Assembly (NCBI RefSeq): GCF_010725485.1
Contig: NZ_AP022598.1
Location: 2,976,001 to 3,040,000, forward strand
Direction of reading: 5' to 3'
Origin: Mycolicibacterium parafortuitum
GTDB lineage: Bacteria > Actinomycetota > Actinomycetes > Mycobacteriales > Mycobacteriaceae
DNA length: 64,000 bases
Position 1 is the first letter of the stretch, and each line of letters starts with the position of its first letter. The translations under genes were made by a program, and so were the position numbers. This document shows positions 1 to 64,000 of this stretch, piece after piece. The notes beneath the pieces are model-generated. The model was not told the DNA's origin, did no database searches, and was given only the letters and a program-made list of their open reading frames with translations.

Positions 1-29
1 ACTGTAGGTGAGCGCCCCGACACCCTGCC

Positions 30-95
30 CCCGCGAAATATCATTCCGGGCAGTGCTCGGCGGCCTCCGCGCAGCCCGGAATGATATTTCGCGGG
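30..95. repeat. Perfect 21-bp inverted repeat, 24-nt loop, directly downstream of lprE
   Basis: Positions 30-50 and 75-95 are exact reverse complements over 21 bp, separated by 24 nt. The arms read CCCGCGAAATATCATTCCGG plus one G. The right arm ends 3 nt beyond the lprE stop codon, so the hairpin would be the first structure in the lprE 3' region and could act as a terminator. It has no U-tract on either side. The AT-rich centre of the arms is unlike the surrounding GC-rich DNA, so a small mobile palindrome is an alternative. Confidence 0.8.
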
Positions 96-98
96 TAC

Positions 99-659
99 CT
101 AGCCGGGCGTGTTGCCGATCAGCTCCACACCGCTGCCGTTCCAGCGGAACTTGACCACGCTGTCGAGGCCAGGCACGCCGCTGGAGTACTTCAGCGCGAC
201 GGTGTCCCCGGTGGTCTGGGTGCCGTCGAGGTCGTTGAACCCGTACGTGTCCGGAACGCCCGTCGGGATGAACTTGCCCTGGTGGAACAACACCGCGCGG
301 GTGTTCGGGTTGGACTGGTTGGTGTTGGCCTTGATGATCACCGCCGACAGCTGGGCGCACTCGTTGTAGTTGCCCGCCAGCGGCTCGGGGTTCCACGCCT
401 GACCGCTGCGCGGGTCGCGGGGCAGCTCCGACACCGCCTTGGCGATCTCGGGGGCGGCCAGGTCGGTGGCGCACGGATCGTCGGCGGGCGCGGGGCCCGG
501 GAGCGGTCCGGCGGGCGGTGGAGCCGCGGGGGCCGCGGGCGCCGCGCTGACCGGTGCGGTCTGGTCCGGTGTCTTGGACACCGTCGAGTCGCCGGGACTG
601 CATGCCGTGACGGTGAGTGCCGCCGCCACCACACAGATGTTGGTCGCCGCCCAATTCAC
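99..659 (-). CDS. lprE: LppP/LprE-family lipoprotein (LprE)
   Basis: Secreted lipoprotein of about 186 residues. The start is placed at GTG 659, giving a short polar start (NWAATN) and then a hydrophobic stretch ending in the lipobox LTVTAC. The longer frame from 698 would put a charged extension before the signal peptide, and GTG 668 is also possible. After the Cys comes an Ala/Pro-rich linker, then a globular domain with a DPCATDL segment and a second Cys (NECAQL) that may pair in a disulfide. It is divergent from deaD, as the lprE/deaD pair is in M. tuberculosis (Rv1252c/Rv1253), which supports the name. Function in this family is poorly defined; LprE has been linked to surface properties and persistence. 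No enzyme motif is visible. Confidence 0.85.
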   Translation of the reverse strand: MNWAATNICVVAAALTVTACSPGDSTVSKTPDQTAPVSAAPAAPAAPPPAGPLPGPAPADDPCATDLAAPEIAKAVSELPRDPRSGQAWNPEPLAGNYNECAQLSAVIIKANTNQSNPNTRAVLFHQGKFIPTGVPDTYGFNDLDGTQTTGDTVALKYSSGVPGLDSVVKFRWNGSGVELIGNTPG

Positions 660-765
660 GTTGGGCACCGTACGGCAGTCCGCGTGGCCGTGGGGCAAGG
701 CTCGCCCGGGCCAGAAGTCACGGTCGGCCGGATCACCGTCTTGTACGCACTAGACTTCTTCCTCG

Positions 766-2454
766 ATGACGTCTACAAACGCGGAGCCCGACCCCGCTGC
801 CCTGACCTTTTCCGACCTGCAGATTCACCCTGCGGTGCTGAAGGCTGTCTCCGACGTCGGCTACGAATCACCCTCACCGATCCAGGCCGCCACCATCCCC
901 GCCATGTTGAACGGCTCCGATGTGGTCGGCCTCGCACAGACCGGCACCGGCAAGACCGCTGCGTTCGCGATCCCGATCCTGTCCAAGATCGACACCGAGA
1001 GCCGCAACACCCAGGCCCTGGTGCTGGCCCCGACCCGTGAGCTCGCGCTGCAGGTCGCCGAGGCGTTCGGCCGTTACGGCGCCCAGCTGCGCGTCAACGT
1101 GCTGCCGATCTACGGTGGCTCGTCCTACGTGCCGCAGCTGGCCGGACTCAAGCGCGGCGCGCAGGTCGTCGTCGGCACCCCGGGCCGGGTGATCGACCAC
1201 CTGGAGAAGGGCAGCCTGGACCTCTCCCATCTGGATTACCTGGTTCTCGACGAGGCCGACGAGATGCTGCAGATGGGCTTCGCCGAGGATGTCGAGCGCA
1301 TCCTGGCCGACACCCCCGAGTACAAGCAGGTCGCGTTGTTCTCCGCGACCATGCCACCGGCGATCAAGAAGATCACCGCCAAGTACCTGCACGATCCGGT
1401 CGAGGTCACCGTCAAGTCCAAGACCCAGACCGCCGAGAACATCACGCAGCGCTACTTCCTGGTGTCGTATCCGCGCAAGATGGATGCGCTGACCCGGCTG
1501 CTGGAGACCGAGCAGGGCGACGCGATGATCGTGTTCGTCCGCACCAAGCAGGCCACCGAGGAGGTCGCCGAGAAGCTGCGCGCCCGCGGGTTCGCGGCGG
1601 CGGCCATCAACGGCGACATCCCGCAGGCCGTCCGCGAGCGCACCATCAGCCAGCTCAAGGACGGCACCATCGACATCCTGGTCGCGACGGACGTCGCGGC
1701 CCGTGGTCTGGACGTCGAACGGATCAGCCACGTCGTCAACTTCGACATCCCGCACGACCCCGAGTCCTATGTGCACCGCATCGGCCGCACCGGGCGCGCC
1801 GGACGCTCGGGTACGGCGCTGCTGTTCGTGACGCCGCGCGAGCGTCACCTGCTCGGCGCGATCGAGCGTGTCACCCGGCAGAAGCTGGTGGAGTCCGAAC
1901 TGCCGTCGGTCGAGGACGTCAACGAGAAGCGGGTCGCGAAGTTCCGCGACTCGATCACCGACGCGCTGGACAAGCCCGGCATCGACCTGTTCCGCACGCT
2001 GGTGGAGGGTTACGAGCGCGACCACGACGTCCCGATGGCCGACATCGCCGCGGCGCTGGCGCTGCAGAGCCGCAACGGTGAAGAGTTCCTGATGACGGAG
2101 CCGCCGCCGGAGAAGCGCCGCGAGCGTCCGGACCGTGGAGACCGCGGCGACGCCTCGTCGCGTAAGCCGCGCGAGCGGCGCAGCGATCTCGCGACCTACC
2201 GCATCGCGGTCGGCAAGCGGCACAAGGTCGCGCCCGGCGCGATCGTCGGCGCCATCGCCAACGAGGGCGGGCTGCACCGCAGCGACTTCGGCCACATCAC
2301 GATCAAGATGGACCACTCGCTGGTGGAGTTGCCCGCGAAGCTGTCCGGGAAGACGCTGAAGGCGTTGGAGAACACCAAGATCCAGGGCCAGCTGATCCAG
2401 CTGCAGCCCGATCGCGCACCGAAACCTCACAGAGGGAAGCCCAAGACGAAGTGA
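766..2454 (+). CDS. deaD: DEAD-box ATP-dependent RNA helicase DeaD/CsdA
   Basis: Cytoplasmic RNA helicase, 562 residues, the usual length for mycobacterial DeaD. The Q-motif region (FSDL...PIQAATIP) is at about residues 15-45, followed by Walker A AQTGTGKTAAF, PTREL, the DEAD box in VLDEADEML, the SAT motif LFSATMP, and helicase motifs ending HRIGRTGRAG. A basic linker (about 445-475) leads to a C-terminal DbpA-type RNA-binding domain. Such helicases unwind structured RNA during ribosome assembly, mRNA decay and cold growth. A possible -10 box TAGACT lies at 751-756, nine bases before the ATG, so the mRNA leader would be very short. The stop overlaps the start of the next gene (GTGA), implying co-transcription. 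Confidence 0.95.
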   Translation: MTSTNAEPDPAALTFSDLQIHPAVLKAVSDVGYESPSPIQAATIPAMLNGSDVVGLAQTGTGKTAAFAIPILSKIDTESRNTQALVLAPTRELALQVAEAFGRYGAQLRVNVLPIYGGSSYVPQLAGLKRGAQVVVGTPGRVIDHLEKGSLDLSHLDYLVLDEADEMLQMGFAEDVERILADTPEYKQVALFSATMPPAIKKITAKYLHDPVEVTVKSKTQTAENITQRYFLVSYPRKMDALTRLLETEQGDAMIVFVRTKQATEEVAEKLRARGFAAAAINGDIPQAVRERTISQLKDGTIDILVATDVAARGLDVERISHVVNFDIPHDPESYVHRIGRTGRAGRSGTALLFVTPRERHLLGAIERVTRQKLVESELPSVEDVNEKRVAKFRDSITDALDKPGIDLFRTLVEGYERDHDVPMADIAAALALQSRNGEEFLMTEPPPEKRRERPDRGDRGDASSRKPRERRSDLATYRIAVGKRHKVAPGAIVGAIANEGGLHRSDFGHITIKMDHSLVELPAKLSGKTLKALENTKIQGQLIQLQPDRAPKPHRGKPKTK

Positions 2455-3602
2455 CCGTGTTTTCTCGGCCGCCCGGTTCCGGCATCGACGCCGCCGGCGG
2501 CCTGGAGTCCGTCACGCGTGAGCGCGTCTCGTCACTGACCGGAATCCGCGCGGTCGCGGCGCTGCTGGTGGTGCTCACCCACGCCGCCTACACCACGGGC
2601 AAATACCCGCAGGGCTATGTGGGCCTGGTGTATTCGCGGATGGAGATCGGCGTGCCGATCTTCTTCGTGCTGTCCGGGTTCCTGTTGTTTCTGCCGTGGG
2701 TGAAGGCCGCGCACTCCGGCCAGGCATCCCCGTCGGTGCGCCGGTACGCGTGGCACCGGGTGCGGCGCATCATGCCCGCCTATGTGGTCACGGTGATCGC
2801 GGCCTATCTCGTCTATCACTTCCGCACCGCGGGCCCGAACCCCGGCCACACCTGGGAAGGCCTGTTCCGCAATCTCACGCTGACCCAGATCTACACCGAC
2901 GACTATCTGTATTCGTTTCTGCACCAAGGGCTTACCCAGATGTGGAGCCTGGCGGTCGAGGTGGCGTTCTACGTGGTGCTGCCGGCGCTGGCGTACCTGC
3001 TCCTGGTGGTGCTGTGCCGGCGGCAGTGGCGTCCCGGGCTGCTGCTGACCGGGCTGGTGGCGTTGGCGCTGGTGTCCCCGGCGTGGCTGTGGCTGGTGCA
3101 CTCGACCGACTTCCTGCCCGACGGCGCGCGGCTGTGGTTGCCGGGATACCTGGCGTGGTTCGTCGGCGGGATGATCCTGGCCGCACTGCAACCGCTGGGG
3201 GTACGTGCCTACGCGGCGGTGTGCGTGCCGTTGGCCATCGTCTGCTACCTGATCGCTTCGACCCCGATCGCCGGCGAGCCGACGACCTCGCCCGCCGCGC
3301 TGCACGAGGCTCTTTTCAAGACCGCGTTCTACACCGCGATCGCGACGCTGGTGGTGGCCCCGCTCGCGCTGGGCAACACCGGGTGGTATTCGCGCTTCAT
3401 GGCGAGCAGGCCGATGGTCTTCCTCGGCGAGATCTCGTACGAGATCTTCCTGATCCACCTCATCACGATGGAACTCGTGATGGTCGAGATCATGCGCAAA
3501 CCGGTCTACACCGGATCGATGTGGCAGCTGTTCTTCGGCACGATGATCGTCACGATCCCGCTGGCCTGGGTGCTGCACCGGTTCACCCGCTTGCGGACCT
3601 GA
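2451..3602 (+). CDS. Membrane acyltransferase, acyltransferase-3 family
   Basis: Integral membrane acyltransferase of 383 residues, the length I recall for M. tuberculosis Rv1254 at this locus. It begins with the family signature region SSLTGIRAVAALLVVLTHA, in which the His in the first membrane helix is the likely catalytic residue, and RVRRIMPAYVVT follows about 90 residues later. The rest is about ten hydrophobic helices, ending FLGEISYEIFLIHL near the C-terminus, typical of the family. These enzymes transfer acyl groups to extracytoplasmic sugars or lipids; the substrate here cannot be read from sequence. The GTG start overlaps the deaD stop by four bases, so translation is probably coupled. 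Confidence 0.88.
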   Translation: MTVFSRPPGSGIDAAGGLESVTRERVSSLTGIRAVAALLVVLTHAAYTTGKYPQGYVGLVYSRMEIGVPIFFVLSGFLLFLPWVKAAHSGQASPSVRRYAWHRVRRIMPAYVVTVIAAYLVYHFRTAGPNPGHTWEGLFRNLTLTQIYTDDYLYSFLHQGLTQMWSLAVEVAFYVVLPALAYLLLVVLCRRQWRPGLLLTGLVALALVSPAWLWLVHSTDFLPDGARLWLPGYLAWFVGGMILAALQPLGVRAYAAVCVPLAIVCYLIASTPIAGEPTTSPAALHEALFKTAFYTAIATLVVAPLALGNTGWYSRFMASRPMVFLGEISYEIFLIHLITMELVMVEIMRKPVYTGSMWQLFFGTMIVTIPLAWVLHRFTRLRT

Positions 3603-3630
3603 CGCGGGGCCCTGCCACACCCCGGAGAAG

Positions 3631-3649
3631 TTAGGTTATCTTGGCCTAA
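3631..3649. promoter_or_regulatory. Putative IdeR iron box upstream of the siderophore-interacting protein
   Basis: TTAGGTTATCTTGGCCTAA matches the IdeR consensus TTAGGTTAGGCTAACCTAA at 14 of 19 positions, with both outer arms (TTAGGTTA and CCTAA) intact. It sits 22 bp before the ATG of a siderophore-interacting flavoprotein, where bound IdeR-Fe would block transcription in iron-replete cells. Not tested experimentally here. Confidence 0.8.
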
Positions 3650-3671
3650 GTATTCGAAGGGGTGATGGTTG

Positions 3672-4388
3672 ATGTCGGACGCCAAGTTGTCACGCGGGTT
3701 CGCCGGTGCGGTGCTCAAGCTGCTGCGGGCGGGTGACTACGAGCTGGCGGTGACCGGCCGCACCGAGGTCAGCCCGCACTATCTGCGGCTGAGCTTCCGT
3801 GCCGGGGGACTGCTGGACGATCGTCCGTTGCACCCCACGCAGTGGGTCCGGCTGTGGTTCTCCGATGCGGGCAAGCTGCACCAGCGCGGCTACACCCTGG
3901 TCAACCCCGACCCGGCCAACGACAGTGTCGACATCGAGTTCGCGTTGCACGACGGTGTCGCGTCCAACTGGGCCGAGCGCGCACAGCCGGGCGACACCAT
4001 CGAGGCGACCGTGCTCGGCAGCAACTTCGCGCTGCCCGAGCCGCGCCCGGCGGGCTATGTGATCGTCGGCGACACCGCGTCGCTGCCGGCGATCAACTCG
4101 CTGCTCGACGCGATCGGCGACGCGCCGGCGCGGATCTTCCTGGAGGCCGCGCACGACGACGACAAGCAGCTGCCGGTGCGCCGTCCCGCCGACGTGACGT
4201 GGGTGGACCGCAAGAACTCCGGCGAGGCGCTGATCGAGGCCGTCGGCTCGGCGGCCTTCGACGCCGCCGACCACTTCGGCTGGGTCGCCTGCGACAACCG
4301 CACCACGCGCGCGGTGGCCAAGCTGATGCGCGAGGACTACAAGATCGCGCGCAAATCGATCAAGGCGCAGGCCTACTGGGTCGCCTGA
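3672..4388 (+). CDS. Siderophore-interacting protein (FAD-binding ferric-siderophore reductase)
   Basis: Cytoplasmic flavoprotein of 238 residues related to ViuB/SIP proteins and to the FAD domain of IrtA. It is expected to reduce ferric siderophores with NAD(P)H so that iron is released. The N-terminal beta-barrel FAD domain contains the stretch HYLRLSFRAGGLL and the flavin-binding RGYTLVNPD; the C-terminal half has the nucleotide-binding fold (VIVGDTASLPAINSLL, GWVACDNRTTRAVAKLMRED). The ATG at 3672 is preceded by AAGGGG; a TTG one codon earlier is less likely. An IdeR-like box just upstream fits iron control. The gene sits between orthologues of Rv1254 and Rv1255c, so it is a local insertion relative to M. 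tuberculosis. Its 3' end overlaps the convergent tetR by 16 bp. Confidence 0.88.
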   Translation: MSDAKLSRGFAGAVLKLLRAGDYELAVTGRTEVSPHYLRLSFRAGGLLDDRPLHPTQWVRLWFSDAGKLHQRGYTLVNPDPANDSVDIEFALHDGVASNWAERAQPGDTIEATVLGSNFALPEPRPAGYVIVGDTASLPAINSLLDAIGDAPARIFLEAAHDDDKQLPVRRPADVTWVDRKNSGEALIEAVGSAAFDAADHFGWVACDNRTTRAVAKLMREDYKIARKSIKAQAYWVA

Positions 4389-4960
4389 TCGGCCCGTTCC
4401 GGGAGCACGATCGGTACGACGAACTCTTCGAGCATCGCGCGCTCGTCCGCTTCGTCGTGGCCGGGGAACAGCATCAGCGAGGTCATCACGCGGACCAGCC
4501 AGCGAGCCCGGTGCGCGACGAGTTCGGCGTCGTCGGGCCCGAGCGAGATCACGAAGGCCTCGGTCAGCGCCTTGATCACCTCGGACTGCTCGGCCATCTC
4601 GGCCCCGATCGGGCGTTGGGTGGTGGCGAACCACGACGACAGCGCCGGGCTTTCGCGCACGTTGCGCAGCGAGTTCAGCATGCCTTCGATCAGCCGCTCA
4701 CGCGGATCGTCGAACGACATGATGTGCTCGGTCATCTCGCGGTACAGACGGTAGCTCTCGCGGTGCACGTAGGCCGTGTAGAGGGCTTCCCGATTCTCGA
4801 AGTAGCGGTACAGCGTGGCCCGCGAACAGCCGGCGGCCGCGGCGATCTCGTGCATGCCGACGGTCGCGGCGGGCTGTGCGGCGAACAGCTCCCCGGCCGC
4901 GTCCAGGATCCGGTCGGCGGCGACCTCGGTGCGTCGGGCCGCCAGCCAATCGCCGGCCAT
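4373..4960 (-). CDS. TetR-family transcriptional regulator
   Basis: DNA-binding regulator of 195 residues. An N-terminal TetR helix-turn-helix (RILDAAGELFAAQPAATVG...AAGCSRATLYRYFENREALY) is followed by an all-helical ligand-binding domain with no recognisable signature. The ATG at 4960 overlaps the stop of the upstream cyp130 (TGATG), so the two are co-transcribed and probably translationally coupled; a longer frame to 5020 would lie inside cyp130. This matches the Rv1255c-cyp130 arrangement of M. tuberculosis. It may control its own operon and be released by a P450 substrate. That role is inference from gene order only. Confidence 0.9.
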   Translation of the reverse strand: MAGDWLAARRTEVAADRILDAAGELFAAQPAATVGMHEIAAAAGCSRATLYRYFENREALYTAYVHRESYRLYREMTEHIMSFDDPRERLIEGMLNSLRNVRESPALSSWFATTQRPIGAEMAEQSEVIKALTEAFVISLGPDDAELVAHRARWLVRVMTSLMLFPGHDEADERAMLEEFVVPIVLPERADQATQ

Positions 4961-6201
4961 CAGCCCACCACCGTGAACGGCACCGACAGCGGCCGCCGGA
5001 CGTAACTGCCGCCCGACCACACGATCCCGGCCTCGTCGACCTCGAAATCCGGGATCCGGGTGAGTAGTTCGGTCAGTGCCACCCGGGACTGCATGCGGGC
5101 AGCCGCGGCGCCCAGGCAGTGGTGCGCGCCATGGCTGAACGTCAGGATGTTGCGTGGCCTGCGGGTGACGTCGAGTTCTGCTGCGGTGTCGCCGAATTGG
5201 CGTTCATCACGGTTGCCGGAGCCGTAGAGGAACATCACCCGGCGGCCCTGCGGGATCGTCACGTCGCCGATCGTCACGTCCCGGGTCACCGTGCGGCCCA
5301 GCATCTGTACCGGCGAGGTGAGCCGCAGGAACTCGTCGACGGCATCCGGGATGAGCTCCGGTCGCTCGCACAGCAGCCTGCGTTGGTCGGGTCGCTGGTG
5401 CAGCAGTTGCACCGAGCCGCCGAGCATTCCGGTGGTGGTGTCGTTGCCCCCGGTGACCATCGTGAACGTGAACGCCAGGATCGACAGCACGCCTGAGATG
5501 TCGCCGTCGGCGCCGACACCGGCCGCCACCAGGTGTGAAACCGTGTCGTCCTCGGGTTCGACCCGACGGCGCTCGATCAGCGCGGTGAAGTAGCCCATCA
5601 TCTCACCGAGCGCATCGCCGAGTGTGCCCAGCGCGCCGCCGATTCCGCCCTCGCTGGTGTTGGCGGCGACGATCGCGTCGGTCCAGCCGTCGAACTTGCC
5701 GCGGTCCTCCTCGGGCACCCCGAGATAGTGCGCGACGACCATCGACGGCAGCGGTTTGAACAGTTCGGCGACGATGTCTCCGCCGCCGGCGGCCCTGAGC
5801 CGCTCGATCCGCTCGACCACGTAGTCGCGGACCTTGGGTTCGACGGCCTCCACCTGGCGTGGGGTGAATCCGCGCGCGACGAGCTTGCGGAACTCGGTGT
5901 GCGCCGGCGGGTCCTGCATGACCATCGGCGGATTGTCGGCGAGCCCGATCAGGTCCAGCTCGCCGTAGTTCACCGTGAGGCCCTGCGCGGACGAGAACGT
6001 CTCGTGGTCGCGGGCGGCGGCCCAGATGTCGGCGTGGCGGGACAACACGTAGAAGTCGTGCTCCGGTCGGTCCGCGGGGACGACGTGGTGTACCGGATCG
6101 TGGTCGCGCAGCGCCCGGTACATCGGCCACGGATCACGCCAGGTGTCCGCCGTGGCCAGCTCGAACCTGGCAGGCGAGCTGTGAGACAGAAGTGCGACCA
6201 T
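4960..6201 (-). CDS. cyp130: Cytochrome P450, CYP130 type
   Basis: Soluble haem monooxygenase of 413 residues. The haem-ligand motif FSHGAHHCLG lies about 50 residues from the C-terminus; the I-helix oxygen-binding motif is GGNDTTT and the K-helix ExxR is EFLR. The opening DTWRDPWPMYRALRDHDPVHHV is typical of actinobacterial class I P450s, which take electrons from ferredoxin and ferredoxin reductase; neither is encoded nearby. Gene order next to a TetR regulator matches M. tuberculosis cyp130 (Rv1256c). The natural substrate of CYP130 is not established. It is first gene of the cyp130-tetR unit. The 260 bp upstream, to the degenerate SDR, contain no recognisable gene. Confidence 0.9.
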   Translation of the reverse strand: MVALLSHSSPARFELATADTWRDPWPMYRALRDHDPVHHVVPADRPEHDFYVLSRHADIWAAARDHETFSSAQGLTVNYGELDLIGLADNPPMVMQDPPAHTEFRKLVARGFTPRQVEAVEPKVRDYVVERIERLRAAGGGDIVAELFKPLPSMVVAHYLGVPEEDRGKFDGWTDAIVAANTSEGGIGGALGTLGDALGEMMGYFTALIERRRVEPEDDTVSHLVAAGVGADGDISGVLSILAFTFTMVTGGNDTTTGMLGGSVQLLHQRPDQRRLLCERPELIPDAVDEFLRLTSPVQMLGRTVTRDVTIGDVTIPQGRRVMFLYGSGNRDERQFGDTAAELDVTRRPRNILTFSHGAHHCLGAAAARMQSRVALTELLTRIPDFEVDEAGIVWSGGSYVRRPLSVPFTVVG

Positions 6202-6461
6202 GTCTTATGGGTACGACACATTCGAGAAGATGTCAATCATTCGTGGGATTCTCATCGATCGCGGATCTCATTGTCGATGGCGGACGGGCGGATCTGCTGA
6301 CGCTGCGCAGCGCCGGCAGGCCGGGCGCAGCCCAGCGCCGCTGATGCCGCTCCGACGCCGGTTGAGAGTTTCCGGTGATCATCACCCTGACGCGCATTTG
6401 CCGGGCCTCGATGTTCAGCGAGACGATGACGGAAGCAGTGGCCGACGTCGTTTCATGGCCG

Positions 6462-7052
6462 TCACATGATGCTCGCTCCGCCATCGACGACGAGCGTGGC
6501 GCCGGTGATGAAGCTCGCGCGACTGGAGGCGAGGAAGGCGATTGCTTCGGCGATTTCAGCAGGTTTGCCGGCGCGTCCCAGGGGATTCGGCTCCGCCGGT
6601 ATCTGCGTCACCACGGTGTTGACGCGGATGCCCGCGGAGCCGAACTCGGCGGCCCAGGTTCGGGTCAGTGCGGCGACGGCACCTGTCGCCGCCGACGCGA
6701 CGTTGACGATCGCCCCGCCACCGTGGCGGGTCATGCAGGGGGCGACGGCGGCCACCAAAAAGTACAGACCGGCCAATGCATCAACGTCCACGACGTCGGC
6801 GTTGTTGACCAGGATGTCGACCGGCACCTGCCGGGCGAGGTGGTCGACGGATTCCAGGTCGGCCAGGTCAGCGGCGATGAACCGGGCGCCTGGACCGAGT
6901 TCGTCGACGGCGGCCCGGCCTGCGCCCGTCTGTCGGCCGCTGAGGATGAGCTGAGCACCGGCCTGCTTGAGCAGGCGTGCGGTGACCCGTCCGAGTTCCG
7001 AGGCGCAGTCGGTCACCAGGGCCGTTCGTCCCGGCTCCTCCGAAGTGCTCAC
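6462..7052 (-). pseudogene. Degenerate short-chain dehydrogenase/reductase lacking the catalytic Tyr-Lys segment
   Basis: An open frame of 196 residues clearly descended from an SDR; its closest relative in the window is the intact SDR at 12130-12852. Relative to that protein three in-frame parts are missing or altered. The nucleotide-binding TGGTAGIG is TDCASELG; about 20 residues after DILVNNA are gone; and the whole stretch from the catalytic Ser region to YxxxK is collapsed to [19 protein letters not shown]. The C-terminal GATLVVDGG is kept. Dehydrogenase activity is therefore unlikely, yet the frame is open and has a good ribosome site (AAGGGAG before GTG 7052) and a copy of the 23-bp promoter element. 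It may be a pseudogene or a non-catalytic retained protein. Confidence 0.75.
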
Positions 7053-7107
7053 AACCTGCACTCCCTTCGGTGGCATTCGACAACAGTGGCAGTCGGGGCA
7101 CCGGCAG

Positions 7108-7130
7108 GGACCACGGAAAACCCGTAGTCC
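7108..7130 (-). promoter_or_regulatory. Accessory-region operator, copy 1
   Basis: A 23-bp imperfect palindrome: read toward the SDR gene the arms are GGACTACGG and CCGTGGTCC around GTTTT (8 of 9 bases pair). It is identical to the copies at 15205-15227 and 15276-15298, and all three also share CTG on the gene-proximal side. Here it lies 55 bp upstream of the degenerate SDR start and in the divergent gap with the LuxR-type regulator. It is probably an activator or repressor site. Confidence 0.75.
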
Positions 7131-7235
7131 GCTGGTAGCCCTGCATCCGTCGTGCAGACGTGACAGGATTTGCCGATAACCGCGGCCGGGGGGCGTGGGC
7201 TGCACCGGCGTTCCAGACAGGTGGTCATCTCGATC

Positions 7236-9980
7236 GTGACGGCGATCCACGACCGAAGCAGTGGGGTGTTGCCGGGCCGCACCGCCGAATGCCTGGCGCT
7301 GCGTGAGTTGTTGGACGCGCTGCGCTGCGGGCGCAGCGAAGTGCGAGTGCTGCTGGGTGAGGCCGGTATCGGGAAGACGGCGCTGCTGACGTTTCTTCGC
7401 GAGTCCGCCGCGGATTGCACCGTGTTGACCGCGGTCGGAGTCGAATCCGACATGGAGTTGGCGTTCGCGGGCCTGCAGCAGTTGTGCGCCCCGTTGATGG
7501 ATCACCGGCTGGGTTTGCCGCCACCGCAGCGGGAGTCGTTGGAGGGGGCCTTCGGGCTCAGCGATACCGGCGCCGCGCCGAACAGGTTCCTGGTCGGGTT
7601 GGCGGTGCTCGGGCTACTTGCGGCCGCCGCGGCGGACCGACCCGTGGTGTGTGTCGTCGACGATGTGCAATGGCTGGACCAGGCGTCTGCGCAGACGCTG
7701 TTCTTCGTCGCGCGCCGTCTGCAGGCCGAGTCCGTGGGTTTGGTCTTCGCGTCGCGTACCCCGATCGACGGCACCGCGGGGTTGCCCACCCTGGTGGTGG
7801 GCGGGCTCGACGACGGTGACGCGCGCAGGTTGTTGGAGTCGGCCTTCCCAGGACGACTGGATGCGGCGATCCTGGACCGGATCGTCGCCGAGGCGCGGGG
7901 AAACCCGTTGGCGCTGTTGGAGACTCCGAAGGACGTCACCGCCCTGCACGCGGGTACCGTCAGCGCCGGCGTCGAAGAGCACTACCGCGTCCTGATCGCC
8001 GATCTGCCCGACGACACCCGAATGCTGCTGCTCGTCGCGGCCGCCGAACCGGTGGGAGACCCTGCCCTGCTGTCGCGTGCGCTGGCGTATCTGGACCTCA
8101 AACCTGCCGCGATGACGCCCGCGTACGACCTCGGTCTGATCGCGGTCGACACCAGGGTGCAGTTCCACCACCCGCTGGCGCGATCGGTGGCGTACCGCTG
8201 TGCCACCGGCGATCAGCGACGGCTCGCGCATGCGGCGCTGGCGGCGGTCACCGATCCCGCTGTCGACCCGGACCGGCGGGCCTGGCACCGCGCGCTGGCC
8301 GCCGACTCCCTCGACGAGCAGGTGGCACTCGAGCTGGAGAGCTCCGCAGGCCGGGCGCTGCAGCGCGGCGGAACGGCCTCTGCCGCAGCCTTTCTGACGC
8401 GCGCGGTGGAGTTGACGCCCGACCCGGCCCTCCGTGCCGGCCGCGCCCTGGCCGCTGCCGAGGCCCACCGCGAGATCGCATCGTTCGACAGCGCGCGCCG
8501 CCTGTTGGCCACCGCGGCACTGGGGCCGCTGACTGACCTGCAACGAGCCCGGTCCGCGCAACTACGGACCCGACTGGCGTTCGCCTCTGCACGCGCCGTC
8601 GGTGACCCCGACGCGCTGGTGACCGCCGTGTCGCAGTTCACGGCGGTAGCGGATCAGTTGATGGCGCTCGACACCGCCCTGGCCACCGAGGCGTACCTGG
8701 AGGCCCTCAGCGCGGCGATGTACGTCGGGCGCATCGGAGACGGGTTGGCGGCCGAGGTCGCCATCACCGCCCGCGCCGCGCTGGCGAAACTGCAGCCGAG
8801 GACCCCGCTGGATCTGGTGACCCATGCGCTGGCTCACCGGTTGGCCGTGGGTGCCGTCGAGGCGATGCCGGCCATGCGCCGCGCCCTGGCCGCGCTCAAG
8901 GAGTCCACCAGGGATCTCGGCCAGGGATGGTTTTGGCGGGCATTCCCGCTCGTTCACGATTGCCTGATCCATGAGACTTGGGATGACGGCTGGCGTGATG
9001 TTTCGGCGCACGCGGTGAAGCTGGCCACTGACAGCGGGACGCTGGCGCTGCTGCCGTCGGCGCTGCTATCGCGGGCCGGTGCAGCCGTGGAGAACGGTGA
9101 ATTGGCCACGGCCGGTGCGCTTGTCGCCGAGGCCAACGACCTGGCGATCGCCATCGACTACGCCCCGTTGAAGTACCACTGGATCATCGTGGCGGCCTGG
9201 CGGGGCGACGAAGCCGAAGCCACCCGATTGACAACGGCAGCCCTGGAATCCGGCCGGGCCCGTGGCGAGGGTCGGGTGATCGGGCTGGCGTACTACGCCA
9301 CCGCCGTGCTCAACGTGGGGCTGGGCCGCTACGCCGACGCCCTGGCTGCGGCCCGTCATGCCGGTGAATACGACGACCTCGGGTTCTATCCCGAGTTGCT
9401 GGCCGAGATGGTCGAGGCTGGTGTGCGCTGCGATGACCGTGTGGCCGCCGAGCAGGCCTTCGCCCGCCTACGGGAGCGGACGCGGGCGGCCGGCACACCC
9501 CGAGCCCTGGGCTCACTGGCGCGCTCGCGGGCGCTACTCAGCAGCGGCGAGCAGGCTGAAGCGCTCTACCGGGAGGCGATCGGCCATTTCGAGGCGACGT
9601 CACAGCGGATCCAGCTGGCCCGGGCCCGACTGCTGTACGGGGAGTGGTTGCGCCGTAACGGCCCCGCCACTGTCGCCCGAGTGCCGCTGCACCTCGCCCA
9701 CCAGGAGTTCGTCCAGATGGGATCGATGGCCTTCGCGGAGCGGGCCCGCCGCGAATTGCAGGCTGCCGGCCAGAAGACCCGCAAGCAGCCGACGGCCGCC
9801 GGTGATGAATTGAGCCCGCAGGAGCGGCAGATCGCCGAGCTGGCAGGCCAGGGCCTGACCAATCAGGAGATCGCCGGTCAGCTGTTCATCAGCGCGCACA
9901 CTGTGGAGTGGCATCTGCGGAAAGTGTTCACCAAATTGGGCATTCGATCGCGCCGCGAGCTCCGGCGGAAGTTCGGCTAG
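7236..9980 (+). CDS. Large ATP-binding LuxR-family (LAL/MalT-type) transcriptional regulator
   Basis: Regulator of about 914 residues. An N-terminal AAA-type ATPase has Walker [12 protein letters not shown] (residues about 41-51) and Walker [13 protein letters not shown]; the long middle is alpha-helical and TPR-like; and a C-terminal LuxR helix-turn-helix occupies about the last 60 residues ([20 protein letters not shown]...[17 protein letters not shown]). Such proteins are usually ATP-dependent activators responding to a small ligand. The start is uncertain: GTG 7236 is preferred (GGTGG 11 nt upstream), with GTG 7221 and TTG 7170 possible. It is divergent from a gene carrying the 23-bp palindrome and lies beside the other two copies' operons, so it is the best candidate to bind them. 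Its stop overlaps the convergent kinase gene by 4 bp. Confidence 0.88.
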
Positions 9981-11467
9981 CCGCCCGGGGCGGGGGCCTC
10001 CAGCGGCAGGCACACGATGAACCGGGTGTCGCCCGGCCTCGACCGCACGGAGATGAGGCCGCTGTGCCGGTCGACGACGATGCGCCATACCAGATCAAGC
10101 CCGAGCCCGAGGCCGTCCCCGACGGGCTTGGTGGTGAAGAACGGGGTGAAGATGCGGTCGATGATGTCGTGCGGAATGCCGGGTCCGTCATCGCAGATCT
10201 CCACCCGGATCATCGAGTCGTTCTCCCGCCGGGTGCGCACGGTCAGCGTGCCGCGGCCGTTCATCGCGTAGAGGGCGTTGTCGATCAGATTGGTCCACAC
10301 CTGATTGAGATCGGCGGGATAGCAGTGCAATTCGGGCAGGGTCTGGTCGAGGTCCTTGACCAGGGTGACCGGATGGCCCATCATGGCGATCTTGTCGCCG
10401 AACATCAGCACGGTGCTACGCAGCATCTGGTGGACGTCGATGCACTGGTAGGGGCCGCGATCCATCTGAGAGTAGGGTTTGGCGCCGTTGACCACCGCGG
10501 CGATGCGGGCGCCGGCCTCGGCGATCTCCCGGATGCGCATCTCGCTGTCGATGAACTGTTTGAGCCAGCTGATGGCGCACTCCAGGCACGCCGGTGCGAC
10601 GGCCGCCGCGACGCGGTCCAGCCAGCTGACGTCCAGACCGGCCTCCACCAGGGTGGGGGCGTAGCGCCAGCTGTCGTCGATGCCGTGCTCGCCGAACCAG
10701 TCGTCGATTGCGTCTTCGCGGTCTGCGGCCTCCATCGGTGAGAGTGTTTCTGCTGCAGTGCTTGCGGTGATGTCAGCCTGCAGCGTGAGCAGGGCCGGCA
10801 GCGCGTCCGGGTCGGTCACCGCCAGGACACCCAGATTGCGGTGCGACTCGGCCAAGCTGTCGCGCAGGTCGGCAACGGCCCGGACCGTGGCCGCAGCGGG
10901 GTTGTTCAGTTGATGGGTGAGTCCGGCTGTCAGGGTGGCCAGGGCATGCTGCTTCTCTTGCAGGCCCAGGAGCTGTCGCTGGCGCAGCCCGCCGATCGCG
11001 GTGCTCTCCAGTAGGTGCACCGCGACGGGCCACACCGTCTGCATGAACCGAGCAAAGAAGTCGGCGGCCACCACGAACAGCCGCGACCGCCGTGTCACCC
11101 GCACGGTGACGTCGTAGACGGTGGCGCATCCGGCGATCGCGCCGAAGTAGGTACCGCGCTCGGATGTACGGTGCAGTTCGACGTCGTGGGCCCCCGAGCG
11201 CTTCGTCGTCACCACGTCGCCGCCGTCGAGAAGTACGTAAAACGATTGCGCCAATCCACCTTCCCGGCACACCGGACCGGCGTCGACGTCGGTGATGATT
11301 CCGTTGGAGCCCAGAGCGTCGAGTTGCTCGTCGGTGAGGAACTCGAAGAGGAACACCGTACGCAGCTCGTCCTTGAGGCTCTGCGACGCAACGCAGCGGC
11401 CCGGGTCGAGGAGCTCGCGCCACCCCGCCATGGGTCGGCCGGTGCGCAATGGCGGCTGCACGTCCAC
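9977..11467 (-). CDS. Soluble histidine kinase with N-terminal cyclic-nucleotide-binding-like domain
   Basis: Protein of 496 residues without membrane segments. Residues about 30-150 form a cNMP-binding/CRP-like beta-roll (FLTDEQLDALGSNGIITDVDAG...FYVLLDGGDVV). The dimerisation/phosphoacceptor segment is LTAGLTHQLNNPAAATVRAV, where the His is the likely phosphorylation site. The C-terminal ATPase has the N-box DLNQVWTNLIDNALYAM, G1 DDGPGIP and G2 GLGLGLDLVWRIV. No response regulator is adjacent. It is last in the six-gene minus-strand operon; its GTG follows the nitroreductase stop after one base. It may sense a nucleotide or redox state and feed an unlinked receiver or the neighbouring LAL regulator; both ideas are inference. 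Confidence 0.87.
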   Translation of the reverse strand: MDVQPPLRTGRPMAGWRELLDPGRCVASQSLKDELRTVFLFEFLTDEQLDALGSNGIITDVDAGPVCREGGLAQSFYVLLDGGDVVTTKRSGAHDVELHRTSERGTYFGAIAGCATVYDVTVRVTRRSRLFVVAADFFARFMQTVWPVAVHLLESTAIGGLRQRQLLGLQEKQHALATLTAGLTHQLNNPAAATVRAVADLRDSLAESHRNLGVLAVTDPDALPALLTLQADITASTAAETLSPMEAADREDAIDDWFGEHGIDDSWRYAPTLVEAGLDVSWLDRVAAAVAPACLECAISWLKQFIDSEMRIREIAEAGARIAAVVNGAKPYSQMDRGPYQCIDVHQMLRSTVLMFGDKIAMMGHPVTLVKDLDQTLPELHCYPADLNQVWTNLIDNALYAMNGRGTLTVRTRRENDSMIRVEICDDGPGIPHDIIDRIFTPFFTTKPVGDGLGLGLDLVWRIVVDRHSGLISVRSRPGDTRFIVCLPLEAPAPGG

Positions 11468-11468
11468 G

Positions 11469-12119
11469 TCAGTCCTCGAGAAACACGACGTTCGCGGTCA
11501 CCGGATTGCGTGGCGTGTTGATGCTGTTGGCCGGAAAAGCCGGATCGGCGTAGCCGATGCAGATTCCGCACAGCACGGTGAGTTCGTCGGGAATGTCGAG
11601 TTGCTCGCGCACCACGTCCGGGTAGAGGGCGGTGGATACCTGGACACAGCTGTCGAGGCCCCGTTCGGTCAACGCCAGCAGCAGGGTCTGCAGGAACATA
11701 CCCACCCCGATGGCGTCGGGCAGCCCCAGATCGCGGTGCATACATACGATTCCGGCCACCGGGGCGTGGAAGAAATCCCAGTTGCGCAGCTGCGCGGTCC
11801 AGCGGCCCTCGCTGTCGTCGCGAGCCACGCCCATGGCGCCGTACAGCAGGGCGCCGAGCTCGCGGCGCAGATGGCTGTGCGAGTCGGGCAGACCGAGATT
11901 CGGGGGCGGGGTGGTGCGCACCTGCTTGGCCAACGCAGCGCCGAGACGAACACGCCGAGCACCGGAGGCCAGGAAAACCCGCCAGGGTTGGACATTGGAG
12001 TTCGAGGGTGCGCGCATGGCCAAAATCAGCGCCTCCTGCAGTAACTCCTGCGGTACGGGTTTGTCCGGCAGAAACATTCGGGAGGAGTGCCGGCGAAGCA
12101 CCACGTCGTCGAAGTCCAT
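11469..12119 (-). CDS. Nitroreductase-family FMN oxidoreductase
   Basis: FMN-dependent oxidoreductase of 216 residues. The nitroreductase opening MDFDDVVLRRHSSRMF and RAPSNSNVQPWRVFL carries the FMN-phosphate-binding Arg and Ser/Asn residues; the later segment IGVGMFLQTLLLALTERGLDSCVQ is typical of the NfnB/BluB-like fold, and the protein ends with a conserved GYADP region. Start chosen at 12119 because AGGAG lies 6 nt upstream and the frame before it has no family similarity. It probably reduces nitroaromatics, quinones or enones with NAD(P)H. It lies 10 bp after the SDR in the operon controlled by the 15205 element. Confidence 0.88.
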   Translation of the reverse strand: MDFDDVVLRRHSSRMFLPDKPVPQELLQEALILAMRAPSNSNVQPWRVFLASGARRVRLGAALAKQVRTTPPPNLGLPDSHSHLRRELGALLYGAMGVARDDSEGRWTAQLRNWDFFHAPVAGIVCMHRDLGLPDAIGVGMFLQTLLLALTERGLDSCVQVSTALYPDVVREQLDIPDELTVLCGICIGYADPAFPANSINTPRNPVTANVVFLED

Positions 12120-12129
12120 CGTTCTCCTA

Positions 12130-12852
12130 TCAGACGGCGGTGCCGCCGCCGTCGACGTGCAGGGTGGTTCCGGTGATGAAGCTGGCACGCGGGGAGACCA
12201 GAAAATAGATGGCCTCGGCGATCTCGGTGGGATCTGCGGTCCGCCCGAGCGGGAGTGCGCGGCCGAGTTCGTCGTTGGTTTCCCCCCATTCGGCCGCGAC
12301 ACCCTCGGTGGCGGTCGGGCCTGGCGCGACGTTGTTGACTCGGATGTTGTGCGGACCGAACTCGACTGCCCACGTTCGGGTCAACTGCTCGACGGCTGCT
12401 TTGGATGCGCTGTACACCGACGCGCCGGGAACACCTTTGGACGCCACCATGGAGGTGACGTTCACGATGGCCCCGCCGCCGCGTCGGATCATGACGGGCG
12501 CCGTCTCGGCCACCAGGAAGTAGAGCCCTCGGACATTGGCGGCGAAGGTGTGTCCGAACTCGTTCTCGTCCTGGTCGATGGTCAAGCCGGCAGGGAAGCG
12601 AGCGGCGTTGTTGACCAGGATGTCGACCTCGTACTTCTTGGCCAGCCGTTCCACACCGGCGGGGTCGGCCATGTCGACGGCGGCGAATTGTGCTGTCGGA
12701 CCGAGTTTTTCCTTTGCCTGCTGTCCGCGTTGGGAGTTGCGGCCGGTGATGATCACCGAGGCGCCCCCGTCCACCAGTCGCTGGGCTGTCGCAAAGCCGA
12801 TGCCGGCGGTCCCGCCGGTGACCAGGGCGGTACTGCCGGCAAGTTCGGTCAT
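12130..12852 (-). CDS. Short-chain dehydrogenase/reductase (SDR)
   Basis: Classical SDR of 240 residues with all family elements: the nucleotide-binding TGGTAGIG near the N-terminus, the structural NNA, a catalytic Ser in VNVTSM, catalytic YSASK, and the C-terminal FITGTTLHVDGGG. It should interconvert an alcohol and a ketone with NAD(P)H; the substrate is unknown. The ATG at 12852 overlaps the stop of the upstream NmrA-like gene (ATGA), so it is translationally coupled; four codons further upstream another ATG is possible. This is the intact relative of the degenerate SDR at 6462-7052. Confidence 0.9.
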   Translation of the reverse strand: MTELAGSTALVTGGTAGIGFATAQRLVDGGASVIITGRNSQRGQQAKEKLGPTAQFAAVDMADPAGVERLAKKYEVDILVNNAARFPAGLTIDQDENEFGHTFAANVRGLYFLVAETAPVMIRRGGGAIVNVTSMVASKGVPGASVYSASKAAVEQLTRTWAVEFGPHNIRVNNVAPGPTATEGVAAEWGETNDELGRALPLGRTADPTEIAEAIYFLVSPRASFITGTTLHVDGGGTAV

Positions 12853-13589
12853 CGGTCCAGCCACTCTGCGAGCCGGGTGGTACCCAGCTCGGCGCCATCG
12901 CCGGTGACCAGGCTGTTCTGCTGTACCGGGACACCGAAGTAGGTGGCCTGCGGATCGACGATGACAGGTAGATTCTTACCCTGAGCGGCGAAGACGGCGC
13001 GGGCCAGGTCGGCAAACGACATTTTCTCCGGCCCGCCGAAGTTGAGGACAGCGTTGTGCGGCGCCTCGGTGGCCACCCGCGCGACCACGCCCGCGACCTC
13101 GGCTGCAGCAACGGGCTGGATCAAGGCGTCCGGCGCATGGACCTGACCGTCGACCACCAGTGATCCGGCGATTCCTTCGGTGAATTCGTGGAACTGGGTG
13201 GCCCGCACGATGGTGTAGGGCACGCCGGAGTCGGCCACCAGTTGCTCCTGGAGATGCTTGCCGTGGAGGTAGCCGTCGGCCTCGATGCTGCCGACACCGA
13301 CGATCGACAACACCACGTAGTGCCGCACATCGGCCTTCTTGGCTGCCGCGAGCAGCGTGGTGGCCGAGGCGGTGAAGAACTCCAGTGCCGGTCCGGGTTC
13401 CAGGGTGGGGGAGTTGAGTACGTCGACGACCACATCGGCGCCCTCGAAGGCAGCGCCCACACCGTCTCCGCTGACAGCGTCGACCCCGGAGGACCGAGAA
13501 GCGGCTTTGACGTGATGTCCTGCGGCGCGAAGTAATTCGACAACCTGGGCGCCGATCAGGCCGGTAGCGCCCACCACGGTGATCTTCAT
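12849..13589 (-). CDS. NmrA-like/atypical SDR NAD(P)-binding protein
   Basis: Protein of 246 residues with an N-terminal Rossmann motif KITVVGATGLIGAQVVELL and the atypical-SDR layout (HYVVLSIVGVG, then the YLHGKHLQEQLV region that carries the Tyr-x3-Lys-like element, and PYTIVRATQFHEF). Such proteins are NAD(P)H-sensing regulators or quinone/isoflavone-type reductases. The longer frame up to 13895 has no family similarity. The ATG at 13589 overlaps the cupin stop (ATGA). It is third gene of the six-gene operon and probably acts on the same substrate class as the flanking oxidoreductases. Confidence 0.87.
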   Translation of the reverse strand: MKITVVGATGLIGAQVVELLRAAGHHVKAASRSSGVDAVSGDGVGAAFEGADVVVDVLNSPTLEPGPALEFFTASATTLLAAAKKADVRHYVVLSIVGVGSIEADGYLHGKHLQEQLVADSGVPYTIVRATQFHEFTEGIAGSLVVDGQVHAPDALIQPVAAAEVAGVVARVATEAPHNAVLNFGGPEKMSFADLARAVFAAQGKNLPVIVDPQATYFGVPVQQNSLVTGDGAELGTTRLAEWLDR

Positions 13590-13999
13590 GACTGTCCCTT
13601 CTGAAATCGGCGGTTCTTGCGTTGTTCGAGTTCTGCGCCGTCGACGAGGACGAACATGTCGACGCCCGGCTGACAGAGCATGGTGACCAGGAAACGTAGC
13701 GGGATGTCCTCGCGGTTGTTGCCGTCCGAGTAGTGGATGACGTCGCCGCCCGGTTCCCAGAACGCCTCGCCGGCCTTGATGACCCGCGGTGCTTCCCCCT
13801 CGAGCTCGAAGAGCATCTCTCCCTCGAGGACGTAGCCGAAGCACGGCCCACCGGGATGACGATGCGGTGGCGCGCCTGTGTCTCCCGGACCCCATTCGAT
13901 GATCGCGGTCATCGCGTCGGCGCCCTCGGGGATGAGGGGCGGTTTGACCGATTGGATGACGGTCATCGCCGTCATGAGCTTGTCCATGACGTCAGACAT
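13586..13999 (-). CDS. Small cupin-domain protein
   Basis: A 137-residue single-domain cupin. Motif 1 is PPHRHPGGPCFGYVLEGEMLF, giving two His and a carboxylate for a metal, and motif 2 is GEAFWEPGGDVIHYSD. The closest described relatives are AraC-type sensor cupins and small dioxygenase-like proteins; the actual role cannot be read. The ATG overlaps the end of the upstream FAD oxidoreductase gene by 8 bp and the stop overlaps nmrA-like by 4 bp, so it belongs firmly to the operon. Confidence 0.85.
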   Translation of the reverse strand: MSDVMDKLMTAMTVIQSVKPPLIPEGADAMTAIIEWGPGDTGAPPHRHPGGPCFGYVLEGEMLFELEGEAPRVIKAGEAFWEPGGDVIHYSDGNNREDIPLRFLVTMLCQPGVDMFVLVDGAELEQRKNRRFQKGQS

Positions 14000-15158
14000 C
14001 GACTGTTCCTCTCTTCAGATTCTTCTGTCGTTTACCGCCTTTGGGCCAGAAATAGCTGCCCGGGTTGCGGGCCTCCTTGGCGAGGAAGGAGACCGTGCCC
14101 TTGCACACTGATTCCTTGATGGTGGCGGCGAGGCGACCGCCGAGGTGCAGCGGCAGCGCTTCGTCGTTGAAGTGCGACATCTGGATGGTGCCGGCGTGGC
14201 GGCCCAGGCTGATGCACTGGCCCACCGAGGCCGGGTTCAGGTTCTCGGGAGCGTTCCCGTCGAGTCGCGCCAGGACGGTGTCGGCGGCGTGGGAGGCCAG
14301 CGGCATGGCGAGTTGGCAGCTCATCCGCAGCGGCTGTGCAGACGGTGAGGCCGCGTCTCCGGCGGCGATGATCGCGGGATCGTCGACGCTGGTGAGAGTT
14401 TCGTCGGTGAGCAACCGGCCCAGTCGGTCGGTGCTCAGTCCGCTGTCGGCGGCCAGTGTGGGGACGCCGAAACCCGCGGTCCACACGGTGGCCGCACTCG
14501 GTAGTTCCTTGCCGTCCCGCAACGCGATTCGGTCTGGCTGAACTTGCGTGACGGTTTCGTTGTCGACGACGGTCACACCGAGCTTGCTCAGGCGCTTGGC
14601 CACCGAGCGGCGGCCGCCCTTGGCCAGCGAGGGGCCCAGCGCACCGGTGACCAAAGTGACGTTGCGGCCGGCTTCGGCGAACTCGGAGGCGGCTTCGATA
14701 CCCGTAAGGCCGCCGCCGACCACCACGATCGGCGCCTGGATCGGAATGTCGACCAGGCGGGCGGCCAGCCGCTGCGCAGCCTCTAGTTCGCCCAGCGGAT
14801 AGGCGAATTCAGCGGCACCCGGTATAGCGGCCGGGACCGGGGCGGTGCTGCCGACGGCATAGATCAAGTAGTCGTAGTCAAGGGTTGCGCCAGAGGACAG
14901 CCGCAGCGAGTGAGCGGCGGCGTCGATGCGCTCGGCACTGTCGACCACCAATGTCACCGAGCCGGCCAGCACCGTCGAATAGTCCTCGATTGCGTCGTCG
15001 TTACCGGCGACCAACTGGTGCAACCGGATTCGTTCGACGAACTGCGGCCGCGGGTTGACCAGGGTGACGTCGATGTCGGGGCGTTGGCGCAGCCGGTTGG
15101 CGGCCAGGACACCGGCGTATCCGCCGCCGACGACCACGATGCGCGTGGTGGTGCTCAT
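13992..15158 (-). CDS. FAD-dependent pyridine-nucleotide oxidoreductase (NDH-2/AIF-like)
   Basis: Flavoprotein of 388 residues with two dinucleotide-binding motifs: FAD-binding RIVVVGGGYAGVLAANRL at the N-terminus and NAD(P)-binding PIVVVGGGLTGIEAASEF in the middle, then the FAD motif PAIIAAGDAAS. No redox-active CxxC is seen, so it resembles NADH:quinone oxidoreductase type 2 or apoptosis-inducing-factor-like proteins rather than disulfide reductases. There is no obvious C-terminal membrane helix, but a basic tail is present. AGGAG lies upstream of ATG 15158. It is the first gene of the operon FAD oxidoreductase-cupin-NmrA-SDR-nitroreductase-kinase, 46 bp downstream of the 23-bp palindrome. 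Confidence 0.88.
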   Translation of the reverse strand: MSTTTRIVVVGGGYAGVLAANRLRQRPDIDVTLVNPRPQFVERIRLHQLVAGNDDAIEDYSTVLAGSVTLVVDSAERIDAAAHSLRLSSGATLDYDYLIYAVGSTAPVPAAIPGAAEFAYPLGELEAAQRLAARLVDIPIQAPIVVVGGGLTGIEAASEFAEAGRNVTLVTGALGPSLAKGGRRSVAKRLSKLGVTVVDNETVTQVQPDRIALRDGKELPSAATVWTAGFGVPTLAADSGLSTDRLGRLLTDETLTSVDDPAIIAAGDAASPSAQPLRMSCQLAMPLASHAADTVLARLDGNAPENLNPASVGQCISLGRHAGTIQMSHFNDEALPLHLGGRLAATIKESVCKGTVSFLAKEARNPGSYFWPKGGKRQKNLKRGTVDV

Positions 15159-15204
15159 CTGTTTCTCCTCACGCCTACGACGCTGCCATCCAGGGGCTGG
15201 TCAG

Positions 15205-15227
15205 GGACCACGGAAAACCCGTAGTCC
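15205..15227 (-). promoter_or_regulatory. Accessory-region operator, copy 2
   Basis: Second identical copy of the 23-bp palindrome, 46 bp before the first gene of the six-gene minus-strand operon and oriented the same way relative to it as copies 1 and 3 are to theirs. It lies back to back with copy 3, 48 bp away, so one intergenic region drives both directions. Confidence 0.75.
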
Positions 15228-15275
15228 TCGGCCCGTGGCGCGCTACACCCGGTAGTCACGCGCTGCATGCGGCAA

Positions 15276-15298
15276 GGACTACGGGTTTTCCGTGGTCC
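15276..15298 (+). promoter_or_regulatory. Accessory-region operator, copy 3
   Basis: Third copy, in the opposite orientation to copy 2, 31 bp upstream of the esterase ATG at 15330. The 26-bp block including the trailing CTG is identical in all three copies, while the DNA on either side is not conserved. Confidence 0.75.
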
Positions 15299-15329
15299 CT
15301 GGTCTGCGCTGTGCTGGAAGGCTGCCGGT

Positions 15330-16277
15330 ATGAGTGATCACGTGCTGGAACCGGCGGCCCAGGAGTTCGCCGATGCGACCGCCACACCACCGTTCCTTTA
15401 TGAGTTGGGCCCAGAGGGCGCTCGCAAGGTGCTCGACGATGTGCAGGCTGCTCCGATCGACAAGCTCGACGTCGACGAGCGGTGGGTCACGGTGCCCTGC
15501 GAAGACGGCGACGTGGCCGTGCGGATCGTGGCGCCGCCCGCCGCGCATGGTCCGCTGCCGGTGGTTCTCTACATCCATGGCGGGGGCTGGGTGCTAGGCA
15601 ATGCGGCGACCCATGACCGCCTGGTGCGCGAGTTGGCGGTCGGTGCCCACGCGGCAGTGGCGTTCGTGGAGTACGACCGCTCACCGGAGGCGCGGTACCC
15701 GGTGGCGATCGAGCAGGCCTATGCCACCGCCCAATGGATTACGGAGCGCGGCGCCGGCGAGGGGTTGGACGCCGCGCGGATGGCTGTGGCCGGTGATTCA
15801 GTGGGCGGTGACATGGCCGCTGCGGTGGCGATCATGGCCAAACAGCGCGGCGACGTCACCTTCATCCATCAGTCGCTGTACTACCCGGTGACCGACGCCG
15901 CACAGGACACCAGCAGTTACCGAGAGTTCGCCGAGGGCCCGTTTCTCACAGCGAAGTCGATGGCGTGGTTCTGGGACTGCTATCTGCCCGACGCGGCGAC
16001 GCGCTCGGAGATCACCGCCTCGCCGCTGCGCGCCACTGTCGACGACCTGCGGGATTTGCCGCCGGCGCTGGTGATCGTCGACGAGAACGACGTCCTGCGC
16101 GACGAGGGCGAGGCCTATGCCCGGAAACTGACCGCGGCCGGTGTGCGCACGACGAGCGTCCGGTTCAACGGCATCATCCACGACTTCATGATGCTCAACC
16201 CGCTCCGCGGCACCGCGGCAACCACCGCGGCGGTCGAACTGGCGGTCCACACATTGCGGAAAGCCTTCGAGAAATGA
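15330..16277 (+). CDS. Alpha/beta-hydrolase of the hormone-sensitive-lipase family (esterase)
   Basis: Esterase/lipase of 315 residues. It has the HGGGW oxyanion motif (YIHGGGWVLGN), nucleophile GDSVGGD, an acid in VDENDVLRDEG and a catalytic His in IIHDFMML. Mycobacterial Lip/Nlh proteins of this family hydrolyse short acyl esters. The ATG at 15330 is chosen because family similarity starts there and GGAAG lies upstream. It is controlled by operator copy 3 and followed 43 bp later by an epimerase-family gene, so the two probably form an operon. Confidence 0.9.
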   Translation: MSDHVLEPAAQEFADATATPPFLYELGPEGARKVLDDVQAAPIDKLDVDERWVTVPCEDGDVAVRIVAPPAAHGPLPVVLYIHGGGWVLGNAATHDRLVRELAVGAHAAVAFVEYDRSPEARYPVAIEQAYATAQWITERGAGEGLDAARMAVAGDSVGGDMAAAVAIMAKQRGDVTFIHQSLYYPVTDAAQDTSSYREFAEGPFLTAKSMAWFWDCYLPDAATRSEITASPLRATVDDLRDLPPALVIVDENDVLRDEGEAYARKLTAAGVRTTSVRFNGIIHDFMMLNPLRGTAATTAAVELAVHTLRKAFEK

Positions 16278-16320
16278 ACACAACCGATGAGATTGCCCCG
16301 ACCAGATCTCGTCGACGCGG

Positions 16321-17346
16321 ATGAGTGACAAGTCCTTGGTGCTGGTAACCGGTGCCGCCGGCTATGTCGGCAGCCACGTCGTCAGTCAACTGCTCCGCCG
16401 GCGATACCCGGTGCGCGCCGCCGTGCGTAGCCGAGCCCGAGCCCGGGAACTCTCCGAAACCGTTGCCGGGCAGGGGCTGGACCCGGGACTGATCGAGATG
16501 GTGCCGGCCGACCTCACTGCTGACGACGGGTGGCCGGAGGCGGTCGCCGGAGTCGCAGACGTGCTGCATATCGCCTCACCGTTCCCGGCCGAAGCTCCTG
16601 AGAACGACGATGAGATCATCATCCCCGCGCGCGAAGGCGCCCTACGGGTCCTGCGTCACGCCCGCGATGCGGGCTGCCGCCGGGTCGTCATGACGTCCTC
16701 GTTCGCCGCCGTGGGGTACTCCGACAAAGCGGGCGAGCACTGGACCGAGGACGACTGGACCGACCCGGACGACGACAACACCGCCTATATCCGGTCCAAG
16801 GCCATCGCCGAGCGCGCAGCATGGGACTTCATCGAAACGCAGGGCGGCGGGCTCGAACTGACGACGTTGGTGCCCGTGGGTATTTTCGGTCCCACTCTCG
16901 GCCCGCATCTGTCCACGTCGGTGAAGTTCATCCAGTCGATGCTCACCGGTGCTCTCGATCGAGTTGCTCCGCAGTACTTCGGCGTCGTCGACGTGCGCGA
17001 CGTCGCGACCGCCCACTTGCAGTCGCTGGCGACGGCCGGCGCAGCCGGTGAACGCATCCTGCTGGCAGCCGACGGACCTGCGGAGAGCTTTCTGGGGATC
17101 GCGCGCATCCTGCGCGAGCGTCTGGGTGTCGCGGCGGCGAAGGTCCCCACCAGCGAGTACAGCGAAGCCGAAGTCCGCGAACTCGCTCAGACAGTGCCGG
17201 CGTTGCGCGAGGCGGTGTCTCGGCTCGGTCGGCGCCCGCAGATCAGCAACGCAAAGGCCAAGGCGGTGCTGGGCTGGGTACCGCGTCCGGTTGGCGAGAC
17301 CATTCTTGATACCGCGCAGTCGCTGATCGCCAACGACCTGCTGTGA
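16321..17346 (+). CDS. NAD(P)-dependent epimerase/dehydratase (dihydroflavonol-reductase-like extended SDR)
   Basis: Extended SDR of 341 residues. It has the N-terminal motif LVTGAAGYVGSHVV, a catalytic Ser region MTSSFAAVGY, catalytic YIRSK and a substrate-binding C-terminal half (LVPVGIFGPTLG, FGVVDVRDVATAH). The resemblance is to dihydroflavonol-4-reductase and aldehyde-reductase-like proteins that reduce carbonyl substrates with NADPH. It follows the esterase on the same strand and ends the accessory block. No strong ribosome site precedes ATG 16321. Confidence 0.87.
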   Translation: MSDKSLVLVTGAAGYVGSHVVSQLLRRRYPVRAAVRSRARARELSETVAGQGLDPGLIEMVPADLTADDGWPEAVAGVADVLHIASPFPAEAPENDDEIIIPAREGALRVLRHARDAGCRRVVMTSSFAAVGYSDKAGEHWTEDDWTDPDDDNTAYIRSKAIAERAAWDFIETQGGGLELTTLVPVGIFGPTLGPHLSTSVKFIQSMLTGALDRVAPQYFGVVDVRDVATAHLQSLATAGAAGERILLAADGPAESFLGIARILRERLGVAAAKVPTSEYSEAEVRELAQTVPALREAVSRLGRRPQISNAKAKAVLGWVPRPVGETILDTAQSLIANDLL

Positions 17347-17403
17347 TCACAGGATGAGACGAACTTACGCAAGCCTTGCGTCGACGGCTTGATCGAGGAC
17401 CGG

Positions 17404-18765
17404 TCAGAAGCCCGCGCCGGGGTTCAGGATGCCGTCGGGGTCGAGCGCGGCCTTGATCCGGCGGTTGAGCTCCATCGCCTCGGGACCGAGCTGACCCGCC
17501 AGCCACGGCCGCTTGAGCCGGCCGACCCCGTGCTCGCCGGTGATGGTGCCGCCCAGCGCCAAGGCCAGCTCCATGATCTCGCCGAACGCCTGCTGGGCGC
17601 GCTGTTCCATCGCGGCGTCGGACGGGTCGAACACGATCAGCGGATGGGTGTTGCCGTCTCCGGCGTGCGCGATCACCGAGATCAGCAGCTCCCGCTCGGC
17701 GGCGATCTTCTCGACCCCGCTGACCAGGTCGGCCAGCGCGGGTAGCGGAACGCCGACGTCTTCGAGCAGCAGTGATCCCTTGGCTTCGACGGCGGGGATC
17801 GCGAACCGGCGGGCCGCGACGAAGGCCTCACCCTCGTCCGGATCCGACGTCGAGAACACCTCCGTCGCGCCGTGCCGGGTGAAGACCTCGGCCATGAACT
17901 CCGCGTCCTGCGCCCCCGACGGGCCGCGGTCGTCGCTGGCGGCGACCATCATCGCGGCGGCGGTGCGGTCGAGACCCATCTTGAGTTTGTCCTCGACCGC
18001 GTTGATCGCCGTCGCGTCCATGAACTCCAGCATCGAAGGCCGGATCTTGCCGGTGATCGTCACGACCGCGTCCGCCGCGTCGGCCACCGAGTCGAACGTC
18101 GCGACCACGGTGCACGGGGTGTTCTGTGCCGGAAGCAGTTTCAGGGTGACCTCGGTGACGATGCCCAGCGTCCCCTCGCTGCCGACGAACAGTTTGGTCA
18201 GCGACAGCCCCGCCACATCCTTGAGGCGAGGTCCGCCGAGGCGGACGGCGGTCCCGTCGGCCAGCACGACCTGCAGGCCCAGCACGTAGTCGGTGGTCAC
18301 CCCGTACTTCACGCAGCACAGCCCGCCGGCGTTGGTCGCGATGTTCCCGCCGATGCTGCAGATCTCGAACGACGACGGATCCGGGGGATACCAGAGCCCG
18401 TGTTCGGCCACCGCCTTCTTGACCTCGGCGTTGAGCAGGCCCGGTTGCGCGACGGCGGTGCGGGTCACCGGGTCGACGGCGATGTCGCGCATCCGCTCGG
18501 TGCTGACGACGATGCTGCCGTCGAGAGCCGTTGCGCCACCGGACAAACCGGTACCCATGCCGCGCGGGACGACGGCGACCCGGTTCGCGGCGGCCCAGCG
18601 CAGGACGGCCTGGACCTCCTCGGTGCGCCGGGGCCGCACCACCGCGGCCGGGGTGCCCGCGCTCGGATCGGCCGCCCGGTCCTGTCGGTACGACTGGAGG
18701 ATGTCGGGATCGGTGACGACGGTGCCTTCTGGGAGCTCGGAGATCAGGGCGGCCAGCTGGTGCAC
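17404..18765 (-). CDS. FAD-linked oxidase, GlcD/D-lactate-dehydrogenase-like
   Basis: Flavoenzyme of 453 residues with a PCMH-type FAD domain (VPRGMGTGLSGGATALDGSIVVS; NIATNAGGLCCVKYG; LFVGSEGTLGIVTEVTLKLLP) and a C-terminal FAD-oxidase domain with the metal/substrate region ISVIAHAGDGNTHP and ITGEHGVGRLKRPW. It should oxidise a 2-hydroxyacid such as glycolate or D-lactate. It matches M. tuberculosis Rv1257c in length and position and marks the return to conserved gene order. The GTG start is 7 nt after a TACACT -10 box (18778-18773), pointing to a leaderless transcript. Confidence 0.92.
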   Translation of the reverse strand: MHQLAALISELPEGTVVTDPDILQSYRQDRAADPSAGTPAAVVRPRRTEEVQAVLRWAAANRVAVVPRGMGTGLSGGATALDGSIVVSTERMRDIAVDPVTRTAVAQPGLLNAEVKKAVAEHGLWYPPDPSSFEICSIGGNIATNAGGLCCVKYGVTTDYVLGLQVVLADGTAVRLGGPRLKDVAGLSLTKLFVGSEGTLGIVTEVTLKLLPAQNTPCTVVATFDSVADAADAVVTITGKIRPSMLEFMDATAINAVEDKLKMGLDRTAAAMMVAASDDRGPSGAQDAEFMAEVFTRHGATEVFSTSDPDEGEAFVAARRFAIPAVEAKGSLLLEDVGVPLPALADLVSGVEKIAAERELLISVIAHAGDGNTHPLIVFDPSDAAMEQRAQQAFGEIMELALALGGTITGEHGVGRLKRPWLAGQLGPEAMELNRRIKAALDPDGILNPGAGF

Positions 18766-18772
18766 AGCCGCC

Positions 18773-18778
18773 AGTGTA
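18773..18778 (-). promoter_or_regulatory. -10 box (TACACT) for the GlcD-like oxidase, leaderless
   Basis: TACACT on the minus strand is followed by 7 nt and then the GTG start at 18765, the spacing expected when transcription begins at or within a base or two of the start codon. No Shine-Dalgarno sequence is possible in this gap. Confidence 0.55.
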
Positions 18779-18828
18779 GGCCCGGGCGATGTGAGATCAC
18801 GGCCGTGTTACGGCTATCGTTTTCGGGC

Positions 18829-19173
18829 ATGCGGGACAAAGTGGTCTTCGCTCAGGTGAGGGCGTTGCAGGGGCGGAAGAGGTCGGCACGGTTGTCGGCG
18901 CCGGCGTTGGAGATCCATGTGCGCGCGGTCGCGGATCGCACCGGCGCGGCGTACCCGGCGTTCGTGCCCGACGAGCGGCTCGATGCGATCGCCCCGGGGC
19001 CGGTGACGACGATGGCAGCGCTTGAGCTGTGTATGGCGGGGATGTGGTACCGGGCCTCGGACGGCTACGTGATCGCCGACTTGGATCTGATCGAACATTT
19101 CGCGCGCCCGGTCGGGCGGCGCTGGTTGCATGCGGTCGGCCGATTCTTCAAGGACTACCTGATCCCGGTCTGA
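18829..19173 (+). CDS. Hypothetical protein, 114 residues
   Basis: Small soluble basic protein that I do not recognise. It opens MRDKVVFAQVRALQGRKRSARLSAPALEIHVRAVADR, then ALELCMAGMWYRASDGYVIADLDLIEHFARPVGRRW. No membrane helix, signal peptide or metal motif is visible. TATCGT at 18815-18820, eight bases before the ATG, could be a leaderless -10 box. It is divergent from the GlcD-like gene and convergent with the DUF3237 gene. Codon bias is like its neighbours, supporting a real gene. Confidence 0.7.
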   Translation: MRDKVVFAQVRALQGRKRSARLSAPALEIHVRAVADRTGAAYPAFVPDERLDAIAPGPVTTMAALELCMAGMWYRASDGYVIADLDLIEHFARPVGRRWLHAVGRFFKDYLIPV

Positions 19174-19179
19174 GCATGG

Positions 19180-19659
19180 TCAGTGCACCGCGAATACGCG
19201 ATAGTGCACCTGAGTGAGCGAGACCTGGTTGAGTGCGACCGTGTGCACGCTGTTGAGCCAGCGGTAGCGTGCGTCGTCGGTGTCGAACAGGGGCGTCGAG
19301 TGCGCCGACATCTGGTCATGCCGGATCAGCTCGCCCGCGGCGAATCGCGTTGTCGTGGCGTCGTCCATCCAGACCCGCCCGGTGCTGGTGAGGTGGATGT
19401 GGGCGCCGTCGTCGGTGCGCACCGTGGCCCGGACGTCCAGCCGAGCCACCCCGTCGGTGCCGAACAGGATCCAGTCGCCGCCGCCGGGCAGGACATCGCC
19501 GGCGATGCGCGGTCCCTCGCAGCGCCCGCGCCGGATCGCGTAGGTCAGGCGGCGTCCGACCGGGGTGTCGAAGATATGGACGGGGTCGAATTCGATGCGG
19601 ATGTCCAGCAGGTGCTCGAGTGCGGGCGTGGCGTCGATGTCCACGAGAGGTGTTGTCAC
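19180..19659 (-). CDS. DUF3237-family protein
   Basis: Protein of 159 residues of the DUF3237 family, which forms a small beta-barrel. Recognisable segments are LLDIRIEFDPVHIFDTPVGRR, GDVLPGGGDWILFGTDGVARLDVRATVRTDDGA and IHLTSTGRV. Its biochemical role is unknown. The start is set at GTG 19659 because AAGGAGGG lies just upstream; the frame to 19713 would run through the operator boxes. It is divergent from an HxlR regulator across a gap with two HxlR-like boxes, so it is the likely target gene. Confidence 0.83.
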   Translation of the reverse strand: MTTPLVDIDATPALEHLLDIRIEFDPVHIFDTPVGRRLTYAIRRGRCEGPRIAGDVLPGGGDWILFGTDGVARLDVRATVRTDDGAHIHLTSTGRVWMDDATTTRFAAGELIRHDQMSAHSTPLFDTDDARYRWLNSVHTVALNQVSLTQVHYRVFAVH

Positions 19660-19699
19660 CGGCCCTCCTTCAGCGTTCGAGCCGACGTTACGACTAGAG

Positions 19700-19714
19700 C
19701 TTGGAAAAAACAAG
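19700..19714. promoter_or_regulatory. HxlR operator box 1
   Basis: CTTGGAAAAAACAAG: CTTG and CAAG form an inverted repeat around an A-rich centre. It begins 21 bp before the similar box 2, so the two boxes sit on the same helix face. It lies in the divergent DUF3237/HxlR gap. Confidence 0.65.
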
Positions 19715-19720
19715 TATTAA

Positions 19721-19735
19721 CTTGGAAAAACCAAC
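19721..19735. promoter_or_regulatory. HxlR operator box 2
   Basis: CTTGGAAAAACCAAC shares CTTGGAAAAA with box 1 and contains the inverted repeat TTGG/CCAA. It ends 8 bp before the TATGCT -10 box of the regulator gene, where a bound protein would touch the promoter. Confidence 0.65.
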
Positions 19736-19743
19736 CAAATCGG

Positions 19744-19749
19744 TATGCT
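19744..19749 (+). promoter_or_regulatory. -10 box (TATGCT) for the HxlR regulator, leaderless
   Basis: TATGCT followed by 6 nt and the GTG start at 19756. No ribosome-binding site fits, so a leaderless mRNA is likely. Confidence 0.6.
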
Positions 19750-19755
19750 GGCCTC

Positions 19756-20388
19756 GTGCCCTCCCGGACGTACGGCCAGTACTGCGCGCTGGCCAAGAGC
19801 CTCGACGTGGTCGGCGACCGCTGGACGCTGCTGGTGGTCCGGGAACTGCTCGACGGGCCGGCCCGTTACGGCGATCTGCTCGCGGCGCTGGCGCCGATCG
19901 CGACGGACATGCTCGCGAACCGGTTGCGGCAGATGGAGACTGACGGCCTGGTGGTCAGGCGGCACCTGCCCAAACCGGCGTCGGGCGCGGTGTACGACCT
20001 GACCGATGACGGCCGCGCACTCGAAGGCATCGTCGACGCGCACGCCCGCTGGGGTCGGCGCCTGCTCGGTACCCGCCGGCCCGGTGACGTGGTCCGGCCG
20101 CAGTGGCTGGCCCGAGCCGTGCGTGCGTTCGTGCGTGACGACCGCGACGGCCCGCCGGTGACGCTGCGCCTCGTGGTCCCCGAAGGGGAGGTGACCCTCG
20201 CGGTCGGCCCGGACGGGATCGAGGCTGCCGGCGAAGATGCGCCGGTCGATGTCACGCTGCGAGGTCATGCCGAAACCCTGCTCGCCGCAATGGATCCGGA
20301 GCGGTTCGGGGAACTGGCAGCCTCTGGTGCGCTCCAGGTCGACGGTGAGCCGGACGCCGTACGCCGGGTCGGAGAGTTGTTCGGTTAA
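19756..20388 (+). CDS. HxlR-family winged-helix regulator with C-terminal SCP2-like domain
   Basis: Regulator of 210 residues. The N-terminal HxlR winged helix starts YGQYCALAKSLDVVGDRWTLLVVRELLDGPARYGDL, with the conserved Cys near residue 9 and DRWTLL, and runs to about residue 100. The C-terminal 90 residues (VTLRLVVPEGEVTLAVGPDGIEA...LLAAMDPERFGELAASGALQVDGE) look like a sterol-carrier (SCP2)-type fold that could bind a hydrophobic ligand. It probably controls itself and the divergent DUF3237 gene through the two boxes at 19700-19735. The 3' end overlaps the convergent tap gene by 4 bp. Confidence 0.88.
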   Translation: MPSRTYGQYCALAKSLDVVGDRWTLLVVRELLDGPARYGDLLAALAPIATDMLANRLRQMETDGLVVRRHLPKPASGAVYDLTDDGRALEGIVDAHARWGRRLLGTRRPGDVVRPQWLARAVRAFVRDDRDGPPVTLRLVVPEGEVTLAVGPDGIEAAGEDAPVDVTLRGHAETLLAAMDPERFGELAASGALQVDGEPDAVRRVGELFG

Positions 20389-21629
20389 GTGCCACGGGGC
20401 TCGGCGTCGAGTTCGCGCAGCGCGGGCAGGAACACCGCCGCAACCCCGAGCGCCAGCATCGGCAACGACAGCGCGAGGAACGTGGTGTGCAGGCCGGTCG
20501 AATCGGCCAGCGGGCCGGCCACGATCAGCCCGAGCGGGCCCGCGGCATACGCCAGCGACCCCATCACCCCGACCACCCGGCCGCGCAGATGCTGCGGGGC
20601 CCTGGTCTGCATCACGTAGTTGTAGATCGGCGCGATCGGCCCGTAGACGAACCCGACCACCGCGCACAGCACCAGGATGACCGGCAGCGGCGGCAGGAAC
20701 GCGATGACCGTCATCGCCACCCCGAGCGTCAGCACCGCGATCAGCATCACGGTGCGCCGCTTCATATATCGCGACATCACCGCGTAGCCGAGCGCGCCGA
20801 TCAGCCCGCCGACGCTCAGCGCCATCAGTACCCAGCCCAGCTGGGCCGGCTCGTTGCGGTCGGTGAAGTACTTCGGGAACAGCACGCTCTCCATCGGCAT
20901 GTACAGACCGGTGGCCGCCAGGTCGACGAACGCGAGCGTGCGCAGCACCTTGCTGTTCCACACGAACCGCAGACCTTTGACGATCCCGGCCCACACCCCG
21001 TCCGACAACGTCTCGGGGGCCGGCTTCCCGGTGCCCTCCAGTCGCAGCGCGCCGATTGCCGCGATGGACAACGTGAATGCCGCCGCGGTCACCCACATGG
21101 TGTCGATGCCGCCGAGCGTCGCGATCAACAGCCCGCCGATGCCGGGCCCGACGATGTAGGCCAGGTTGAACACGGCCTCGTACACCGAATTCGCGTGGTC
21201 GAGTGTCCAGCCCGCCTTCTTCGCCGCCTCCGGCAGCATCGTCTCGCGTGCCGTCATCCCGGCGGGGTCGAAGAACGCCCCGAGCGCGGCCAGCCCGGCC
21301 AGCACCGCGACGTTGACGACCTGTGCGCCGAACATCAACGCCAGCAGCGGAACCGCCGCGACCGACAGCGCCGAGAGCGCATCGGAGATCATCGACACCC
21401 GCCGCCGGCCCAGGAAGTCCACGGCCGCACCGGCGATCAGCGTCGCGGCCAGCAGCGGCAGCGTGCCCGCCATCGCGACCACCGACGCATCCAGCGCCGA
21501 CCCGTTGCGCTGCAGCACCAACCACGGGAACGCGACCAGCGAGATGCCGTTGCCCGCGCCCGCCATCAGCGCCGCGAACATGATGAGCAGCAGCGGCGTA
21601 CGCGAGCGCGGTGCGGTGTCGGCGGTCAT
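20385..21629 (-). CDS. tap: MFS multidrug efflux transporter Tap
   Basis: Major facilitator transporter of 414 residues with about twelve membrane helices. It closely resembles, from memory, M. tuberculosis Tap (Rv1258c): AFPWLVLQRNGSA near the start, the loop motif DFLGRRRVSM, PAGMTAREIT-like and MLPEAAKKAGW segments, PMESVLFPKYFTD, and the tail HLRGRVVGVMGSLAYAAGPLGL. Tap exports tetracycline, aminoglycosides and other drugs using the proton gradient. Gene order (after the Rv1257c-like oxidase, before udgB) agrees. In other mycobacteria tap is activated by WhiB7; I did not find a convincing WhiB7 promoter here. Confidence 0.9.
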   Translation of the reverse strand: MTADTAPRSRTPLLLIMFAALMAGAGNGISLVAFPWLVLQRNGSALDASVVAMAGTLPLLAATLIAGAAVDFLGRRRVSMISDALSALSVAAVPLLALMFGAQVVNVAVLAGLAALGAFFDPAGMTARETMLPEAAKKAGWTLDHANSVYEAVFNLAYIVGPGIGGLLIATLGGIDTMWVTAAAFTLSIAAIGALRLEGTGKPAPETLSDGVWAGIVKGLRFVWNSKVLRTLAFVDLAATGLYMPMESVLFPKYFTDRNEPAQLGWVLMALSVGGLIGALGYAVMSRYMKRRTVMLIAVLTLGVAMTVIAFLPPLPVILVLCAVVGFVYGPIAPIYNYVMQTRAPQHLRGRVVGVMGSLAYAAGPLGLIVAGPLADSTGLHTTFLALSLPMLALGVAAVFLPALRELDAEPRGT

Positions 21630-21696
21630 GGGTATCGCCGGACAGTAGCAGTGCGAATGCCCGGTGACGACCGACTTTTCCGCCTATGGCGTTATG

Positions 21697-22371
21697 TCAC
21701 CACTGCGCGTCGACCTTGTCCGCGATCTGCCGGGCGATCCGCACCGCAGAATCGCCTGGCGCGGCGCTGCACGTGTTCACGTCGACGATCACATTGTTGC
21801 GATGCACGAGTGCGCGTCCGCAGCCCCACCCGGGCGCGGCGGCGTCACGTTGCATCGCGACGGTGCTCAATGTGTCACCCTCGCTGACGATCTCGCCCAC
21901 CGTCCACCACGATCCGCTCTGCGTGTGGGTGTACTCATGGCACTGCGGCCACTGCTGAACCGACGCGTCGAGGAATTCTGCGGCTTTCTCCAGATAGGGG
22001 AACAGCACCACGGACTGCTTGACGTAGTGTTTCCAGCCTTCTCCGTCGTTGAGGCTCTCATCGCGCGAGGCGGTATAGCCGCTGTTGGCGTAGACCTGCA
22101 GTTCGGCGGCGCCGTCGACGGCGAGGCATTCCGGCGGCGCCATGATCGCGCTGTGGTCCGACAGCGCCGACTGCGCCTCGATCACGCCCATCGCGGGCGT
22201 CCCCATCGCCGCGGCGATCTCCTCGGGGGGCAGCAGTACGGCGCCGAGCTCGCGCTCCACCAGCGGCCGCGGGATCATCGTGCGGGTCGGCGTGGCCGAC
22301 TCGGCGCTACTGGTGCTGGCACAACCGCTGACCATGATCGCGATCCCCGCAATGGCTGCCGCTCGTCGCAT
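21697..22371 (-). CDS. Lipoprotein with PknH-type extracellular sensor domain
   Basis: Exported lipoprotein of 224 residues. The signal peptide MRRAAAIAGIAIMVSGC ends in lipobox MVSGC (Cys17). After a short linker the domain contains four Cys (PPECLAVDG, WPQCHEYT, GWGCGRAL, DVNTC), the pattern of two disulfides seen in the PknH sensor domain and in mycobacterial lipoproteins such as LppH/LpqQ types. The ligand of this domain is unknown. It lies between tap and udgB and is not part of the M. tuberculosis order as I recall it. Confidence 0.83.
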   Translation of the reverse strand: MRRAAAIAGIAIMVSGCASTSSAESATPTRTMIPRPLVERELGAVLLPPEEIAAAMGTPAMGVIEAQSALSDHSAIMAPPECLAVDGAAELQVYANSGYTASRDESLNDGEGWKHYVKQSVVLFPYLEKAAEFLDASVQQWPQCHEYTHTQSGSWWTVGEIVSEGDTLSTVAMQRDAAAPGWGCGRALVHRNNVIVDVNTCSAAPGDSAVRIARQIADKVDAQW

Positions 22372-22484
22372 GTCACCCTCCCCATTCGAAGTGCTCAGCG
22401 CCTAATGGTGGGGCAACGACGGCGACCCCTCCGTGAGGGAAACGGCGTTTCGTGATAACGATGAACGATGCTTCTTGGTAACGA

Positions 22485-23333
22485 ATGATGCGTCGTCTCA
22501 CCGACGGCCTGCCGCATCCACGCACCGGTGAGCTTTTCGAGAGCCCGGTGCGGCCCGGCAGCGGCTGGCCGGGTGATCCGGCGACCGCGCGCACCGCGGT
22601 CGCGGCGACGGCCGCCGACGTGGCGGCGCTGGCCGCCGCGGCGAAAACCCTCAAGCAGGTCGACGCCGGAGTGTCGGTGTGCCGCGCCTGCCCTCGGCTG
22701 GTGCGTTGGCGCGAAGAGGTCGCCACGGTCAAACGTAAATCCTATGCCGACCAACCGTATTGGGGTAGACCCGCACCGGGTTTCGGCTCGGCGACGCCGC
22801 GGGTCTTCGTGGTCGGACTGGCCCCGGCGGCGCACGGCGCCAACCGCACCGGGAGGGTCTTCACCGGCGACCGGTCCGGCGACTTCCTGTTCGCGTCGCT
22901 GCACCGCAGCGGGCTGGCCAACCAGGCCGTCGCCACCGACAGCGCGGATGGCCTTGAGCTCATCGGCGTCCGGGTCGCGGCGGCGGTGCGCTGCGCCCCG
23001 CCGGACAACGCACCGTCACCGGCCGAGCGCACCACCTGCGCGCCCTGGCTGGACGCGGAGTGGCGGCTGACCGGCCCGTCGGTGCGGGTGATCGTCGCGC
23101 TGGGCGGCTTCGCCTGGCAGGTCGCGTTGGCGATGGTGCGCCGGGCCGGTGGGACGGTGCCGGTGCCCGCGCCGAAGTTCGGGCACGGAGCCACCGCGGT
23201 GCTGCAGCCCCCCCACGGTGAGGTCACGCTGCTGGGCTGCTTCCACCCCAGCCAGCAGAACACCTTCACCGGCCGGCTCACAGGGCAGATGATGGACGAC
23301 ATCTTCGCCACGGCGGCGGAGATCTCGGCGTGA
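22485..23333 (+). CDS. udgB: Uracil-DNA glycosylase family 5 (UdgB)
   Basis: DNA-repair enzyme of 282 residues that removes uracil, and in family 5 also other deaminated bases, from DNA. An iron-sulfur cluster is expected from CRACPRL plus [19 protein letters not shown]. Active-site motif A is [19 protein letters not shown], which carries Ala where family 1 enzymes have a catalytic Asp; motif B is [13 protein letters not shown]. This agrees with M. tuberculosis UdgB (Rv1259) in motifs and gene order. The initiator may be ATG 22485 or the adjacent ATG 22488. The stop overlaps the next start (GTGA). Confidence 0.92.
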
Positions 23334-24421
23334 CCGGGAACGGAACGGCCTCAGCAGGCGTTGTGCGATCAATGCGCCTTTCAGTCCTCGACCTCGTGCC
23401 CGTGCGTTCCGACCAGAGCACCTCCGACGCCCTGGCCGCGACGACACAGCTCGCCCAGGCCGCCGACCGGCTCGGATACACCCGCTACTGGGTGGCCGAG
23501 CACCACAACATGCCCGCGGTCGCCGCGACCAGCCCGCCGGTGCTGATCGCCCATCTGGGCGCGCACACGTCGTCGATCCGGCTCGGCTCCGGCGGGGTGA
23601 TGCTGCCCAACCATGCGCCGCTGGCAGTCGCGGAGCAGTTCGCGCTGCTGGAGGCCGCCCATCCTGGCCGGATCGACCTCGGAATCGGGCGCGCGCCGGG
23701 CTCCGACCCGGTCACATCGCTGGCGTTGCGCGGCGCGGCCGGGCGCGACGACCGCGACATCGAGGCCTTCCCCGAATACCTCGACGACGTGATGGCGCTG
23801 ATGGGCCGCACGGGCGTGCGGGTGCCGCTGCCCCGCGACCTGATGCGCGACAACTACATGCTCAAGGCCACCCCGGCCGCGGCCTCGGTGCCGACGCTGT
23901 GGCTGCTGGGGTCGTCGATGTACTCCGCGCGCCTCGCCGCGGCCAAGGGGCTGCCGTACGTGTTCGCGCACCACTTCGCCGGCCAGGGCACGCTGGAGGC
24001 GTTGCAGTACTACCGCGACAACTTCCAGCCGAGCAACCTGGCCTCGGAGCCGGTGACGTTCCTGACGGTCAACGCCGTCGTCGCCGAAACACATGACGAG
24101 GCAATGCGTCTGGTGCTGCCGAACCTGCAGATGATGGCGCGGCTGCGGACCGGTCAGCCGCTGGTGCCGCTGGACCTCGTCGAGGACGCCGAGGCGCTGG
24201 ACATGGGGCCGCGGGCGCAGGCGGTGATCGACGGCGGACGCAACCTGGCCGTGGCGGGCGCCCCCGCCGAGGCGGCCGATCAGGTGCTGTCGCTGGCCGA
24301 GAAGTTCGGCGTCGACGAGGTGATGGTCAACCCGGTCGCATCGGCGTACCGCGGCGTGGACCCGGCCACCGCGCCGGCCCGGGTGGCCACGCTCGAGCTG
24401 CTGGCCAAGGAGCTCTTCTAG
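23330..24421 (+). CDS. LLM-class flavin-dependent oxidoreductase
   Basis: Luciferase-like monooxygenase of up to 363 residues, with a TIM barrel using FMN or F420. Typical segments are [40 protein letters not shown] and [14 protein letters not shown], as in the group containing YhbW-like proteins. The GTG at 23330 overlaps the udgB stop (GTGA); a shorter start at ATG 23372 ([11 protein letters not shown]) fits the family N-terminus better and cannot be excluded. Substrate unknown. Its 3' end overlaps the convergent deazaflavin oxidoreductase gene by 4 bp. Confidence 0.87.
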
Positions 24422-24876
24422 GTCTTCGGCGTGAGCCGGACGATCGGGATCTTGCGTGACGTCCGCTTCTGGTAACCCTCGTAGCGGTTCGCGTTGCCGT
24501 CGTTGACCATCTTCCACAGCCGCGGGTAGTCGGGGTCGCCGGCGAGCACCGGTGTCGCGGTCACGGGAAACCGCTTCGGTCCGATGTTGATCTCGACGTC
24601 CGGGTCGGCCTTCAGATTGTGGTACCAGCCGGGCGCCTTCGGGTCGCCGCCCTTGGACGCGACGACGTAGTAGCTGCCGCCGTCGGGGAAGTACGACAGC
24701 GTGTTGGTCCGGCGCTGCCCGGTCTTGGCGCCCACGGTGTGCAGTAGCAGTGACGGCGCGACCCCGGGCAGCGGGATGCGGTGCCCGATGCGTCCGTCGG
24801 TGCTCTTGTACAGCTTGTCGTGCAGCATCAACAGTCGAGTGCCGATGTTGCGTTCGAGCCACAGCGCGATTCCCAT
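24418..24876 (-). CDS. Nitroreductase family deazaflavin (F420)-dependent oxidoreductase
   Basis: A 152-residue split-beta-barrel protein of the Ddn family. The F420-phosphate-binding segment LLLHTVGAKTGQRRTNTLSYF and the following YYVVASKGGDPKAPGWYHNLKADPDVEI are diagnostic. Members use reduced F420 to reduce quinones or nitroimidazoles, often at the membrane. Corresponds to Rv1261c in position. It lies 3 bp downstream of the HIT gene on the same strand, so both are probably transcribed together. Confidence 0.9.
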   Translation of the reverse strand: MGIALWLERNIGTRLLMLHDKLYKSTDGRIGHRIPLPGVAPSLLLHTVGAKTGQRRTNTLSYFPDGGSYYVVASKGGDPKAPGWYHNLKADPDVEINIGPKRFPVTATPVLAGDPDYPRLWKMVNDGNANRYEGYQKRTSRKIPIVRLTPKT

Positions 24877-24879
24877 GGG

Positions 24880-25317
24880 TCAATCCTTCTCGGCGGCGTC
24901 CACCTGCGCCAGTGCCTCCCGCAGCAGGCGGCCGGTGGCCTCGCGGTCGGGGTCGCGGCGTACCAGCATCCCCTTGGCGAAGGACAGCTTGTCGCCGGAC
25001 TGCCGGGGCACCACATGCAGGTGGATGTGGAAGACGGACTGGAACGCCGCCTTGCCGTCGTTGATCGCGATGTTGTTGCCGTCGGCGTGCAGGCCCGACC
25101 TGCGGGCGGCCTTGGCGATCCGCTGGCCGATCGCCGTCATCCCCGCCAGCGTCGAGGCCGGGGTGTCGGTCAGGTCCACGGTGTGGACCTTCGGGATCAC
25201 CAGCGTGTGGCCCCGGGTGAACGGCCGGATGTCGAGGATGGCGAGGTAGTCGTCGTCTTCGTGGATGCGGATGGCGGGAGCATCCCCGGCGACGATGGCG
25301 CAGAACACGCAGGACAT
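24880..25317 (-). CDS. HIT-family nucleotide hydrolase/transferase
   Basis: A 145-residue histidine-triad protein. The N-terminal CVFCAI matches the zinc or structural Cys pair of many HIT proteins; FTRGHTLVIPKVH follows, and the triad HIHLHVVP sits near residue 97. HIT enzymes cleave nucleoside phosphoramidates or dinucleoside polyphosphates. Matches Rv1262c by order. It is 9 bp downstream of the VOC gene, so a VOC-HIT-Ddn operon is likely. Confidence 0.9.
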   Translation of the reverse strand: MSCVFCAIVAGDAPAIRIHEDDDYLAILDIRPFTRGHTLVIPKVHTVDLTDTPASTLAGMTAIGQRIAKAARRSGLHADGNNIAINDGKAAFQSVFHIHLHVVPRQSGDKLSFAKGMLVRRDPDREATGRLLREALAQVDAAEKD

Positions 25318-25326
25318 GCCGCCACG

Positions 25327-25800
25327 CTAGTTGACGTTCTCCTTCGCCCACGCGGCCAGGCGGCGGTCACGCTCCTCGGCGGAGACGTCCTCCACCCGCG
25401 TCATCACCGTCCAGCGCACACCGAACGGGTCACGCAGCGACGCGAACCGGTCTCCGGTGGCGAAGTCCTGGGGCTTCTCGCGGATCACCGCGCCGGCCTG
25501 CTCGGCCTTGGCGACCACGCCGTCGACGTCCGCGCAGTACAGCGCGACGGAGTAGGTGACGGTGTCGTCGGCGGCCGACGGGGCGCGGGTGCCGTACGCA
25601 GCGGCCGGGTCGCCGAGTTGCAGGCGGCCCGAGCCGAAGTCGAGCTCGGCGTGGGCGACGGTGCCGTCCGGTCCGTCCATCTTCTCGACCAGGACGGCGC
25701 CGAACACGCGGGTGTAGAAATCGATGGCGTCGGCGGCGCGCTCGACACACAGGAACGGGGTCAGGCTGGTGTAGCCGGCGGGAATCGGTGCGACAGTCAT
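25327..25800 (-). CDS. VOC-superfamily (glyoxalase/bleomycin-resistance-like) protein
   Basis: A 157-residue protein with two beta-alpha-beta-beta-beta VOC repeats: SLTPFLCVERAADAIDFYTRVFGAVLVEKM and the second half beginning VTYSVALYCADVDGVVAKAEQAGAVI, ending FGVRWTVMTRVEDVS. It resembles PhnB-like proteins. Metal ligands are not clear enough to name an activity. ATG 25800 is only 27 bp from the start of the divergent AraC gene. Confidence 0.87.
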   Translation of the reverse strand: MTVAPIPAGYTSLTPFLCVERAADAIDFYTRVFGAVLVEKMDGPDGTVAHAELDFGSGRLQLGDPAAAYGTRAPSAADDTVTYSVALYCADVDGVVAKAEQAGAVIREKPQDFATGDRFASLRDPFGVRWTVMTRVEDVSAEERDRRLAAWAKENVN

Positions 25801-25814
25801 GGGACCGAGTTTCG

Positions 25815-25820
25815 TAGCCT
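25815..25820 (+). promoter_or_regulatory. -10 box (TAGCCT) for the AraC-family gene, leaderless
   Basis: TAGCCT lies 7 nt before GTG 25828, inside the 27-bp gap between the divergent VOC and AraC starts, so the two promoters must overlap. Confidence 0.5.
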
Positions 25821-25827
25821 CGACAGT

Positions 25828-26661
25828 GTGGACGCTTGGAAAAACGCGACAGCCGGCCAACCGCTGCGCGGCGTGGTCGGGCGTCCGGGCAGCACCTCGA
25901 TGTTCGACCTGCGTCGGTGGCCCGCCGACGGCGTGACCGCACGGTACGTGGAGCATTTCTGGTCGGTGTCCTGGGACCTGCGGGGCAAGGACCCGTTCGA
26001 CAACACCGTCATCACGTTCCCGTCGCTGCACCTGACCCACGAGTGGGGCGAAGACCGTGCGCGGCACGGGTTCCCGTTGCCGAGCACACTCGTCCACGGC
26101 GTCGTCGAGCAGGTCTTCCGCACCACGATCAGGGAGCGGGGCTGGGTGGTCGGCGCCCGATTCCGGCCCGGCGGGTTCACCGCGAGGTTCGGTGGCGACG
26201 CGTCGGCGCTGACGGGGCGGGTGGAACCGGTCGGAGAACTGTTCGGCGAGGCCGTTCGGGTGCCCGACGACGTCGACGGGGCCGGGGTCGAACTGGATCG
26301 GCTGATCGGACGCGGCGCCGCACCCGACGAGGTGTACCCGGTGTTGACCAGACTGGTGGACCGGATCAGGGACGACAGCGGCATCCATCGCGTCGACCAG
26401 GTGCTGACGCATTCTCCGTGGAGTGTGCGTACGACACAGCGGGTGTTCCGCCGCTACGTCGGGGTGCCGGTCAAGTGGGTGCTGTGCCGGTATCGCCTGC
26501 AGAACGCCGCGCTGCAGATCGAATCGGACCCCGGCGCCGACTTCGCCGATCTGGCGGTGCGGCTGGGCTGGTACGACCAGGCGCATTTCATCAACGACTT
26601 CCGCGCGATGCTGGGCTGCACGCCGGGTGAGTACGCCGCTAGGTACGCGACGCCGCGGTGA
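25828..26661 (+). CDS. AraC-family transcriptional regulator
   Basis: Regulator of 277 residues. The C-terminal third is an AraC/XylS double helix-turn-helix (VDQVLTHSPWSVRTTQRVFRRYVGVPVKWVLCRYRLQNAA...FADLAVRLGWYDQAHFINDFRAMLGCTPGEYA). The N-terminal domain begins RPGSTSMFDLRRWPADGVTARYVEHFWSVSWDLRG, like DUF6597-type sensor domains. GTG 25828 is chosen because the -10 box fits a leaderless start; the frame continues far upstream without similarity. It probably regulates the divergent VOC gene 27 bp away. Its 3' end overlaps the convergent DNA glycosylase gene by 23 bp. Confidence 0.88.
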   Translation: MDAWKNATAGQPLRGVVGRPGSTSMFDLRRWPADGVTARYVEHFWSVSWDLRGKDPFDNTVITFPSLHLTHEWGEDRARHGFPLPSTLVHGVVEQVFRTTIRERGWVVGARFRPGGFTARFGGDASALTGRVEPVGELFGEAVRVPDDVDGAGVELDRLIGRGAAPDEVYPVLTRLVDRIRDDSGIHRVDQVLTHSPWSVRTTQRVFRRYVGVPVKWVLCRYRLQNAALQIESDPGADFADLAVRLGWYDQAHFINDFRAMLGCTPGEYAARYATPR

Positions 26662-27142
26662 TCTGTTGCCATTCGGCGAGTTTGGCGTCGAACGACATGG
26701 TCTGCGCCGGGCTGGTCGACGGCAGCCGGGTGTAGTGCAGGGTATCGGGCCCGCCGACGAGCCGCCGGTAGTTCTTCTCCGCCGCCGCGCCGTTGAAGTA
26801 CACGTGCGTGATGGTCGGATGGGTCGCATAGAACGCCCCGAAGTCGTTGGGCACCATGCTGTCCGGTTCGACCGCGGAATCGAGGCTGCCGACGCGCCGG
26901 CAGTGCTTGAGCACATCCCACACGGCGACCCCGGCGCCGGTCAGTGCGGCGACCCGCTCGTCGTACGGTGCCGTGGCGTCGAACTCGAACAGGGCCGCGG
27001 TGAGACGCCAGAACGCGTTGCGGTCGTACCAGTAGTAGCGCTGCGCGCGCAGGGACGCGACGCCGGGCATGTTGCCGAGGATGAGGATGCGCGCGTTGGC
27101 CGAGACCAGCGGCGGGAAGCTCTCCAGGGTCGGCGACGTCAT
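26639..27142 (-). CDS. DNA-deoxyinosine (hypoxanthine) glycosylase, UDG superfamily
   Basis: A 167-residue DNA-repair protein of the family-6 / hypoxanthine-DNA glycosylase type. Motif A is [13 protein letters not shown] with Asn where family 1 has Asp; AFWRL follows, and the C-terminal motif is [10 protein letters not shown]. It would excise hypoxanthine arising from adenine deamination, complementing UdgB 4 kb away. ATG 27142 is the family-consistent start; the longer frame to 27232 is unrelated. That ATG faces a divergent cyclase gene 25 bp away. Confidence 0.85.
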
Positions 27143-27155
27143 GGTCCCGACCGTA

Positions 27156-27161
27156 TACGTT
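27156..27161 (+). promoter_or_regulatory. -10 box (TACGTT) for the adenylyl cyclase, leaderless
   Basis: TACGTT, 6 nt, then GTG 27168. The spacing fits a leaderless start and supports choosing this codon over ATG 27141 or TTG 27069. Confidence 0.5.
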
Positions 27162-27167
27162 GGCCGG

Positions 27168-28283
27168 GTGGCCGAAGACTTCGATCTGGAGACCAGCGGA
27201 TTGCTCGACGGGCTCGACGGTGCCGCCCGCACCGAACGCGCCGAGCTGATCCGCTGGCTGTTCGAGCGCGGCGTCGGTGCCGATCAGATCCGGGGCACTC
27301 CGGCGCCGATGCTGTTGGCCTCGCGGCGGGTCATCGGAGACGACGGCGAGCTCGTGTCGGCGCGGCAGGCGGCCGCCGCGGCGGGCGTCGAGCTGGAACT
27401 GTTCGAGCGGATTCAGCGCGCGATGGGCTTGCCCCGGGTCGATGATCCGGACGCCGAGGTGTTCCTGCGCGCCGATGCGGAGGCGGCGAAGTTCACCCGC
27501 GAGTTCCTCGACGTCGGGATCGCGCCGGACGAGCTGGTGCAGATCACCCGGCTGCTCGGCGACGGGCTCTCGAGAGCGGCCGAGGCGATGCGGCACGCCG
27601 CGCTTGCCGCGGTGATGAGGCCGGGTGCAACGGAATTGGAGATCGCACAGGCGTCCGAGGAACTGGTCGGCAACGTGGCGCCGCTGCTGGGCCCGATGAT
27701 TCAGGAAGTCCTGTTGCTGCAACTGCGGCACGCGATCGAGACCGAGGCCGTGAACGCGACCGAACGCGCCGAGGGCCAGCATCTGCCCGGTGCGCGGCTG
27801 GTGACGATCGGGTTCGCCGATCTGGTCGGGTTCACCAGGCTGGGAGAGGCGCTGCCGCCGGAGGAATTGGAACAGCTGGCGCAGAAGCTGGCCGATCTCA
27901 CGCGCGAGATCGCGGTGGCGCCGGTGCGGTTCATCAAGACGATCGGTGACGAGGTGATGTTGGTCAGCCCGGAGCCGGCGCCGCTGCTGGAGGCGATGCT
28001 GCGGCTGGTCGACGAGACCGAAGGCGACGACGACTTCCCGCGGCTGCGTGCCGGGGTCGCGACCGGGATGGCGGTGAGCAGGGCGGGGGATTGGTTCGGC
28101 AGCCCGGTGAACCTCGCGGCGAGGGTGACCGGTGCGGCGCGGCCGGGGACGGTGCTGGTGGCCGAATCGGCGCGGGATGCGATCGGTGACGACGACCGCT
28201 TCAGCTGGTCGTTCGCCGGCGGCAAGCATCTGAAGGGCATCAAGTCGGAGGTGAAGACCTTCCGCGCCCGGCGGGTGGGCTAA
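27168..28283 (+). CDS. Class III adenylyl cyclase with autoinhibitory N-terminal domain (Rv1264-like)
   Basis: Cyclase of about 371 residues that makes cAMP. The N-terminal helical half ([15 protein letters not shown]... [15 protein letters not shown]... [12 protein letters not shown]) matches the pH-responsive regulatory domain of M. tuberculosis Rv1264; the C-terminal catalytic domain starts at about residue 200. Catalytic residues are present: metal-binding Asp in [11 protein letters not shown], purine-selecting Lys and second Asp in [11 protein letters not shown], and transition-state Asn and Arg in [13 protein letters not shown]. Soluble, and acts as a homodimer in the family. The C-terminus lacks the tail I recall for Rv1264. 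A cNMP-domain kinase is encoded at 9977-11467, but no link is shown. Confidence 0.9.
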
Positions 28284-28300
28284 CCCTTCCGCTGACTTTT

Positions 28301-28367
28301 CCCGCGAGCAGACGCAAACTCGCACGACACGCCGGGCGACTCGCCCGAGTTCGCGTCTGCTCGCGGG
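28301..28367. repeat. Intergenic palindrome family, copy 1 (hairpin between convergent genes)
   Basis: Arms 28301-28322 and 28346-28367 pair over 22 bp with one mismatch; the core is CCCGCGAGCAGACGCAAA. The loop is 23 nt. It lies between the convergent cyclase and copA stops and could terminate both transcripts. Related copies lie at 48451-48516 and 54753-54815. Confidence 0.8.
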
Positions 28368-28383
28368 GAAGGTTGAGGACCGT

Positions 28384-30600
28384 TCAGCGCGACGGGGTGA
28401 ACGCGCGCAGGCGCAGGCTGTTGCTCACCACGAAAACCGAGCTGAAAGCCATTGCCGCGCCGGCGATCATCGGGTTCAGCAGCCCGGCGGCCGCCAGCGG
28501 TAGCGCGGCGATGTTGTAGGCGAACGCCCAGAACAGGTTGCCCTTGATGGTGCTCAAGGTCTTGCGGGACAGCCGGATCGCGTCAGGCACGGCGCGCAGG
28601 TCATTGCTGACCAACGTCAGGTCGCTGGCCTCGATCGCGACATCGGTGCCGCTACCCATCGCCAGCCCGAGGTCGGCCTGGGCCAACGCGGCGGCGTCGT
28701 TGACCCCGTCGCCGACCATCGCCACGACCTTGCCCTCACTCTGCAGCCGTTTGACCGTGTCGACCTTCTCCTGCGGCAACACCCCGGCGATCACCTCGTC
28801 GATGCCGACCTCGGCGGCCACCGTGCGCGCCACCGATTCGTTGTCCCCGGTGACCATGATCGGCGTCAAATCGAGCTGCCTCAGCAGCGAAATGGCCTCC
28901 GCGGAAGACGGTTTCACCGCATCGGCCACCGCCAGGGCGCCGCGTGCGCGCCCGTCCCATCCGATGGCGACCACGGTTCGGCCATCGGATTCCGCTCGGG
29001 CGACCGCGGCTGCCAGTTCGTCCGGCACCACGAAGGATCTGTCCGCCAGCAGCGCGACGCGTCCCATCAGCACTCGTCGGCCATCGACGTCGCCTTCCAC
29101 GCCGAGGCCGCGCAGGTTCGAGAACGCGCCGACCGCCGGCAGATCGCCGAGCTTCTCCCGCGCCCCCGCCGTGATCGCCTCTGCGATCGGGTGTTCCGAC
29201 GGGCTCTCGACAGCGCCGGCCAGCCGAAGTACCTCGTCGGGCTGCTCGCCGTCGACCGCGACAACGTCCACCAGCGTCATATCCCCGGTGGTCACCGTGC
29301 CGGTCTTGTCGACGATCACGGTGTCCACCCGCCGCGTCGACTCCAGCACCTCGGGGCCCTTGATCAGAATTCCGAGCTGGGCGCCGCGTCCGGTACCGAC
29401 CATCAACGCCGTCGGCGTCGCCAGTCCTAGCGCACACGGGCACGCGATGATCAGCACCGCGACGGCCGCCGTGAACGCCGCCGCCAACGACGCGCCGCTG
29501 CCGATCCAGAACCCCAGCGTCGCAACGGACAACGCGATCACGATCGGCACGAAAACCCCGGAGATCCGGTCGGCGAGCCGCTGCGCCTGGGCCTTGCCGT
29601 TCTGGGCGTCCTCGACAAGTCGGGCCATCTGCGCCAACTGGGTGTCCGTGCCGACGCGCTCGGCCCGCACCACCAACCGGCCGTCGGCGTTCACCGTCGC
29701 GCCGACCACCTGGTCGCCGGGCTGCACCTCGGCGGGCACCGACTCACCGGTGAGCATCGACGCATCGATCGCCGACGCCCCGTCGACGATGACACCGTCG
29801 GTGGCGATCTTCTCGCCCGGCCGGACCACGAACTCGTCGCCGACCCGCAGCTGATCGACCGGTATGCGGTGCTCCGTGCCGTTCCGAAGCACCGTGACCT
29901 CTTTGGCGCCCAACTCCAGAAGTGCCCGCAGTGCCGCACCGGCACGGCGTTTGGCGCGCGCCTCGAAGTATCGGCCGGCCAGGATGAACGTCGTGACCCC
30001 GGCAGCCGCTTCGAGGTAGATGTTGCCGCTGCCGTCGGTGCGGGCGATCGTCAGCTCGAACGGGTGCGTCATCCCCGGAATGCCTGCGGTACCCCAGAAC
30101 AGCGCGTACACCGACCAGCCGAACGCGGCCAGGGTGCCGACCGAGATCAACGTGTCCATGGTGGCGGTGCCGTGGCGCAGGTTCGTCCAGGTCGCCTGGT
30201 GGAACGGCCACGCACCCCACACCACGACGGGGGCGGCCAGCGTCAGCGACAACCACTGCCAGTAGGTGAACTGCAGCGCGGGCGCCATCGCCATCGCGAT
30301 CACCGGCACCGACAGCGCCACGCAGATCAACAGGCGCTGTCGCAGGGAGGCCGTCGGGTCGACGGGTTCCTCCGCCGCCGCGTCCGCTGCGGGCGCCGGC
30401 GGCGCCGCCTGGTACCCGGCCGACTCCACGGCCGTCACCAGCTGCTCGGCGGTGACGTCGTCACCGAACTCGACGCGGGCCTTCTCCGTTGCGAAGTTGA
30501 CCGTGGCCGTCACGCCGTCGAGCTTGTTGAGCTTCTTCTCCACCCGCGCGGCGCACGACGCACACGTCATGCCGCCGATCGACAACTCGATGGTGTTCAT
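28384..30600 (-). CDS. copA: Copper-exporting P1B-type ATPase
   Basis: Membrane pump of 738 residues. One N-terminal heavy-metal domain carries GMTCASC (Cys13, Cys16); after it come about eight membrane helices. The ion-binding CPC is in IACPCALG, the phosphatase loop is TGES, the phosphorylated Asp is in DKTGTVT, the nucleotide-binding SEHP is present, and the hinge is GDGVND. CPC and the copper-operator context indicate Cu(I) export; ctpA/ctpB/ctpV-type mycobacterial pumps are the nearest relatives. The ATG overlaps the stop of the small His-tailed gene (ATGA), completing a fully overlapping copZ-small protein-copA operon. Confidence 0.93.
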
Positions 30601-30764
30601 CTGTGGCTCCCGTGCGGATGCTCACCGCTGACCGGGTGGGCATCCGGTGCAACCACGTCGGGGCCGAACGCGCTGCCGACCCACATCGCGGCCGCGAAGA
30701 CCACGACGAGCGCGGCGACGAAAGCGGCGATCCTGACGGGGGTGGGCATGGTCGATCCGGTCAC
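30597..30764 (-). CDS. Small single-span membrane protein with His-rich C-terminus
   Basis: A 55-residue protein: one membrane helix (about residues 10-32, [21 protein letters not shown]) followed by a tail with four His and acidic residues ([19 protein letters not shown]). GTG 30764 overlaps the copZ stop (GTGA) and the stop overlaps the copA ATG (ATGA), so its frame is fixed at both ends by translational coupling; an ATG five codons in is an alternative start. The tail would face outward in an N-in topology and could bind copper leaving CopA. Function inferred from context only. Confidence 0.75.
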
Positions 30765-30967
30765 CCGGCCAGCGTGTAGCCGGCCTCTTCGACGGCGGCG
30801 CGGATCGCGGCGTCGTCGACCGGGGTGTCGCTCGAGATCGTGACCGTACCCTGGGAGACGTCGACGTCGACCTCGACGACGCCGGGGACCTGGGTGAGCT
30901 CGGCGCGCACGGAATTCGCGCACCCGCTGCAGCTCATACCCTCGACGGTGATGGTGGTGGTGCTCAT
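30761..30967 (-). CDS. copZ: Copper chaperone, heavy-metal-associated domain (CopZ)
   Basis: A 68-residue ferredoxin-fold metallochaperone with the Cu(I)-binding motif GMSCSGC (Cys13, Cys16) and the usual end EAGYTLAG. It would carry Cu(I) to CopA. First gene of the copper operon, 35 bp from the operator centred at 31011. Overlaps the following gene by 4 bp. Confidence 0.92.
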   Translation of the reverse strand: MSTTTITVEGMSCSGCANSVRAELTQVPGVVEVDVDVSQGTVTISSDTPVDDAAIRAAVEEAGYTLAG

Positions 30968-31002
30968 GAGGCTCCTCTCCGTGACGCTTGCTAAGACCTA
31001 GC

Positions 31003-31019
31003 ATACCCCCCTAGGGTAT
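31003..31019. promoter_or_regulatory. CsoR/RicR-type copper operator
   Basis: ATACCCCCCTAGGGTAT contains TACCC-N5-GGGTA, the motif recognised by the mycobacterial CsoR-family copper sensor RicR. It sits between the divergent copZ operon and the DUF305 lipoprotein gene, so one site can control both. No csoR/ricR gene is in the window, so the regulator is encoded elsewhere. Confidence 0.82.
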
Positions 31020-31051
31020 CCATGGACACCCGCACTCGAAGGGAGCACGAA

Positions 31052-31687
31052 GTGTTGTCGAAACGCAGTCTGCTGGCCGGAACGGCCGCTGTGGGGGCCA
31101 CCCTCGCAGTGGTGCTCTCCGGTTGCAGCGACGTCGGCACCGAATCGGCCGAGCACGACCACGGCAGCCACGAGCACGAGACGACGTCGGCACCTGCCGA
31201 CGCCGCTCAAGGCGCGCACAACGAGGCCGACGCGACCTTCGCCCGCGACATGATTCCCCACCACGAGCAGGCCATCGTGATGAGCGACATCATCCTGGTC
31301 AAGCCCGATATCGATCCCCGGGTGACCGAACTCGCCACCCAGATCAAGGACGCGCAGGGGCCCGAGATCGCGACCATGCAGGGCTGGCTCACCCAGTGGG
31401 GCGTGCAGACCCCGTCCGGACATGCAGGTCACGGCGGCATGAGTGGTCACGCCGAGATGGGGATGATGACCGACCAGCAGCTCGAACAGCTGCGTCAGGC
31501 GCAGGGCGCCGACGCCGCCCGCCAGTTCCTCGAAGGCATGATCGTGCACCACGAGGGCGCGGTGAGGATGGCGCAGACCGAGGTCGACACCGGTCAGTCG
31601 GAGGAAGCCGTGCACCTCGCGCACGAGATCATCGAGACCCAGCAGCGCGAGATCGCCACGATGAAGGAGATCCTCGACTCGCTGTAG
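31052..31687 (+). CDS. DUF305-family lipoprotein, copper-associated
   Basis: Exported lipoprotein of 211 residues. GTG 31052 is preferred because GAAGGGAG lies 7 nt upstream and the product begins directly with the signal peptide ([23 protein letters not shown]); ATG 31022 would add ten residues and start close to the operator. The mature N-terminus is His-rich ([10 protein letters not shown]), and two DUF305 repeats each carry a His pair ([13 protein letters not shown] and [15 protein letters not shown]). The family is a ferritin-like bundle often near copper or oxidative-stress genes. Divergent from copZ across a copper operator, so probably copper-induced and metal-binding outside the membrane. 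Confidence 0.87.
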
Positions 31688-31697
31688 GTTCGCGAAC

Positions 31698-32129
31698 ATG
31701 CGAATCCTCGTGCAACGCGTCACCTCTGCCGCCGTCACCGTGGCCGGCGACGTCGTCGGCAGGATCGAGCCCCGGACCCAGGGACTTCTCGCGCTGGTCG
31801 GCGTCACCCACGACGACGATCCACCCAAGGCCAAACGCCTCGCCGAAAAGCTTTGGGGCCTGAGGATTCTCGACGACGAGAAGTCGGCGAGTGATATCGA
31901 TGCGCCGATCCTGGTGATCAGTCAGTTCACCCTGTACGGCAACACCACCAAAGGCAGGCGGCCGACGTGGAACGCCGCGGCGCCGGGTCCGGTGGCCCAA
32001 CCGCTCGTCGACGAGTTCGCCGACGCGCTGCGCTCGCTCGGCGCCACGGTGCAGACGGGGGTGTTCGGCGCCGACATGCAGGTCGAACTCGTCAACGACG
32101 GTCCGGTCACCGTGGTGCTCGAGCTGTGA
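31698..32129 (+). CDS. dtd: D-aminoacyl-tRNA deacylase (DTD)
   Basis: Proofreading enzyme of 143 residues that removes D-amino acids from tRNA. The family start [15 protein letters not shown] is intact; the active-site motif [15 protein letters not shown] and the C-terminal [11 protein letters not shown] with the Gly-cisPro region are both present. A TAGGTT -10 box (31685-31690) overlaps the DUF305 stop codon and lies 7 nt before the ATG, so this gene can be expressed from its own leaderless promoter. Its 3' end abuts the convergent AIM24-family gene. Confidence 0.93.
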
Positions 32130-32130
32130 G

Positions 32131-32985
32131 CTACGCGGTCGGGGAGACCGGGGCGCCCTCGGAAGGCTGGACGATCACGAAACCGTTGCCGTAGAACGAC
32201 ACCTGCATGGCCTCGCCCGACCCGCGGCCGATCAGAGCGCCGGCCTTGAAGCTGGTCTTGAGTTGGGTCTGCAGGTTCGCCGACCAGGCCACCACGGCAT
32301 TGGTGTCGGCGAACGTCGGCGCTTCGGCCGCGTCGAGCACCACCGGGGGTCCGTCCGTGGTCAGCGCCACCCAGCCGGTACCGCGCAGCGTGGTGTTGAA
32401 CAGCCCGCCGGCGACCATGCTGCCGCCCCGGACACGCTCGATGTTCCAGTCCAGGCTCGACGAGAACGCCAGCACGTTCTTGCCGCTGATCGACAGCCCG
32501 GAGTTGTTCAGGTTGAGCAGGTGCACGTCATATGAGCGCTCGGCCAGGAAGACGTCACCCTGCCCCTGGCAGCGCATCAGCGGCAGTCCCTCGCCGGTCA
32601 GCGCCTTCTTGATGAACTTCGACGCGCCCCCGCCCTCGAAGGAGAATTCGACATTGCCCTGATACGCCACCATCGAGCCCTGACGCGCCATGAACGGCTC
32701 GCCCAAGCGGACCCGAAGCATCTTCGTGTTCTGGTTGGCGATCGCCTTGGCTTCCTTCTCGCTGAACCGGCCGTCGACGAGATCGCCGGTGATACCGGTG
32801 AATCCGTCGGCGCCGCCGGGCACCGGCTGCGCCTGCTGCGTCGGCGCCGCGCCGCCACCGAGCGGTGCGCGGTGTACCTGGCCGGCCTGGGACACCTGGT
32901 CGGTCCACTGCGCTCCGTCATGCCATCGGTAGTCGAACCGACCCTCGGGGTCCGGCTGCCAACTTCCCTGTCCGGGACCTGTCAT
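32131..32985 (-). CDS. DUF2510 plus AIM24-family protein
   Basis: A 284-residue protein. The first 35 residues are a DUF2510 motif (GSWQPDPEGRFDYRWHDGAQWTDQV), common in actinobacterial membrane-associated proteins. From about residue 65 to the end is an AIM24/DUF124 beta-prism (MVAYQGNVEFSFEGG..., GQGDVFLAERSYDVHLLNL..., GLFNTTLRGTGWVALTTDG, AMQVSFYGNGFVIVQPSEG). Start at ATG 32985, with AGGAGG 6 nt upstream; the frame to 33261 is shadow. Function of bacterial AIM24 proteins is not established. Confidence 0.85.
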   Translation of the reverse strand: MTGPGQGSWQPDPEGRFDYRWHDGAQWTDQVSQAGQVHRAPLGGGAAPTQQAQPVPGGADGFTGITGDLVDGRFSEKEAKAIANQNTKMLRVRLGEPFMARQGSMVAYQGNVEFSFEGGGASKFIKKALTGEGLPLMRCQGQGDVFLAERSYDVHLLNLNNSGLSISGKNVLAFSSSLDWNIERVRGGSMVAGGLFNTTLRGTGWVALTTDGPPVVLDAAEAPTFADTNAVVAWSANLQTQLKTSFKAGALIGRGSGEAMQVSFYGNGFVIVQPSEGAPVSPTA

Positions 32986-33061
32986 CGCCGCCTCCTCTAG
33001 CGAAACTGCCGACATCACACTATGAGCCGACAGCGCGGGGATCAGCTGGCATTCTGACGGG

Positions 33062-33265
33062 ATGGCCAAGGAAATCGACCGACAGCGGGCCCGGGGTGCG
33101 CTCTCCGTCGTCAAACAACACCCCGGCATGGTGCTGTTCGCGGTGTCGCCCGCATTGCTGGTGATCGCGCTCGTGTGGTGGTTGGTGAGCCCGGGATGGG
33201 CCCTCGTCCTGTTGATCGCCGGCCTGCTCGGCGGCGGCGCGGCAGTGGTTCTCAAGCGCACCTGA
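33062..33265 (+). CDS. Small two-helix membrane protein
   Basis: A 67-residue protein with a basic N-terminus (AKEIDRQRARGALSVVKQHPG) and two hydrophobic segments (LFAVSPALLVIALVWWLV and WALVLLIAGLLGGGAAVVL) ending in KRT. I do not recognise a family. Divergent from the AIM24 gene with 76 bp between starts. Good codon usage and the clean membrane topology support a real gene. Confidence 0.7.
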   Translation: MAKEIDRQRARGALSVVKQHPGMVLFAVSPALLVIALVWWLVSPGWALVLLIAGLLGGGAAVVLKRT

Positions 33266-33306
33266 CACAGCGGTTCCGCCGGCAGCGAACACCGCTCCAG
33301 CTGTGA

Positions 33307-33327
33307 TGTAACGGTGTAATCATGTAA
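33307..33327 (+). promoter_or_regulatory. Three tandem TGTAA repeats at exact 8-bp spacing
   Basis: TGTAA occurs at 33307, 33315 and 33323 (TGTAACGG, TGTAATCA, TGTAAACA), ending 2 bp before the ATG of the next gene. An 8-bp direct-repeat array at the promoter is the kind of site bound by ribbon-helix-helix repressors, and the gene itself has a possible RHH segment. Confidence 0.6.
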
Positions 33328-33329
33328 AC

Positions 33330-33896
33330 ATGCGACACCATCCCCACGGTCGACGAGCCCACCGCTCCGGCGGTTGGCAGCAGGCCGACCAACCCGACGC
33401 CACCGACGCCGCCGACTGGTTCGGCGGCCGTCTTCCCGATGACTGGTTCGACGGTGATCCCGAGGTCACCGTCGACCGCGAAGAGATCACCGTGGTCGGG
33501 CGCCTTCCCGACCCGGAGGGCCCCGAGAGCGAGGCCCGTGCGTCCGGACGGGCCGCCCGGTTCCGCGAGCAGACCCGTGCCGACCGGATGCGCATCGCCG
33601 ACGAGGCCGAAGCCCGCTATGGCCGCAAGGTCGCCTGGGGGGTGCAGGTCGGCACCGGCGACGGCGCCGAGCGGATTCTGTTCACCCACCTGGCGGTGCC
33701 GGTGATGACCCGGTTGCGTCAGCCCGAACGGCAGGTGCTCGACACCCTGGTCGACGCCGGGGTGGCGCGGTCGCGCTCCGATGCGCTCGCCTGGTCGGTG
33801 CGGCTGGTCGGTGAGCATGCCGACGAATGGCTCGGCAAGCTGCGCGACGCGATGCGCGAGGTCGACGAGCTGCGGTCCGAAGGTCCGCAACTCTAG
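33330..33896 (+). CDS. Conserved hypothetical protein with possible ribbon-helix-helix segment
   Basis: A 188-residue soluble protein. The N-terminal 70 residues are polar and probably disordered, with DWFGGRLPDDWFDGDPEVTVDREEITVVGRLPDP; the middle is charged (SEARASGRAARFREQTRADRMRIADEAEARYGR). The C-terminal part ILFTHLAVPVMTRLRQPERQ-VLDTLVDAGVARSRSDALAWSVRLV resembles a strand plus two helices of CopG/RHH DNA-binding proteins (SRSDAL is typical of the second helix). Tandem TGTAA repeats overlap its promoter, so autoregulation is possible. I do not know its targets. The stop overlaps the convergent oxidoreductase gene by 4 bp. Confidence 0.72.
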   Translation: MRHHPHGRRAHRSGGWQQADQPDATDAADWFGGRLPDDWFDGDPEVTVDREEITVVGRLPDPEGPESEARASGRAARFREQTRADRMRIADEAEARYGRKVAWGVQVGTGDGAERILFTHLAVPVMTRLRQPERQVLDTLVDAGVARSRSDALAWSVRLVGEHADEWLGKLRDAMREVDELRSEGPQL

Positions 33897-36061
33897 GGCG
33901 CGAGCCGCTCGACCGCCACGTAGGTCGAGCTCAACGCGGGGGTCTGCGACAGCGGATCGACCGGTCCGCCGTCGACCAGCAGATTGCGGTTGACCCCGAA
34001 CGACTCCGGCGCCGATCCGCCTCGCGGGTCGAAAACCCTTGAGCCCCAGCCGTGATCGATGATCACCACACCGGGGCGGGGCTGGTCGGAGAGCGATGCC
34101 GCCAGCTCGACCGCGCCGACGGGGGAGTGCACCTTGACCCGGTCGCCGTCGCGGATGCCCAGTGACGACGCGTCATCGGGATGGATGACGACCTGGCTGC
34201 CCTTGCCGGACGGGTGCAGGCCGGGAAGCTCGTTCAGCCACGAGTTCATCGAGTGCCGGTGACGGCGGTTGGCCAGCTGGAGCGGGTATCCGTGCGGCGC
34301 CGCCGGTGCCGGCTCGGCCAGCAGTTCCCTTGTGCGCGCGACAAACTCGGGCGGCGCGACGTGCACCCGCTTGTCGGGGGTGCGCAGCGCGTCGCGGAAG
34401 TGCCCGTATTCGCGTGGCCCCAGCACCCAGCCGTGCCGCCGGGACCGCACCTCACGCCAGGAGAGCCTGCGCCCGTTGAACTTCCGCCCGGTCGCCACCA
34501 CCAGCCGGTCCACCCAGTGCGGGGTGAACTCGAGTCCGGGGCGGCCGGTGGCCCGCGCCGCGGTCCGGGTGGCCTTGATGAACGAATTGAGTCCCTTCAC
34601 GCCGAAGAGCGGCCTACCCATCGCGATGGCGAGATCGACGAAGATCCGCCACTCCTGGCGCGCCTGCGGCGGCGGATCGACGGCCTTGACCCCGTAGTGC
34701 AGGTACGGTTCGTCGCGCATGTTGCTGGTGAACGACAGCAGGTCGTCGCGCTCCAGCCAGTGCACGGCGGGCAGCAGCCAGTGCGCGTGGCGGTGGCTCT
34801 CCCGCTGGACGAAGTCGATCGCGACCAGCAGATCCAGTTGAGCCAGCGCCGCATCGAGGCGAGCGCCGTCCGGGCCGGAGACCACCGGATTGCCGCAGTT
34901 GATCACCATCGCCCGGATCTGACCCGGTCCCGGCGTGGTGATCTCGTCGGGCAGCTCGGCCAGCGCATGCGCGCCGGCCACCATCTCGCGGCCCGACACC
35001 CGGTTGCGGTGCGGGGCCGCCTTCACCAGGCCGGCCATCCGGATCGCGTCGACGTAGCCCGGTTCGAAGCGGCGACCGCCGGGCCGGTCCATCCGCCCCG
35101 TGATCACATTGAGCACATGGCCCAGCCACTCGCCGATCGTGCCGGTCAGATGCATCGACACCCCGGTGCGGGTGACCACCATCGCGGCCTTCGCGGTCGC
35201 GAAATCCCGTGCCACCGACTCGATCTGGCCGCGTGTGAGGTCGCAGCGGTGCGCCAGGTCGTCGAGGTCCGCGTCGGCGGCAAGCGCCCGTAGCTCAGCG
35301 ATTCCGTGGGCGAGGTCGGTGCAGTCCTGCCTGTGCTCGAGACCCTCGTCGAGGATCACCTTGACCATGCCCAGCAGCAGCGCCCAGTCCTGGCCCGGGC
35401 GTATCGGCAGATGAACGTCGGCCCGCGCGGCCGAGTCGGTACGGACCGGGTCGACGACGACGATCGTCGCGCCGCCGGCCTGCCGGGCCAGTGCCCGGCG
35501 CCACCCGCCGGGCACCGTCTCCAGCCAGTTCCACGCGCTCACCGCCGGATTGGTGCCGACGAGCAGGAAGTAGTCGCAGTGGTCGACGTCGGACACCGGT
35601 GCCATCAGGATCGAGCCGTACATCGCCTGGGCGACCACATGCATCGCGTTCTGGTCCACCGACCCGACCGCGTAGCGGCTCCGGGTGCCGATCGCGTCGA
35701 GCCAGGCGTTCATGAAGATCACGTTCGACGACGAGAACCCGGCCGGATTGCCGTAGTACACCCCGACCGCGTCGGGGCCGGCCGCGTCGATGGCGGCGTT
35801 CATCCGGGCCGCGATGTCCCTGATCGCCTCGTCCCAACTCGCCTCGACGTAGCGCTCGCCGACGCGGCGCATCGGAGCCAGGATCCGCCGCGGGTGCTCG
35901 ACCAGCCGTCCCGCGGTGCGGCCCTTGGCGCAGAAGTCCTGCCAGCTGTGCGGGTTCTGCTTGTCAGCGGAGATCTTGACCACCCGGTTGTCCGCGACAG
36001 TGACCTCGATGCCGCAGCCGGCCAGACAGTATCGGCAGAAAGTGTGCACGGTCTGCGTCAT
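33893..36061 (-). CDS. Molybdopterin-dependent oxidoreductase with [4Fe-4S] domain
   Basis: Cytoplasmic enzyme of 722 residues of the DMSO-reductase superfamily. Cys9, Cys12, Cys16 and Cys44 (CRYCLAGC...DFCAKG) bind a [4Fe-4S] cluster. The molybdopterin domains follow (ASWDEAIRDIAARM; VGVYYGNPAGFSSSNVIFMNAW; YFLLVGTNPAVSAWNW) and the C-terminal guanine-dinucleotide-binding domain contains HSMNSWLNELPG and GDRVKVHSPVG. There is no Tat signal. At the usual metal-ligand position the sequence is GSVDQNAMHV, without an obvious Cys, Ser or Sec, so the ligand is uncertain. ATG 36061 begins at the family N-terminus. Substrate unknown; no partner subunits are adjacent. Confidence 0.87.
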   Translation of the reverse strand: MTQTVHTFCRYCLAGCGIEVTVADNRVVKISADKQNPHSWQDFCAKGRTAGRLVEHPRRILAPMRRVGERYVEASWDEAIRDIAARMNAAIDAAGPDAVGVYYGNPAGFSSSNVIFMNAWLDAIGTRSRYAVGSVDQNAMHVVAQAMYGSILMAPVSDVDHCDYFLLVGTNPAVSAWNWLETVPGGWRRALARQAGGATIVVVDPVRTDSAARADVHLPIRPGQDWALLLGMVKVILDEGLEHRQDCTDLAHGIAELRALAADADLDDLAHRCDLTRGQIESVARDFATAKAAMVVTRTGVSMHLTGTIGEWLGHVLNVITGRMDRPGGRRFEPGYVDAIRMAGLVKAAPHRNRVSGREMVAGAHALAELPDEITTPGPGQIRAMVINCGNPVVSGPDGARLDAALAQLDLLVAIDFVQRESHRHAHWLLPAVHWLERDDLLSFTSNMRDEPYLHYGVKAVDPPPQARQEWRIFVDLAIAMGRPLFGVKGLNSFIKATRTAARATGRPGLEFTPHWVDRLVVATGRKFNGRRLSWREVRSRRHGWVLGPREYGHFRDALRTPDKRVHVAPPEFVARTRELLAEPAPAAPHGYPLQLANRRHRHSMNSWLNELPGLHPSGKGSQVVIHPDDASSLGIRDGDRVKVHSPVGAVELAASLSDQPRPGVVIIDHGWGSRVFDPRGGSAPESFGVNRNLLVDGGPVDPLSQTPALSSTYVAVERLAP

Positions 36062-36120
36062 GCCGTCATGGTGCCCCGGGGCCACCGCAGCCGTCCCCGA
36101 AACGGAATTGAGCGAAGCGA

Positions 36121-38025
36121 TTACCTGTTGACCATCGTCCAGTACTCGCCGCGACGGGCCAGCAGCTCGTCGTGTGTACCGCGTTCGACGATCTTGCCCG
36201 CCTCCATCACCAGGATCACATCGGCATCCCGGATCGTCGAAAGCCGGTGCGCGATGATGAAACTCGTGCGGTCCCGGCGCAGCGCGCGCATCGCGTGCTG
36301 GATCAGCACCTCGGTGCGGGTGTCCACCGAGCTGGTCGCCTCGTCGAGGATCAGCAGCTGCGGCCGGGCCAGGATCGCGCGGGCGATCGTGATCAGCTGC
36401 TTCTCGCCGGCGCTGATGTTGGTGCCGCCGTCGTGGATGCGGGTGTCGTAGCCGTCGGGCAGCGTGTGCACGAACCGGTCGACGTAGGCCGCGGTGGCTG
36501 CCTCGATCACGTCGTCACGCGTGGCGTCGGGGCGGCCGTAGGCGATGTTGTCGTAGATGGTGCCCGCAAACAGCCAGGTGTCCTGCAGCACCATCCCGAT
36601 CCGGGAACGCAGTGATGCGCGGCTGACGGTGGTGATGTCCGTGCCGTCGAGCAGGATCCGACCCGAGTCGACGTCGTAGAACCGCATCAGCAGGTTCACC
36701 AGCGTGGTCTTGCCCGCGCCGGTGGGCCCGACGATCGCGACGGTCTGGCCCGGTTCGGCGACCAGCGACAGATCCTCGATCACCGGGGTTTCGGCCCGGT
36801 AGCCGAACCAGACCCGCTCGAATTCCACCCGGCCGCTGCGGCGGTCGGCGACGGCCGGCAGCGCAGGTGCCGGGTCGGCCGGCTCCTCGTCCGCGTCGAG
36901 CAGGTCGAACACCCGCTCGGCGCTGGCGATCCCGGACTGCATCGTGTTGTACATGCCCGCGATCTGGGTCAGCGGCTGGTTGAACTGCCGGACGTACTGG
37001 ATGAACGCCTGGATTCCGCCGAGCGTGATCTGTCCGGTCGCGACCTGGATGCCGCCGACGACGGCGACCGCGACGTAGCTGAGGTTGCCGATGAAGATCG
37101 TGGCGGGGGAGACCAGCCCGGACAGGAACTGGGCGCCGAAGCTCGCGTGGTAGACGTCGTCGTTGAGGGCGCGGAACTCGTCCTCGGCGCGGGCGCGGTG
37201 GCCGAAGGTCTTGACGACGGTGAACCCGCTGTAGGTCTCCTCGATGTGGGCGTTGAGCCTGCCCGTGTTGGTCCACTGCGCGATGAACAGCTTGCGCGAC
37301 CGCCGTGCGATCGAGCGGGTCACCCACAGCGACAACGGGACCGTCACCACCGTCAGCAGTGTCAGCATCGGCGAGATCGTCAGCATCATCACCAGCACCG
37401 CGAACACCGTCAGCACGGAGGTGAGCAGCTGGGTGATCGACATCGTCAGTGACTGCTGCAGGTTGTCCACGTCGTTGGTGACCCGGCTGAGCACCTCACC
37501 GCGCTGCCGGGAGTCGAAGTAGCGCAACGGCAACCGGTGCACCTTGTTCTCCACGTCGGCGCGCAGCCCGACCATGGTGCGCTGGACGACGACGTTGAGC
37601 AGCCGCGCCTGCAACCAGACCATCAGTGCGGCAACCAGATACAGCGCGAGCGCAAGCGTCAGCGTGCGTGCGACCGCGCCGAAGTCGACGCCCTGACCGG
37701 GCACGACGTCCATGCCCGACAGCAGATCCGCGTAGGTGGTGTCGCCGCGGGCGCGGGCGGCCTCGACCGCCTGCTCCTTGGTCATCCCGGCGGGCAACCC
37801 ACGGCCGATCACCCCGTTGAACAGCAGATCGGTGGCATGCCCGAGGATGCGGGGACCGACGACGCCGATCGCGATGCCGCCGACCCCGAGCAGCATCACC
37901 GCGACGGTCATCCCGCGTTGCGGCATCAGCTGTTTCAGCAGCCGGACGGCCGAGCCCTTGAAGTCGCGGGAGCGTTCCTGCGGGGGTTCGGCCATCCGGA
38001 TCCCGCGCGCGAGCGGCCCGCTCAT
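36121..38025 (-). CDS. ABC half-exporter, subunit 2 (Rv1272c-like)
   Basis: A 634-residue type IV ABC exporter half: six membrane helices in the first 330 residues with an inserted periplasmic stretch ([27 protein letters not shown]), then a nucleotide-binding domain. Walker A is [12 protein letters not shown], the signature is the unusual ISAGEKQ instead of LSGGQ, Walker [13 protein letters not shown] keeps the catalytic Glu, and the H-loop is IIAHRLSTI. Its ATG overlaps the stop of subunit 1 (ATGA). The pair is expected to form a heterodimer; orthologues Rv1272c/Rv1273c have been linked to drug or lipid transport. Confidence 0.9.
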
Positions 38026-39755
38026 CGGTCTCCCGCCGTCACCGACTGCGAGTCGGAGAACTCGCGGTACGCGTCGCAGGTCTGCATCAGTTGTTCGTGG
38101 GTGCCGGTGCCGACTACACGGCCGTCGTCGATGACCACGATCTGATCGGCGCCGGCGACGGTGGAGATCCGCTGCGACACGATCAGCGTCGTCGCGTCCG
38201 CGGAGACCTCCCGGATCCGCTCCCGCACTCGCGCGTCGGTGTGCACGTCGAGCGCGGAGAACGAGTCGTCGAACAGGTAGATCGCCGGCCGGCGGATCAC
38301 CGCGCGCGCGATCGCCAGCCGCTGCCGCTGTCCGCCGGAGAAGTTCATCCCGCCCTGTGCGACCCGCATCCCGAGGCCGTCGGGATGGCCGGCGACGAAC
38401 TCGTCGGCGCAGGCCACCCGTAGTGCCTCCCACATCTGGTCGTCCGTCGCATCGGCCTTGCCGTACCTCAGGTTGTCGGCGATGGTGCCGGCGAACAGGT
38501 AACCGCGCTGCGGAACCAGCCCCAGCGTGTTCCACAGGACCTCGATGTCGAGATCGCGCACGTCGACGCCGTCGACGCGGACCGCTCCGCCCGTCACGTC
38601 GTAGAGCCGGCACACCAGAGCCACCAGCGTCGACTTGCCCGAGCCGGTGGAGCCCACCACCGCGGTCGTCGTCCCGGGCCGTGCCGTGAACGAAACCTGC
38701 TGGAGCACAGCCCGCTCCGCACCGGCATAGCTGAAGGTCGCGTCGTCGAACCGGATCTCGCCGCGCAGCGCCGAGGGAGCGGATGGGGTGGGGGAGTTCG
38801 CGATCGCCGGGCTGGTGTCCAGCACCTCGGTGATCCGCTCCGCGCACACCGACGCGCGCGGGATGATCACCAGGATGAACGTCGCCATCAGCACTGCCAC
38901 CAGGATCTGCATGAAATACGACAGGAACGCGATCAGCGATCCGACCTGCATCTGACCCGCGTCGATCCGCATGCCGCCGAACCAGATCAGCGCCACGCTG
39001 GAGATGTTGATCACCAGCGTGGTGACCGGCAGCATCAGCGCCTGCCAGCGTCCGGCCTCGATCGCGCTGTCGGCCAGCGCGGTGTTGGCCTCGGCGAACC
39101 GGTTGCGCTCGAACGGTTCCCGGGCGAACGCCCGCACCACCCGCAGGCCGGTCAGCTGCTCGCGCATCACCCGGTTGATCGCGTCGATCTGACGCTGGAC
39201 CCGCCGGAAGATCGGCAGCAGCCGCGTCACGATCCCGTAGTTCGCCAGGGCCAGCACCGGCACGCTGACCACCAGCAGCCATGACAGCCCGGCGTCCTGG
39301 TGGATGGCCATGAAGATGCCACCGACGCACATGATCGGGGCGGTGACCAGCATCGTGGCGGTCAGCTGCACCAGCAGCTGGATCTGCTGCACGTCGTTGG
39401 TGGTCCGGGTCAGCAGCGACGGCGCGCCGAAGCGGGCCGTCTCCTCGGCCGAGAAGCCGGTGACGTGGTGGAACATCGTCGAGCGCATGTCGCGGCCCAC
39501 CCCCATGCTGGCGCGCGACCCGAAGTACACCGCCCCGACCGCGCACACCACCTGCAGCGCCGTGACCGCGAGCATGACCGCACCCAGCTCCACGATGCGG
39601 CGAACGTCACCCTGCGCGACACCGTCGTCGATGATCGCGGCGTTGACGGTCGGCAGGTACAGCGTGGCCAGCGTGCTGACGACCTGCAGCCCGGCCACCG
39701 TTGCCAGCAGTGCGCGGTAAGGCCGGGTGAATCGTCGCAGCAGCTCCCAGAGCAT
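38022..39755 (-). CDS. ABC half-exporter, subunit 1 (Rv1273c-like), degenerate ATPase residues
   Basis: A 577-residue half-exporter with six membrane helices (starting [17 protein letters not shown]) and a nucleotide-binding domain. Walker [13 protein letters not shown] and signature [14 protein letters not shown] are normal, but Walker B reads [11 protein letters not shown], so the catalytic Glu is Asp, and the switch region is LIVSQRIST, with Gln in place of the H-loop His. This is the pattern of the degenerate site in heterodimeric exporters such as TM287/288 and BmrCD. Start ATG 39755; the upstream frame to 39839 lacks similarity. Confidence 0.9.
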
Positions 39756-39867
39756 CCCGTTACTGTCGCACACCGCCGCTATGCCGACGGCGCGGCGTTT
39801 GCACCTGAGAATCACATAAATGAGCAGGTCAGTCGGCATGTCGGTGGTTGACCCGATGGGGTGCCGC

Positions 39868-39873
39868 TACAGT
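39868..39873 (+). promoter_or_regulatory. -10 box (TACAGT) for lprB, leaderless
   Basis: TACAGT, 7 nt, then GTG 39881. This spacing supports a leaderless transcript and the choice of this GTG over GTG 39848. Confidence 0.5.
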
Positions 39874-39880
39874 GCATGGC

Positions 39881-40453
39881 GTGACTGGAAGCTACCGCGG
39901 ATTTCGTCGGCCGGTGAAGGCCCTGGCCGTCGTCGCTGTGGCCGTGATTCCGGTGCTCGCGGCGTGTTCGGACTCCGAACCGCAGGGCCCGGTCGTGCCC
40001 TCGACGGAGGCGCCGCAGGAGAACATCTCGCACGGTCCGTTCTTCCCGCAGTGCGGCGGTGTCAGCGACGAGGAGGTCGGCGCGGTCACCGAGATCCCCG
40101 GGCTCGTCAACACCGCGAAGACCTCCGTGGGCTGCCAGTGGCTGTCCGGCGGCTCCATCCTCGGTCCGCACATCTCGTTCTCCTGGTTCCGCGGCAGCCC
40201 GATCGGGCGCGAACGCAAGACCATGGAGCTCTCGCGCACCAGCGTCGAGGATCTCAACATCGAGGGCCACGACGGTTTCATCGGCATCAACGAGGACCCG
40301 GATCCGAAGATCGGCGTCAACCTCTGCGAGGTCGGCATCCAGTTCGACGACGACTTCATCGAGTGGTCGGTCAGCTACGCCCAGCCGCCGTATCCGGACG
40401 CCTGCGAAGTGGCCAAGGAACTCACCCGCCAGTCGATTGTGAATTCGAAATGA
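39881..40453 (+). CDS. lprB: DUF3558-family lipoprotein LprB
   Basis: Secreted lipoprotein of 190 residues. The signal peptide with basic start (TGSYRGFRRPVKALAVVAVAVIPVLAAC) has lipobox LAAC. The mature part is a DUF3558 domain with PFFPQCGGVSDEEV, VGCQWLSGG and PPYPDACEVAKEL, its three Cys typical of the family. It is followed by lprC with a 4-bp overlap, as Rv1274-Rv1275 in M. tuberculosis. The function of DUF3558 lipoproteins is unknown. Divergent from the ABC exporter pair, which suggests a shared envelope role. Confidence 0.9.
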   Translation: MTGSYRGFRRPVKALAVVAVAVIPVLAACSDSEPQGPVVPSTEAPQENISHGPFFPQCGGVSDEEVGAVTEIPGLVNTAKTSVGCQWLSGGSILGPHISFSWFRGSPIGRERKTMELSRTSVEDLNIEGHDGFIGINEDPDPKIGVNLCEVGIQFDDDFIEWSVSYAQPPYPDACEVAKELTRQSIVNSK

Positions 40454-40995
40454 CCCGACGTCTGTTCAAAGCTGTGGCCGCCGCGGCCGCCGGCCTGGTC
40501 GTGCTGACCGGCTGCACACAGACCGTCGACGGCACCGCGGCGAAGTCCGGTACCGGCACCGTGCCCCGCAACGACAACTCCGAGCGCAAGTACCCGAACC
40601 TGCTCAAGGAGTGCGAGGTCCTGACCGAGGACATCCTCGCCGAGACCGTGGGCGCCGACCCGCTGGACATCCAGAGCACGTTCGTCGGTGCGATCTGCCG
40701 CTGGCAGGCCGCCAACCCGGCCGGGCTGGTCGACATCACCCGGTTCTGGTTCGAGACGGGCAGCCTGGACAACGAGCGTGACGTCGCCCAGCAGCTGGAG
40801 TACCAGATCGAGGAGCGCAACGTCGCCGGTATCCAGTCAATTGTCATGCGGCCCAACGATCCCAACGGTGCATGCGGGGTCGCCAGCGACGCCGCGGGCG
40901 TGGTCGGCTGGTGGGTCAACCCGCAGACACCCGGGATGGATGCCTGCGGAATGGCGATCAAGCTGATGGAGTTGACGCTGGCCACCCGGGCCTGA
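40450..40995 (+). CDS. lprC: DUF3558-family lipoprotein LprC
   Basis: Secreted lipoprotein of 181 residues paralogous to LprB. The signal peptide MTRRLFKAVAAAAAGLVVLTGC has lipobox VLTGC (Cys22). The mature DUF3558 domain shows LLKECEVLTEDILAETVG, ICRWQAANPAG and NGACGVASDAAG...MDACGMAI. ATG 40450 overlaps the lprB stop (ATGA), so the two are translationally coupled and may form a pair. It is convergent with the SixA-like gene. Confidence 0.9.
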   Translation: MTRRLFKAVAAAAAGLVVLTGCTQTVDGTAAKSGTGTVPRNDNSERKYPNLLKECEVLTEDILAETVGADPLDIQSTFVGAICRWQAANPAGLVDITRFWFETGSLDNERDVAQQLEYQIEERNVAGIQSIVMRPNDPNGACGVASDAAGVVGWWVNPQTPGMDACGMAIKLMELTLATRA

Positions 40996-41007
40996 CACTC
41001 AGCGCGC

Positions 41008-41526
41008 TCAGCGCGCGGTATGAAAATCCGTGAGCTCCGCCCCCCGCAACGCCCACTGATCCCACGGTGCGCTCGAGCGCAGCACCGCGATCGACGATGT
41101 CGGATACTTCTGCGAGATCTGCGCCGCCGCAGCGCCGTTACCGGACTCCTCGTCGGCCAGCCCGAGCGCGACCGACGACATCACCGGCTCGTGGCCGATC
41201 ACCAGCAGCGTCGCGACCTCGTCGTCGAAGCGTGCCTGCACACCGTTGATCTCCTCGATGAGGATGCCCGCGGTCGCGTCGTAGAGCCGGTCTACGAACT
41301 GCACCGGCGCGGTGATACCGGTCTGTTCGAGCGTCTGGCGTGTCCTGGTCGCGGTCGAACACATTACCGCGTCCACCCCGCCGAACGTCGCGCGGATCCA
41401 GTCGCCGGCCAGCGCTCCCTCCCGGATACCCCGCGACGACAGCGGCCGATCGTGGTCGACCACCCCGTCCGGGTAGTCGGACTTCGCGTGGCGCAGCAGG
41501 AGCAGGGTGCGGCGTGGCTCGCTCAT
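41008..41526 (-). CDS. SixA-like histidine phosphatase
   Basis: A 172-residue enzyme of the histidine-phosphatase branch-1 superfamily. The catalytic RHG-type motif is LLLLRHAKSDYP with the phospho-accepting His; the second catalytic His is in VIGHEPVMSSVAL. SixA removes phosphate from phosphohistidine in signalling or PTS proteins. Corresponds to Rv1276c. A TACCTT -10 box lies 6 nt before the ATG. The gene is divergent from the sbcD-like gene. Confidence 0.88.
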   Translation of the reverse strand: MSEPRRTLLLLRHAKSDYPDGVVDHDRPLSSRGIREGALAGDWIRATFGGVDAVMCSTATRTRQTLEQTGITAPVQFVDRLYDATAGILIEEINGVQARFDDEVATLLVIGHEPVMSSVALGLADEESGNGAAAAQISQKYPTSSIAVLRSSAPWDQWALRGAELTDFHTAR

Positions 41527-41532
41527 CCATTA

Positions 41533-41538
41533 AAGGTA
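41533..41538 (-). promoter_or_regulatory. -10 box (TACCTT) for the SixA-like gene, leaderless
   Basis: On the minus strand TACCTT is followed by TAATGG and then ATG at 41526, giving a 6-nt gap with no ribosome site. Confidence 0.5.
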
Positions 41539-41629
41539 GGCCATGCCGGTGCGCGTCCACAGACTTGTCGGCGGGCGGCCCTACAGTAGCGGTGCCCTCG
41601 AGGAAAACCACGGGAAAGGACGGGCTGAG

Positions 41630-42778
41630 ATGCGATTTCTCCACACCGCTGACTGGCAGCTCGGAATGACCCGGCACTACCTCAACGGGGATGCGCAGCC
41701 ACGGTATTCGGCGGCGCGCCGGGGTGCGGTGGCCGCGCTCGGTTCGCTGGCCGACGAGCTCGGGGCCGAGTTCGTGGTCGTCGCCGGCGACGTGTTCGAG
41801 CACAACCAGCTGGCCCCGCGTGAGGTCAGCACCGCGCTGGAGGCGATGCGCGCGATCAAGGTCCCGGTGTACCTGCTGCCGGGCAACCACGACCCGCTGG
41901 ACGCGTCGTCGGTGTACACCAGCGCGCTGTTCACCTCGGAGCGGCCCGACAACGTCGTGGTGCTCGACACCCCGGGGGTGTACGAGGTCCGGCCCGGGCT
42001 GGAGTTGGTCGCCGCGCCGTGGTTCTCGAAAGCGCCGACCACCGACCTGGTGGCCGCGGCACTCGACGGTATCGAGGCCGACGGCACCACCCGCGTCGTC
42101 GTCGGGCACGGTGCGGTGGACATCCTGGTCCCCGACAAGGACCGTCCGTCGCTGATCGCCCTGGACGCGGTCGAGTCGGCGATCGCCCGCGGCGCGATCC
42201 ACTATGTGGCTTTGGGGGACAAGCACTCCCGCATGGATGTCGGGTCGACCGGGCGCATCTGGTATTCCGGATCCCCCGAGGTCACCAACTACGACGACAT
42301 CGAACCCGACCCCGGGCAGGTGCTGGTCGTCGACGTCGACGAGACCGACCCCGCCCGGCCGGTGCGGGTCGACGCCCGCCGTGTGGGTTCCTGGCGGTTC
42401 ATGTCGCTGCGCTACACCGTCGACAACAGCCGCGACGTCGCCGACCTCGACATCAACCTCGACCAGATGCCGGACAAAGAGCGCACCGTGATCCGTCTCG
42501 GGCTGACCGGGACGCTGACGGTCACCGACCGCGCGGCACTGGATGCGTGCGTGGACCGCTACGCGCGGTTGTTCGCCGCGCTGGTGCCGTGGGACAAGCA
42601 GACCGACATCGCGGTGATGCCCGCCGACGGGGAGTTCGACGACCTCGGCATCGGCGGGTTCGCCGCCGCGGCGGTCGAGGAGCTGGTCAGCGCCGCGCGC
42701 ACGACCGGCGACGACGCCGACGACGCCCGCGCCGCGCTGGCGCTGCTTCTGCGACTCACCGAAGGAGGCGCAGCGTGA
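41630..42778 (+). CDS. SbcD/Mre11-like metallophosphoesterase
   Basis: A 382-residue calcineurin-type phosphoesterase paired with the SMC-like ATPase downstream. Metal-binding motifs are MRFLHTADWQLG, VVAGDVFEHN, LLPGNHDP, VVVGHGAVD and YVALGDKHS. In the first motif the usual DxH is DWQ, so residue 10 is Gln rather than a metal-binding His. ATG 41630 matches the family start; the frame from 41543 is upstream DNA. A TACAGT -10 box at 41583-41588 would give a leader of about 35 nt with GGAAAGGACGGG. Corresponds to Rv1277. Role in DNA-end processing is inferred. Confidence 0.87.
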   Translation: MRFLHTADWQLGMTRHYLNGDAQPRYSAARRGAVAALGSLADELGAEFVVVAGDVFEHNQLAPREVSTALEAMRAIKVPVYLLPGNHDPLDASSVYTSALFTSERPDNVVVLDTPGVYEVRPGLELVAAPWFSKAPTTDLVAAALDGIEADGTTRVVVGHGAVDILVPDKDRPSLIALDAVESAIARGAIHYVALGDKHSRMDVGSTGRIWYSGSPEVTNYDDIEPDPGQVLVVDVDETDPARPVRVDARRVGSWRFMSLRYTVDNSRDVADLDINLDQMPDKERTVIRLGLTGTLTVTDRAALDACVDRYARLFAALVPWDKQTDIAVMPADGEFDDLGIGGFAAAAVEELVSAARTTGDDADDARAALALLLRLTEGGAA

Positions 42779-45426
42779 AACTGCACCGGCTGGTCTTGAC
42801 CAACTACCGCGGAATCACCCACCGCGACATCGAGTTTCCCGAACACGGCGTCGTCGTCGTCAGCGGCGCCAACGAGGTCGGGAAGTCCTCGATGGTCGAA
42901 GCGCTCGACCTGCTGCTGGAGTCCAAGGATCGCTCGACCAAGAAAGAGGTCAAGCAGGTCAAGCCGACCCACGCCGACGTCGGGGCCGAGGTCACCGCCG
43001 AGATCTCCGCCGGCCCGTACCGGTTCGTCTACCGCAAACGGTTCCACAAGAAGCCCGAGACGGAACTGACGGTGCTCGCCCCCAAGCGGGAACAGCTCAC
43101 CGGTGACGAAGCCCATGAGCGGGTGCGGGCGATGCTCGCCGAGACGGTCGACCTCGACCTGTGGCAGGCGCAGCGGGTGCTGCAGTCCGCGCCGATGACC
43201 GCCGCCGACCTGTCCGGCTGCGATGCGCTGTCGCGCGCGCTGGACGTGGCCGCCGGCGAGGTCGACGACGACCCGGCCCCCGGCGGTGCCGTCGACACGC
43301 TACTGATCGACCGCATCGAGGAGGAGTTCCGGCGCTACTTCACCGCGACCGGCAGGCCCACCGGCGAGTGGTCGGCCGCGACCGCCCGGCTGCGTGACGC
43401 CGAGCAGCAGGTTGCGCAGTGCGCGGCGGCGATGGCCGAGGTCGACGACGCGGTGCGCAGGCACGCGGTCCTCACTGCCGACATCGCCCGCATCACCGAC
43501 GAAAGCGCCGCTGCGGCAACACATCTGACGACGGCGATGCGGGCCGCCGAGGACGTCGCGAAGCTGCGCGCGGACCTGGACCAGGCCGCGCTGCGCGCCC
43601 AGGCCGCCGATGCCGCGCACGCGGCATCGCAGACCGCGTTGACCGAACGCAGGCGCAGCCGCGCCGAGATCGACGAGCGCAACGCGGCGATCACCCGGCT
43701 GCAGGCCGAATCCGCCGCCGCCGCCGACGATCTCGATACCGCCGCCGAGGTGAAGACCGCCGCCGACGAGGCCGCCGAGGCCGCCCGGGAAGCGCTGAGC
43801 GCCAGCCAACAGCGCGCCGACACCGCCCGCGCCGCCGTGCAACGCCTGGCCGACCGCGAAGAGGCCGACCGGTTGGCCGCCCGGCTCGCCACCATCGAGC
43901 GGCACCAGCGCGAACTGGACGCCCTCAGCGCTGAACTCGCGACCATCACGCTGACCGACAAGCTGATGGCCGCGATCGAGCAGGCCGCGGCCATCGTGGA
44001 CAGGGCCGCCGCGGCCGTCGAAAACGCCTCGGCCCACGTCGAATTGGTGGCGACGACCGACCTCGAGGTCACCGTCGGCGACACCACCGTGACGCTGGAC
44101 GCCGGCGGACGGTGGGAGGCCGGGATCTCGGCAGCCACCGGTGTCGATGTCGCGGGGGTGCTGTCGCTGCGCATCACACCGGCGGCGTCAACGGCGGCCA
44201 CCCAGGAGAAGCTCGACCTGGCGACCGCCACGCTGGCCGAGGCGCTGCGGCATGCCGGTGTCGACGACCTGGCCGCGGCGCGGTCGCTCGACCTGCGCCG
44301 CCAGGAGCTGCGGGCCGCGTGCCAGCAGGTGCGGGCGGTCCTGGAGGCGCTGACCGTCGACGATTCCGCCGACGACCTGCGGGCCCGGCTGGCCGCCGTC
44401 CAACAGCGGTTGCCGGCCGAGGACGGGCTGTTCGACGCCGACCCGGCCGCACTCGAGCCCGCTGCCCAGCGGCTGGAACTCCTCGAGGCGACCGCGGCGC
44501 ATCAGGAGGCTATCCGCGACTGCGAGACACACCGCAAGGTCGCCGAACAGGCCGGACGGCTGCTGGCCGAACGCGAACTCAACGCCGCCAGGATCGCGCA
44601 GAAGCTGCAGTCCGCGCAGCAGGAGCTGGCCGCGATCACCGAGCGGCTCGCCGAGCAGCGTGCGCTGCTGGCGGACGACCACCTCGCCCTCAAGGCCGAG
44701 GCCGACGCCGAGGCGGCCGCGAAAGCCGGCGCGACGGTTGTCCAGCTGTCCGAGGAGTTGGCCAGACACCAGCCCGAGGCGGTCGCGGCCGCGCTCGCCG
44801 ACGCGCAACGATCCGTCGCGGTGGTCACGGCACGGCGCGAGGAGGCGGCCGAAGCGCTGCGCGAGGTGGCCGCGCAGCTGAAGGTGTTCGGCACCGAGGG
44901 ACGCAAGGGCAGGCTCGACGCCGCCGAGACCGAGCGCGAACACGCCCAGGCCGAGTTCACCCGGGTGCAACGGCGCGCCCGTGCCGCACAGCTGCTCCGA
45001 TCGGTGATGGGCAGGCACCGCGACGCGATGCGACAGCGCTACGTCGACCCGTTCCGCGGCGAGGTGGAACGGTTGGGCCGCATCGTGTTCGGCGAATCGT
45101 TCGAGGTCGACGTCGACAGCGCGCTGCGCATCGAGCACCGCACGCTGGGCGGACGCACCGTGCCGTACGACTCACTGTCGGGCGGCGCGAAAGAGCAGCT
45201 CGGCATCGTGGCCAGGCTGGCCGGCGCGGCGCTGGTCGCCAAGGAGGACAGCGTTCCCGTGGTGATCGACGACGCGCTGGGCTTCACCGACGCCGGCCGG
45301 TTGACCAAGATGGCCGAGGTGTTCGACGCGGTGGCCGGCGACGGCCAGGTGATCATCCTGACCTGCAGTCCACAGCGCTACGCCGACGTGCGCAGCGCCC
45401 ACCACATCGAGCTGGTCGCGGGCTGA
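42775..45426 (+). CDS. SbcC/Rad50-like SMC-type ATPase without zinc hook
   Basis: An 883-residue ATPase with SMC architecture. Walker A is GANEVGKSSM (residues 31-40); long Ala/Arg/Glu coiled coils run about 200-415 and 470-780; the C-terminal lobe has signature LSGGAKEQLGIVARLA and Walker B VPVVIDDALGFTDA, with Asp in place of the usual Glu. No CxxC zinc hook exists. Instead residues about 420-466 form a beta-rich, Asp/Thr/Val segment (HVELVATTDLEVTVGDTTVT...) exactly midway. GTG 42775 overlaps the sbcD-like stop and has GAAGGAGG upstream. Corresponds to Rv1278; probably tethers or processes DNA with its partner. Confidence 0.87.
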   Translation: MKLHRLVLTNYRGITHRDIEFPEHGVVVVSGANEVGKSSMVEALDLLLESKDRSTKKEVKQVKPTHADVGAEVTAEISAGPYRFVYRKRFHKKPETELTVLAPKREQLTGDEAHERVRAMLAETVDLDLWQAQRVLQSAPMTAADLSGCDALSRALDVAAGEVDDDPAPGGAVDTLLIDRIEEEFRRYFTATGRPTGEWSAATARLRDAEQQVAQCAAAMAEVDDAVRRHAVLTADIARITDESAAAATHLTTAMRAAEDVAKLRADLDQAALRAQAADAAHAASQTALTERRRSRAEIDERNAAITRLQAESAAAADDLDTAAEVKTAADEAAEAAREALSASQQRADTARAAVQRLADREEADRLAARLATIERHQRELDALSAELATITLTDKLMAAIEQAAAIVDRAAAAVENASAHVELVATTDLEVTVGDTTVTLDAGGRWEAGISAATGVDVAGVLSLRITPAASTAATQEKLDLATATLAEALRHAGVDDLAAARSLDLRRQELRAACQQVRAVLEALTVDDSADDLRARLAAVQQRLPAEDGLFDADPAALEPAAQRLELLEATAAHQEAIRDCETHRKVAEQAGRLLAERELNAARIAQKLQSAQQELAAITERLAEQRALLADDHLALKAEADAEAAAKAGATVVQLSEELARHQPEAVAAALADAQRSVAVVTARREEAAEALREVAAQLKVFGTEGRKGRLDAAETEREHAQAEFTRVQRRARAAQLLRSVMGRHRDAMRQRYVDPFRGEVERLGRIVFGESFEVDVDSALRIEHRTLGGRTVPYDSLSGGAKEQLGIVARLAGAALVAKEDSVPVVIDDALGFTDAGRLTKMAEVFDAVAGDGQVIILTCSPQRYADVRSAHHIELVAG

Positions 45427-45459
45427 CCCCGGCGGCGTGCGCGGCGCCGGCGGGGCACA

Positions 45460-46725
45460 ATGAGCGCGATGACGATGAATGCGAGGCGTCGCCGCGTGCA
45501 CGCCAAGCTCGCGGCACTGCCCGGGGTGCGGCCGGTTCGCAGGCCGGTGCATCCCGGCGGGGATGACGCGTTCGACGTCTACTACGTGCGGACCGGCCGC
45601 AAATCGGCTCATCCGCTGGTCGTCATCCCGGGCGGGCCCGGCGCGGCGTCGATCGCGCTGTATCGGACGTTCCGCAAGCATGCCGCGCTCGCCGGTCTCG
45701 ACGTCATCATGGTCGAACACCGCGGTGTCGGACTGTCCCGCCACGACGACTCCGGCGCCGACCTGCCCCCCGACGCGTTGACGGTCGACGCCGTCGTCGA
45801 CGACATCGCCGCGGTGCTCGACGACGCCGGGGTCGAGCGCGCCGATGTGTACGGCGCGTCCTACGGCTCCTACCTGGCCGCCGGGATCGGCGTGCGGCAC
45901 CCGGGCCGGGTGCGGTCGATGGTGCTCGACTCTCCGCTGCTGTCGGCCGACGACATCATCGATGTACGTGCCCAGGTTCGGCGGGTGCTGTGGGACGGTG
46001 CGGCGGGGCCGGGAGTCGCCGCCGAGGTCCGGCAGCTGGTGGCCCGCGGCGGCCTGACGTCCGAGGGGCTGCTGCTGGCGATCGGCCTGTACGAGCTCGC
46101 CGGCCCCGAAACGCTGCGCCGTCAGCTGGACCTGTTGCTCGCCGGTCGCGACCGGCTCTGGAAGCTCGCCGAGACCGTCACCAAGTTCGTGACCGAACGC
46201 AGGACCGCGTTCCACCACGAGCCGGACCTGGTGGAACGGATCGCCTTCCGCGAGTTGAACTATGGCGCGGTACCCGACGGTGAGCCGCTGGACCCTGCCG
46301 TCGCGCTGCGCGGAATGGCCACCGGCGACGCCGACTTCGTCGCCGAACCCTACGATCTTCGGTCGGCGATGCCCGGCTTCACCTGGCCGACGGCGGTGAT
46401 CTCCGGCGGCCGTGACCTGACCACGCCGCCGGCCGTCGCGCGCCGTGCCGTCGAGTTGATCCCGGACTCGGTGCTCGTCGAACTGCCCACCGCAGGCCAC
46501 AGCATCCTCGACATCCGTGAGCATGCGGCGCTGGAGATCTGCAAGGTCGTCAGCGCCGGGCGCATCTCCGAACTGCCCTCACGCGGTGGCGAATTGGACG
46601 CCATGCCGGCCAACCTCTCGATGCGGCTACTGGTCGGTGCGATCGCGGTGGCCGCCCGGGTGGAATCGGCGGTGCCCGGTGCGGCGCCGAAGGCCGTGCG
46701 GGCGGGCACCGGCCAGACGACCTGA
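45460..46725 (+). CDS. Alpha/beta-hydrolase, proline-iminopeptidase-like
   Basis: A 421-residue hydrolase. The oxyanion region is VVIPGGPGAASIALY, the nucleophile elbow GASYGSYLA, then VISGGRDLTTPPAVARRA with the acid and PTAGHSIL with the catalytic His. The layout resembles proline iminopeptidases and the SCO7095-like hydrolases. No signal peptide. ATG 45460 or 45469 could start it. It stands where M. tuberculosis has Rv1279 (a GMC-type dehydrogenase), so it is a local replacement. Convergent with oppA; a strong hairpin follows the stop. Confidence 0.87.
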   Translation: MSAMTMNARRRRVHAKLAALPGVRPVRRPVHPGGDDAFDVYYVRTGRKSAHPLVVIPGGPGAASIALYRTFRKHAALAGLDVIMVEHRGVGLSRHDDSGADLPPDALTVDAVVDDIAAVLDDAGVERADVYGASYGSYLAAGIGVRHPGRVRSMVLDSPLLSADDIIDVRAQVRRVLWDGAAGPGVAAEVRQLVARGGLTSEGLLLAIGLYELAGPETLRRQLDLLLAGRDRLWKLAETVTKFVTERRTAFHHEPDLVERIAFRELNYGAVPDGEPLDPAVALRGMATGDADFVAEPYDLRSAMPGFTWPTAVISGGRDLTTPPAVARRAVELIPDSVLVELPTAGHSILDIREHAALEICKVVSAGRISELPSRGGELDAMPANLSMRLLVGAIAVAARVESAVPGAAPKAVRAGTGQTT

Positions 46726-46730
46726 TCGAG

Positions 46731-46779
46731 TTCTGCACCAGGGTTGTGCCGACGGTGGCATCGCGACCCTGGTGCAGAA
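46731..46779. terminator. Bidirectional hairpin between convergent genes
   Basis: TTCTGCACCAGGGT (46731-46744) and ACCCTGGTGCAGAA (46766-46779) are perfect 14-bp complements with a 21-nt loop, and pairing continues for three more bases past one mismatch. It lies 6 bp after the hydrolase stop and 36 bp after the oppA stop, a good position to end both transcripts. Confidence 0.75.
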
Positions 46780-46814
46780 GTCGCGGCCCCCAGCATCTCC
46801 AAGGACCGCTGGCC

Positions 46815-48533
46815 CTACTTCATGAAGCCGATCGCCGAGAAGTTCAGGTCACCGATCCCGGACGGGCCGTAGTTGGCGAGATTGCTGCGCACGGCGGTGT
46901 TGCCCGGTGCCTGGAACAGCGGAAGGCTGTGGCCGATCGCCCAGACCATCTTGTCCAGTTCGTTGGCCAGGGTGCGTGCCTTGGCGGTGTCCAGTTCCGA
47001 GAGTGTCTGTTCGATCTTCGCGTCGATCTCCGGGCTGCCGATCTTGCCGTAGTTGCTCTCGCCACCTGTGGCGAGCGTCTGGTTCAGGCTGCTCAGCGGG
47101 AAAGCGTCGCCGCCCCAGGCGAACTGCGCGATGTCGAAGTTTCCCGGCGTGATGAAGTCACTGAACAGCCTGCCGCCGGCGGCCGGTACCAGCTCCAGGT
47201 TGACCCCGATCTGCGCGAGCTGGTTCTGCGCGATCTGGGCCACGCTACGGGTGCTTGCACCGTCGTAGAACACGTCACGGAGGGTCAGCCGCTTGCCGTC
47301 CTTCTCCCGGAACTGGCCGTTGAGTTTCCAGCCCAGCTCGTCGAGTTCGGTCTTGGCGGCCTCGGGATCGAATTTGATGCTGTTGTCCTGGTAGCCCTCC
47401 TGGCCGGCCAGGTAGATGTGGTTGTTCAACGCTGTGGGCGCGTCGGTGAGCCCGCGCTGGGTGACCGCCGCGATCGCCTGCCGGTCGATGCCCTTGCTGA
47501 TAGCGGTCCGCAGCGCGGGATCGGCCAGCAACGCACCCTCGCTGCCGTTGAACGTGAGGTGGTACCAGTTCGGGGCCGGGGCGCGGCGGATCGTGACACC
47601 GTTGGCCCGCCGGGCGCGCTCCAGATCGTCGAGCGTCGCCAGTCCCACCGAGTCCAGCGCGTTGTTCTCCAGCGCCGGGATTACCGCGGCGTCGTCGAGC
47701 ACGGTGTAGGTCATCGAATCCAGCAGCGGTGGGGTGCCCCACCATTTCGGGTTGCGGGTCAACACGATTCGTTGGGCACCACGGTCGACCGCAGTGATCT
47801 CGAACGGTCCTGCCGACGGGCCGGGGCCGTTCAGGAACCCCTTGTTGAACGCATCGGGGTCCTGCGTCATCTCCTTCGGGAAGAGCATGCCGTTGCCGGC
47901 GAACATGCCCCGCCAGTCGGCGTAGTGACTGGCGAACGTGAGCACGGCCTGGCGGTCGTCGACACCTTTGGTGACCGACGCGACGCGCTCGCTGCCGTTG
48001 GGCGCGGCGAACAGGAACCGCTCGTCCTTGCCGCTGGTCGCGTTGATCTGCGCGGCCAGGTCCTCCCACGTGACGGGCCTGCCGTTGTTCCAGACGGCCT
48101 TCGGGTTGATCGTGTACGTGACGACCTGGGGTTCGGTGCTGGTCAGCTCGACACTGGTGAAGTAGTCGGTGTTGACGGTCATCTCGCCGTCGGGCTTGAT
48201 GAAGAACGCGCGCGGAAGCGTCGGCCGGTACATGCGGCCCACCTCGCCGAGATTGCCGTCGATGTGCAGGTTGTTGAAGTTGGTCGGGAAACCGGTCAAC
48301 GCCAGCCGCAGCGTCCCGCCTTGCTGCAGCGTGGCGGGATCCTGCGGGTTGATGTCGGCCGTCGCGCCGAGTTCGGCGCTACCGCCGGCCGACGGCGGCA
48401 CCTGCTCCGCGCTGGAGCACCCCGAGAGCACCAGCGCGGCCACCGTTCCTCCCGCGAGCAGACGCGAAATCGCACTCCTGAGGCCCGAACGGTGCGACTT
48501 TGTGTCTGCTCGCGAGGAAAAGGTGTCCGTCAT
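46815..48533 (-). CDS. oppA: Oligopeptide ABC transporter, substrate-binding lipoprotein OppA
   Basis: Family-5 solute-binding lipoprotein of 572 residues. The signal peptide ends LVLSGC (Cys39); the mature part has GGTLRLALTGFPTNFNNLHIDG, VTYTINPKAVWNNGRPVTWEDLAAQ, GPGPSAGPFEITAVDRGAQRIVLTRN and the C-terminal IGHSLPLFQAPG. It captures peptides, and in M. tuberculosis OppA (Rv1280c) also glutathione-like peptides or haem have been reported. Start ATG 48533, 11 bp after oppD; GTG 48539 is possible. Residues 6-29 are encoded by a palindromic repeat (48451-48516). A later GTG after GGGAGG would leave too short a signal peptide. Confidence 0.9.
   Translation of the reverse strand: MTDTFSSRADTKSHRSGLRSAISRLLAGGTVAALVLSGCSSAEQVPPSAGGSAELGATADINPQDPATLQQGGTLRLALTGFPTNFNNLHIDGNLGEVGRMYRPTLPRAFFIKPDGEMTVNTDYFTSVELTSTEPQVVTYTINPKAVWNNGRPVTWEDLAAQINATSGKDERFLFAAPNGSERVASVTKGVDDRQAVLTFASHYADWRGMFAGNGMLFPKEMTQDPDAFNKGFLNGPGPSAGPFEITAVDRGAQRIVLTRNPKWWGTPPLLDSMTYTVLDDAAVIPALENNALDSVGLATLDDLERARRANGVTIRRAPAPNWYHLTFNGSEGALLADPALRTAISKGIDRQAIAAVTQRGLTDAPTALNNHIYLAGQEGYQDNSIKFDPEAAKTELDELGWKLNGQFREKDGKRLTLRDVFYDGASTRSVAQIAQNQLAQIGVNLELVPAAGGRLFSDFITPGNFDIAQFAWGGDAFPLSSLNQTLATGGESNYGKIGSPEIDAKIEQTLSELDTAKARTLANELDKMVWAIGHSLPLFQAPGNTAVRSNLANYGPSGIGDLNFSAIGFMK
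48451..48516. repeat. Intergenic palindrome family, copy 2 (inside oppA signal-peptide coding region)
   Basis: The left arm starts CCCGCGAGCAGACGCGAAAT and continues CGCAC; the right arm begins GGTGCGACTT and ends GTGTCTGCTCGCGAGG. The outer and inner parts of the arms pair with a few mismatches. It shares its outer core with copies at 28301 and 54753 but lies inside the oppA reading frame. Confidence 0.75.
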
Positions 48534-48544
48534 GCGCACCGACT

Positions 48545-50380
48545 CTAACGGCGATCCGGCTGCGGGCGGGGCACCGCGGCCAGCAGTCGGCGGGTGTATT
48601 CGTGCTGCGGGTGCTCGAACACCGAGTCGCTGTCGCCCTGTTCGACGATCGCCCCCTTGTGCATCACCGCGACCCGGTGGGCGAGGTGCCGCACCACCGA
48701 CAGGTCGTGCGAGACGAACAGGTAAGCCAGTCCGAACCGCTGCTGGAGATCGAGCAGCAGGTTGATGATGCCGGCCTGGATCGACACGTCCAGCGCCGAC
48801 ACCGGCTCGTCGAGCGCCAGGATCCTCGGTCTCAGCGCCAGCGCCCTGGCGATGCCGATGCGCTGTTTCTGGCCGCCGGAGAACTCCGCCGGATAGCGGC
48901 CGGCGTCCTCGCGGCGCAGCCCGACCACGGTCAGCAGTTCGCCGATCCGGTCTCGGATCGCGGCCTTGTCGAACCCGTTGGCCTGCAACGGTTCGGCCAG
49001 CACATCCGACACCGGCAACCGCGGGTCGAGCGAGGCCACCGGGTCCTGGAACACCACCTGCAGATCGCCGCGCAGCGTGCGGCGGCCGGCCCGGTCCAAT
49101 GACGCCACGTCGCGTCCCAGCACCTCGATCGTGCCCGCCTCGGGTGCGGTCAGCTCCAGGATCTGGTGCAGCGTGGTGGATTTGCCGGACCCCGACTCGC
49201 CGACGATGCCGAGCGTGCGGCCGGCGTTCAGCTCGAAGCCGATGCCGTCGACGGCGCGGACCTCGCCGATGCGGCGGCGGAACACCACGCCCTTGGTCAG
49301 CGTGTACGTCTTGGACAGCCCGGTGACCCGCAGCACGACCTCGGGATCGTCGGCCGGCGGGTGCGTGGGCGGGGCGGTCGACACGCCGTAGATCTGCGCC
49401 GCGGACCGGCCGGAGACGTCGTCGTGGCGGATGCAGGCGACCTGGTGGTCGGCGGCGACGGTGACCAATTCCGGCTCGGCGGCGCTGCATTCGGCGACGG
49501 CCAGCGGACAGCGCGGCGTGAACGGACATCCGGGCGGCAGTGCGCTCACCGACGGCGGAGCACCCGGGATCGGCACCAGCCGGGTGCCCTGAGGGGCGTC
49601 CAGGCGCGGCACCGAGCCGAGCAGACCGACCGTGTACGGCATCCGGCGGCCGCGGTAGAGGTCGGCGACGGGTGCGGTCTCGACCGCGCGGCCGGCGTAC
49701 ATGACCAGCGCGCGGTCGGCGAACTCGGCGACCACCCCGAGGTCGTGGGTGATGATCAGCACGCCGGCGCCGGTCGCGTCGCGCGCGGTGCGCAGCACGT
49801 CGAGGATCTGCGCCTGCACCGTGACGTCGAGCGCGGTGGTGGGCTCATCGCAGATCAGCAGGTCAGGATCATTGGCGATCGCGATCGCGATGACCACCCG
49901 CTGGCGTTCCCCGCCGGAGAGCTCGTGGGGAAAGGCGCGGGCGCGCTGCGCGGGCTGTCCGATGCCGACGAGCTCGAGCAGTTCGACCGCGCGGGCGCGG
50001 GCCGTCTTGGCGTCGACGCCGCGCTGATGGATGCGGATGGCCTCGGCGATCTGGTCGCCGACGGTGTACACCGGCGTCAGCGCCGACATCGGGTCCTGGA
50101 ACACCGTGCCGATCCGGGCGCCCCGGATGCGTGACATCTGCCGGTCGTCCAGGCCGAGCAGTTCGTCACCGCCCAGCCGCACCGACCCGGACACCTCGGC
50201 GTATTCGGGCAGCAATCCGACCACGGCCATCGCGCCCGCGGACTTGCCCGCGCCGGACTCGCCGACCAGCGCGACGACCTCACCGGCGTCCACGTGATAG
50301 GTCAGGCCGCGCACCGCCGGGACCGTCTCGGTGTCCGTCGGGAACGTCACCGCCAGATCCCGCACCTCGAGCAGGCTCAT
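48545..50380 (-). CDS. oppD: Oligopeptide ABC transporter, fused double ATPase OppD
   Basis: A 611-residue protein with two ATPase domains in tandem, serving as both OppD and OppF. Domain 1: Walker [11 protein letters not shown], signature LSGGERQRV, Walker [13 protein letters not shown]. Domain 2: Walker [11 protein letters not shown], signature FSGGQKQRI, Walker [13 protein letters not shown]. Between them lies [14 protein letters not shown]...VACIRH, the Cys-rich oligopeptide-transporter region. ATG 50380 overlaps the oppC stop (ATGA). Same size as Rv1281c. Confidence 0.93.
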
Positions 50381-51267
50381 GCGGCGGCCCGCCTGCGCCG
50401 GCGCGCCGGCCGCACCCCGGGATCGAGCGCGTCGCGCAGTCCGTCGCCGGCCAGGTTGGCGCAGAACACGATCAGCACCAGCACCCCGGCCGGGAACAGG
50501 AACACCCACGGGAACGTCGTCACCGATCGGGTGCCGTCGGCGATCAGGGTGCCCAGCGATACGTCCGGCGGCTGTACCCCGAACCCGAGGAAGCTCAGGC
50601 TGGTCTCGGCCAGCACCGCGAGCCCGACGTTGAGCGTGGTGTCGATGATCAGGATCGACGCGACGTTGGGCATCACGTGCCGGACGATGATCCGCCAATT
50701 GCTCACGCCCATATAGCGTGCCGCGGTGACGAATTCGCGCTCCCGCAGGCTCAGCGTGAGGCCTCGCACGATACGGGCGCTGATCATCCAGCTGAACGCC
50801 GACAACAGCAGGATCAGCCACAGGATGGTGCCGGAATCGCGGGTGCGGGGGGTCACGATCGCGATCAGCAGGAAGCTGGGCACCACCAGAAGCAGGTCGA
50901 CGATCCACATCAGCACCGAACTGCGCCACGCACCGAAGTAGCCGGCGATCGCGCCCGCCGTCGCGGCGATCACCGTCGACAGGACCGCCACGCACACCCC
51001 GATCAGCATCGACTTCTGCATGCCCCGCAGCGTCTGCGCCAGGATGTCCTGGCCCAGCGCGTTGGTGCCGAACCAGTGCGTCGTGGTCGGCGGTTGCTGC
51101 AGCGCGTAGTAGTCGAGGTCGGTGTGCGAGAACGGCAACAGCGGCGGCAGCGCGTAGCAGCCGACGAACAGCGCCATCAGGATCACCAGCGACACCACCG
51201 CGGGCCGGTTGCGCAGGAAGCGCCGCCACACCAGCGCGCGCCGCGAGGCGAATTCGGGCTCGGTCAT
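50377..51267 (-). CDS. oppC: Oligopeptide ABC transporter permease OppC
   Basis: A 296-residue inner-membrane permease with about six helices. An N-terminal OppC-type helix ([22 protein letters not shown]) precedes [21 protein letters not shown], and the ATPase-coupling EAA loop lies in [27 protein letters not shown] 51267 overlaps the oppB stop (ATGA). Corresponds to Rv1282c. Confidence 0.93.
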
Positions 51268-52241
51268 GACACCCGCACTCGCGGGTCGAGTGCGGCGTAC
51301 AGCACGTCCGACAGCAGCCCGGCCAGCAGGACCGTCGCACCGGTGAACACCGTGATCGCGACGACGATGTTGGTGTCCTGAGTGGAGATGCCCTGCACGA
51401 ACCACTCGCCGATGCCATGCCAGCCGAAGATCTTCTCGACGAACACCGCTCCGGTGAACAGCCCGCCCACCCCGTAGGCGAACAGCGTGGCCATCGGGAT
51501 CAGCGCGGTGCGCAGGCCGTGCTTGAACAGCGCCTGCCGCCGGGTCAGGCCCTTGGCGCGCGCTGTGCGGATGAAGTCCTGGCTCAGCACGTCGAGCATC
51601 GCGTTGCGCTGGTAGCGGCTGTAGCCGGCGATGGAGACCAGGGCGAGCGTGAAGGTCGGCAGCACCAGGTGCTGTAGCCGGTCGACCAACTGGTTCCATG
51701 TGCCGCCGACCGCGTCCGTCGACGTTTCCCCGGTGTATTCGAAGACCTGCGCTCCCAGGATCGAGTTGCCCTTCAACGCCCCGAGGATCAGCAGGTTGGC
51801 GATCACGAATGTCGGGGTGCTCAGGATCAGCAGCGCCAGCGTCGTGATGACGCGGTCCGAGAGCCGGTACTGCCGCACCGCCCCCCACGCGCCGGCCACC
51901 ACCCCGAGGAAGGTGCCGACGACCGACCCGATGAGCACCAGCCGCAGGCTCACCCCGATGCGGCGGCCAAGCTCGTCGCTGACCGGCTGCCCGCCGACCG
52001 TCGTCCCGAAATCCCCGCGGAACGCCCCGGCCACCCAGTCTGCGTAGCGCAGCGGGATCGGCGCGTTGAGGTTCAGCTCGTCGGCCTTGGCGTCGATGAC
52101 GGCCTGCGGCGGGCGGGGGTTGCGCTCCAGCAGTGAGTCGAGCGGCTCGAACATCACCGAGGTCAGCGCGAACGTCAGGAACGAGGCCAGTCCCAGCAGG
52201 ACGACGTAGTTGACCAGCCTGCGGACGAGGAACCGTGTCAT
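51264..52241 (-). CDS. oppB: Oligopeptide ABC transporter permease OppB
   Basis: A 325-residue permease, the length of Rv1283c. It has six membrane helices, starting [24 protein letters not shown]; the family motif [19 protein letters not shown]; and the EAA loop region [31 protein letters not shown]. First gene of the tightly overlapping oppB-oppC-oppD-oppA operon. Divergent from the two-component regulator with a 153-bp gap; no clear -10 box was identified for oppB. Confidence 0.93.
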
Positions 52242-52332
52242 GCGGTGGGTCCGACTGCCGGCTGCATGCGCCTCAGGTTAGGAGATCGGCGCGGCTACAG
52301 CTCGGCGGCGCGCGATCAGCGGGATCGCGACC

Positions 52333-52350
52333 TTCACAGCCGGCGCATAG
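52333..52350 (+). promoter_or_regulatory. Motif shared by the two-component regulator and glycosyltransferase genes, copy 1
   Basis: TTCACAGCCGGCGCATAG matches the segment at 54854-54871 at 15 of 18 bases; upstream CGCGA is also shared. It lies 44 bp before the regulator start and 33 bp before its -10 box. TTCACAG resembles half-sites of PhoP-type regulators, so autoregulation is likely. Confidence 0.5.
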
Positions 52351-52382
52351 GAACGGCACAGGGGGCGCCTAGCGGCCGGGCC

Positions 52383-52388
52383 GATAAT
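52383..52388 (+). promoter_or_regulatory. -10 box (GATAAT) for the response regulator, leaderless
   Basis: GATAAT, 6 nt, then GTG 52395. This favours the GTG over ATG 52440, although the latter has a GAGGG ribosome site 5 nt upstream. Confidence 0.5.
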
Positions 52389-52394
52389 GGGGCG

Positions 52395-53144
52395 GTGGCC
52401 AGTCCGCGCAGCGCTCCCGAGGACCCGGCGAGGGTGGTGATGCGCCGCGCCGACGGCAGCCCGATCCACGTGCTGGTCGTCGACGACGAACCGGTGCTCG
52501 CCGAGCTGGTGTCCATGGCGTTGCGCTACGAGGGCTGGGACATCTCCACCGCCGGGGACGGCGCCACCGCGATCGCCCTGGCCCGGGAGAACCCGCCCGA
52601 CGTCGTCGTGCTCGACGTGATGCTGCCGGACATGAGCGGACTGGACGTGCTGCGCCGACTGCGCGAGCAGATCCCGGGTCTGCCGCTGCTGCTGCTCACC
52701 GCGAAGGACTCGGTGGAGGATCGCATCGCGGGTCTGACCGCGGGCGGCGACGACTACGTGACCAAACCGTTCAGCATCGAGGAGGTCGTCCTGCGGTTGC
52801 GCGCGCTGCTGCGCCGCACCGGAGTGGCCACCGACGCCGGCGGCGCCAAGCTCGTCGTCGGTGACCTGGTGCTCGACGAGGACAGCCACGAGGTGACCCG
52901 CGGCGGCGACGTGATCACCCTGACCGCGACGGAGTTCGAGCTGTTGCGGTTCATGATGCGCAACGCCAAACGCGTCCTGAGCAAGGCGCAGATCCTCGAC
53001 CGGGTGTGGAGCTACGACTTCGGTGGCCGGTCGAACATCGTCGAACTGTATGTCTCCTATCTGCGGAAGAAGATCGACAGCGGCCGCGAGCCGATGATCC
53101 ACACGCTGCGCGGTGCGGGGTATGTCCTCAAACCGCCGCGCTGA
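52395..53144 (+). CDS. OmpR-family response regulator, TrcR-like
   Basis: A 249-residue regulator from GTG 52395 (234 from ATG 52440). The receiver domain starts IHVLVVDDEPVLAELV; the phospho-acceptor is Asp74 in VVVLDVMLPDMSG; the conserved Lys is in VTKPFSIEE. The C-terminal winged helix includes LTATEFELLRFMMRNAKRVLSKAQILDRVWSYDF and MIHTLRGAGYVL. RADGSPIHVLVVDDEP is close to what I recall for M. tuberculosis TrcR. The sensor gene overlaps its 3' end by 23 bp. A TTCACAG motif precedes both this gene and the downstream glycosyltransferase, which is its probable target. Confidence 0.9.
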   Translation: MASPRSAPEDPARVVMRRADGSPIHVLVVDDEPVLAELVSMALRYEGWDISTAGDGATAIALARENPPDVVVLDVMLPDMSGLDVLRRLREQIPGLPLLLLTAKDSVEDRIAGLTAGGDDYVTKPFSIEEVVLRLRALLRRTGVATDAGGAKLVVGDLVLDEDSHEVTRGGDVITLTATEFELLRFMMRNAKRVLSKAQILDRVWSYDFGGRSNIVELYVSYLRKKIDSGREPMIHTLRGAGYVLKPPR

Positions 53145-54744
53145 GCGCACGGCGCCGACCGCTTTGCGTTCGCCACGCGGTTGGTCGCTGCGCACCCGCC
53201 TGATCGTCACCCAGGTGCTGCTGCTCGCCGTGGTGTGCGCGGGCATCGGGATCGCGACGGAGTTTGCGCTGCAGCGATTCCTGATGAACCAACTCGACGA
53301 ACAGGTGATCGAGTCCGGACGGCGGGCATCGGTGATCTTCGAGATGGGTCCGCCGCCGGGACCGGGGATGGGCTTTCCGGTGCCGCCGGGGATGCGTCCC
53401 CCGGCCGGGCCACCGGGACCGCCGCCTCCGGGGCCCGGCCGACGCATGATGATGGCCGACGAGGGGCCGGGTCCGGCGTTCCTCAACGCGCCGGGGCAGG
53501 CCATCCGCACCGTCGGCGCGGTCGTGGCCGACGGCGGCCCCGAGGACGCGGGCGTGATCGCCGCGGACGGCTCGCGCGCCGAGATCTCCGATGCCGCAGC
53601 CCGTCAACTCGCCGAGGTCACCGTCGACGGGCGCCCGCACACCGTCGAGCTCGACGGGCTCGGCCGCTACCGCGTGGTCGCGTTCCCGACCCGGCTACCC
53701 GGTGAGGCCGTGGTCGCCGGGCTGCCGACCTCCGACGTCGACGACACCTTGGTCCGGGTGGCGGTGATCTTCGGTGTCGTCGCCGCGGTCGCGCTGGCGG
53801 CGGCCGGGACGGCGGGCATCGTCATCGTCCGGCGCCAACTCGCCCCGCTGGCAAGGGTTTCCGATGCCGCCCAGCAGGTGGCCGACCTCGAGCTGGACCG
53901 CGGCGAGGTGCGGTTGCCGACCCCGATCGTCAAGGTCGACCCCGAGGCCGCGCAGACCGAGGTCGGCCAGCTCGGGTCGGCGCTGAACCGGATGCTGGAC
54001 CGGATCGCCGGCGCGCTGACCGCGCGGCACGCCAGCGAGACCCGGGTGCGGCAGTTCGTCGCCGACGCCAGCCATGAACTGCGCACCCCGCTGGCCGCGA
54101 TCCGCGGCTACACCGAACTGGCACAACGTAAACAGGCCGAGTTGCCCGACGACGTCGCGCATGCGATGAACCGGGTCCAGTCCGAGACCGAGCGGATGAC
54201 CCAGCTCGTCGAGGACATGCTCCTGCTGGCCCGCCTGGACACCGGTCGGCCGCTGGAGCGCGAAACCGTGGACCTCACCCGCCTGGTCGTCGACGCGGTC
54301 AGCGACGCGCACGTCGCAGGCCCGGACCACGTGTGGGAACTCGACCTACCCGAGGAGCCGGTGACCGTGCCCGGCGACGAGGCCCGGCTGCGCCAGGTGC
54401 TGGCGAACCTGCTCGCCAACGCGCGTATCCACACCCCGCCGGGAACGACGGTCACCACCGCGCTGTCGTCCGCCGACGGGGATGCGGTGCTGACGGTCCG
54501 CGACGACGGACCGGGGATCCCCGTCGCGCTGCAGCCCGAGGTGTTCGAACGGTTCGCCCGCGGTGACACGTCGCGCTCGCGCCGCGGCGGTAGTACCGGT
54601 CTCGGTCTGGCGATCGTCGCGGCGGTGGTGCGCGCCCACGACGGCAGCATCGAGTTGCGCAGCGCCGAGGGCAGAACCGAGTTCACGGTCAGGTTGCCCG
54701 GCGATTCACAGTCCGCGCACAGTCAGCGCGCGCCGATCGCCTAG
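53122..54744 (+). CDS. Membrane sensor histidine kinase, TrcS-like, with Pro/Gly-rich sensor loop
   Basis: A 540-residue kinase. Membrane helix 1 is near residues 25-50 (LIVTQVLLLAVVCAGIGIATEF) and helix 2 near 213-235. The external loop between them includes a Pro/Gly-rich stretch at about 76-110 (PPPGPGMGFPVPPGMRPP...). A HAMP linker is followed by the H-box with His318 (FVADASHELRTPLAAIRGY), N-box LANLLANARIHTPPG, G1 DDGPGIP and G2 STGLGLAIV. ATG 53122 lies within the regulator gene; GTG 53113 is an alternative. It pairs with the upstream regulator; the signal is unknown. Confidence 0.9.
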   Translation: MSSNRRAERTAPTALRSPRGWSLRTRLIVTQVLLLAVVCAGIGIATEFALQRFLMNQLDEQVIESGRRASVIFEMGPPPGPGMGFPVPPGMRPPAGPPGPPPPGPGRRMMMADEGPGPAFLNAPGQAIRTVGAVVADGGPEDAGVIAADGSRAEISDAAARQLAEVTVDGRPHTVELDGLGRYRVVAFPTRLPGEAVVAGLPTSDVDDTLVRVAVIFGVVAAVALAAAGTAGIVIVRRQLAPLARVSDAAQQVADLELDRGEVRLPTPIVKVDPEAAQTEVGQLGSALNRMLDRIAGALTARHASETRVRQFVADASHELRTPLAAIRGYTELAQRKQAELPDDVAHAMNRVQSETERMTQLVEDMLLLARLDTGRPLERETVDLTRLVVDAVSDAHVAGPDHVWELDLPEEPVTVPGDEARLRQVLANLLANARIHTPPGTTVTTALSSADGDAVLTVRDDGPGIPVALQPEVFERFARGDTSRSRRGGSTGLGLAIVAAVVRAHDGSIELRSAEGRTEFTVRLPGDSQSAHSQRAPIA

Positions 54745-54752
54745 GCAGATCT

Positions 54753-54815
54753 CCCGCGAGCAGTCGCAAACTCGCACGATTTCCGATCCCGGCGTGCGAT
54801 TTCACGTCTGCTCGC
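54753..54815. repeat. Intergenic palindrome family, copy 3
   Basis: Left arm CCCGCGAGCAGTCGCAAACT plus CGCACG (54753-54778) and right arm GTGCGATTTCACGTCTGCTC plus GC (54793-54815) pair with a few mismatches. It lies 8 bp after the sensor-kinase stop and may terminate that transcript. Confidence 0.75.
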
Positions 54816-54853
54816 CGGCGGCACCGCGTGTAGGACCTGACCAAGCCCGCGAG

Positions 54854-54871
54854 TTCACAGGTGGCGCAAAG
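54854..54871 (+). promoter_or_regulatory. Motif shared by the two-component regulator and glycosyltransferase genes, copy 2
   Basis: TTCACAGGTGGCGCAAAG, 15 of 18 identical with copy 1 at 52333. It ends 45 bp before ATG 54917, almost the same distance as copy 1 to its start (44 bp), which also supports 54917 over ATG 54884. Confidence 0.5.
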
Positions 54872-54916
54872 CTTCCGCCCACGATGAGCACACGCGGGCG
54901 GCCGAGCCTGGAGGAC

Positions 54917-56176
54917 ATGACCTACACCGTCCTGGATGGCGAACCCCGTTGCGTGTCTCGGCCGAACGCCGCCACCGCAGCCCGGGGCACGGGTGCGCCC
55001 GTCCTCGACATCGTCATCCCCGTCTACAACGAGCGGGCCGCACTCGCGAATTCGGTACGGCGGCTGCACCGCTACCTGAGCGAGTCCATGCCGTTCTCAG
55101 CGCAGATCACCATCGCCGACAACGCCAGCGTCGACGACACCCCGCGCATCGCGACCCAACTGGCCGACGAGCTTCCCGGCGTGCGTGTGGTTCGGTTGGA
55201 GGAGAAGGGACGTGGCCGCGCGTTGCATCAGGTGTGGACGCAGTCCGATGCCACCGTTCTCGTCTACATGGATGTCGACCTGTCCACCGACCTCGCCGCG
55301 CTGGCGCCCCTGGTCGCGCCGCTGATCTCGGGTCACTCCGACCTCGCGATCGGCACCCGGCTGGCTCGCGGCGCCCGCGTCGTACGTGGCCCGAAGCGGG
55401 AGATCATCTCGCGCTGCTACAACCTGATCCTGAAATCGACTCTGTCAGCGAAGTTTTCCGACGCACAGTGCGGATTCAAGGCGATTCGCGCCGATGTCGC
55501 CGCGCAGCTGCTGCCGTACGTCGAAGACACCGGATGGTTCTTCGACACCGAGCTGCTGGTGCTCGCCGAACGCAGCGGGTTGCGCATCCACGAGGTGCCC
55601 GTGGACTGGGTGGACGACCCGGACAGCCGGGTCGACATCGTGGCCACCGCCGCCGCGGACCTCAGAGGCATCGGCCGGCTGCTGCGTGGTTTCGCCGGCG
55701 GCGCCATCCCGGTCAACACGATCGCCGCGCAGCTCGGTAACACCCGCGCCGAGCCGCGCAGCTCGTTGCTGCGGCAGGTAGTCAGATTCGCCGCGGTCGG
55801 CGTCACCTCGACCGCGGCCTACATCCTGCTGTTCATGGTGATGCAGGGCTGGGCCGGCGCACAGCTGGCGAACCTGATCGCACTGCTGATGACCGCGATC
55901 GGCAACACCGCCGCGAACCGCAGGTTCACCTTCGGCATCGGCGGACGCCGACGGCTGGCCCGGCACCACGTCGAGGGCCTGGTCGTCTTCGCCGTCGCGC
56001 TGGCCATCACCAGCGGCGCCCTCGGCCTGTTGCACGTCAGCGCCGAATCTCCGCACCACCTCGTCGAACTCGCCGTCCTCGTCGCGGCGAATCTGCTCGC
56101 CACCGTGGTGCGTTTCGTCCTGCTGCGTGGCTGGGTGTTCCATCCCCGCCGCACCACCACCGAAGGGCGAATCTGA
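54917..56176 (+). CDS. Glycosyltransferase GT2 (polyprenyl-phosphate sugar synthase-like) fused to GtrA domain
   Basis: A 419-residue protein. Residues about 28-260 are a GT2 domain like dolichyl-phosphate mannose/glucose synthase (LDIVIPVYNERAAL; catalytic DVD in VLVYMDVDLSTD; DAQCGFKAIR; DTELLVLAERSG). Residues about 280-410 are a GtrA-type four-helix membrane domain (RQVVRFAAVGVTSTAAYILLFM... IGNTAANRRFTFG). It should load a sugar onto polyprenyl phosphate and flip or present it across the membrane. GGAGG sits close before ATG 54917; ATG 54884 is possible. The stop overlaps the next start (TGATG). Confidence 0.87.
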   Translation: MTYTVLDGEPRCVSRPNAATAARGTGAPVLDIVIPVYNERAALANSVRRLHRYLSESMPFSAQITIADNASVDDTPRIATQLADELPGVRVVRLEEKGRGRALHQVWTQSDATVLVYMDVDLSTDLAALAPLVAPLISGHSDLAIGTRLARGARVVRGPKREIISRCYNLILKSTLSAKFSDAQCGFKAIRADVAAQLLPYVEDTGWFFDTELLVLAERSGLRIHEVPVDWVDDPDSRVDIVATAAADLRGIGRLLRGFAGGAIPVNTIAAQLGNTRAEPRSSLLRQVVRFAAVGVTSTAAYILLFMVMQGWAGAQLANLIALLMTAIGNTAANRRFTFGIGGRRRLARHHVEGLVVFAVALAITSGALGLLHVSAESPHHLVELAVLVAANLLATVVRFVLLRGWVFHPRRTTTEGRI

Positions 56177-58077
56177 TGTGCGTCATCGCACTGGCGTCCG
56201 CGAGTGCGGCCGCGCAGCCCGACCCCGGTGCTGCGCGCAGCCCCCGCTGGGTGCGGCCCGCGCTGCTGGGTCTGCTGGCCGCGACCGCACTGCTCTACCT
56301 GTGGGGGCTGGGTTCGTCGGGCTGGGCCAACCAGTACTACGCCGCGGCCGCGCAGGCGGGCACGCAGAATGCGACGGCGTGGCTGTTCGGCTCGTTCGAC
56401 GCCGGCAACGCCATCACCGTGGACAAGCCGCCCGCTTCGCTGTGGGTGATGGCCCTGTCGGGCCGGCTGTTCGGCTTCAGCCCGTTCACGATGCTGCTGC
56501 CGCAGGCGTTGATGGGCGTCGCCTCGGTGGCGGTGCTGTTCGCCGCGGTTCGGCGGGTCAGCGGCCCGGGGGCGGGTTTGATCGCGGGTGCGGCGCTGGC
56601 CGTGACACCGGTGGCAGCGTTGATGTTCCGGTACAACAATCCCGACGCGCTGCTGGTCCTGCTGCTCGTGGTCGCCGCCTATCTGATGGTGCGCGCGATT
56701 CAGACCGGCGGCACCCGCTGGGTGGTGCTGGTCGGCGTGGTGCTCGGGGTCGCGTTCCTGACCAAGATGCTGCAGGCGTTCCTGGTCGTGCCCGGTCTCG
56801 CGCTGGCGTTCCTGGTCGCGGCGCCGGTCGGATTCTGGGCGCGGGTGGGCAAGTTGGCGGCCGGGGGTGTTGCGATGGTGGCGACGGCCGGCTCGTTCCT
56901 GGCGTTGGTGAGCCTGTGGCCCGCGGATGAGCGGCCATACATCGGCGGCTCCACCGACAACAGCCTGCTGCAGCTGGCGTTGGGCTACAACGGAATTCAG
57001 CGCGTCATGGGCGGCGACGGCATGCACGGAGGCGGGGGGCCGGGCGGACCCGGCGGCCCCAGTGGCGGTCCGGGCAGGGGTGCGAACCTGTTCTTCGGTG
57101 GCGAGCCCGGAATCGGGAGGCTCTTCGGCGACTCGATGGGGGCCGAGGCGTCGTGGCTCCTGCCGGCGGCGTTGATCGGTCTGGCGGCAGGTTTGTGGAT
57201 CACCCGTCGTGCCGCTCGCACCGACGCGGTGCGCGCCTCACTGCTGCTGTGGGGTGGTTGGGTGCTCGTCACCGGCGTGGTGTTCAGCTTCATGGACGGC
57301 ACCGTCCACCCGTACTACACCGTCGCGCTGGCTCCAGGGATCGCCGCGTCGGTCGGTATCGGGGCGGTCGAGTTGTGGCGTGGCAGGGATCTTTTCACGC
57401 GACGCCTGCTCGTGGCGGCGATGTCCGCGGTGACGGGTGTGTGGGCGTTCGTGCTGCTCGACCGCACGCCCGGCTGGCAGCCGTGGTTGCGCTGGGTGGT
57501 GCTGGCCGGCTCGATCGCGGTGGCAGCCGTGGTCGGCGTCGGGGCGCAGCGGCTCGGCCGCGCCACCTCCGTCGTCGCCGCCGGGGCACTCCTGTTCGGC
57601 GCCGCCGCGCCGCTGGCGTACACGATGGAGACCGCGGCGCATTCCCACAGCGGCGGCCTGGTGATGTCAGGGCCGGCACGGACCGACGGCTTCGCCGGAC
57701 CTCCCGGCGCCGGCGGGGGTGGCGATCCATTCGGATCCCGGTCGGCGGCGGACAACACCGAGCTGCTGGCGATGCTGAGGGAGGCCGACAATCGCTGGGC
57801 CGCAGCTGGTGTCGGCTCGATGCAGACCGCCGATCTCGAACTGCAGACGGGTGCCTCGGTGATGGCCATCGGCGGCTTCACCGGTGGGGACGATTCGCCC
57901 ACCCTGGAGCAGTTTCAGCAGTACGTCGCCGACGGGCAGGTCCGGTATTTCATCGCAGGCGGGCGCCGCGGTCCGGGCGGAGGTTCGGGCTCGTCCGCGC
58001 AGATCACGTCTTGGGTGGAGCAGACCTTCACCCCGCGCGACGTGGGCGGGGTCAACGTCTATGACCTGCAGTCATGA
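56176..58077 (+). CDS. GT39/ArnT-YkcB-like membrane glycosyltransferase
   Basis: A 633-residue polytopic membrane protein. The N-terminal part has LYLWGLGSSGWANQYYAAAAQAG and ITVDKPPASLWVMALSGRLFG, where the acidic residue in VDKPP is the conserved catalytic-loop feature of this GT-C group. About ten or more helices follow. A Gly/Pro-rich external loop (about residues 279-305, GGDGMHGGGGPGGPGG) and a large C-terminal extracellular domain (ADNTELLAMLREADNRWAAAGVGSMQ...) are present. It would use the polyprenyl-linked sugar made by the upstream fusion protein to modify an envelope polymer or protein. ATG overlaps the upstream stop by one base. Confidence 0.87.
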   Translation: MCVIALASASAAAQPDPGAARSPRWVRPALLGLLAATALLYLWGLGSSGWANQYYAAAAQAGTQNATAWLFGSFDAGNAITVDKPPASLWVMALSGRLFGFSPFTMLLPQALMGVASVAVLFAAVRRVSGPGAGLIAGAALAVTPVAALMFRYNNPDALLVLLLVVAAYLMVRAIQTGGTRWVVLVGVVLGVAFLTKMLQAFLVVPGLALAFLVAAPVGFWARVGKLAAGGVAMVATAGSFLALVSLWPADERPYIGGSTDNSLLQLALGYNGIQRVMGGDGMHGGGGPGGPGGPSGGPGRGANLFFGGEPGIGRLFGDSMGAEASWLLPAALIGLAAGLWITRRAARTDAVRASLLLWGGWVLVTGVVFSFMDGTVHPYYTVALAPGIAASVGIGAVELWRGRDLFTRRLLVAAMSAVTGVWAFVLLDRTPGWQPWLRWVVLAGSIAVAAVVGVGAQRLGRATSVVAAGALLFGAAAPLAYTMETAAHSHSGGLVMSGPARTDGFAGPPGAGGGGDPFGSRSAADNTELLAMLREADNRWAAAGVGSMQTADLELQTGASVMAIGGFTGGDDSPTLEQFQQYVADGQVRYFIAGGRRGPGGGSGSSAQITSWVEQTFTPRDVGGVNVYDLQS

Positions 58078-58080
58078 CGC

Positions 58081-58102
58081 GCGAAAGCACCTTCGGTTTC
58101 GC
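58081..58102 (+). terminator. Short hairpin after the GT39-like gene
   Basis: GCGAAA (58081-58086) and TTTCGC (58097-58102) pair around a 10-nt loop, starting 4 bp after the stop codon. There is no clear U-tract, so a termination role is plausible but weakly supported. Confidence 0.4.
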
Positions 58103-58152
58103 CGGTGTAGATCTCGCTGATTTTGATGCGTGACGCCGGCCCGTCGTGCTGC

Positions 58153-58158
58153 TAGCTT
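58153..58158 (+). promoter_or_regulatory. -10 box (TAGCTT) for canA, leaderless
   Basis: TAGCTT, 7 nt, then ATG 58166. Supports this start over the in-frame codon at 58130. Confidence 0.55.
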
Positions 58159-58165
58159 GCGCGAC

Positions 58166-58657
58166 ATGACTGTGACGGACGAGTACCTGCAGAACAACAA
58201 GAAGTACGCCGAGACGTTCTCGGGGCCGTTGCCGCTGCCTCCGAGCAAGCACGTCGCGGTCGTGGCCTGCATGGACGCCCGGTTGGACGTCTACCGGATC
58301 CTCGGCCTCAACGACGGCGAGGCACACGTCATCCGCAACGCCGGCGGCGTGATCACCGACGACGAGATCCGCTCGCTGGCCATCAGCCAGCGCCTACTCG
58401 GCACCAAAGAGATCATCCTGATCCACCACACCGACTGCGGAATGCTGACCTTCACCGACGACGCGTTCAAGCGCGACATTCAGGACGAGACGGGTCTGAA
58501 GCCCGAATGGGCCGCCGAGTCGTTCCCGGATCTGGAGGAGGACGTCCGCCAGTCACTGCGCCGTATCGAGGCCAGCCCGTTCGTCACCAAGCACGAGTCG
58601 TTGCGCGGCTTCATCTTCGACGTCGCGACCGGCCTGCTCAACGAGGTCACCCTCTAG
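58166..58657 (+). CDS. canA: Beta-carbonic anhydrase CanA
   Basis: A 163-residue zinc enzyme that interconverts CO2 and bicarbonate, the same length as M. tuberculosis Rv1284. Zinc ligands are Cys35 (VACMDARLD), His88 and Cys91 (IHHTDCG), with the Asp37-Arg39 dyad present. In the closed form of such enzymes Asp37 can act as fourth ligand. Soluble, probably a tetramer or dimer. It precedes the sulfate-assimilation operon as in M. tuberculosis but is separated from it by 389 bp. Confidence 0.93.
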   Translation: MTVTDEYLQNNKKYAETFSGPLPLPPSKHVAVVACMDARLDVYRILGLNDGEAHVIRNAGGVITDDEIRSLAISQRLLGTKEIILIHHTDCGMLTFTDDAFKRDIQDETGLKPEWAAESFPDLEEDVRQSLRRIEASPFVTKHESLRGFIFDVATGLLNEVTL

Positions 58658-58674
58658 CGCCCCGCGCCTTGCTC

Positions 58675-58933
58675 CGCGAGCGCGCGTGTTTGCACACGAC
58701 GCGCCGCGGCTTTTCGGCACCTGACGCGCGTTCGTCACCGGCGAGCGCGCGTGAGCCGGTCTCGGAGGTCGCGATCGCCGTCGCGGCGACGGGGGGCCGG
58801 GGGAGGAGCCGGGAGTGGCTCTCGCCGGGATGGTTGCCGGAGCAATGACCGAACGCGCGCAGTCGTGATGGCCTGAGCGTGCCTAACCTGCCGAAATCGC
58901 ACGGCGCGTCGCGGACAGACACGCGCGCTCGCG
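58675..58933. repeat. 259-bp segment with 32-bp terminal inverted repeats (MITE-like)
   Basis: The ends CGCGAGCGCGCGTGT... and its complement ...ACACGCGCGCTCGCG match at 28 of 32 positions. A third partial copy (GCGAGCGCGCGTGAGCC, direct orientation) is at 58741. The segment has no coding frame for a transposase and no target duplication I can see, so it could be a non-autonomous element or a set of hairpins. Confidence 0.55.
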
Positions 58934-58981
58934 AAACAACCGCACCCGACCACGCTGCGGGGCGTTGACACGGGGCGCCGT

Positions 58982-59020
58982 CCGGGTATCTAATACCGGG
59001 TTAAGGCCATAAATATGGTC
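58982..59020. promoter_or_regulatory. Two short palindromes in the cysD promoter region
   Basis: GGTAT-CTA-ATACC (58985-58997) and CCATA-AA-TATGG (59007-59018) lie 27-62 bp before the cysD ATG in the only AT-rich patch of the region. They could be binding sites for a sulfur-status regulator and contain promoter-like sequence. No known consensus was matched. Confidence 0.4.
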
Positions 59021-59046
59021 AATTCTACCAACTTTACGAGGTATCC

Positions 59047-59976
59047 ATGACGGCGACCGACGAGCTCGCGCAGAATGCGGGCCGGTACGAGCTGAGCCAC
59101 CTCCGCGCGCTGGAGGCCGAGGCGATCCACATCATCAGGGAGGTGGCCGCGGAGTTCGAGCGGCCGGTGCTGCTGTTCTCGGGCGGCAAGGACTCCATCG
59201 TGATGCTGCACCTGGCGATCAAGGCGTTCCGGCCGGGCCGGTTGCCGTTCCCGGTGATGCACGTCGACACCGGCCACAACTTCGACGAGGTGCTGCAGGC
59301 CCGCGACGAGCTGGTCGCCGAGTCCGGGGTGCGCCTGGTGGTGGCGAGGGTGCAGGACGACATCGACGCCGGCAGGGTGGTCGAGACGATCCCGTCACGT
59401 AACCCGATGCAGACGTTCACGCTGCTGCGTGCGATCCGGGAGAACAAGTTCGACGCGGCCTTCGGCGGCGCCCGCCGCGACGAGGAGAAGGCCCGCGCCA
59501 AGGAGCGCGTCTTCAGCTTCCGCGACGAGTTCGGTCAGTGGGACCCGAAGAATCAGCGCCCCGAACTGTGGAACCTGTACAACGGCAGGCATCGCAAGGG
59601 TGAGCACATCCGCGCCTTCCCGCTGTCGAACTGGACCGAATTCGACATCTGGTCCTACATCGGCGCCGAGAAGATCAAGCTGCCCTCGATCTACTACGCA
59701 CACCAGCGCAAGGTGTTCGAGCGCGACGGGATGCTGCTCGCCGTACACCGATACCTGCAGCCCCGCAAGGACGAGCCGATCATCGAGAAGACGGTGCGGT
59801 TCCGCACCGTCGGTGACGTGACGTGCACGGGATGCGTGGAGTCCACCGCCGCAACGGTTTCCGAGGTCATCGCCGAGACGGCGATCTCCCGGCTGACCGA
59901 GCGCGGCGCGACCCGCGCCGACGACCGGATCTCTGAAGCAGGCATGGAAGATCGCAAGCGCGAGGGGTATTTCTGA
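59047..59976 (+). CDS. cysD: Sulfate adenylyltransferase subunit 2 (CysD)
   Basis: A 309-residue ATP-sulfurylase small subunit that forms adenylyl sulfate from sulfate and ATP with CysN. The PP-loop nucleotide-binding motif is LLFSGGKDSIVM (residues 43-54); the family segments AFGGARRDEEKARAKERVFSFRD, WDPKNQRPELWNLYNG and the C-terminal DRKREGYF are intact. A GAGGT ribosome site precedes ATG 59047. First gene of the cysD-cysNC-cysQ operon; a mini-ORF begins on its stop codon. Confidence 0.95.
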   Translation: MTATDELAQNAGRYELSHLRALEAEAIHIIREVAAEFERPVLLFSGGKDSIVMLHLAIKAFRPGRLPFPVMHVDTGHNFDEVLQARDELVAESGVRLVVARVQDDIDAGRVVETIPSRNPMQTFTLLRAIRENKFDAAFGGARRDEEKARAKERVFSFRDEFGQWDPKNQRPELWNLYNGRHRKGEHIRAFPLSNWTEFDIWSYIGAEKIKLPSIYYAHQRKVFERDGMLLAVHRYLQPRKDEPIIEKTVRFRTVGDVTCTGCVESTAATVSEVIAETAISRLTERGATRADDRISEAGMEDRKREGYF

Positions 59977-60011
59977 TGGCCGCTCGCGCGAAGAAGGGGT
60001 ACTTCTTATGA
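59976..60011 (+). CDS. 11-residue mini-ORF bridging cysD and cysNC
   Basis: ATG at 59976 overlaps the cysD stop (TGATG), and its TGA at 60009 overlaps the cysNC ATG at 60008 (ATGA). The predicted peptide MAARAKKGYFL resembles the CysD C-terminus KREGYF. It looks like a tandem duplication of the cysD/cysN junction that now couples translation of the two genes. Whether the peptide itself matters is unknown. Confidence 0.5.
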   Translation: MAARAKKGYFL

Positions 60012-61864
60012 GTTCGTCCACCACGCTGCTGCGTATCGCGACCGCGGGTTCGGTCGACGACGGCAAGTCCACCCTGATCGGCCGGCTGCTCTACGACAGC
60101 AAGGCCGTGATGGAGGATCAGCTGGAGGCCGTCGAGCGCACCTCGAAGGAACGCGGCAACGACTACACCGACCTCGCTCTGGTCACCGACGGGCTGCGCG
60201 CCGAACGCGAACAGGGCATCACGATCGACGTCGCGTACCGCTATTTCGCGACGGCCAAGCGCAAGTTCATCATCGCCGACACACCCGGGCACATCCAGTA
60301 CACCCGCAACATGGTCACCGGCACCTCGACCGCGCAGTTGGCGATCGTGTTGGTCGACGCGCGGCACGGTCTGCTGGAGCAGTCCCGCCGCCACGCGTTC
60401 CTCGCCTCGCTGCTCGGCATCCGGCACATCGTGCTGGCGGTCAACAAGATGGACCTGATCGACTGGGACCGTGAGCGTTTCGAGAAGATCCGCGACGACT
60501 TCCACGATTTCGCGGCGCGGCTGGACGTGCACGACGTAACCACCATCCCGCTGTCGGCGCTCAACGGCGACAACGTCGTCACCAAGTCCGACGTGACCCC
60601 GTGGTACGAAGGGCCGTCGCTGCTGGCGCACCTCGAAGAGGTCTACATCGCCGGCGACCGCAACCTCGTCGACGTCCGGTTCCCGGTGCAGTACGTGATC
60701 CGGCCCCAGACCCGCGAGCACGCCGACCACCGCAGCTACGCCGGCACCGTTGCCAGTGGGGTGATGCGTCCCGGCGACGAGATCGTCGTGCTCCCCAGCG
60801 GCAAGTCGTCACGCATCACCGAGATCGAGGGCCCGAGCGGGCCTGTGCAGGAAGCATTCCCGCCGATGGCGGTATCGGTCAGCCTGGCCGACGACATCGA
60901 CATCTCGCGCGGCGACATGCTCGCCCGGCCGAACAATCAGCCGCGGGTCGCCCAGGAGTTCGACGCGACGGTGTGCTGGATGGCCGACGACGAGGCGCTC
61001 GAACCGGGACGCGACTACCTGATCAAGCACACCACCCGCACCACGCGGGTGCGGGTGACCGATCTGGACTACCGTCTCGACGTCAACACCCTGCACCGCG
61101 ACAAGTCGGCGACCGCGCTCAAACTCAATGAGCTGGGCCGCATCTCGCTGCGGAGCCAGGTGCCGCTGCTGCTCGACGAGTACAGCCGCAATGCGGCCAC
61201 CGGGTCGTTCATCCTGATCGACCCGAACACCAACGGCACGGTCGCGGCGGGCATGATCCTGCCGCATGTTGCCGGACGTACGTCCACGCCGAACACCGTC
61301 AAACACGAGTCGCTGTGCACGGCCGAGGACCGGCTGTCGCGTGGCCGCACCGTGTGGTTCACCGGGCTGTCCGGCTCGGGCAAGTCGTCGGTCGCGGTGC
61401 TGGTCGAGCGCAAACTGCTCGAGAAGGGCGTCCCTGCCTACGTTCTCGACGGGGACAACCTGCGGCACGGACTGAACGCCGATCTCGGCTTCTCGATGGC
61501 CGATCGGGCGGAGAACCAGCGTCGGCTTGCGCACGTCGCCGCGATCCTGGCCGACGCCGGCCAGGTGGTGCTGGTGCCTGCGATCAGCCCGCTGGAGGAA
61601 CACCGCTCGCTGGCCCGCAAGGTGGCCACCGAGCAGGGCCTGGAGTTCTTCGAGGTGTTCTGTGACACCCCGCTGGAGGACTGCGAACGCCGGGATCCGA
61701 AGGGGCTCTACGCGAAAGCTCGCGCCGGCGAGATCACCCACTTCACCGGGATCGACAGCCCGTATCAGCGGCCCAAGAACCCGGACCTGCGGCTGACGCC
61801 GGACCGCACGCCCGCCGAACACGCCGACGCGGTGATCGAGCTGCTGGAAAGCCGCGAGTCGTGA
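60008..61864 (+). CDS. cysN: Bifunctional sulfate adenylyltransferase subunit 1 / adenylylsulfate kinase (CysNC)
   Basis: A 618-residue fusion. Residues about 1-430 are the GTPase CysN: P-loop GSVDDGKST (14-22), DTPGHIQYTRNM, NKMDLIDW. Its GTP hydrolysis drives adenylyl-sulfate synthesis by CysD. Residues about 440-618 are APS kinase (CysC) with P-loop GLSGSGKSS (about 452-460), DGDNLRHGLNADLGFS and GLYAKARAGEI, making PAPS. AGAAGGGG lies 8 nt before ATG 60008. The stop overlaps cysQ (GTGA). Equivalent to Rv1286. Confidence 0.95.
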   Translation: MSSSTTLLRIATAGSVDDGKSTLIGRLLYDSKAVMEDQLEAVERTSKERGNDYTDLALVTDGLRAEREQGITIDVAYRYFATAKRKFIIADTPGHIQYTRNMVTGTSTAQLAIVLVDARHGLLEQSRRHAFLASLLGIRHIVLAVNKMDLIDWDRERFEKIRDDFHDFAARLDVHDVTTIPLSALNGDNVVTKSDVTPWYEGPSLLAHLEEVYIAGDRNLVDVRFPVQYVIRPQTREHADHRSYAGTVASGVMRPGDEIVVLPSGKSSRITEIEGPSGPVQEAFPPMAVSVSLADDIDISRGDMLARPNNQPRVAQEFDATVCWMADDEALEPGRDYLIKHTTRTTRVRVTDLDYRLDVNTLHRDKSATALKLNELGRISLRSQVPLLLDEYSRNAATGSFILIDPNTNGTVAAGMILPHVAGRTSTPNTVKHESLCTAEDRLSRGRTVWFTGLSGSGKSSVAVLVERKLLEKGVPAYVLDGDNLRHGLNADLGFSMADRAENQRRLAHVAAILADAGQVVLVPAISPLEEHRSLARKVATEQGLEFFEVFCDTPLEDCERRDPKGLYAKARAGEITHFTGIDSPYQRPKNPDLRLTPDRTPAEHADAVIELLESRES

Positions 61865-62595
61865 CGGACGACCACGAGCTTGCGGGTCGGCTGGCCACCG
61901 AGGCCGGCGCCCTGCTGCTCGGCGTCCGGTCCGAGCTCGCCGACGCGACCGCCGAGGAGCGAAAGGCCGCAGGCGACAAGCGGTCCCACGACTTCCTGAT
62001 GGCGGCGTTGGCGGCCGAGCGGCCCGACGACGCCGTGCTGTCCGAAGAGGGGGTGGACGACCCGGTCCGGCTGTCCGCGCGCCGGGTGTGGATCGTCGAT
62101 CCGCTCGACGGAACGCGCGAATTCTCCGAGCTCGGTCGCACCGACTGGGCGGTGCACGTGGCGCTGTGGGAATCCGGTGAGCTGATCGCCGGAGCCGTCG
62201 CGCTTCCCGCGCAGGGGATCACGCTGGCCACCCCGACCGTGGTCGCCCCGCCGCCGGCGCCGCAGGCGCCGCGGGTGGTGGTGTCGCGCACCCGCCCGCC
62301 GGCGGTCGCGTTGGAGGTCAAGGACGCGTTGAACGGCACCCTGGTCGAAATGGGTTCGGCGGGAGCGAAAGTCGCGTCTGTCGTGCAGGGACTTTCGGAT
62401 GTGTACGTGCACGCCGGCGGCCAGTACGAGTGGGATTCGGCGGCGCCGGTGGCCGTAGCGCGGGCAGCGGGCCTGCACACCTCGCGTATCGACGGCTCAC
62501 CGCTGGTGTACAACCAGCGCGATTCCAAGCTGCCAGATCTCATCGTGTGCCGCCCCGAACTGGCCAAAGCGGTTTTGGCGGTCACGGCCCGCTGA
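61861..62595 (+). CDS. cysQ: 3'-phosphoadenosine-5'-phosphate phosphatase (CysQ)
   Basis: A 244-residue Mg-dependent, lithium-sensitive-type phosphatase of the inositol-monophosphatase superfamily that recycles PAP formed when PAPS is used. Metal motif 1 is LSEEGVDD, motif 2 WIVDPLDGTREFSELG, and the C-terminal motif YEWDSAAPVAVARAAG. GTG 61861 overlaps the cysNC stop, so production is coupled to PAPS synthesis. In M. tuberculosis cysQ (Rv2131c) lies elsewhere, so linkage here is informative. Confidence 0.92.
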   Translation: MTDDHELAGRLATEAGALLLGVRSELADATAEERKAAGDKRSHDFLMAALAAERPDDAVLSEEGVDDPVRLSARRVWIVDPLDGTREFSELGRTDWAVHVALWESGELIAGAVALPAQGITLATPTVVAPPPAPQAPRVVVSRTRPPAVALEVKDALNGTLVEMGSAGAKVASVVQGLSDVYVHAGGQYEWDSAAPVAVARAAGLHTSRIDGSPLVYNQRDSKLPDLIVCRPELAKAVLAVTAR

Positions 62596-62647
62596 GCCCC
62601 CGCCGGGTTTATGGTGACCCCAAATAGCCACAACCCGGGGGTATCAG

Positions 62648-63304
62648 ATGGCCCGTCTCGTCCACGCAGTCACCGCCGCCACCGTCGTCGCGCTCGCGCT
62701 TGCGGGATGCGGCGGCTCGGACAGCTCAGAATCCGGTGAGAGCACGTCCTCCTCGCCGGCGTCGGAATCCGCACCGCCGTCCACATCGGCGGCCGCGGCT
62801 GCCGACGACGAGCAGCAGATCCGCGATCTGGTGCAGGCCCAGGCAGATGCGTTCTCTGAAGGAGACTGGGATTCGCTCGCCGAGCTGACATGCTCCAAGT
62901 TCAGCGAGCAGGCCAACAACCCCGGCGAGTATCTGGTGCCGCCGATCACCCAGTTCGGCACCAAAGAGCAAGCCGCGTCGATCGATCCCGCGCAGCTGTC
63001 CGACTCGCTGGGCAAGGAGTTCGGTGGCGCGTCGAAGGAGACGGTGGACCGCGTCGCGCAGGCGATCGTGGCGTACGACGTCCCCGCGTACCAGGCGGCG
63101 ATGCTCGACCTGATGACCGAATCCGTGACCATCACGGTCGACTCGGTCGAGAACATCCAGATCACCGGTGACACGGCCACCGCCGACGTGACCACCACGC
63201 AGGTGGCGGGTACCGACGCGCCGAAGACCCAGACCGATCCGACGCCGTTCGTCCGCGAGGACGGTGTCTGGCTGGACTGCAGCGACATGGCCGCCACGTC
63301 CTGA
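62648..63304 (+). CDS. Hypothetical lipoprotein
   Basis: Secreted lipoprotein of 218 residues. The signal peptide MARLVHAVTAATVVALALAGC ends in ALAGC (Cys21); a Ser/Ala/Glu-rich linker (about 22-55) leads to a globular domain (DEQQIRDLVQAQADAFSEGDWDSLAELTCSKFSEQ...) like SnoaL/NTF2-type lipoproteins, and the end has a second conserved Cys (VWLDCSDM). Two internal Cys could form a disulfide. The function is unknown. It follows the cys operon with 52 bp containing a possible hairpin (GGGTTT and AACCC), so it may be separately transcribed. Confidence 0.82.
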   Translation: MARLVHAVTAATVVALALAGCGGSDSSESGESTSSSPASESAPPSTSAAAAADDEQQIRDLVQAQADAFSEGDWDSLAELTCSKFSEQANNPGEYLVPPITQFGTKEQAASIDPAQLSDSLGKEFGGASKETVDRVAQAIVAYDVPAYQAAMLDLMTESVTITVDSVENIQITGDTATADVTTTQVAGTDAPKTQTDPTPFVREDGVWLDCSDMAATS

Positions 63305-63324
63305 CGCCTGCGGCGCCGCGTCAG

Positions 63325-63330
63325 TAGGCT
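63325..63330 (+). promoter_or_regulatory. -10 box (TAGGCT) for the isochorismatase-family gene, leaderless
   Basis: TAGGCT, 6 nt (GCGAGG), then ATG 63337. The GAGG is too close to the ATG to be a good ribosome site, so leaderless initiation is favoured. Confidence 0.5.
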
Positions 63331-63336
63331 GCGAGG

Positions 63337-63933
63337 ATGTCCGACCGCCAAACGCTGCGGGCCCTCGCCGGTCTGCCCCTCGCTCCCGCCAGCCTCGCTG
63401 AATCCGCGCTGGTGCTGATCGACTGTCAGAACACCTACACCCGTGGGGTGATGGAACTCGAGGGCGTAGAGGCCGCACTCGACGAAGCCGCGACCCTGCT
63501 CGATCGGGCCAGGACCGCGGGGATCCCGGTCATCCACATCCAGCACGACGACGGGCCCGGATCGTTGTATGACATCGCGGGGGAGAGCGGCGCGATCGTC
63601 GACCGGGTCGCGCCGCGCGACGGCGAGCCGGTCGTGGTGAAGAACTACCCGAACTCGTTCGTCAACACCGAACTCGACGGGATCCTGAAGTCCGTCGACG
63701 CATCGAACCTGGTGCTGGCCGGGTTCATGACGCACATGTGTGTGAACTCGACGGCGCGCGGTGCGTTCAACCTCGGCTACGCGCCGACGGTGGTCGCCGC
63801 CGCGACGGCGACGCGCACGCTGCCCGGTGTCGACGGCGAGGTGCCCGCCGCCGCGCTGCACAGCGCGAGTCTGGCGGCGGTCGCCGATCTCTTCGCCGTG
63901 GTGGTGCCCGGCGAGAAGGACATCCCCGGCTAG
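63337..63933 (+). CDS. Isochorismatase-family cysteine hydrolase
   Basis: A 198-residue hydrolase. The catalytic triad is readable: Asp in LVLIDCQNTY, Lys in VVKNYPNSF, and nucleophile Cys in AGFMTHMCVNSTARGAFNLGY. Family members act on nicotinamide, isochorismate, biuret or N-carbamoyl compounds; the substrate cannot be chosen from sequence. No signal peptide. Followed by a short hairpin at 63950. Confidence 0.9.
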   Translation: MSDRQTLRALAGLPLAPASLAESALVLIDCQNTYTRGVMELEGVEAALDEAATLLDRARTAGIPVIHIQHDDGPGSLYDIAGESGAIVDRVAPRDGEPVVVKNYPNSFVNTELDGILKSVDASNLVLAGFMTHMCVNSTARGAFNLGYAPTVVAAATATRTLPGVDGEVPAAALHSASLAAVADLFAVVVPGEKDIPG

Positions 63934-63949
63934 ACCTGATGGCCGGACT

Positions 63950-63967
63950 CTCCCCCGCAAGCGGGAG
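63950..63967. terminator. Hairpin after the isochorismatase-family gene
   Basis: CTCCCCCGC and GCGGGAG pair around AA with one bulged C, 17 bp after the stop codon. Hairpins of this CTCCC/GGGAG type recur downstream of mycobacterial genes. The remaining 33 bp of the window hold nothing recognisable. Confidence 0.55.
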
Positions 63968-64000
63968 GTGCCCCCACAACGCGGCTCCTTCGTCGCCGCT

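Follow-up and report, generated by a model that had tools for sequence, protein, structure and literature searches.

A 23-bp promoter element as a probable operator of the adjoining LAL-type LuxR regulator in Mycolicibacterium parafortuitum

We analyzed a 64,000-nucleotide stretch of the Mycolicibacterium parafortuitum genome (NZ_AP022598.1, positions 2,976,001 to 3,040,000), hereafter the window, in whose coordinates all positions are given. It contains a block in which the gene for a LAL-type LuxR regulator is embedded among enzyme genes:

6462..7052, minus strand: SDR pseudo-enzyme, 196 aa, without a YxxxK-type motif (Pfam)
7236..9980, plus strand: LAL-type LuxR regulator, 914 aa, with AAA_16 at residues 12-167 and the LuxR HTH at 858-910 (Pfam, sequence)
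9977..11467, minus strand: histidine kinase with an N-terminal cNMP/DNR-like domain (Pfam, PDB)
11469..12122, minus strand: nitroreductase, NfnB-like (Pfam; PDB 3gr3, 3.8e-33; NfnB, 1.7e-28)
12130..12864, minus strand: intact SDR (Pfam, NCBIfam)
12849..13592, minus strand: NmrA-like NAD(P)-binding protein (Pfam; PDB NmrA-family 8r2j, 2.3e-10)
13586..13999, minus strand: cupin (Pfam Cupin_2)
13992..15158, minus strand: FAD oxidoreductase, NDH-2/FSP1-like, of the quinone-reductase type (Pfam, PDB)
15330..16277, plus strand: HSL-type esterase, LipP1-like but below the cut-off of that model
16321..17346, plus strand: epimerase/3beta-HSD-like extended SDR (Pfam)

An earlier note on this DNA had described a degenerate SDR, a six-gene run, an esterase-epimerase pair and a LAL, and these gene calls held, except that its "cNMP kinase" proved to be a histidine kinase (HATPase_c, 3.3e-22; PDB match to ZraS, 3.2e-21), whose cNMP domain scores just below the Pfam cut-off (26.8 versus 27.5 bits) and matches DNR weakly (1.2e-4). 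The FAD oxidoreductase had its best PDB match to YjlD (1e-22), with FSP1 at 1e-11. The YxxxK-type motif was missing in all 13 relatives of the SDR pseudo-enzyme that were checked; the gene is nonetheless under purifying selection. Judging from the enzyme families, the block may reduce carbonyl, quinone or nitro compounds.

The regulator, 914 aa long from 7236 and 936 aa from an upstream TTG, has the size of the LAL class (about 800-1100 aa). Pfam detected an N-terminal ATP-binding domain (AAA_16, 1.9e-17), in which the Walker motifs GEAGIGKT and VVDDVQWLD can be read, and a C-terminal GerE domain (4.1e-16), bearing out the earlier description of a 914-residue ATP-binding LuxR regulator within the block; G44, G46, K47, D142 and D143 were invariant in an alignment of 34 sequences. 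The Pfam search of this protein returned neither a SARP domain nor a receiver domain.

Three exact copies of a 23-bp element, GGACTACGGGTTTTCCGTGGTCC, lie in front of the enzyme units, each followed by a putative -10 hexamer:

7108-7130, minus strand: copy 1, facing the degenerate SDR gene
7088-7083, minus strand: -10 of copy 1, CACTGT, 19 bp after the element
15205-15227, minus strand: copy 2, facing the FAD-oxidoreductase operon
15185-15180, minus strand: -10 of copy 2, CAGCGT
15276-15298, plus strand: copy 3, facing the esterase-epimerase pair
15318-15323, plus strand: -10 of copy 3, AAGGCT

The copies stand 55, 46 and 31 bp upstream of the respective start codons (GTG 7052, ATG 15158 and ATG 15330), with the same strand facing each gene, and are identical over 26 bp, in agreement with the earlier note; their flanks are 75-76% alike over 51-61 nt. 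No other exact copy occurs in the 6,044,196-base genome, where the best non-exact match had two mismatches and an unrelated spacer. Shuffled windows gave a mean of 0.08 matches with up to three mismatches, and none of 100 shuffles reached six. A chance origin of the three copies was ruled out by these shuffles and by the genome scan, together with the scans of the genus and of paralogous loci described below. When the pattern was loosened, the genome gave 12 matches with up to two mismatches; since the reversed control gave 9, most of the 12 are chance. Besides the window copies, two of them have both a -10 and a fitting neighbor gene, which is a LAL paralog in one case (L133, with a matrix score of 43.1) and, in the other, a nitroreductase gene that the match precedes (L134; 23.1). 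Surroundings were retrieved for three of the remaining seven.

The placement of the element relative to the promoter was constant. A NANNNT hexamer stood 19-20 bp after the element in 46 of 47 non-redundant sites, or in 46 of 54 once sites classed as chance (see below) were included, with none of the seven within that class. Because of this fixed spacing, the center of the element comes to lie near -43. The promoters have no recognizable -35 and an extended -10 of the sigmaA type, often TGNNANNNT. The predicted RNA start of the copy-3 promoter coincides with the A of ATG 15330, and a leaderless mRNA is therefore predicted for the esterase unit. Of 83 first ORFs, 27 likewise begin 11-13 nt downstream of the initial -10 base, a count that is an upper bound because three of these ORFs (L107, L109, L110) are not proteins, and that includes two (L111, L115) whose true starts are probably further downstream. 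For the SDR pseudo-enzyme, GTG 7052 is the likelier start, as the in-register ATG is kept in neither of two related loci (L007, L016).

The imperfect palindrome noted earlier is present in the window copies but is not a conserved feature. Over 85 non-redundant sites, the arms paired at 6.6 of 9 positions, compared with 6.65 for shuffled arms, and the right arm, which includes the variants CCGTGATTC and CAAGGGTCC, drifted without compensatory change. In 11 of the 85 sites, 7-bp repeat units lie near the promoters.

We then addressed how the element is distributed relative to the regulator, using only the proteins of the window as queries to search neighborhoods. All 12 named Mycolicibacterium/Mycobacterium loci with a LAL at least 63% identical carry one to three copies (up to five mismatches), kept while the gene content around them was rearranged and exchanged. 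Among 297 same-genus genomes, 176 have the LAL family, and each of the 19 with a LAL at least 63% identical has the element. The earlier note had suggested checking for such co-occurrence, and its proposal of a regulon is supported, with the LAL as the likely regulator. The element pattern matched 57 of the 297 genomes (reversed control, 11). Nine of the 57 were classed as chance from an altered left arm or spacer, by eye and with the LAL distribution already in view, one of them (G534, locus L124) only at a later stage; this class was left out of the 47 sites above. Eight of the nine scored below 14 with a matrix built from the element, and the other (L130) scored 23.4 with almost no -10. Occurrence of the element apart from the regulator, which the earlier note had held to speak against its proposal, was rare by this division: the LAL family is present in 47 of 48 genomes whose site has an intact left arm and a T-tract, versus one of the nine in the chance class.

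The LAL lies away from the element at several loci. Six real-looking sites (L107-L110, L122, L134) have no LAL within the 11-18 kb examined around them, so that control of these sites would require the regulator to act from farther away, and at five loci the element points antisense into a MarR-type gene. Beyond the genus, a pattern of the arms only had matches in 66 of 401 family genomes, most of them around unrelated spacers, and matches were also obtained with the reversed pattern as control; copies with the T-tract were limited to six same-genus genomes. With a wider pattern, 32 of 52 same-genus genomes matched, versus 5 of the 349 outside the genus; the reversed control matched 2 of 401. 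Of the five, two (G050, G067), both in one other genus, may be real sites, and a weak site adjoining a Nonomuraea LAL (L018; score, 18.9) is a possible operator.

Paralogous LALs extended the association. The matrix matched 37 of 40 paralogous LAL loci picked without regard to the element (reversed control, 0 of 40), and for 31 of the 41 LAL genes in these loci, no more than 100 bp separate the element from the 3′ end, and it faces the next gene. In a tree, a 74-row LAL clade with support 100 contains 69 rows with the operator and 5 without it at a score of 18, one of the latter (L164) having a weak match of 15.9; only one weak case falls outside. The window LAL belongs to this clade of operator-bearing LALs. 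The association also follows the recognition helix. LALs with the helix HTV[ED][WY]HLRK have the operator in 70 of 74 cases and those with other helices in 1 of 32, a count that covers 106 of 111 LALs, limited to proteins of at least 850 aa with a readable helix and without exact duplicates, and includes LALs from loci chosen by their site (L085-L123), the site-blind parts being the 40 paralogous and 12 named loci. A TVEYH helix was paired with the right arm CCGTGATTC in five of five cases, and a fifth TVDWH LAL (L152) stands without an operator nearby; these helix and arm associations follow the tree and represent few independent events. The host genome has five homologs of the LAL. Both of its LALs with the HTV[ED][WY]HLRK helix have the operator, which was absent from the flanks examined of three LALs with other helices; the flanks in this comparison comprised about 1.5 kb on both sides for L179-L181 but, for L182, only about 40 bases past the LAL 3′ end. 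The site of the second operator-bearing LAL faces an ECF sigma factor gene, and such genes are among the operator targets elsewhere too. That the system is self-contained, as the earlier note had supposed, is not supported: its operator type also serves many paralogous LALs, including this second one.

Taken together, these observations make it highly probable, as far as sequence can tell, that the adjoining LAL binds the 23-bp element as its activator site and that the element belongs to the operator family of one mycobacterial LAL clade. Its fixed distance to the -10 suggests a site of the class-II activator type that overlaps the -35. As candidate steps, the LAL, as a STAND ATPase, would stay in an inactive state until an inducer and ATP drive its assembly and its binding to DNA through the C-terminal LuxR HTH. 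The left arm, GGACTACGG, would then occupy roughly -54 to -46, followed by the T-tract in the center and by the right arm, which would overlie the -35. Given the lack of a -35 and the constant distance of 19-20 bp to the extended -10, the LAL would work as a class-II activator that brings in RNA polymerase. It may thereby switch on three units, whose products comprise reductases, an esterase, a histidine kinase and an SDR that is conserved although catalytically dead.

Could the element instead be bound by some other protein, such as a repressor or a global factor, with the LAL being a mere neighbor? The sites without a LAL nearby would fit this explanation, which we nevertheless consider unlikely: the element goes along with the LAL clade and the recognition helix of that clade, both among paralogs and within the examined flanks of the host genome, and its position close behind most LAL genes was found in loci chosen blind to the site. 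Still less likely is that the element is no operator but the -35 of a core promoter for an alternative sigma factor. While the fixed spacing to the -10 and the ECF sigma genes among the targets agree with such a role, the conserved 23 bp are too long for it, reaching some 18 bp further upstream than a -35 hexamer would; a CGTC-like -10 is, by eye, about 22-23 bp away from the right arm, which exceeds the 15-18 bp of ECF promoters; and the -10 has A2 and T6 of the sigmaA hexamer, often with TG ahead.

Two further explanations we regard as very improbable. The sense strand of the window copies can fold into a stem of 9 bp, one of them a U-G pair, that closes a 5-nt loop, as a leader hairpin serving as an attenuator or protein-binding stem would require, but transcription is predicted to start downstream of the element, and the arms do not covary in the 85 sites. 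Similarly, three identical copies in one genome with partly similar flanks could point to a dispersed repeat, for example of a mobile element; against this, all three copies face a gene, the -10 spacing is fixed, and copies persist and vary along with the regulator across the genus.

Assuming that the LAL acts through the element, we tentatively propose, as a possibility somewhat short of probable, that the genus holds co-evolving LAL-operator pairs. Most LAL genes of the clade would then own a promoter within about 100 bp of their 3′ end, built from a 23-bp operator centered near -43, no -35, an extended -10 and often a leaderless start. Pair specificity might be written in the H-T-V-[ED]-[WY] helix and the right arm, and some pairs would drive ECF sigma factors, giving two-tier LAL-to-sigma cascades. 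Tandem 7-bp half-sites may replace the palindrome in some pairs, as expected for a head-to-tail STAND assembly rather than a symmetric dimer.

The window element represents one example of a probable promoter switch beside many related LAL genes across the genus. The motif, its fixed geometry, the recognition-helix rule and the target list turn a little-studied LAL family into a source of predictions that can be tested at the bench, and through the operator family, many genes for reductases, esterases and ECF sigma factors would gain an assigned regulator.

The earlier note could match the element to no described operator, and our search of the open-licence literature agrees: it revealed neither a matching element nor an operator of any mycobacterial LAL, although articles behind subscriptions may have escaped it. 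None of four 13-base motif pieces occurred there; the string GGACTACGG did, with none on this subject among the matches listed. The DevR/DosR and NarL structures match the HTH profile of the window LAL; those proteins, however, are two-component response regulators, with a receiver domain that Pfam does not find here, and the DevR box has its GGACT and AGTCC halves about 2 bp apart, whereas the corresponding halves in the window element are 13 bp apart. In SARP-LAL regulators, heptamers are read by the SARP part. SARP-LAL regulators of Streptomyces are reported to use heptameric direct repeats (PMC5930380). They share with our system a LAL-type protein and 7-bp repeat units near promoters, but the class takes its name from an additional SARP domain, which the window LAL lacks by Pfam. 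TpdR of Rhodococcus jostii TMP1 is a LAL activator of tpdABC induced by methylpyrazines, with a 15-nt direct repeat, TnnAAnnGCGGAnTC, as its proposed site (PMC6099782). No such repeat, and hence no TpdR-type operator, is present in the three window promoters at up to two mismatches; in the whole window, 24 matches at this threshold compare with 43 from shuffles. With 788 aa, TpdR is shorter than the window LAL, but it is likewise a LAL-subfamily LuxR activator from a related actinobacterium, and it drives a catabolic operon through repeats at and above the -35 region. E. coli MalT is described as a STAND ATPase and the LAL prototype (PMC4381067), with direct repeats as its sites (PMC6099782). 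Although it differs in targets, operator and inducer, MalT is likewise a large ATP-binding LuxR-family activator, and its inducer-driven assembly is the mechanism that we infer for the window LAL.

The three window copies of the 23-bp imperfect palindrome are exact and identical, and they are the sole exact copies genome-wide. Their positions, orientation and associated start codons are all as the earlier note had given them, and its list of genes was borne out by domain searches. The 914-residue large ATP-binding LuxR regulator (LAL) embedded in the block (7236..9980, + strand) has its closest named relative in Mycolicibacterium parafortuitum (97% identical). The putative targets in the window are the following.

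Putative window target genes
6462-7052, SDR without catalytic motif (first unit, with its own operator copy)
NDH-2/FSP1-like flavoprotein
cupin
NmrA-like protein
SDR (intact)
NfnB-like nitroreductase
histidine kinase with CRP/DNR-like domain
HSL esterase
extended SDR

Searched with Y-[ASTG]-[AS]-[ASTG]-K, the first-unit SDR shows no catalytic motif in any of the 13 relatives examined. Its dN/dS was 0.09–0.33 over eight comparisons versus 0.13–0.30 for the intact SDR, and was the higher of the two in six. It is thus a retained, somewhat relaxed pseudo-enzyme, and purifying selection keeps it in all 13 relatives. At one related locus (L011), an SDR bearing YSSTK occupies its place.

The earlier note had proposed scanning mycobacterial genomes for co-occurrence of the element with the LAL gene. 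In named genomes, 12 loci (L006–L017) encode a LAL of 63% identity or more, and every one of them carries one to three element copies, with up to five mismatches. The gene content around the LAL is variable among them: in L011, the opposite flank of the LAL carries the oxidoreductase, cupin and NmrA genes, inverted relative to the window and with their own element copy; copies precede other genes in L012, L013 and L017; and in L014 and L015 the cupin gene is still preceded by a copy, the block being only partial within the 22.7 kb examined. At three or fewer mismatches, the element occurred in 57 of 297 same-genus genomes (reversed control, 11), including all 19 in which LAL identity reaches 63% or more. 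Sites were fetched from 46 of the 57 (48 regions); the remaining 11 have site types already represented by L006–L017 or the window. The LAL family (E ≤ 1e-150) was present in 47 of the 48 genomes among these 57 whose site has an intact left arm and T-tract, a class assigned by eye with the LAL search result in view, versus 176 of 297 overall, and in one of nine genomes judged by eye to hold chance sites. In the sole exception, G562 (L097), the good 23-mer lacks a -10 (matrix score -13.2) and the LAL family is absent at this threshold; its site looks like a relic.

Omission of the nine chance-judged loci left 74 sites with up to four mismatches, which reduced to 47 non-redundant ones (flanks <65% alike). 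NANNNT lies 19 or 20 bases past the site in 46 of these 47, versus a median of 5 of 47 at other offsets (one-base tolerance), and TGNNANNNT occupies this position in 33 and any other in at most one. With the chance-judged loci restored, the hexamer was at 19–20 bases in 46 of 54, and in none of the seven non-redundant chance sites. The predicted -10 hexamers in the window (CACTGT, CAGCGT and AAGGCT) each lie 19 bp from their own site and each follow TGN; transcription of the esterase unit is predicted to begin on the A of the ATG.

A matrix built from these 47 sites with their -10 matched 37 of 40 LAL paralog loci (50–58% identity) picked without regard to sites; its reversed-sequence control matched none of the 40 and nothing across all 2.69 Mb examined. 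At these loci, 31 of the 41 LAL genes have a site no more than 100 bp from their 3′ end, on the LAL strand and facing the next gene. Among more distant relatives (L018–L053), one of 36 loci gave a match, a weak one. In a tree of 106 LALs, built by a quick method and with many rows chosen for having a site, 69 operator-bearing LALs fall within a 74-row clade (support 100), five members of which lack an operator, and one operator-bearing LAL falls outside it. The recognition helix agrees with the clade: an operator accompanies HTV[ED][WY]HLRK in 70 of 74 cases and other helices in 1 of 32. In the own genome, both LALs with this type of helix (window and L179) have an operator; those with SARTVQYHLRK, SPRTVEWHLSK and SHRTVAAHLYK have none in flanks of about 1.5 kb on each side, the last being scarcely covered on its 3′ side. 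Over few independent events, the helix also pairs with the right arm: TVEYH with CCGTGATTC (5/5), TVDWH with CCGTGGGCC in four close relatives, the fifth (L152) being without a nearby operator, and TVEWH with the remaining arms.

The left arm and T-tract are almost invariant over 85 non-redundant sites, and the right arm varies (CCGTGGTCC, CCGGGGTTC, CCAGGGTTC, CAAGGGTCC and CCGTGATTC). Arm pairing is no better than shuffled (6.6 of 9 versus 6.65), so that selection acts neither for an RNA stem nor for strict two-fold symmetry. Runs of two to four 7-bp CYACGGA units (up to two mismatches each) continue in register into the left arm at 11 of the 85 sites; since the site-proximal unit shares GGA with the left arm, which favours a match, only runs of at least two were counted. 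Up to four such tandem units lie upstream of the operator in L152, L116, L171 and L113.

Ten first genes downstream of operators outside the window were scanned with Pfam. Four encode ECF sigma factors (L117, L163, L174 and, in the own genome near 4.848 Mb, L133:8557-9165), each directly after a LAL-type operator; a LAL-to-sigma cascade is possible. The others comprise one nitroreductase, one SDR, one NmrA-like and one carboxymuconolactone-decarboxylase-like protein, and two without a Pfam match. By their sequences, the putative targets inside and outside the window would fit a system that deals with reactive or foreign organic compounds. A variant operator at L134:9228-9250 (own genome, near 0.37 Mb) accompanies a leaderless-type nitroreductase gene with no LAL homolog in the 18 kb examined around it; this gene is possibly a remote LAL target. 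In six genomes (L165, L167, L169, L172, L175 and L176), the operator precedes a gene for a protein of 266–318 residues beginning M[AS]TILLQTTI; the single one scanned (L165) had no Pfam match.

In five further cases, each in a different genome, an operator with a -10 separates a MarR-type gene from its neighbour and points antisense into the MarR gene; in L107, where both genes were named by eye, the neighbour is SRPBCC-like.

MarR-antisense operators
L107:3062-3084
L108:5009
L109:7676
L110:8175
L122:8409

Coding constraint at these loci appears only in the MarR frame (25, 24 and 87 variable sites by codon position), and the operators may drive a regulated antisense RNA.

Given the fixed -10 spacing, the site is centred near -43 and its right arm covers the -35. 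With the -10 and the transcription start both being predictions, the element would thus occupy the position of a class-II activator.
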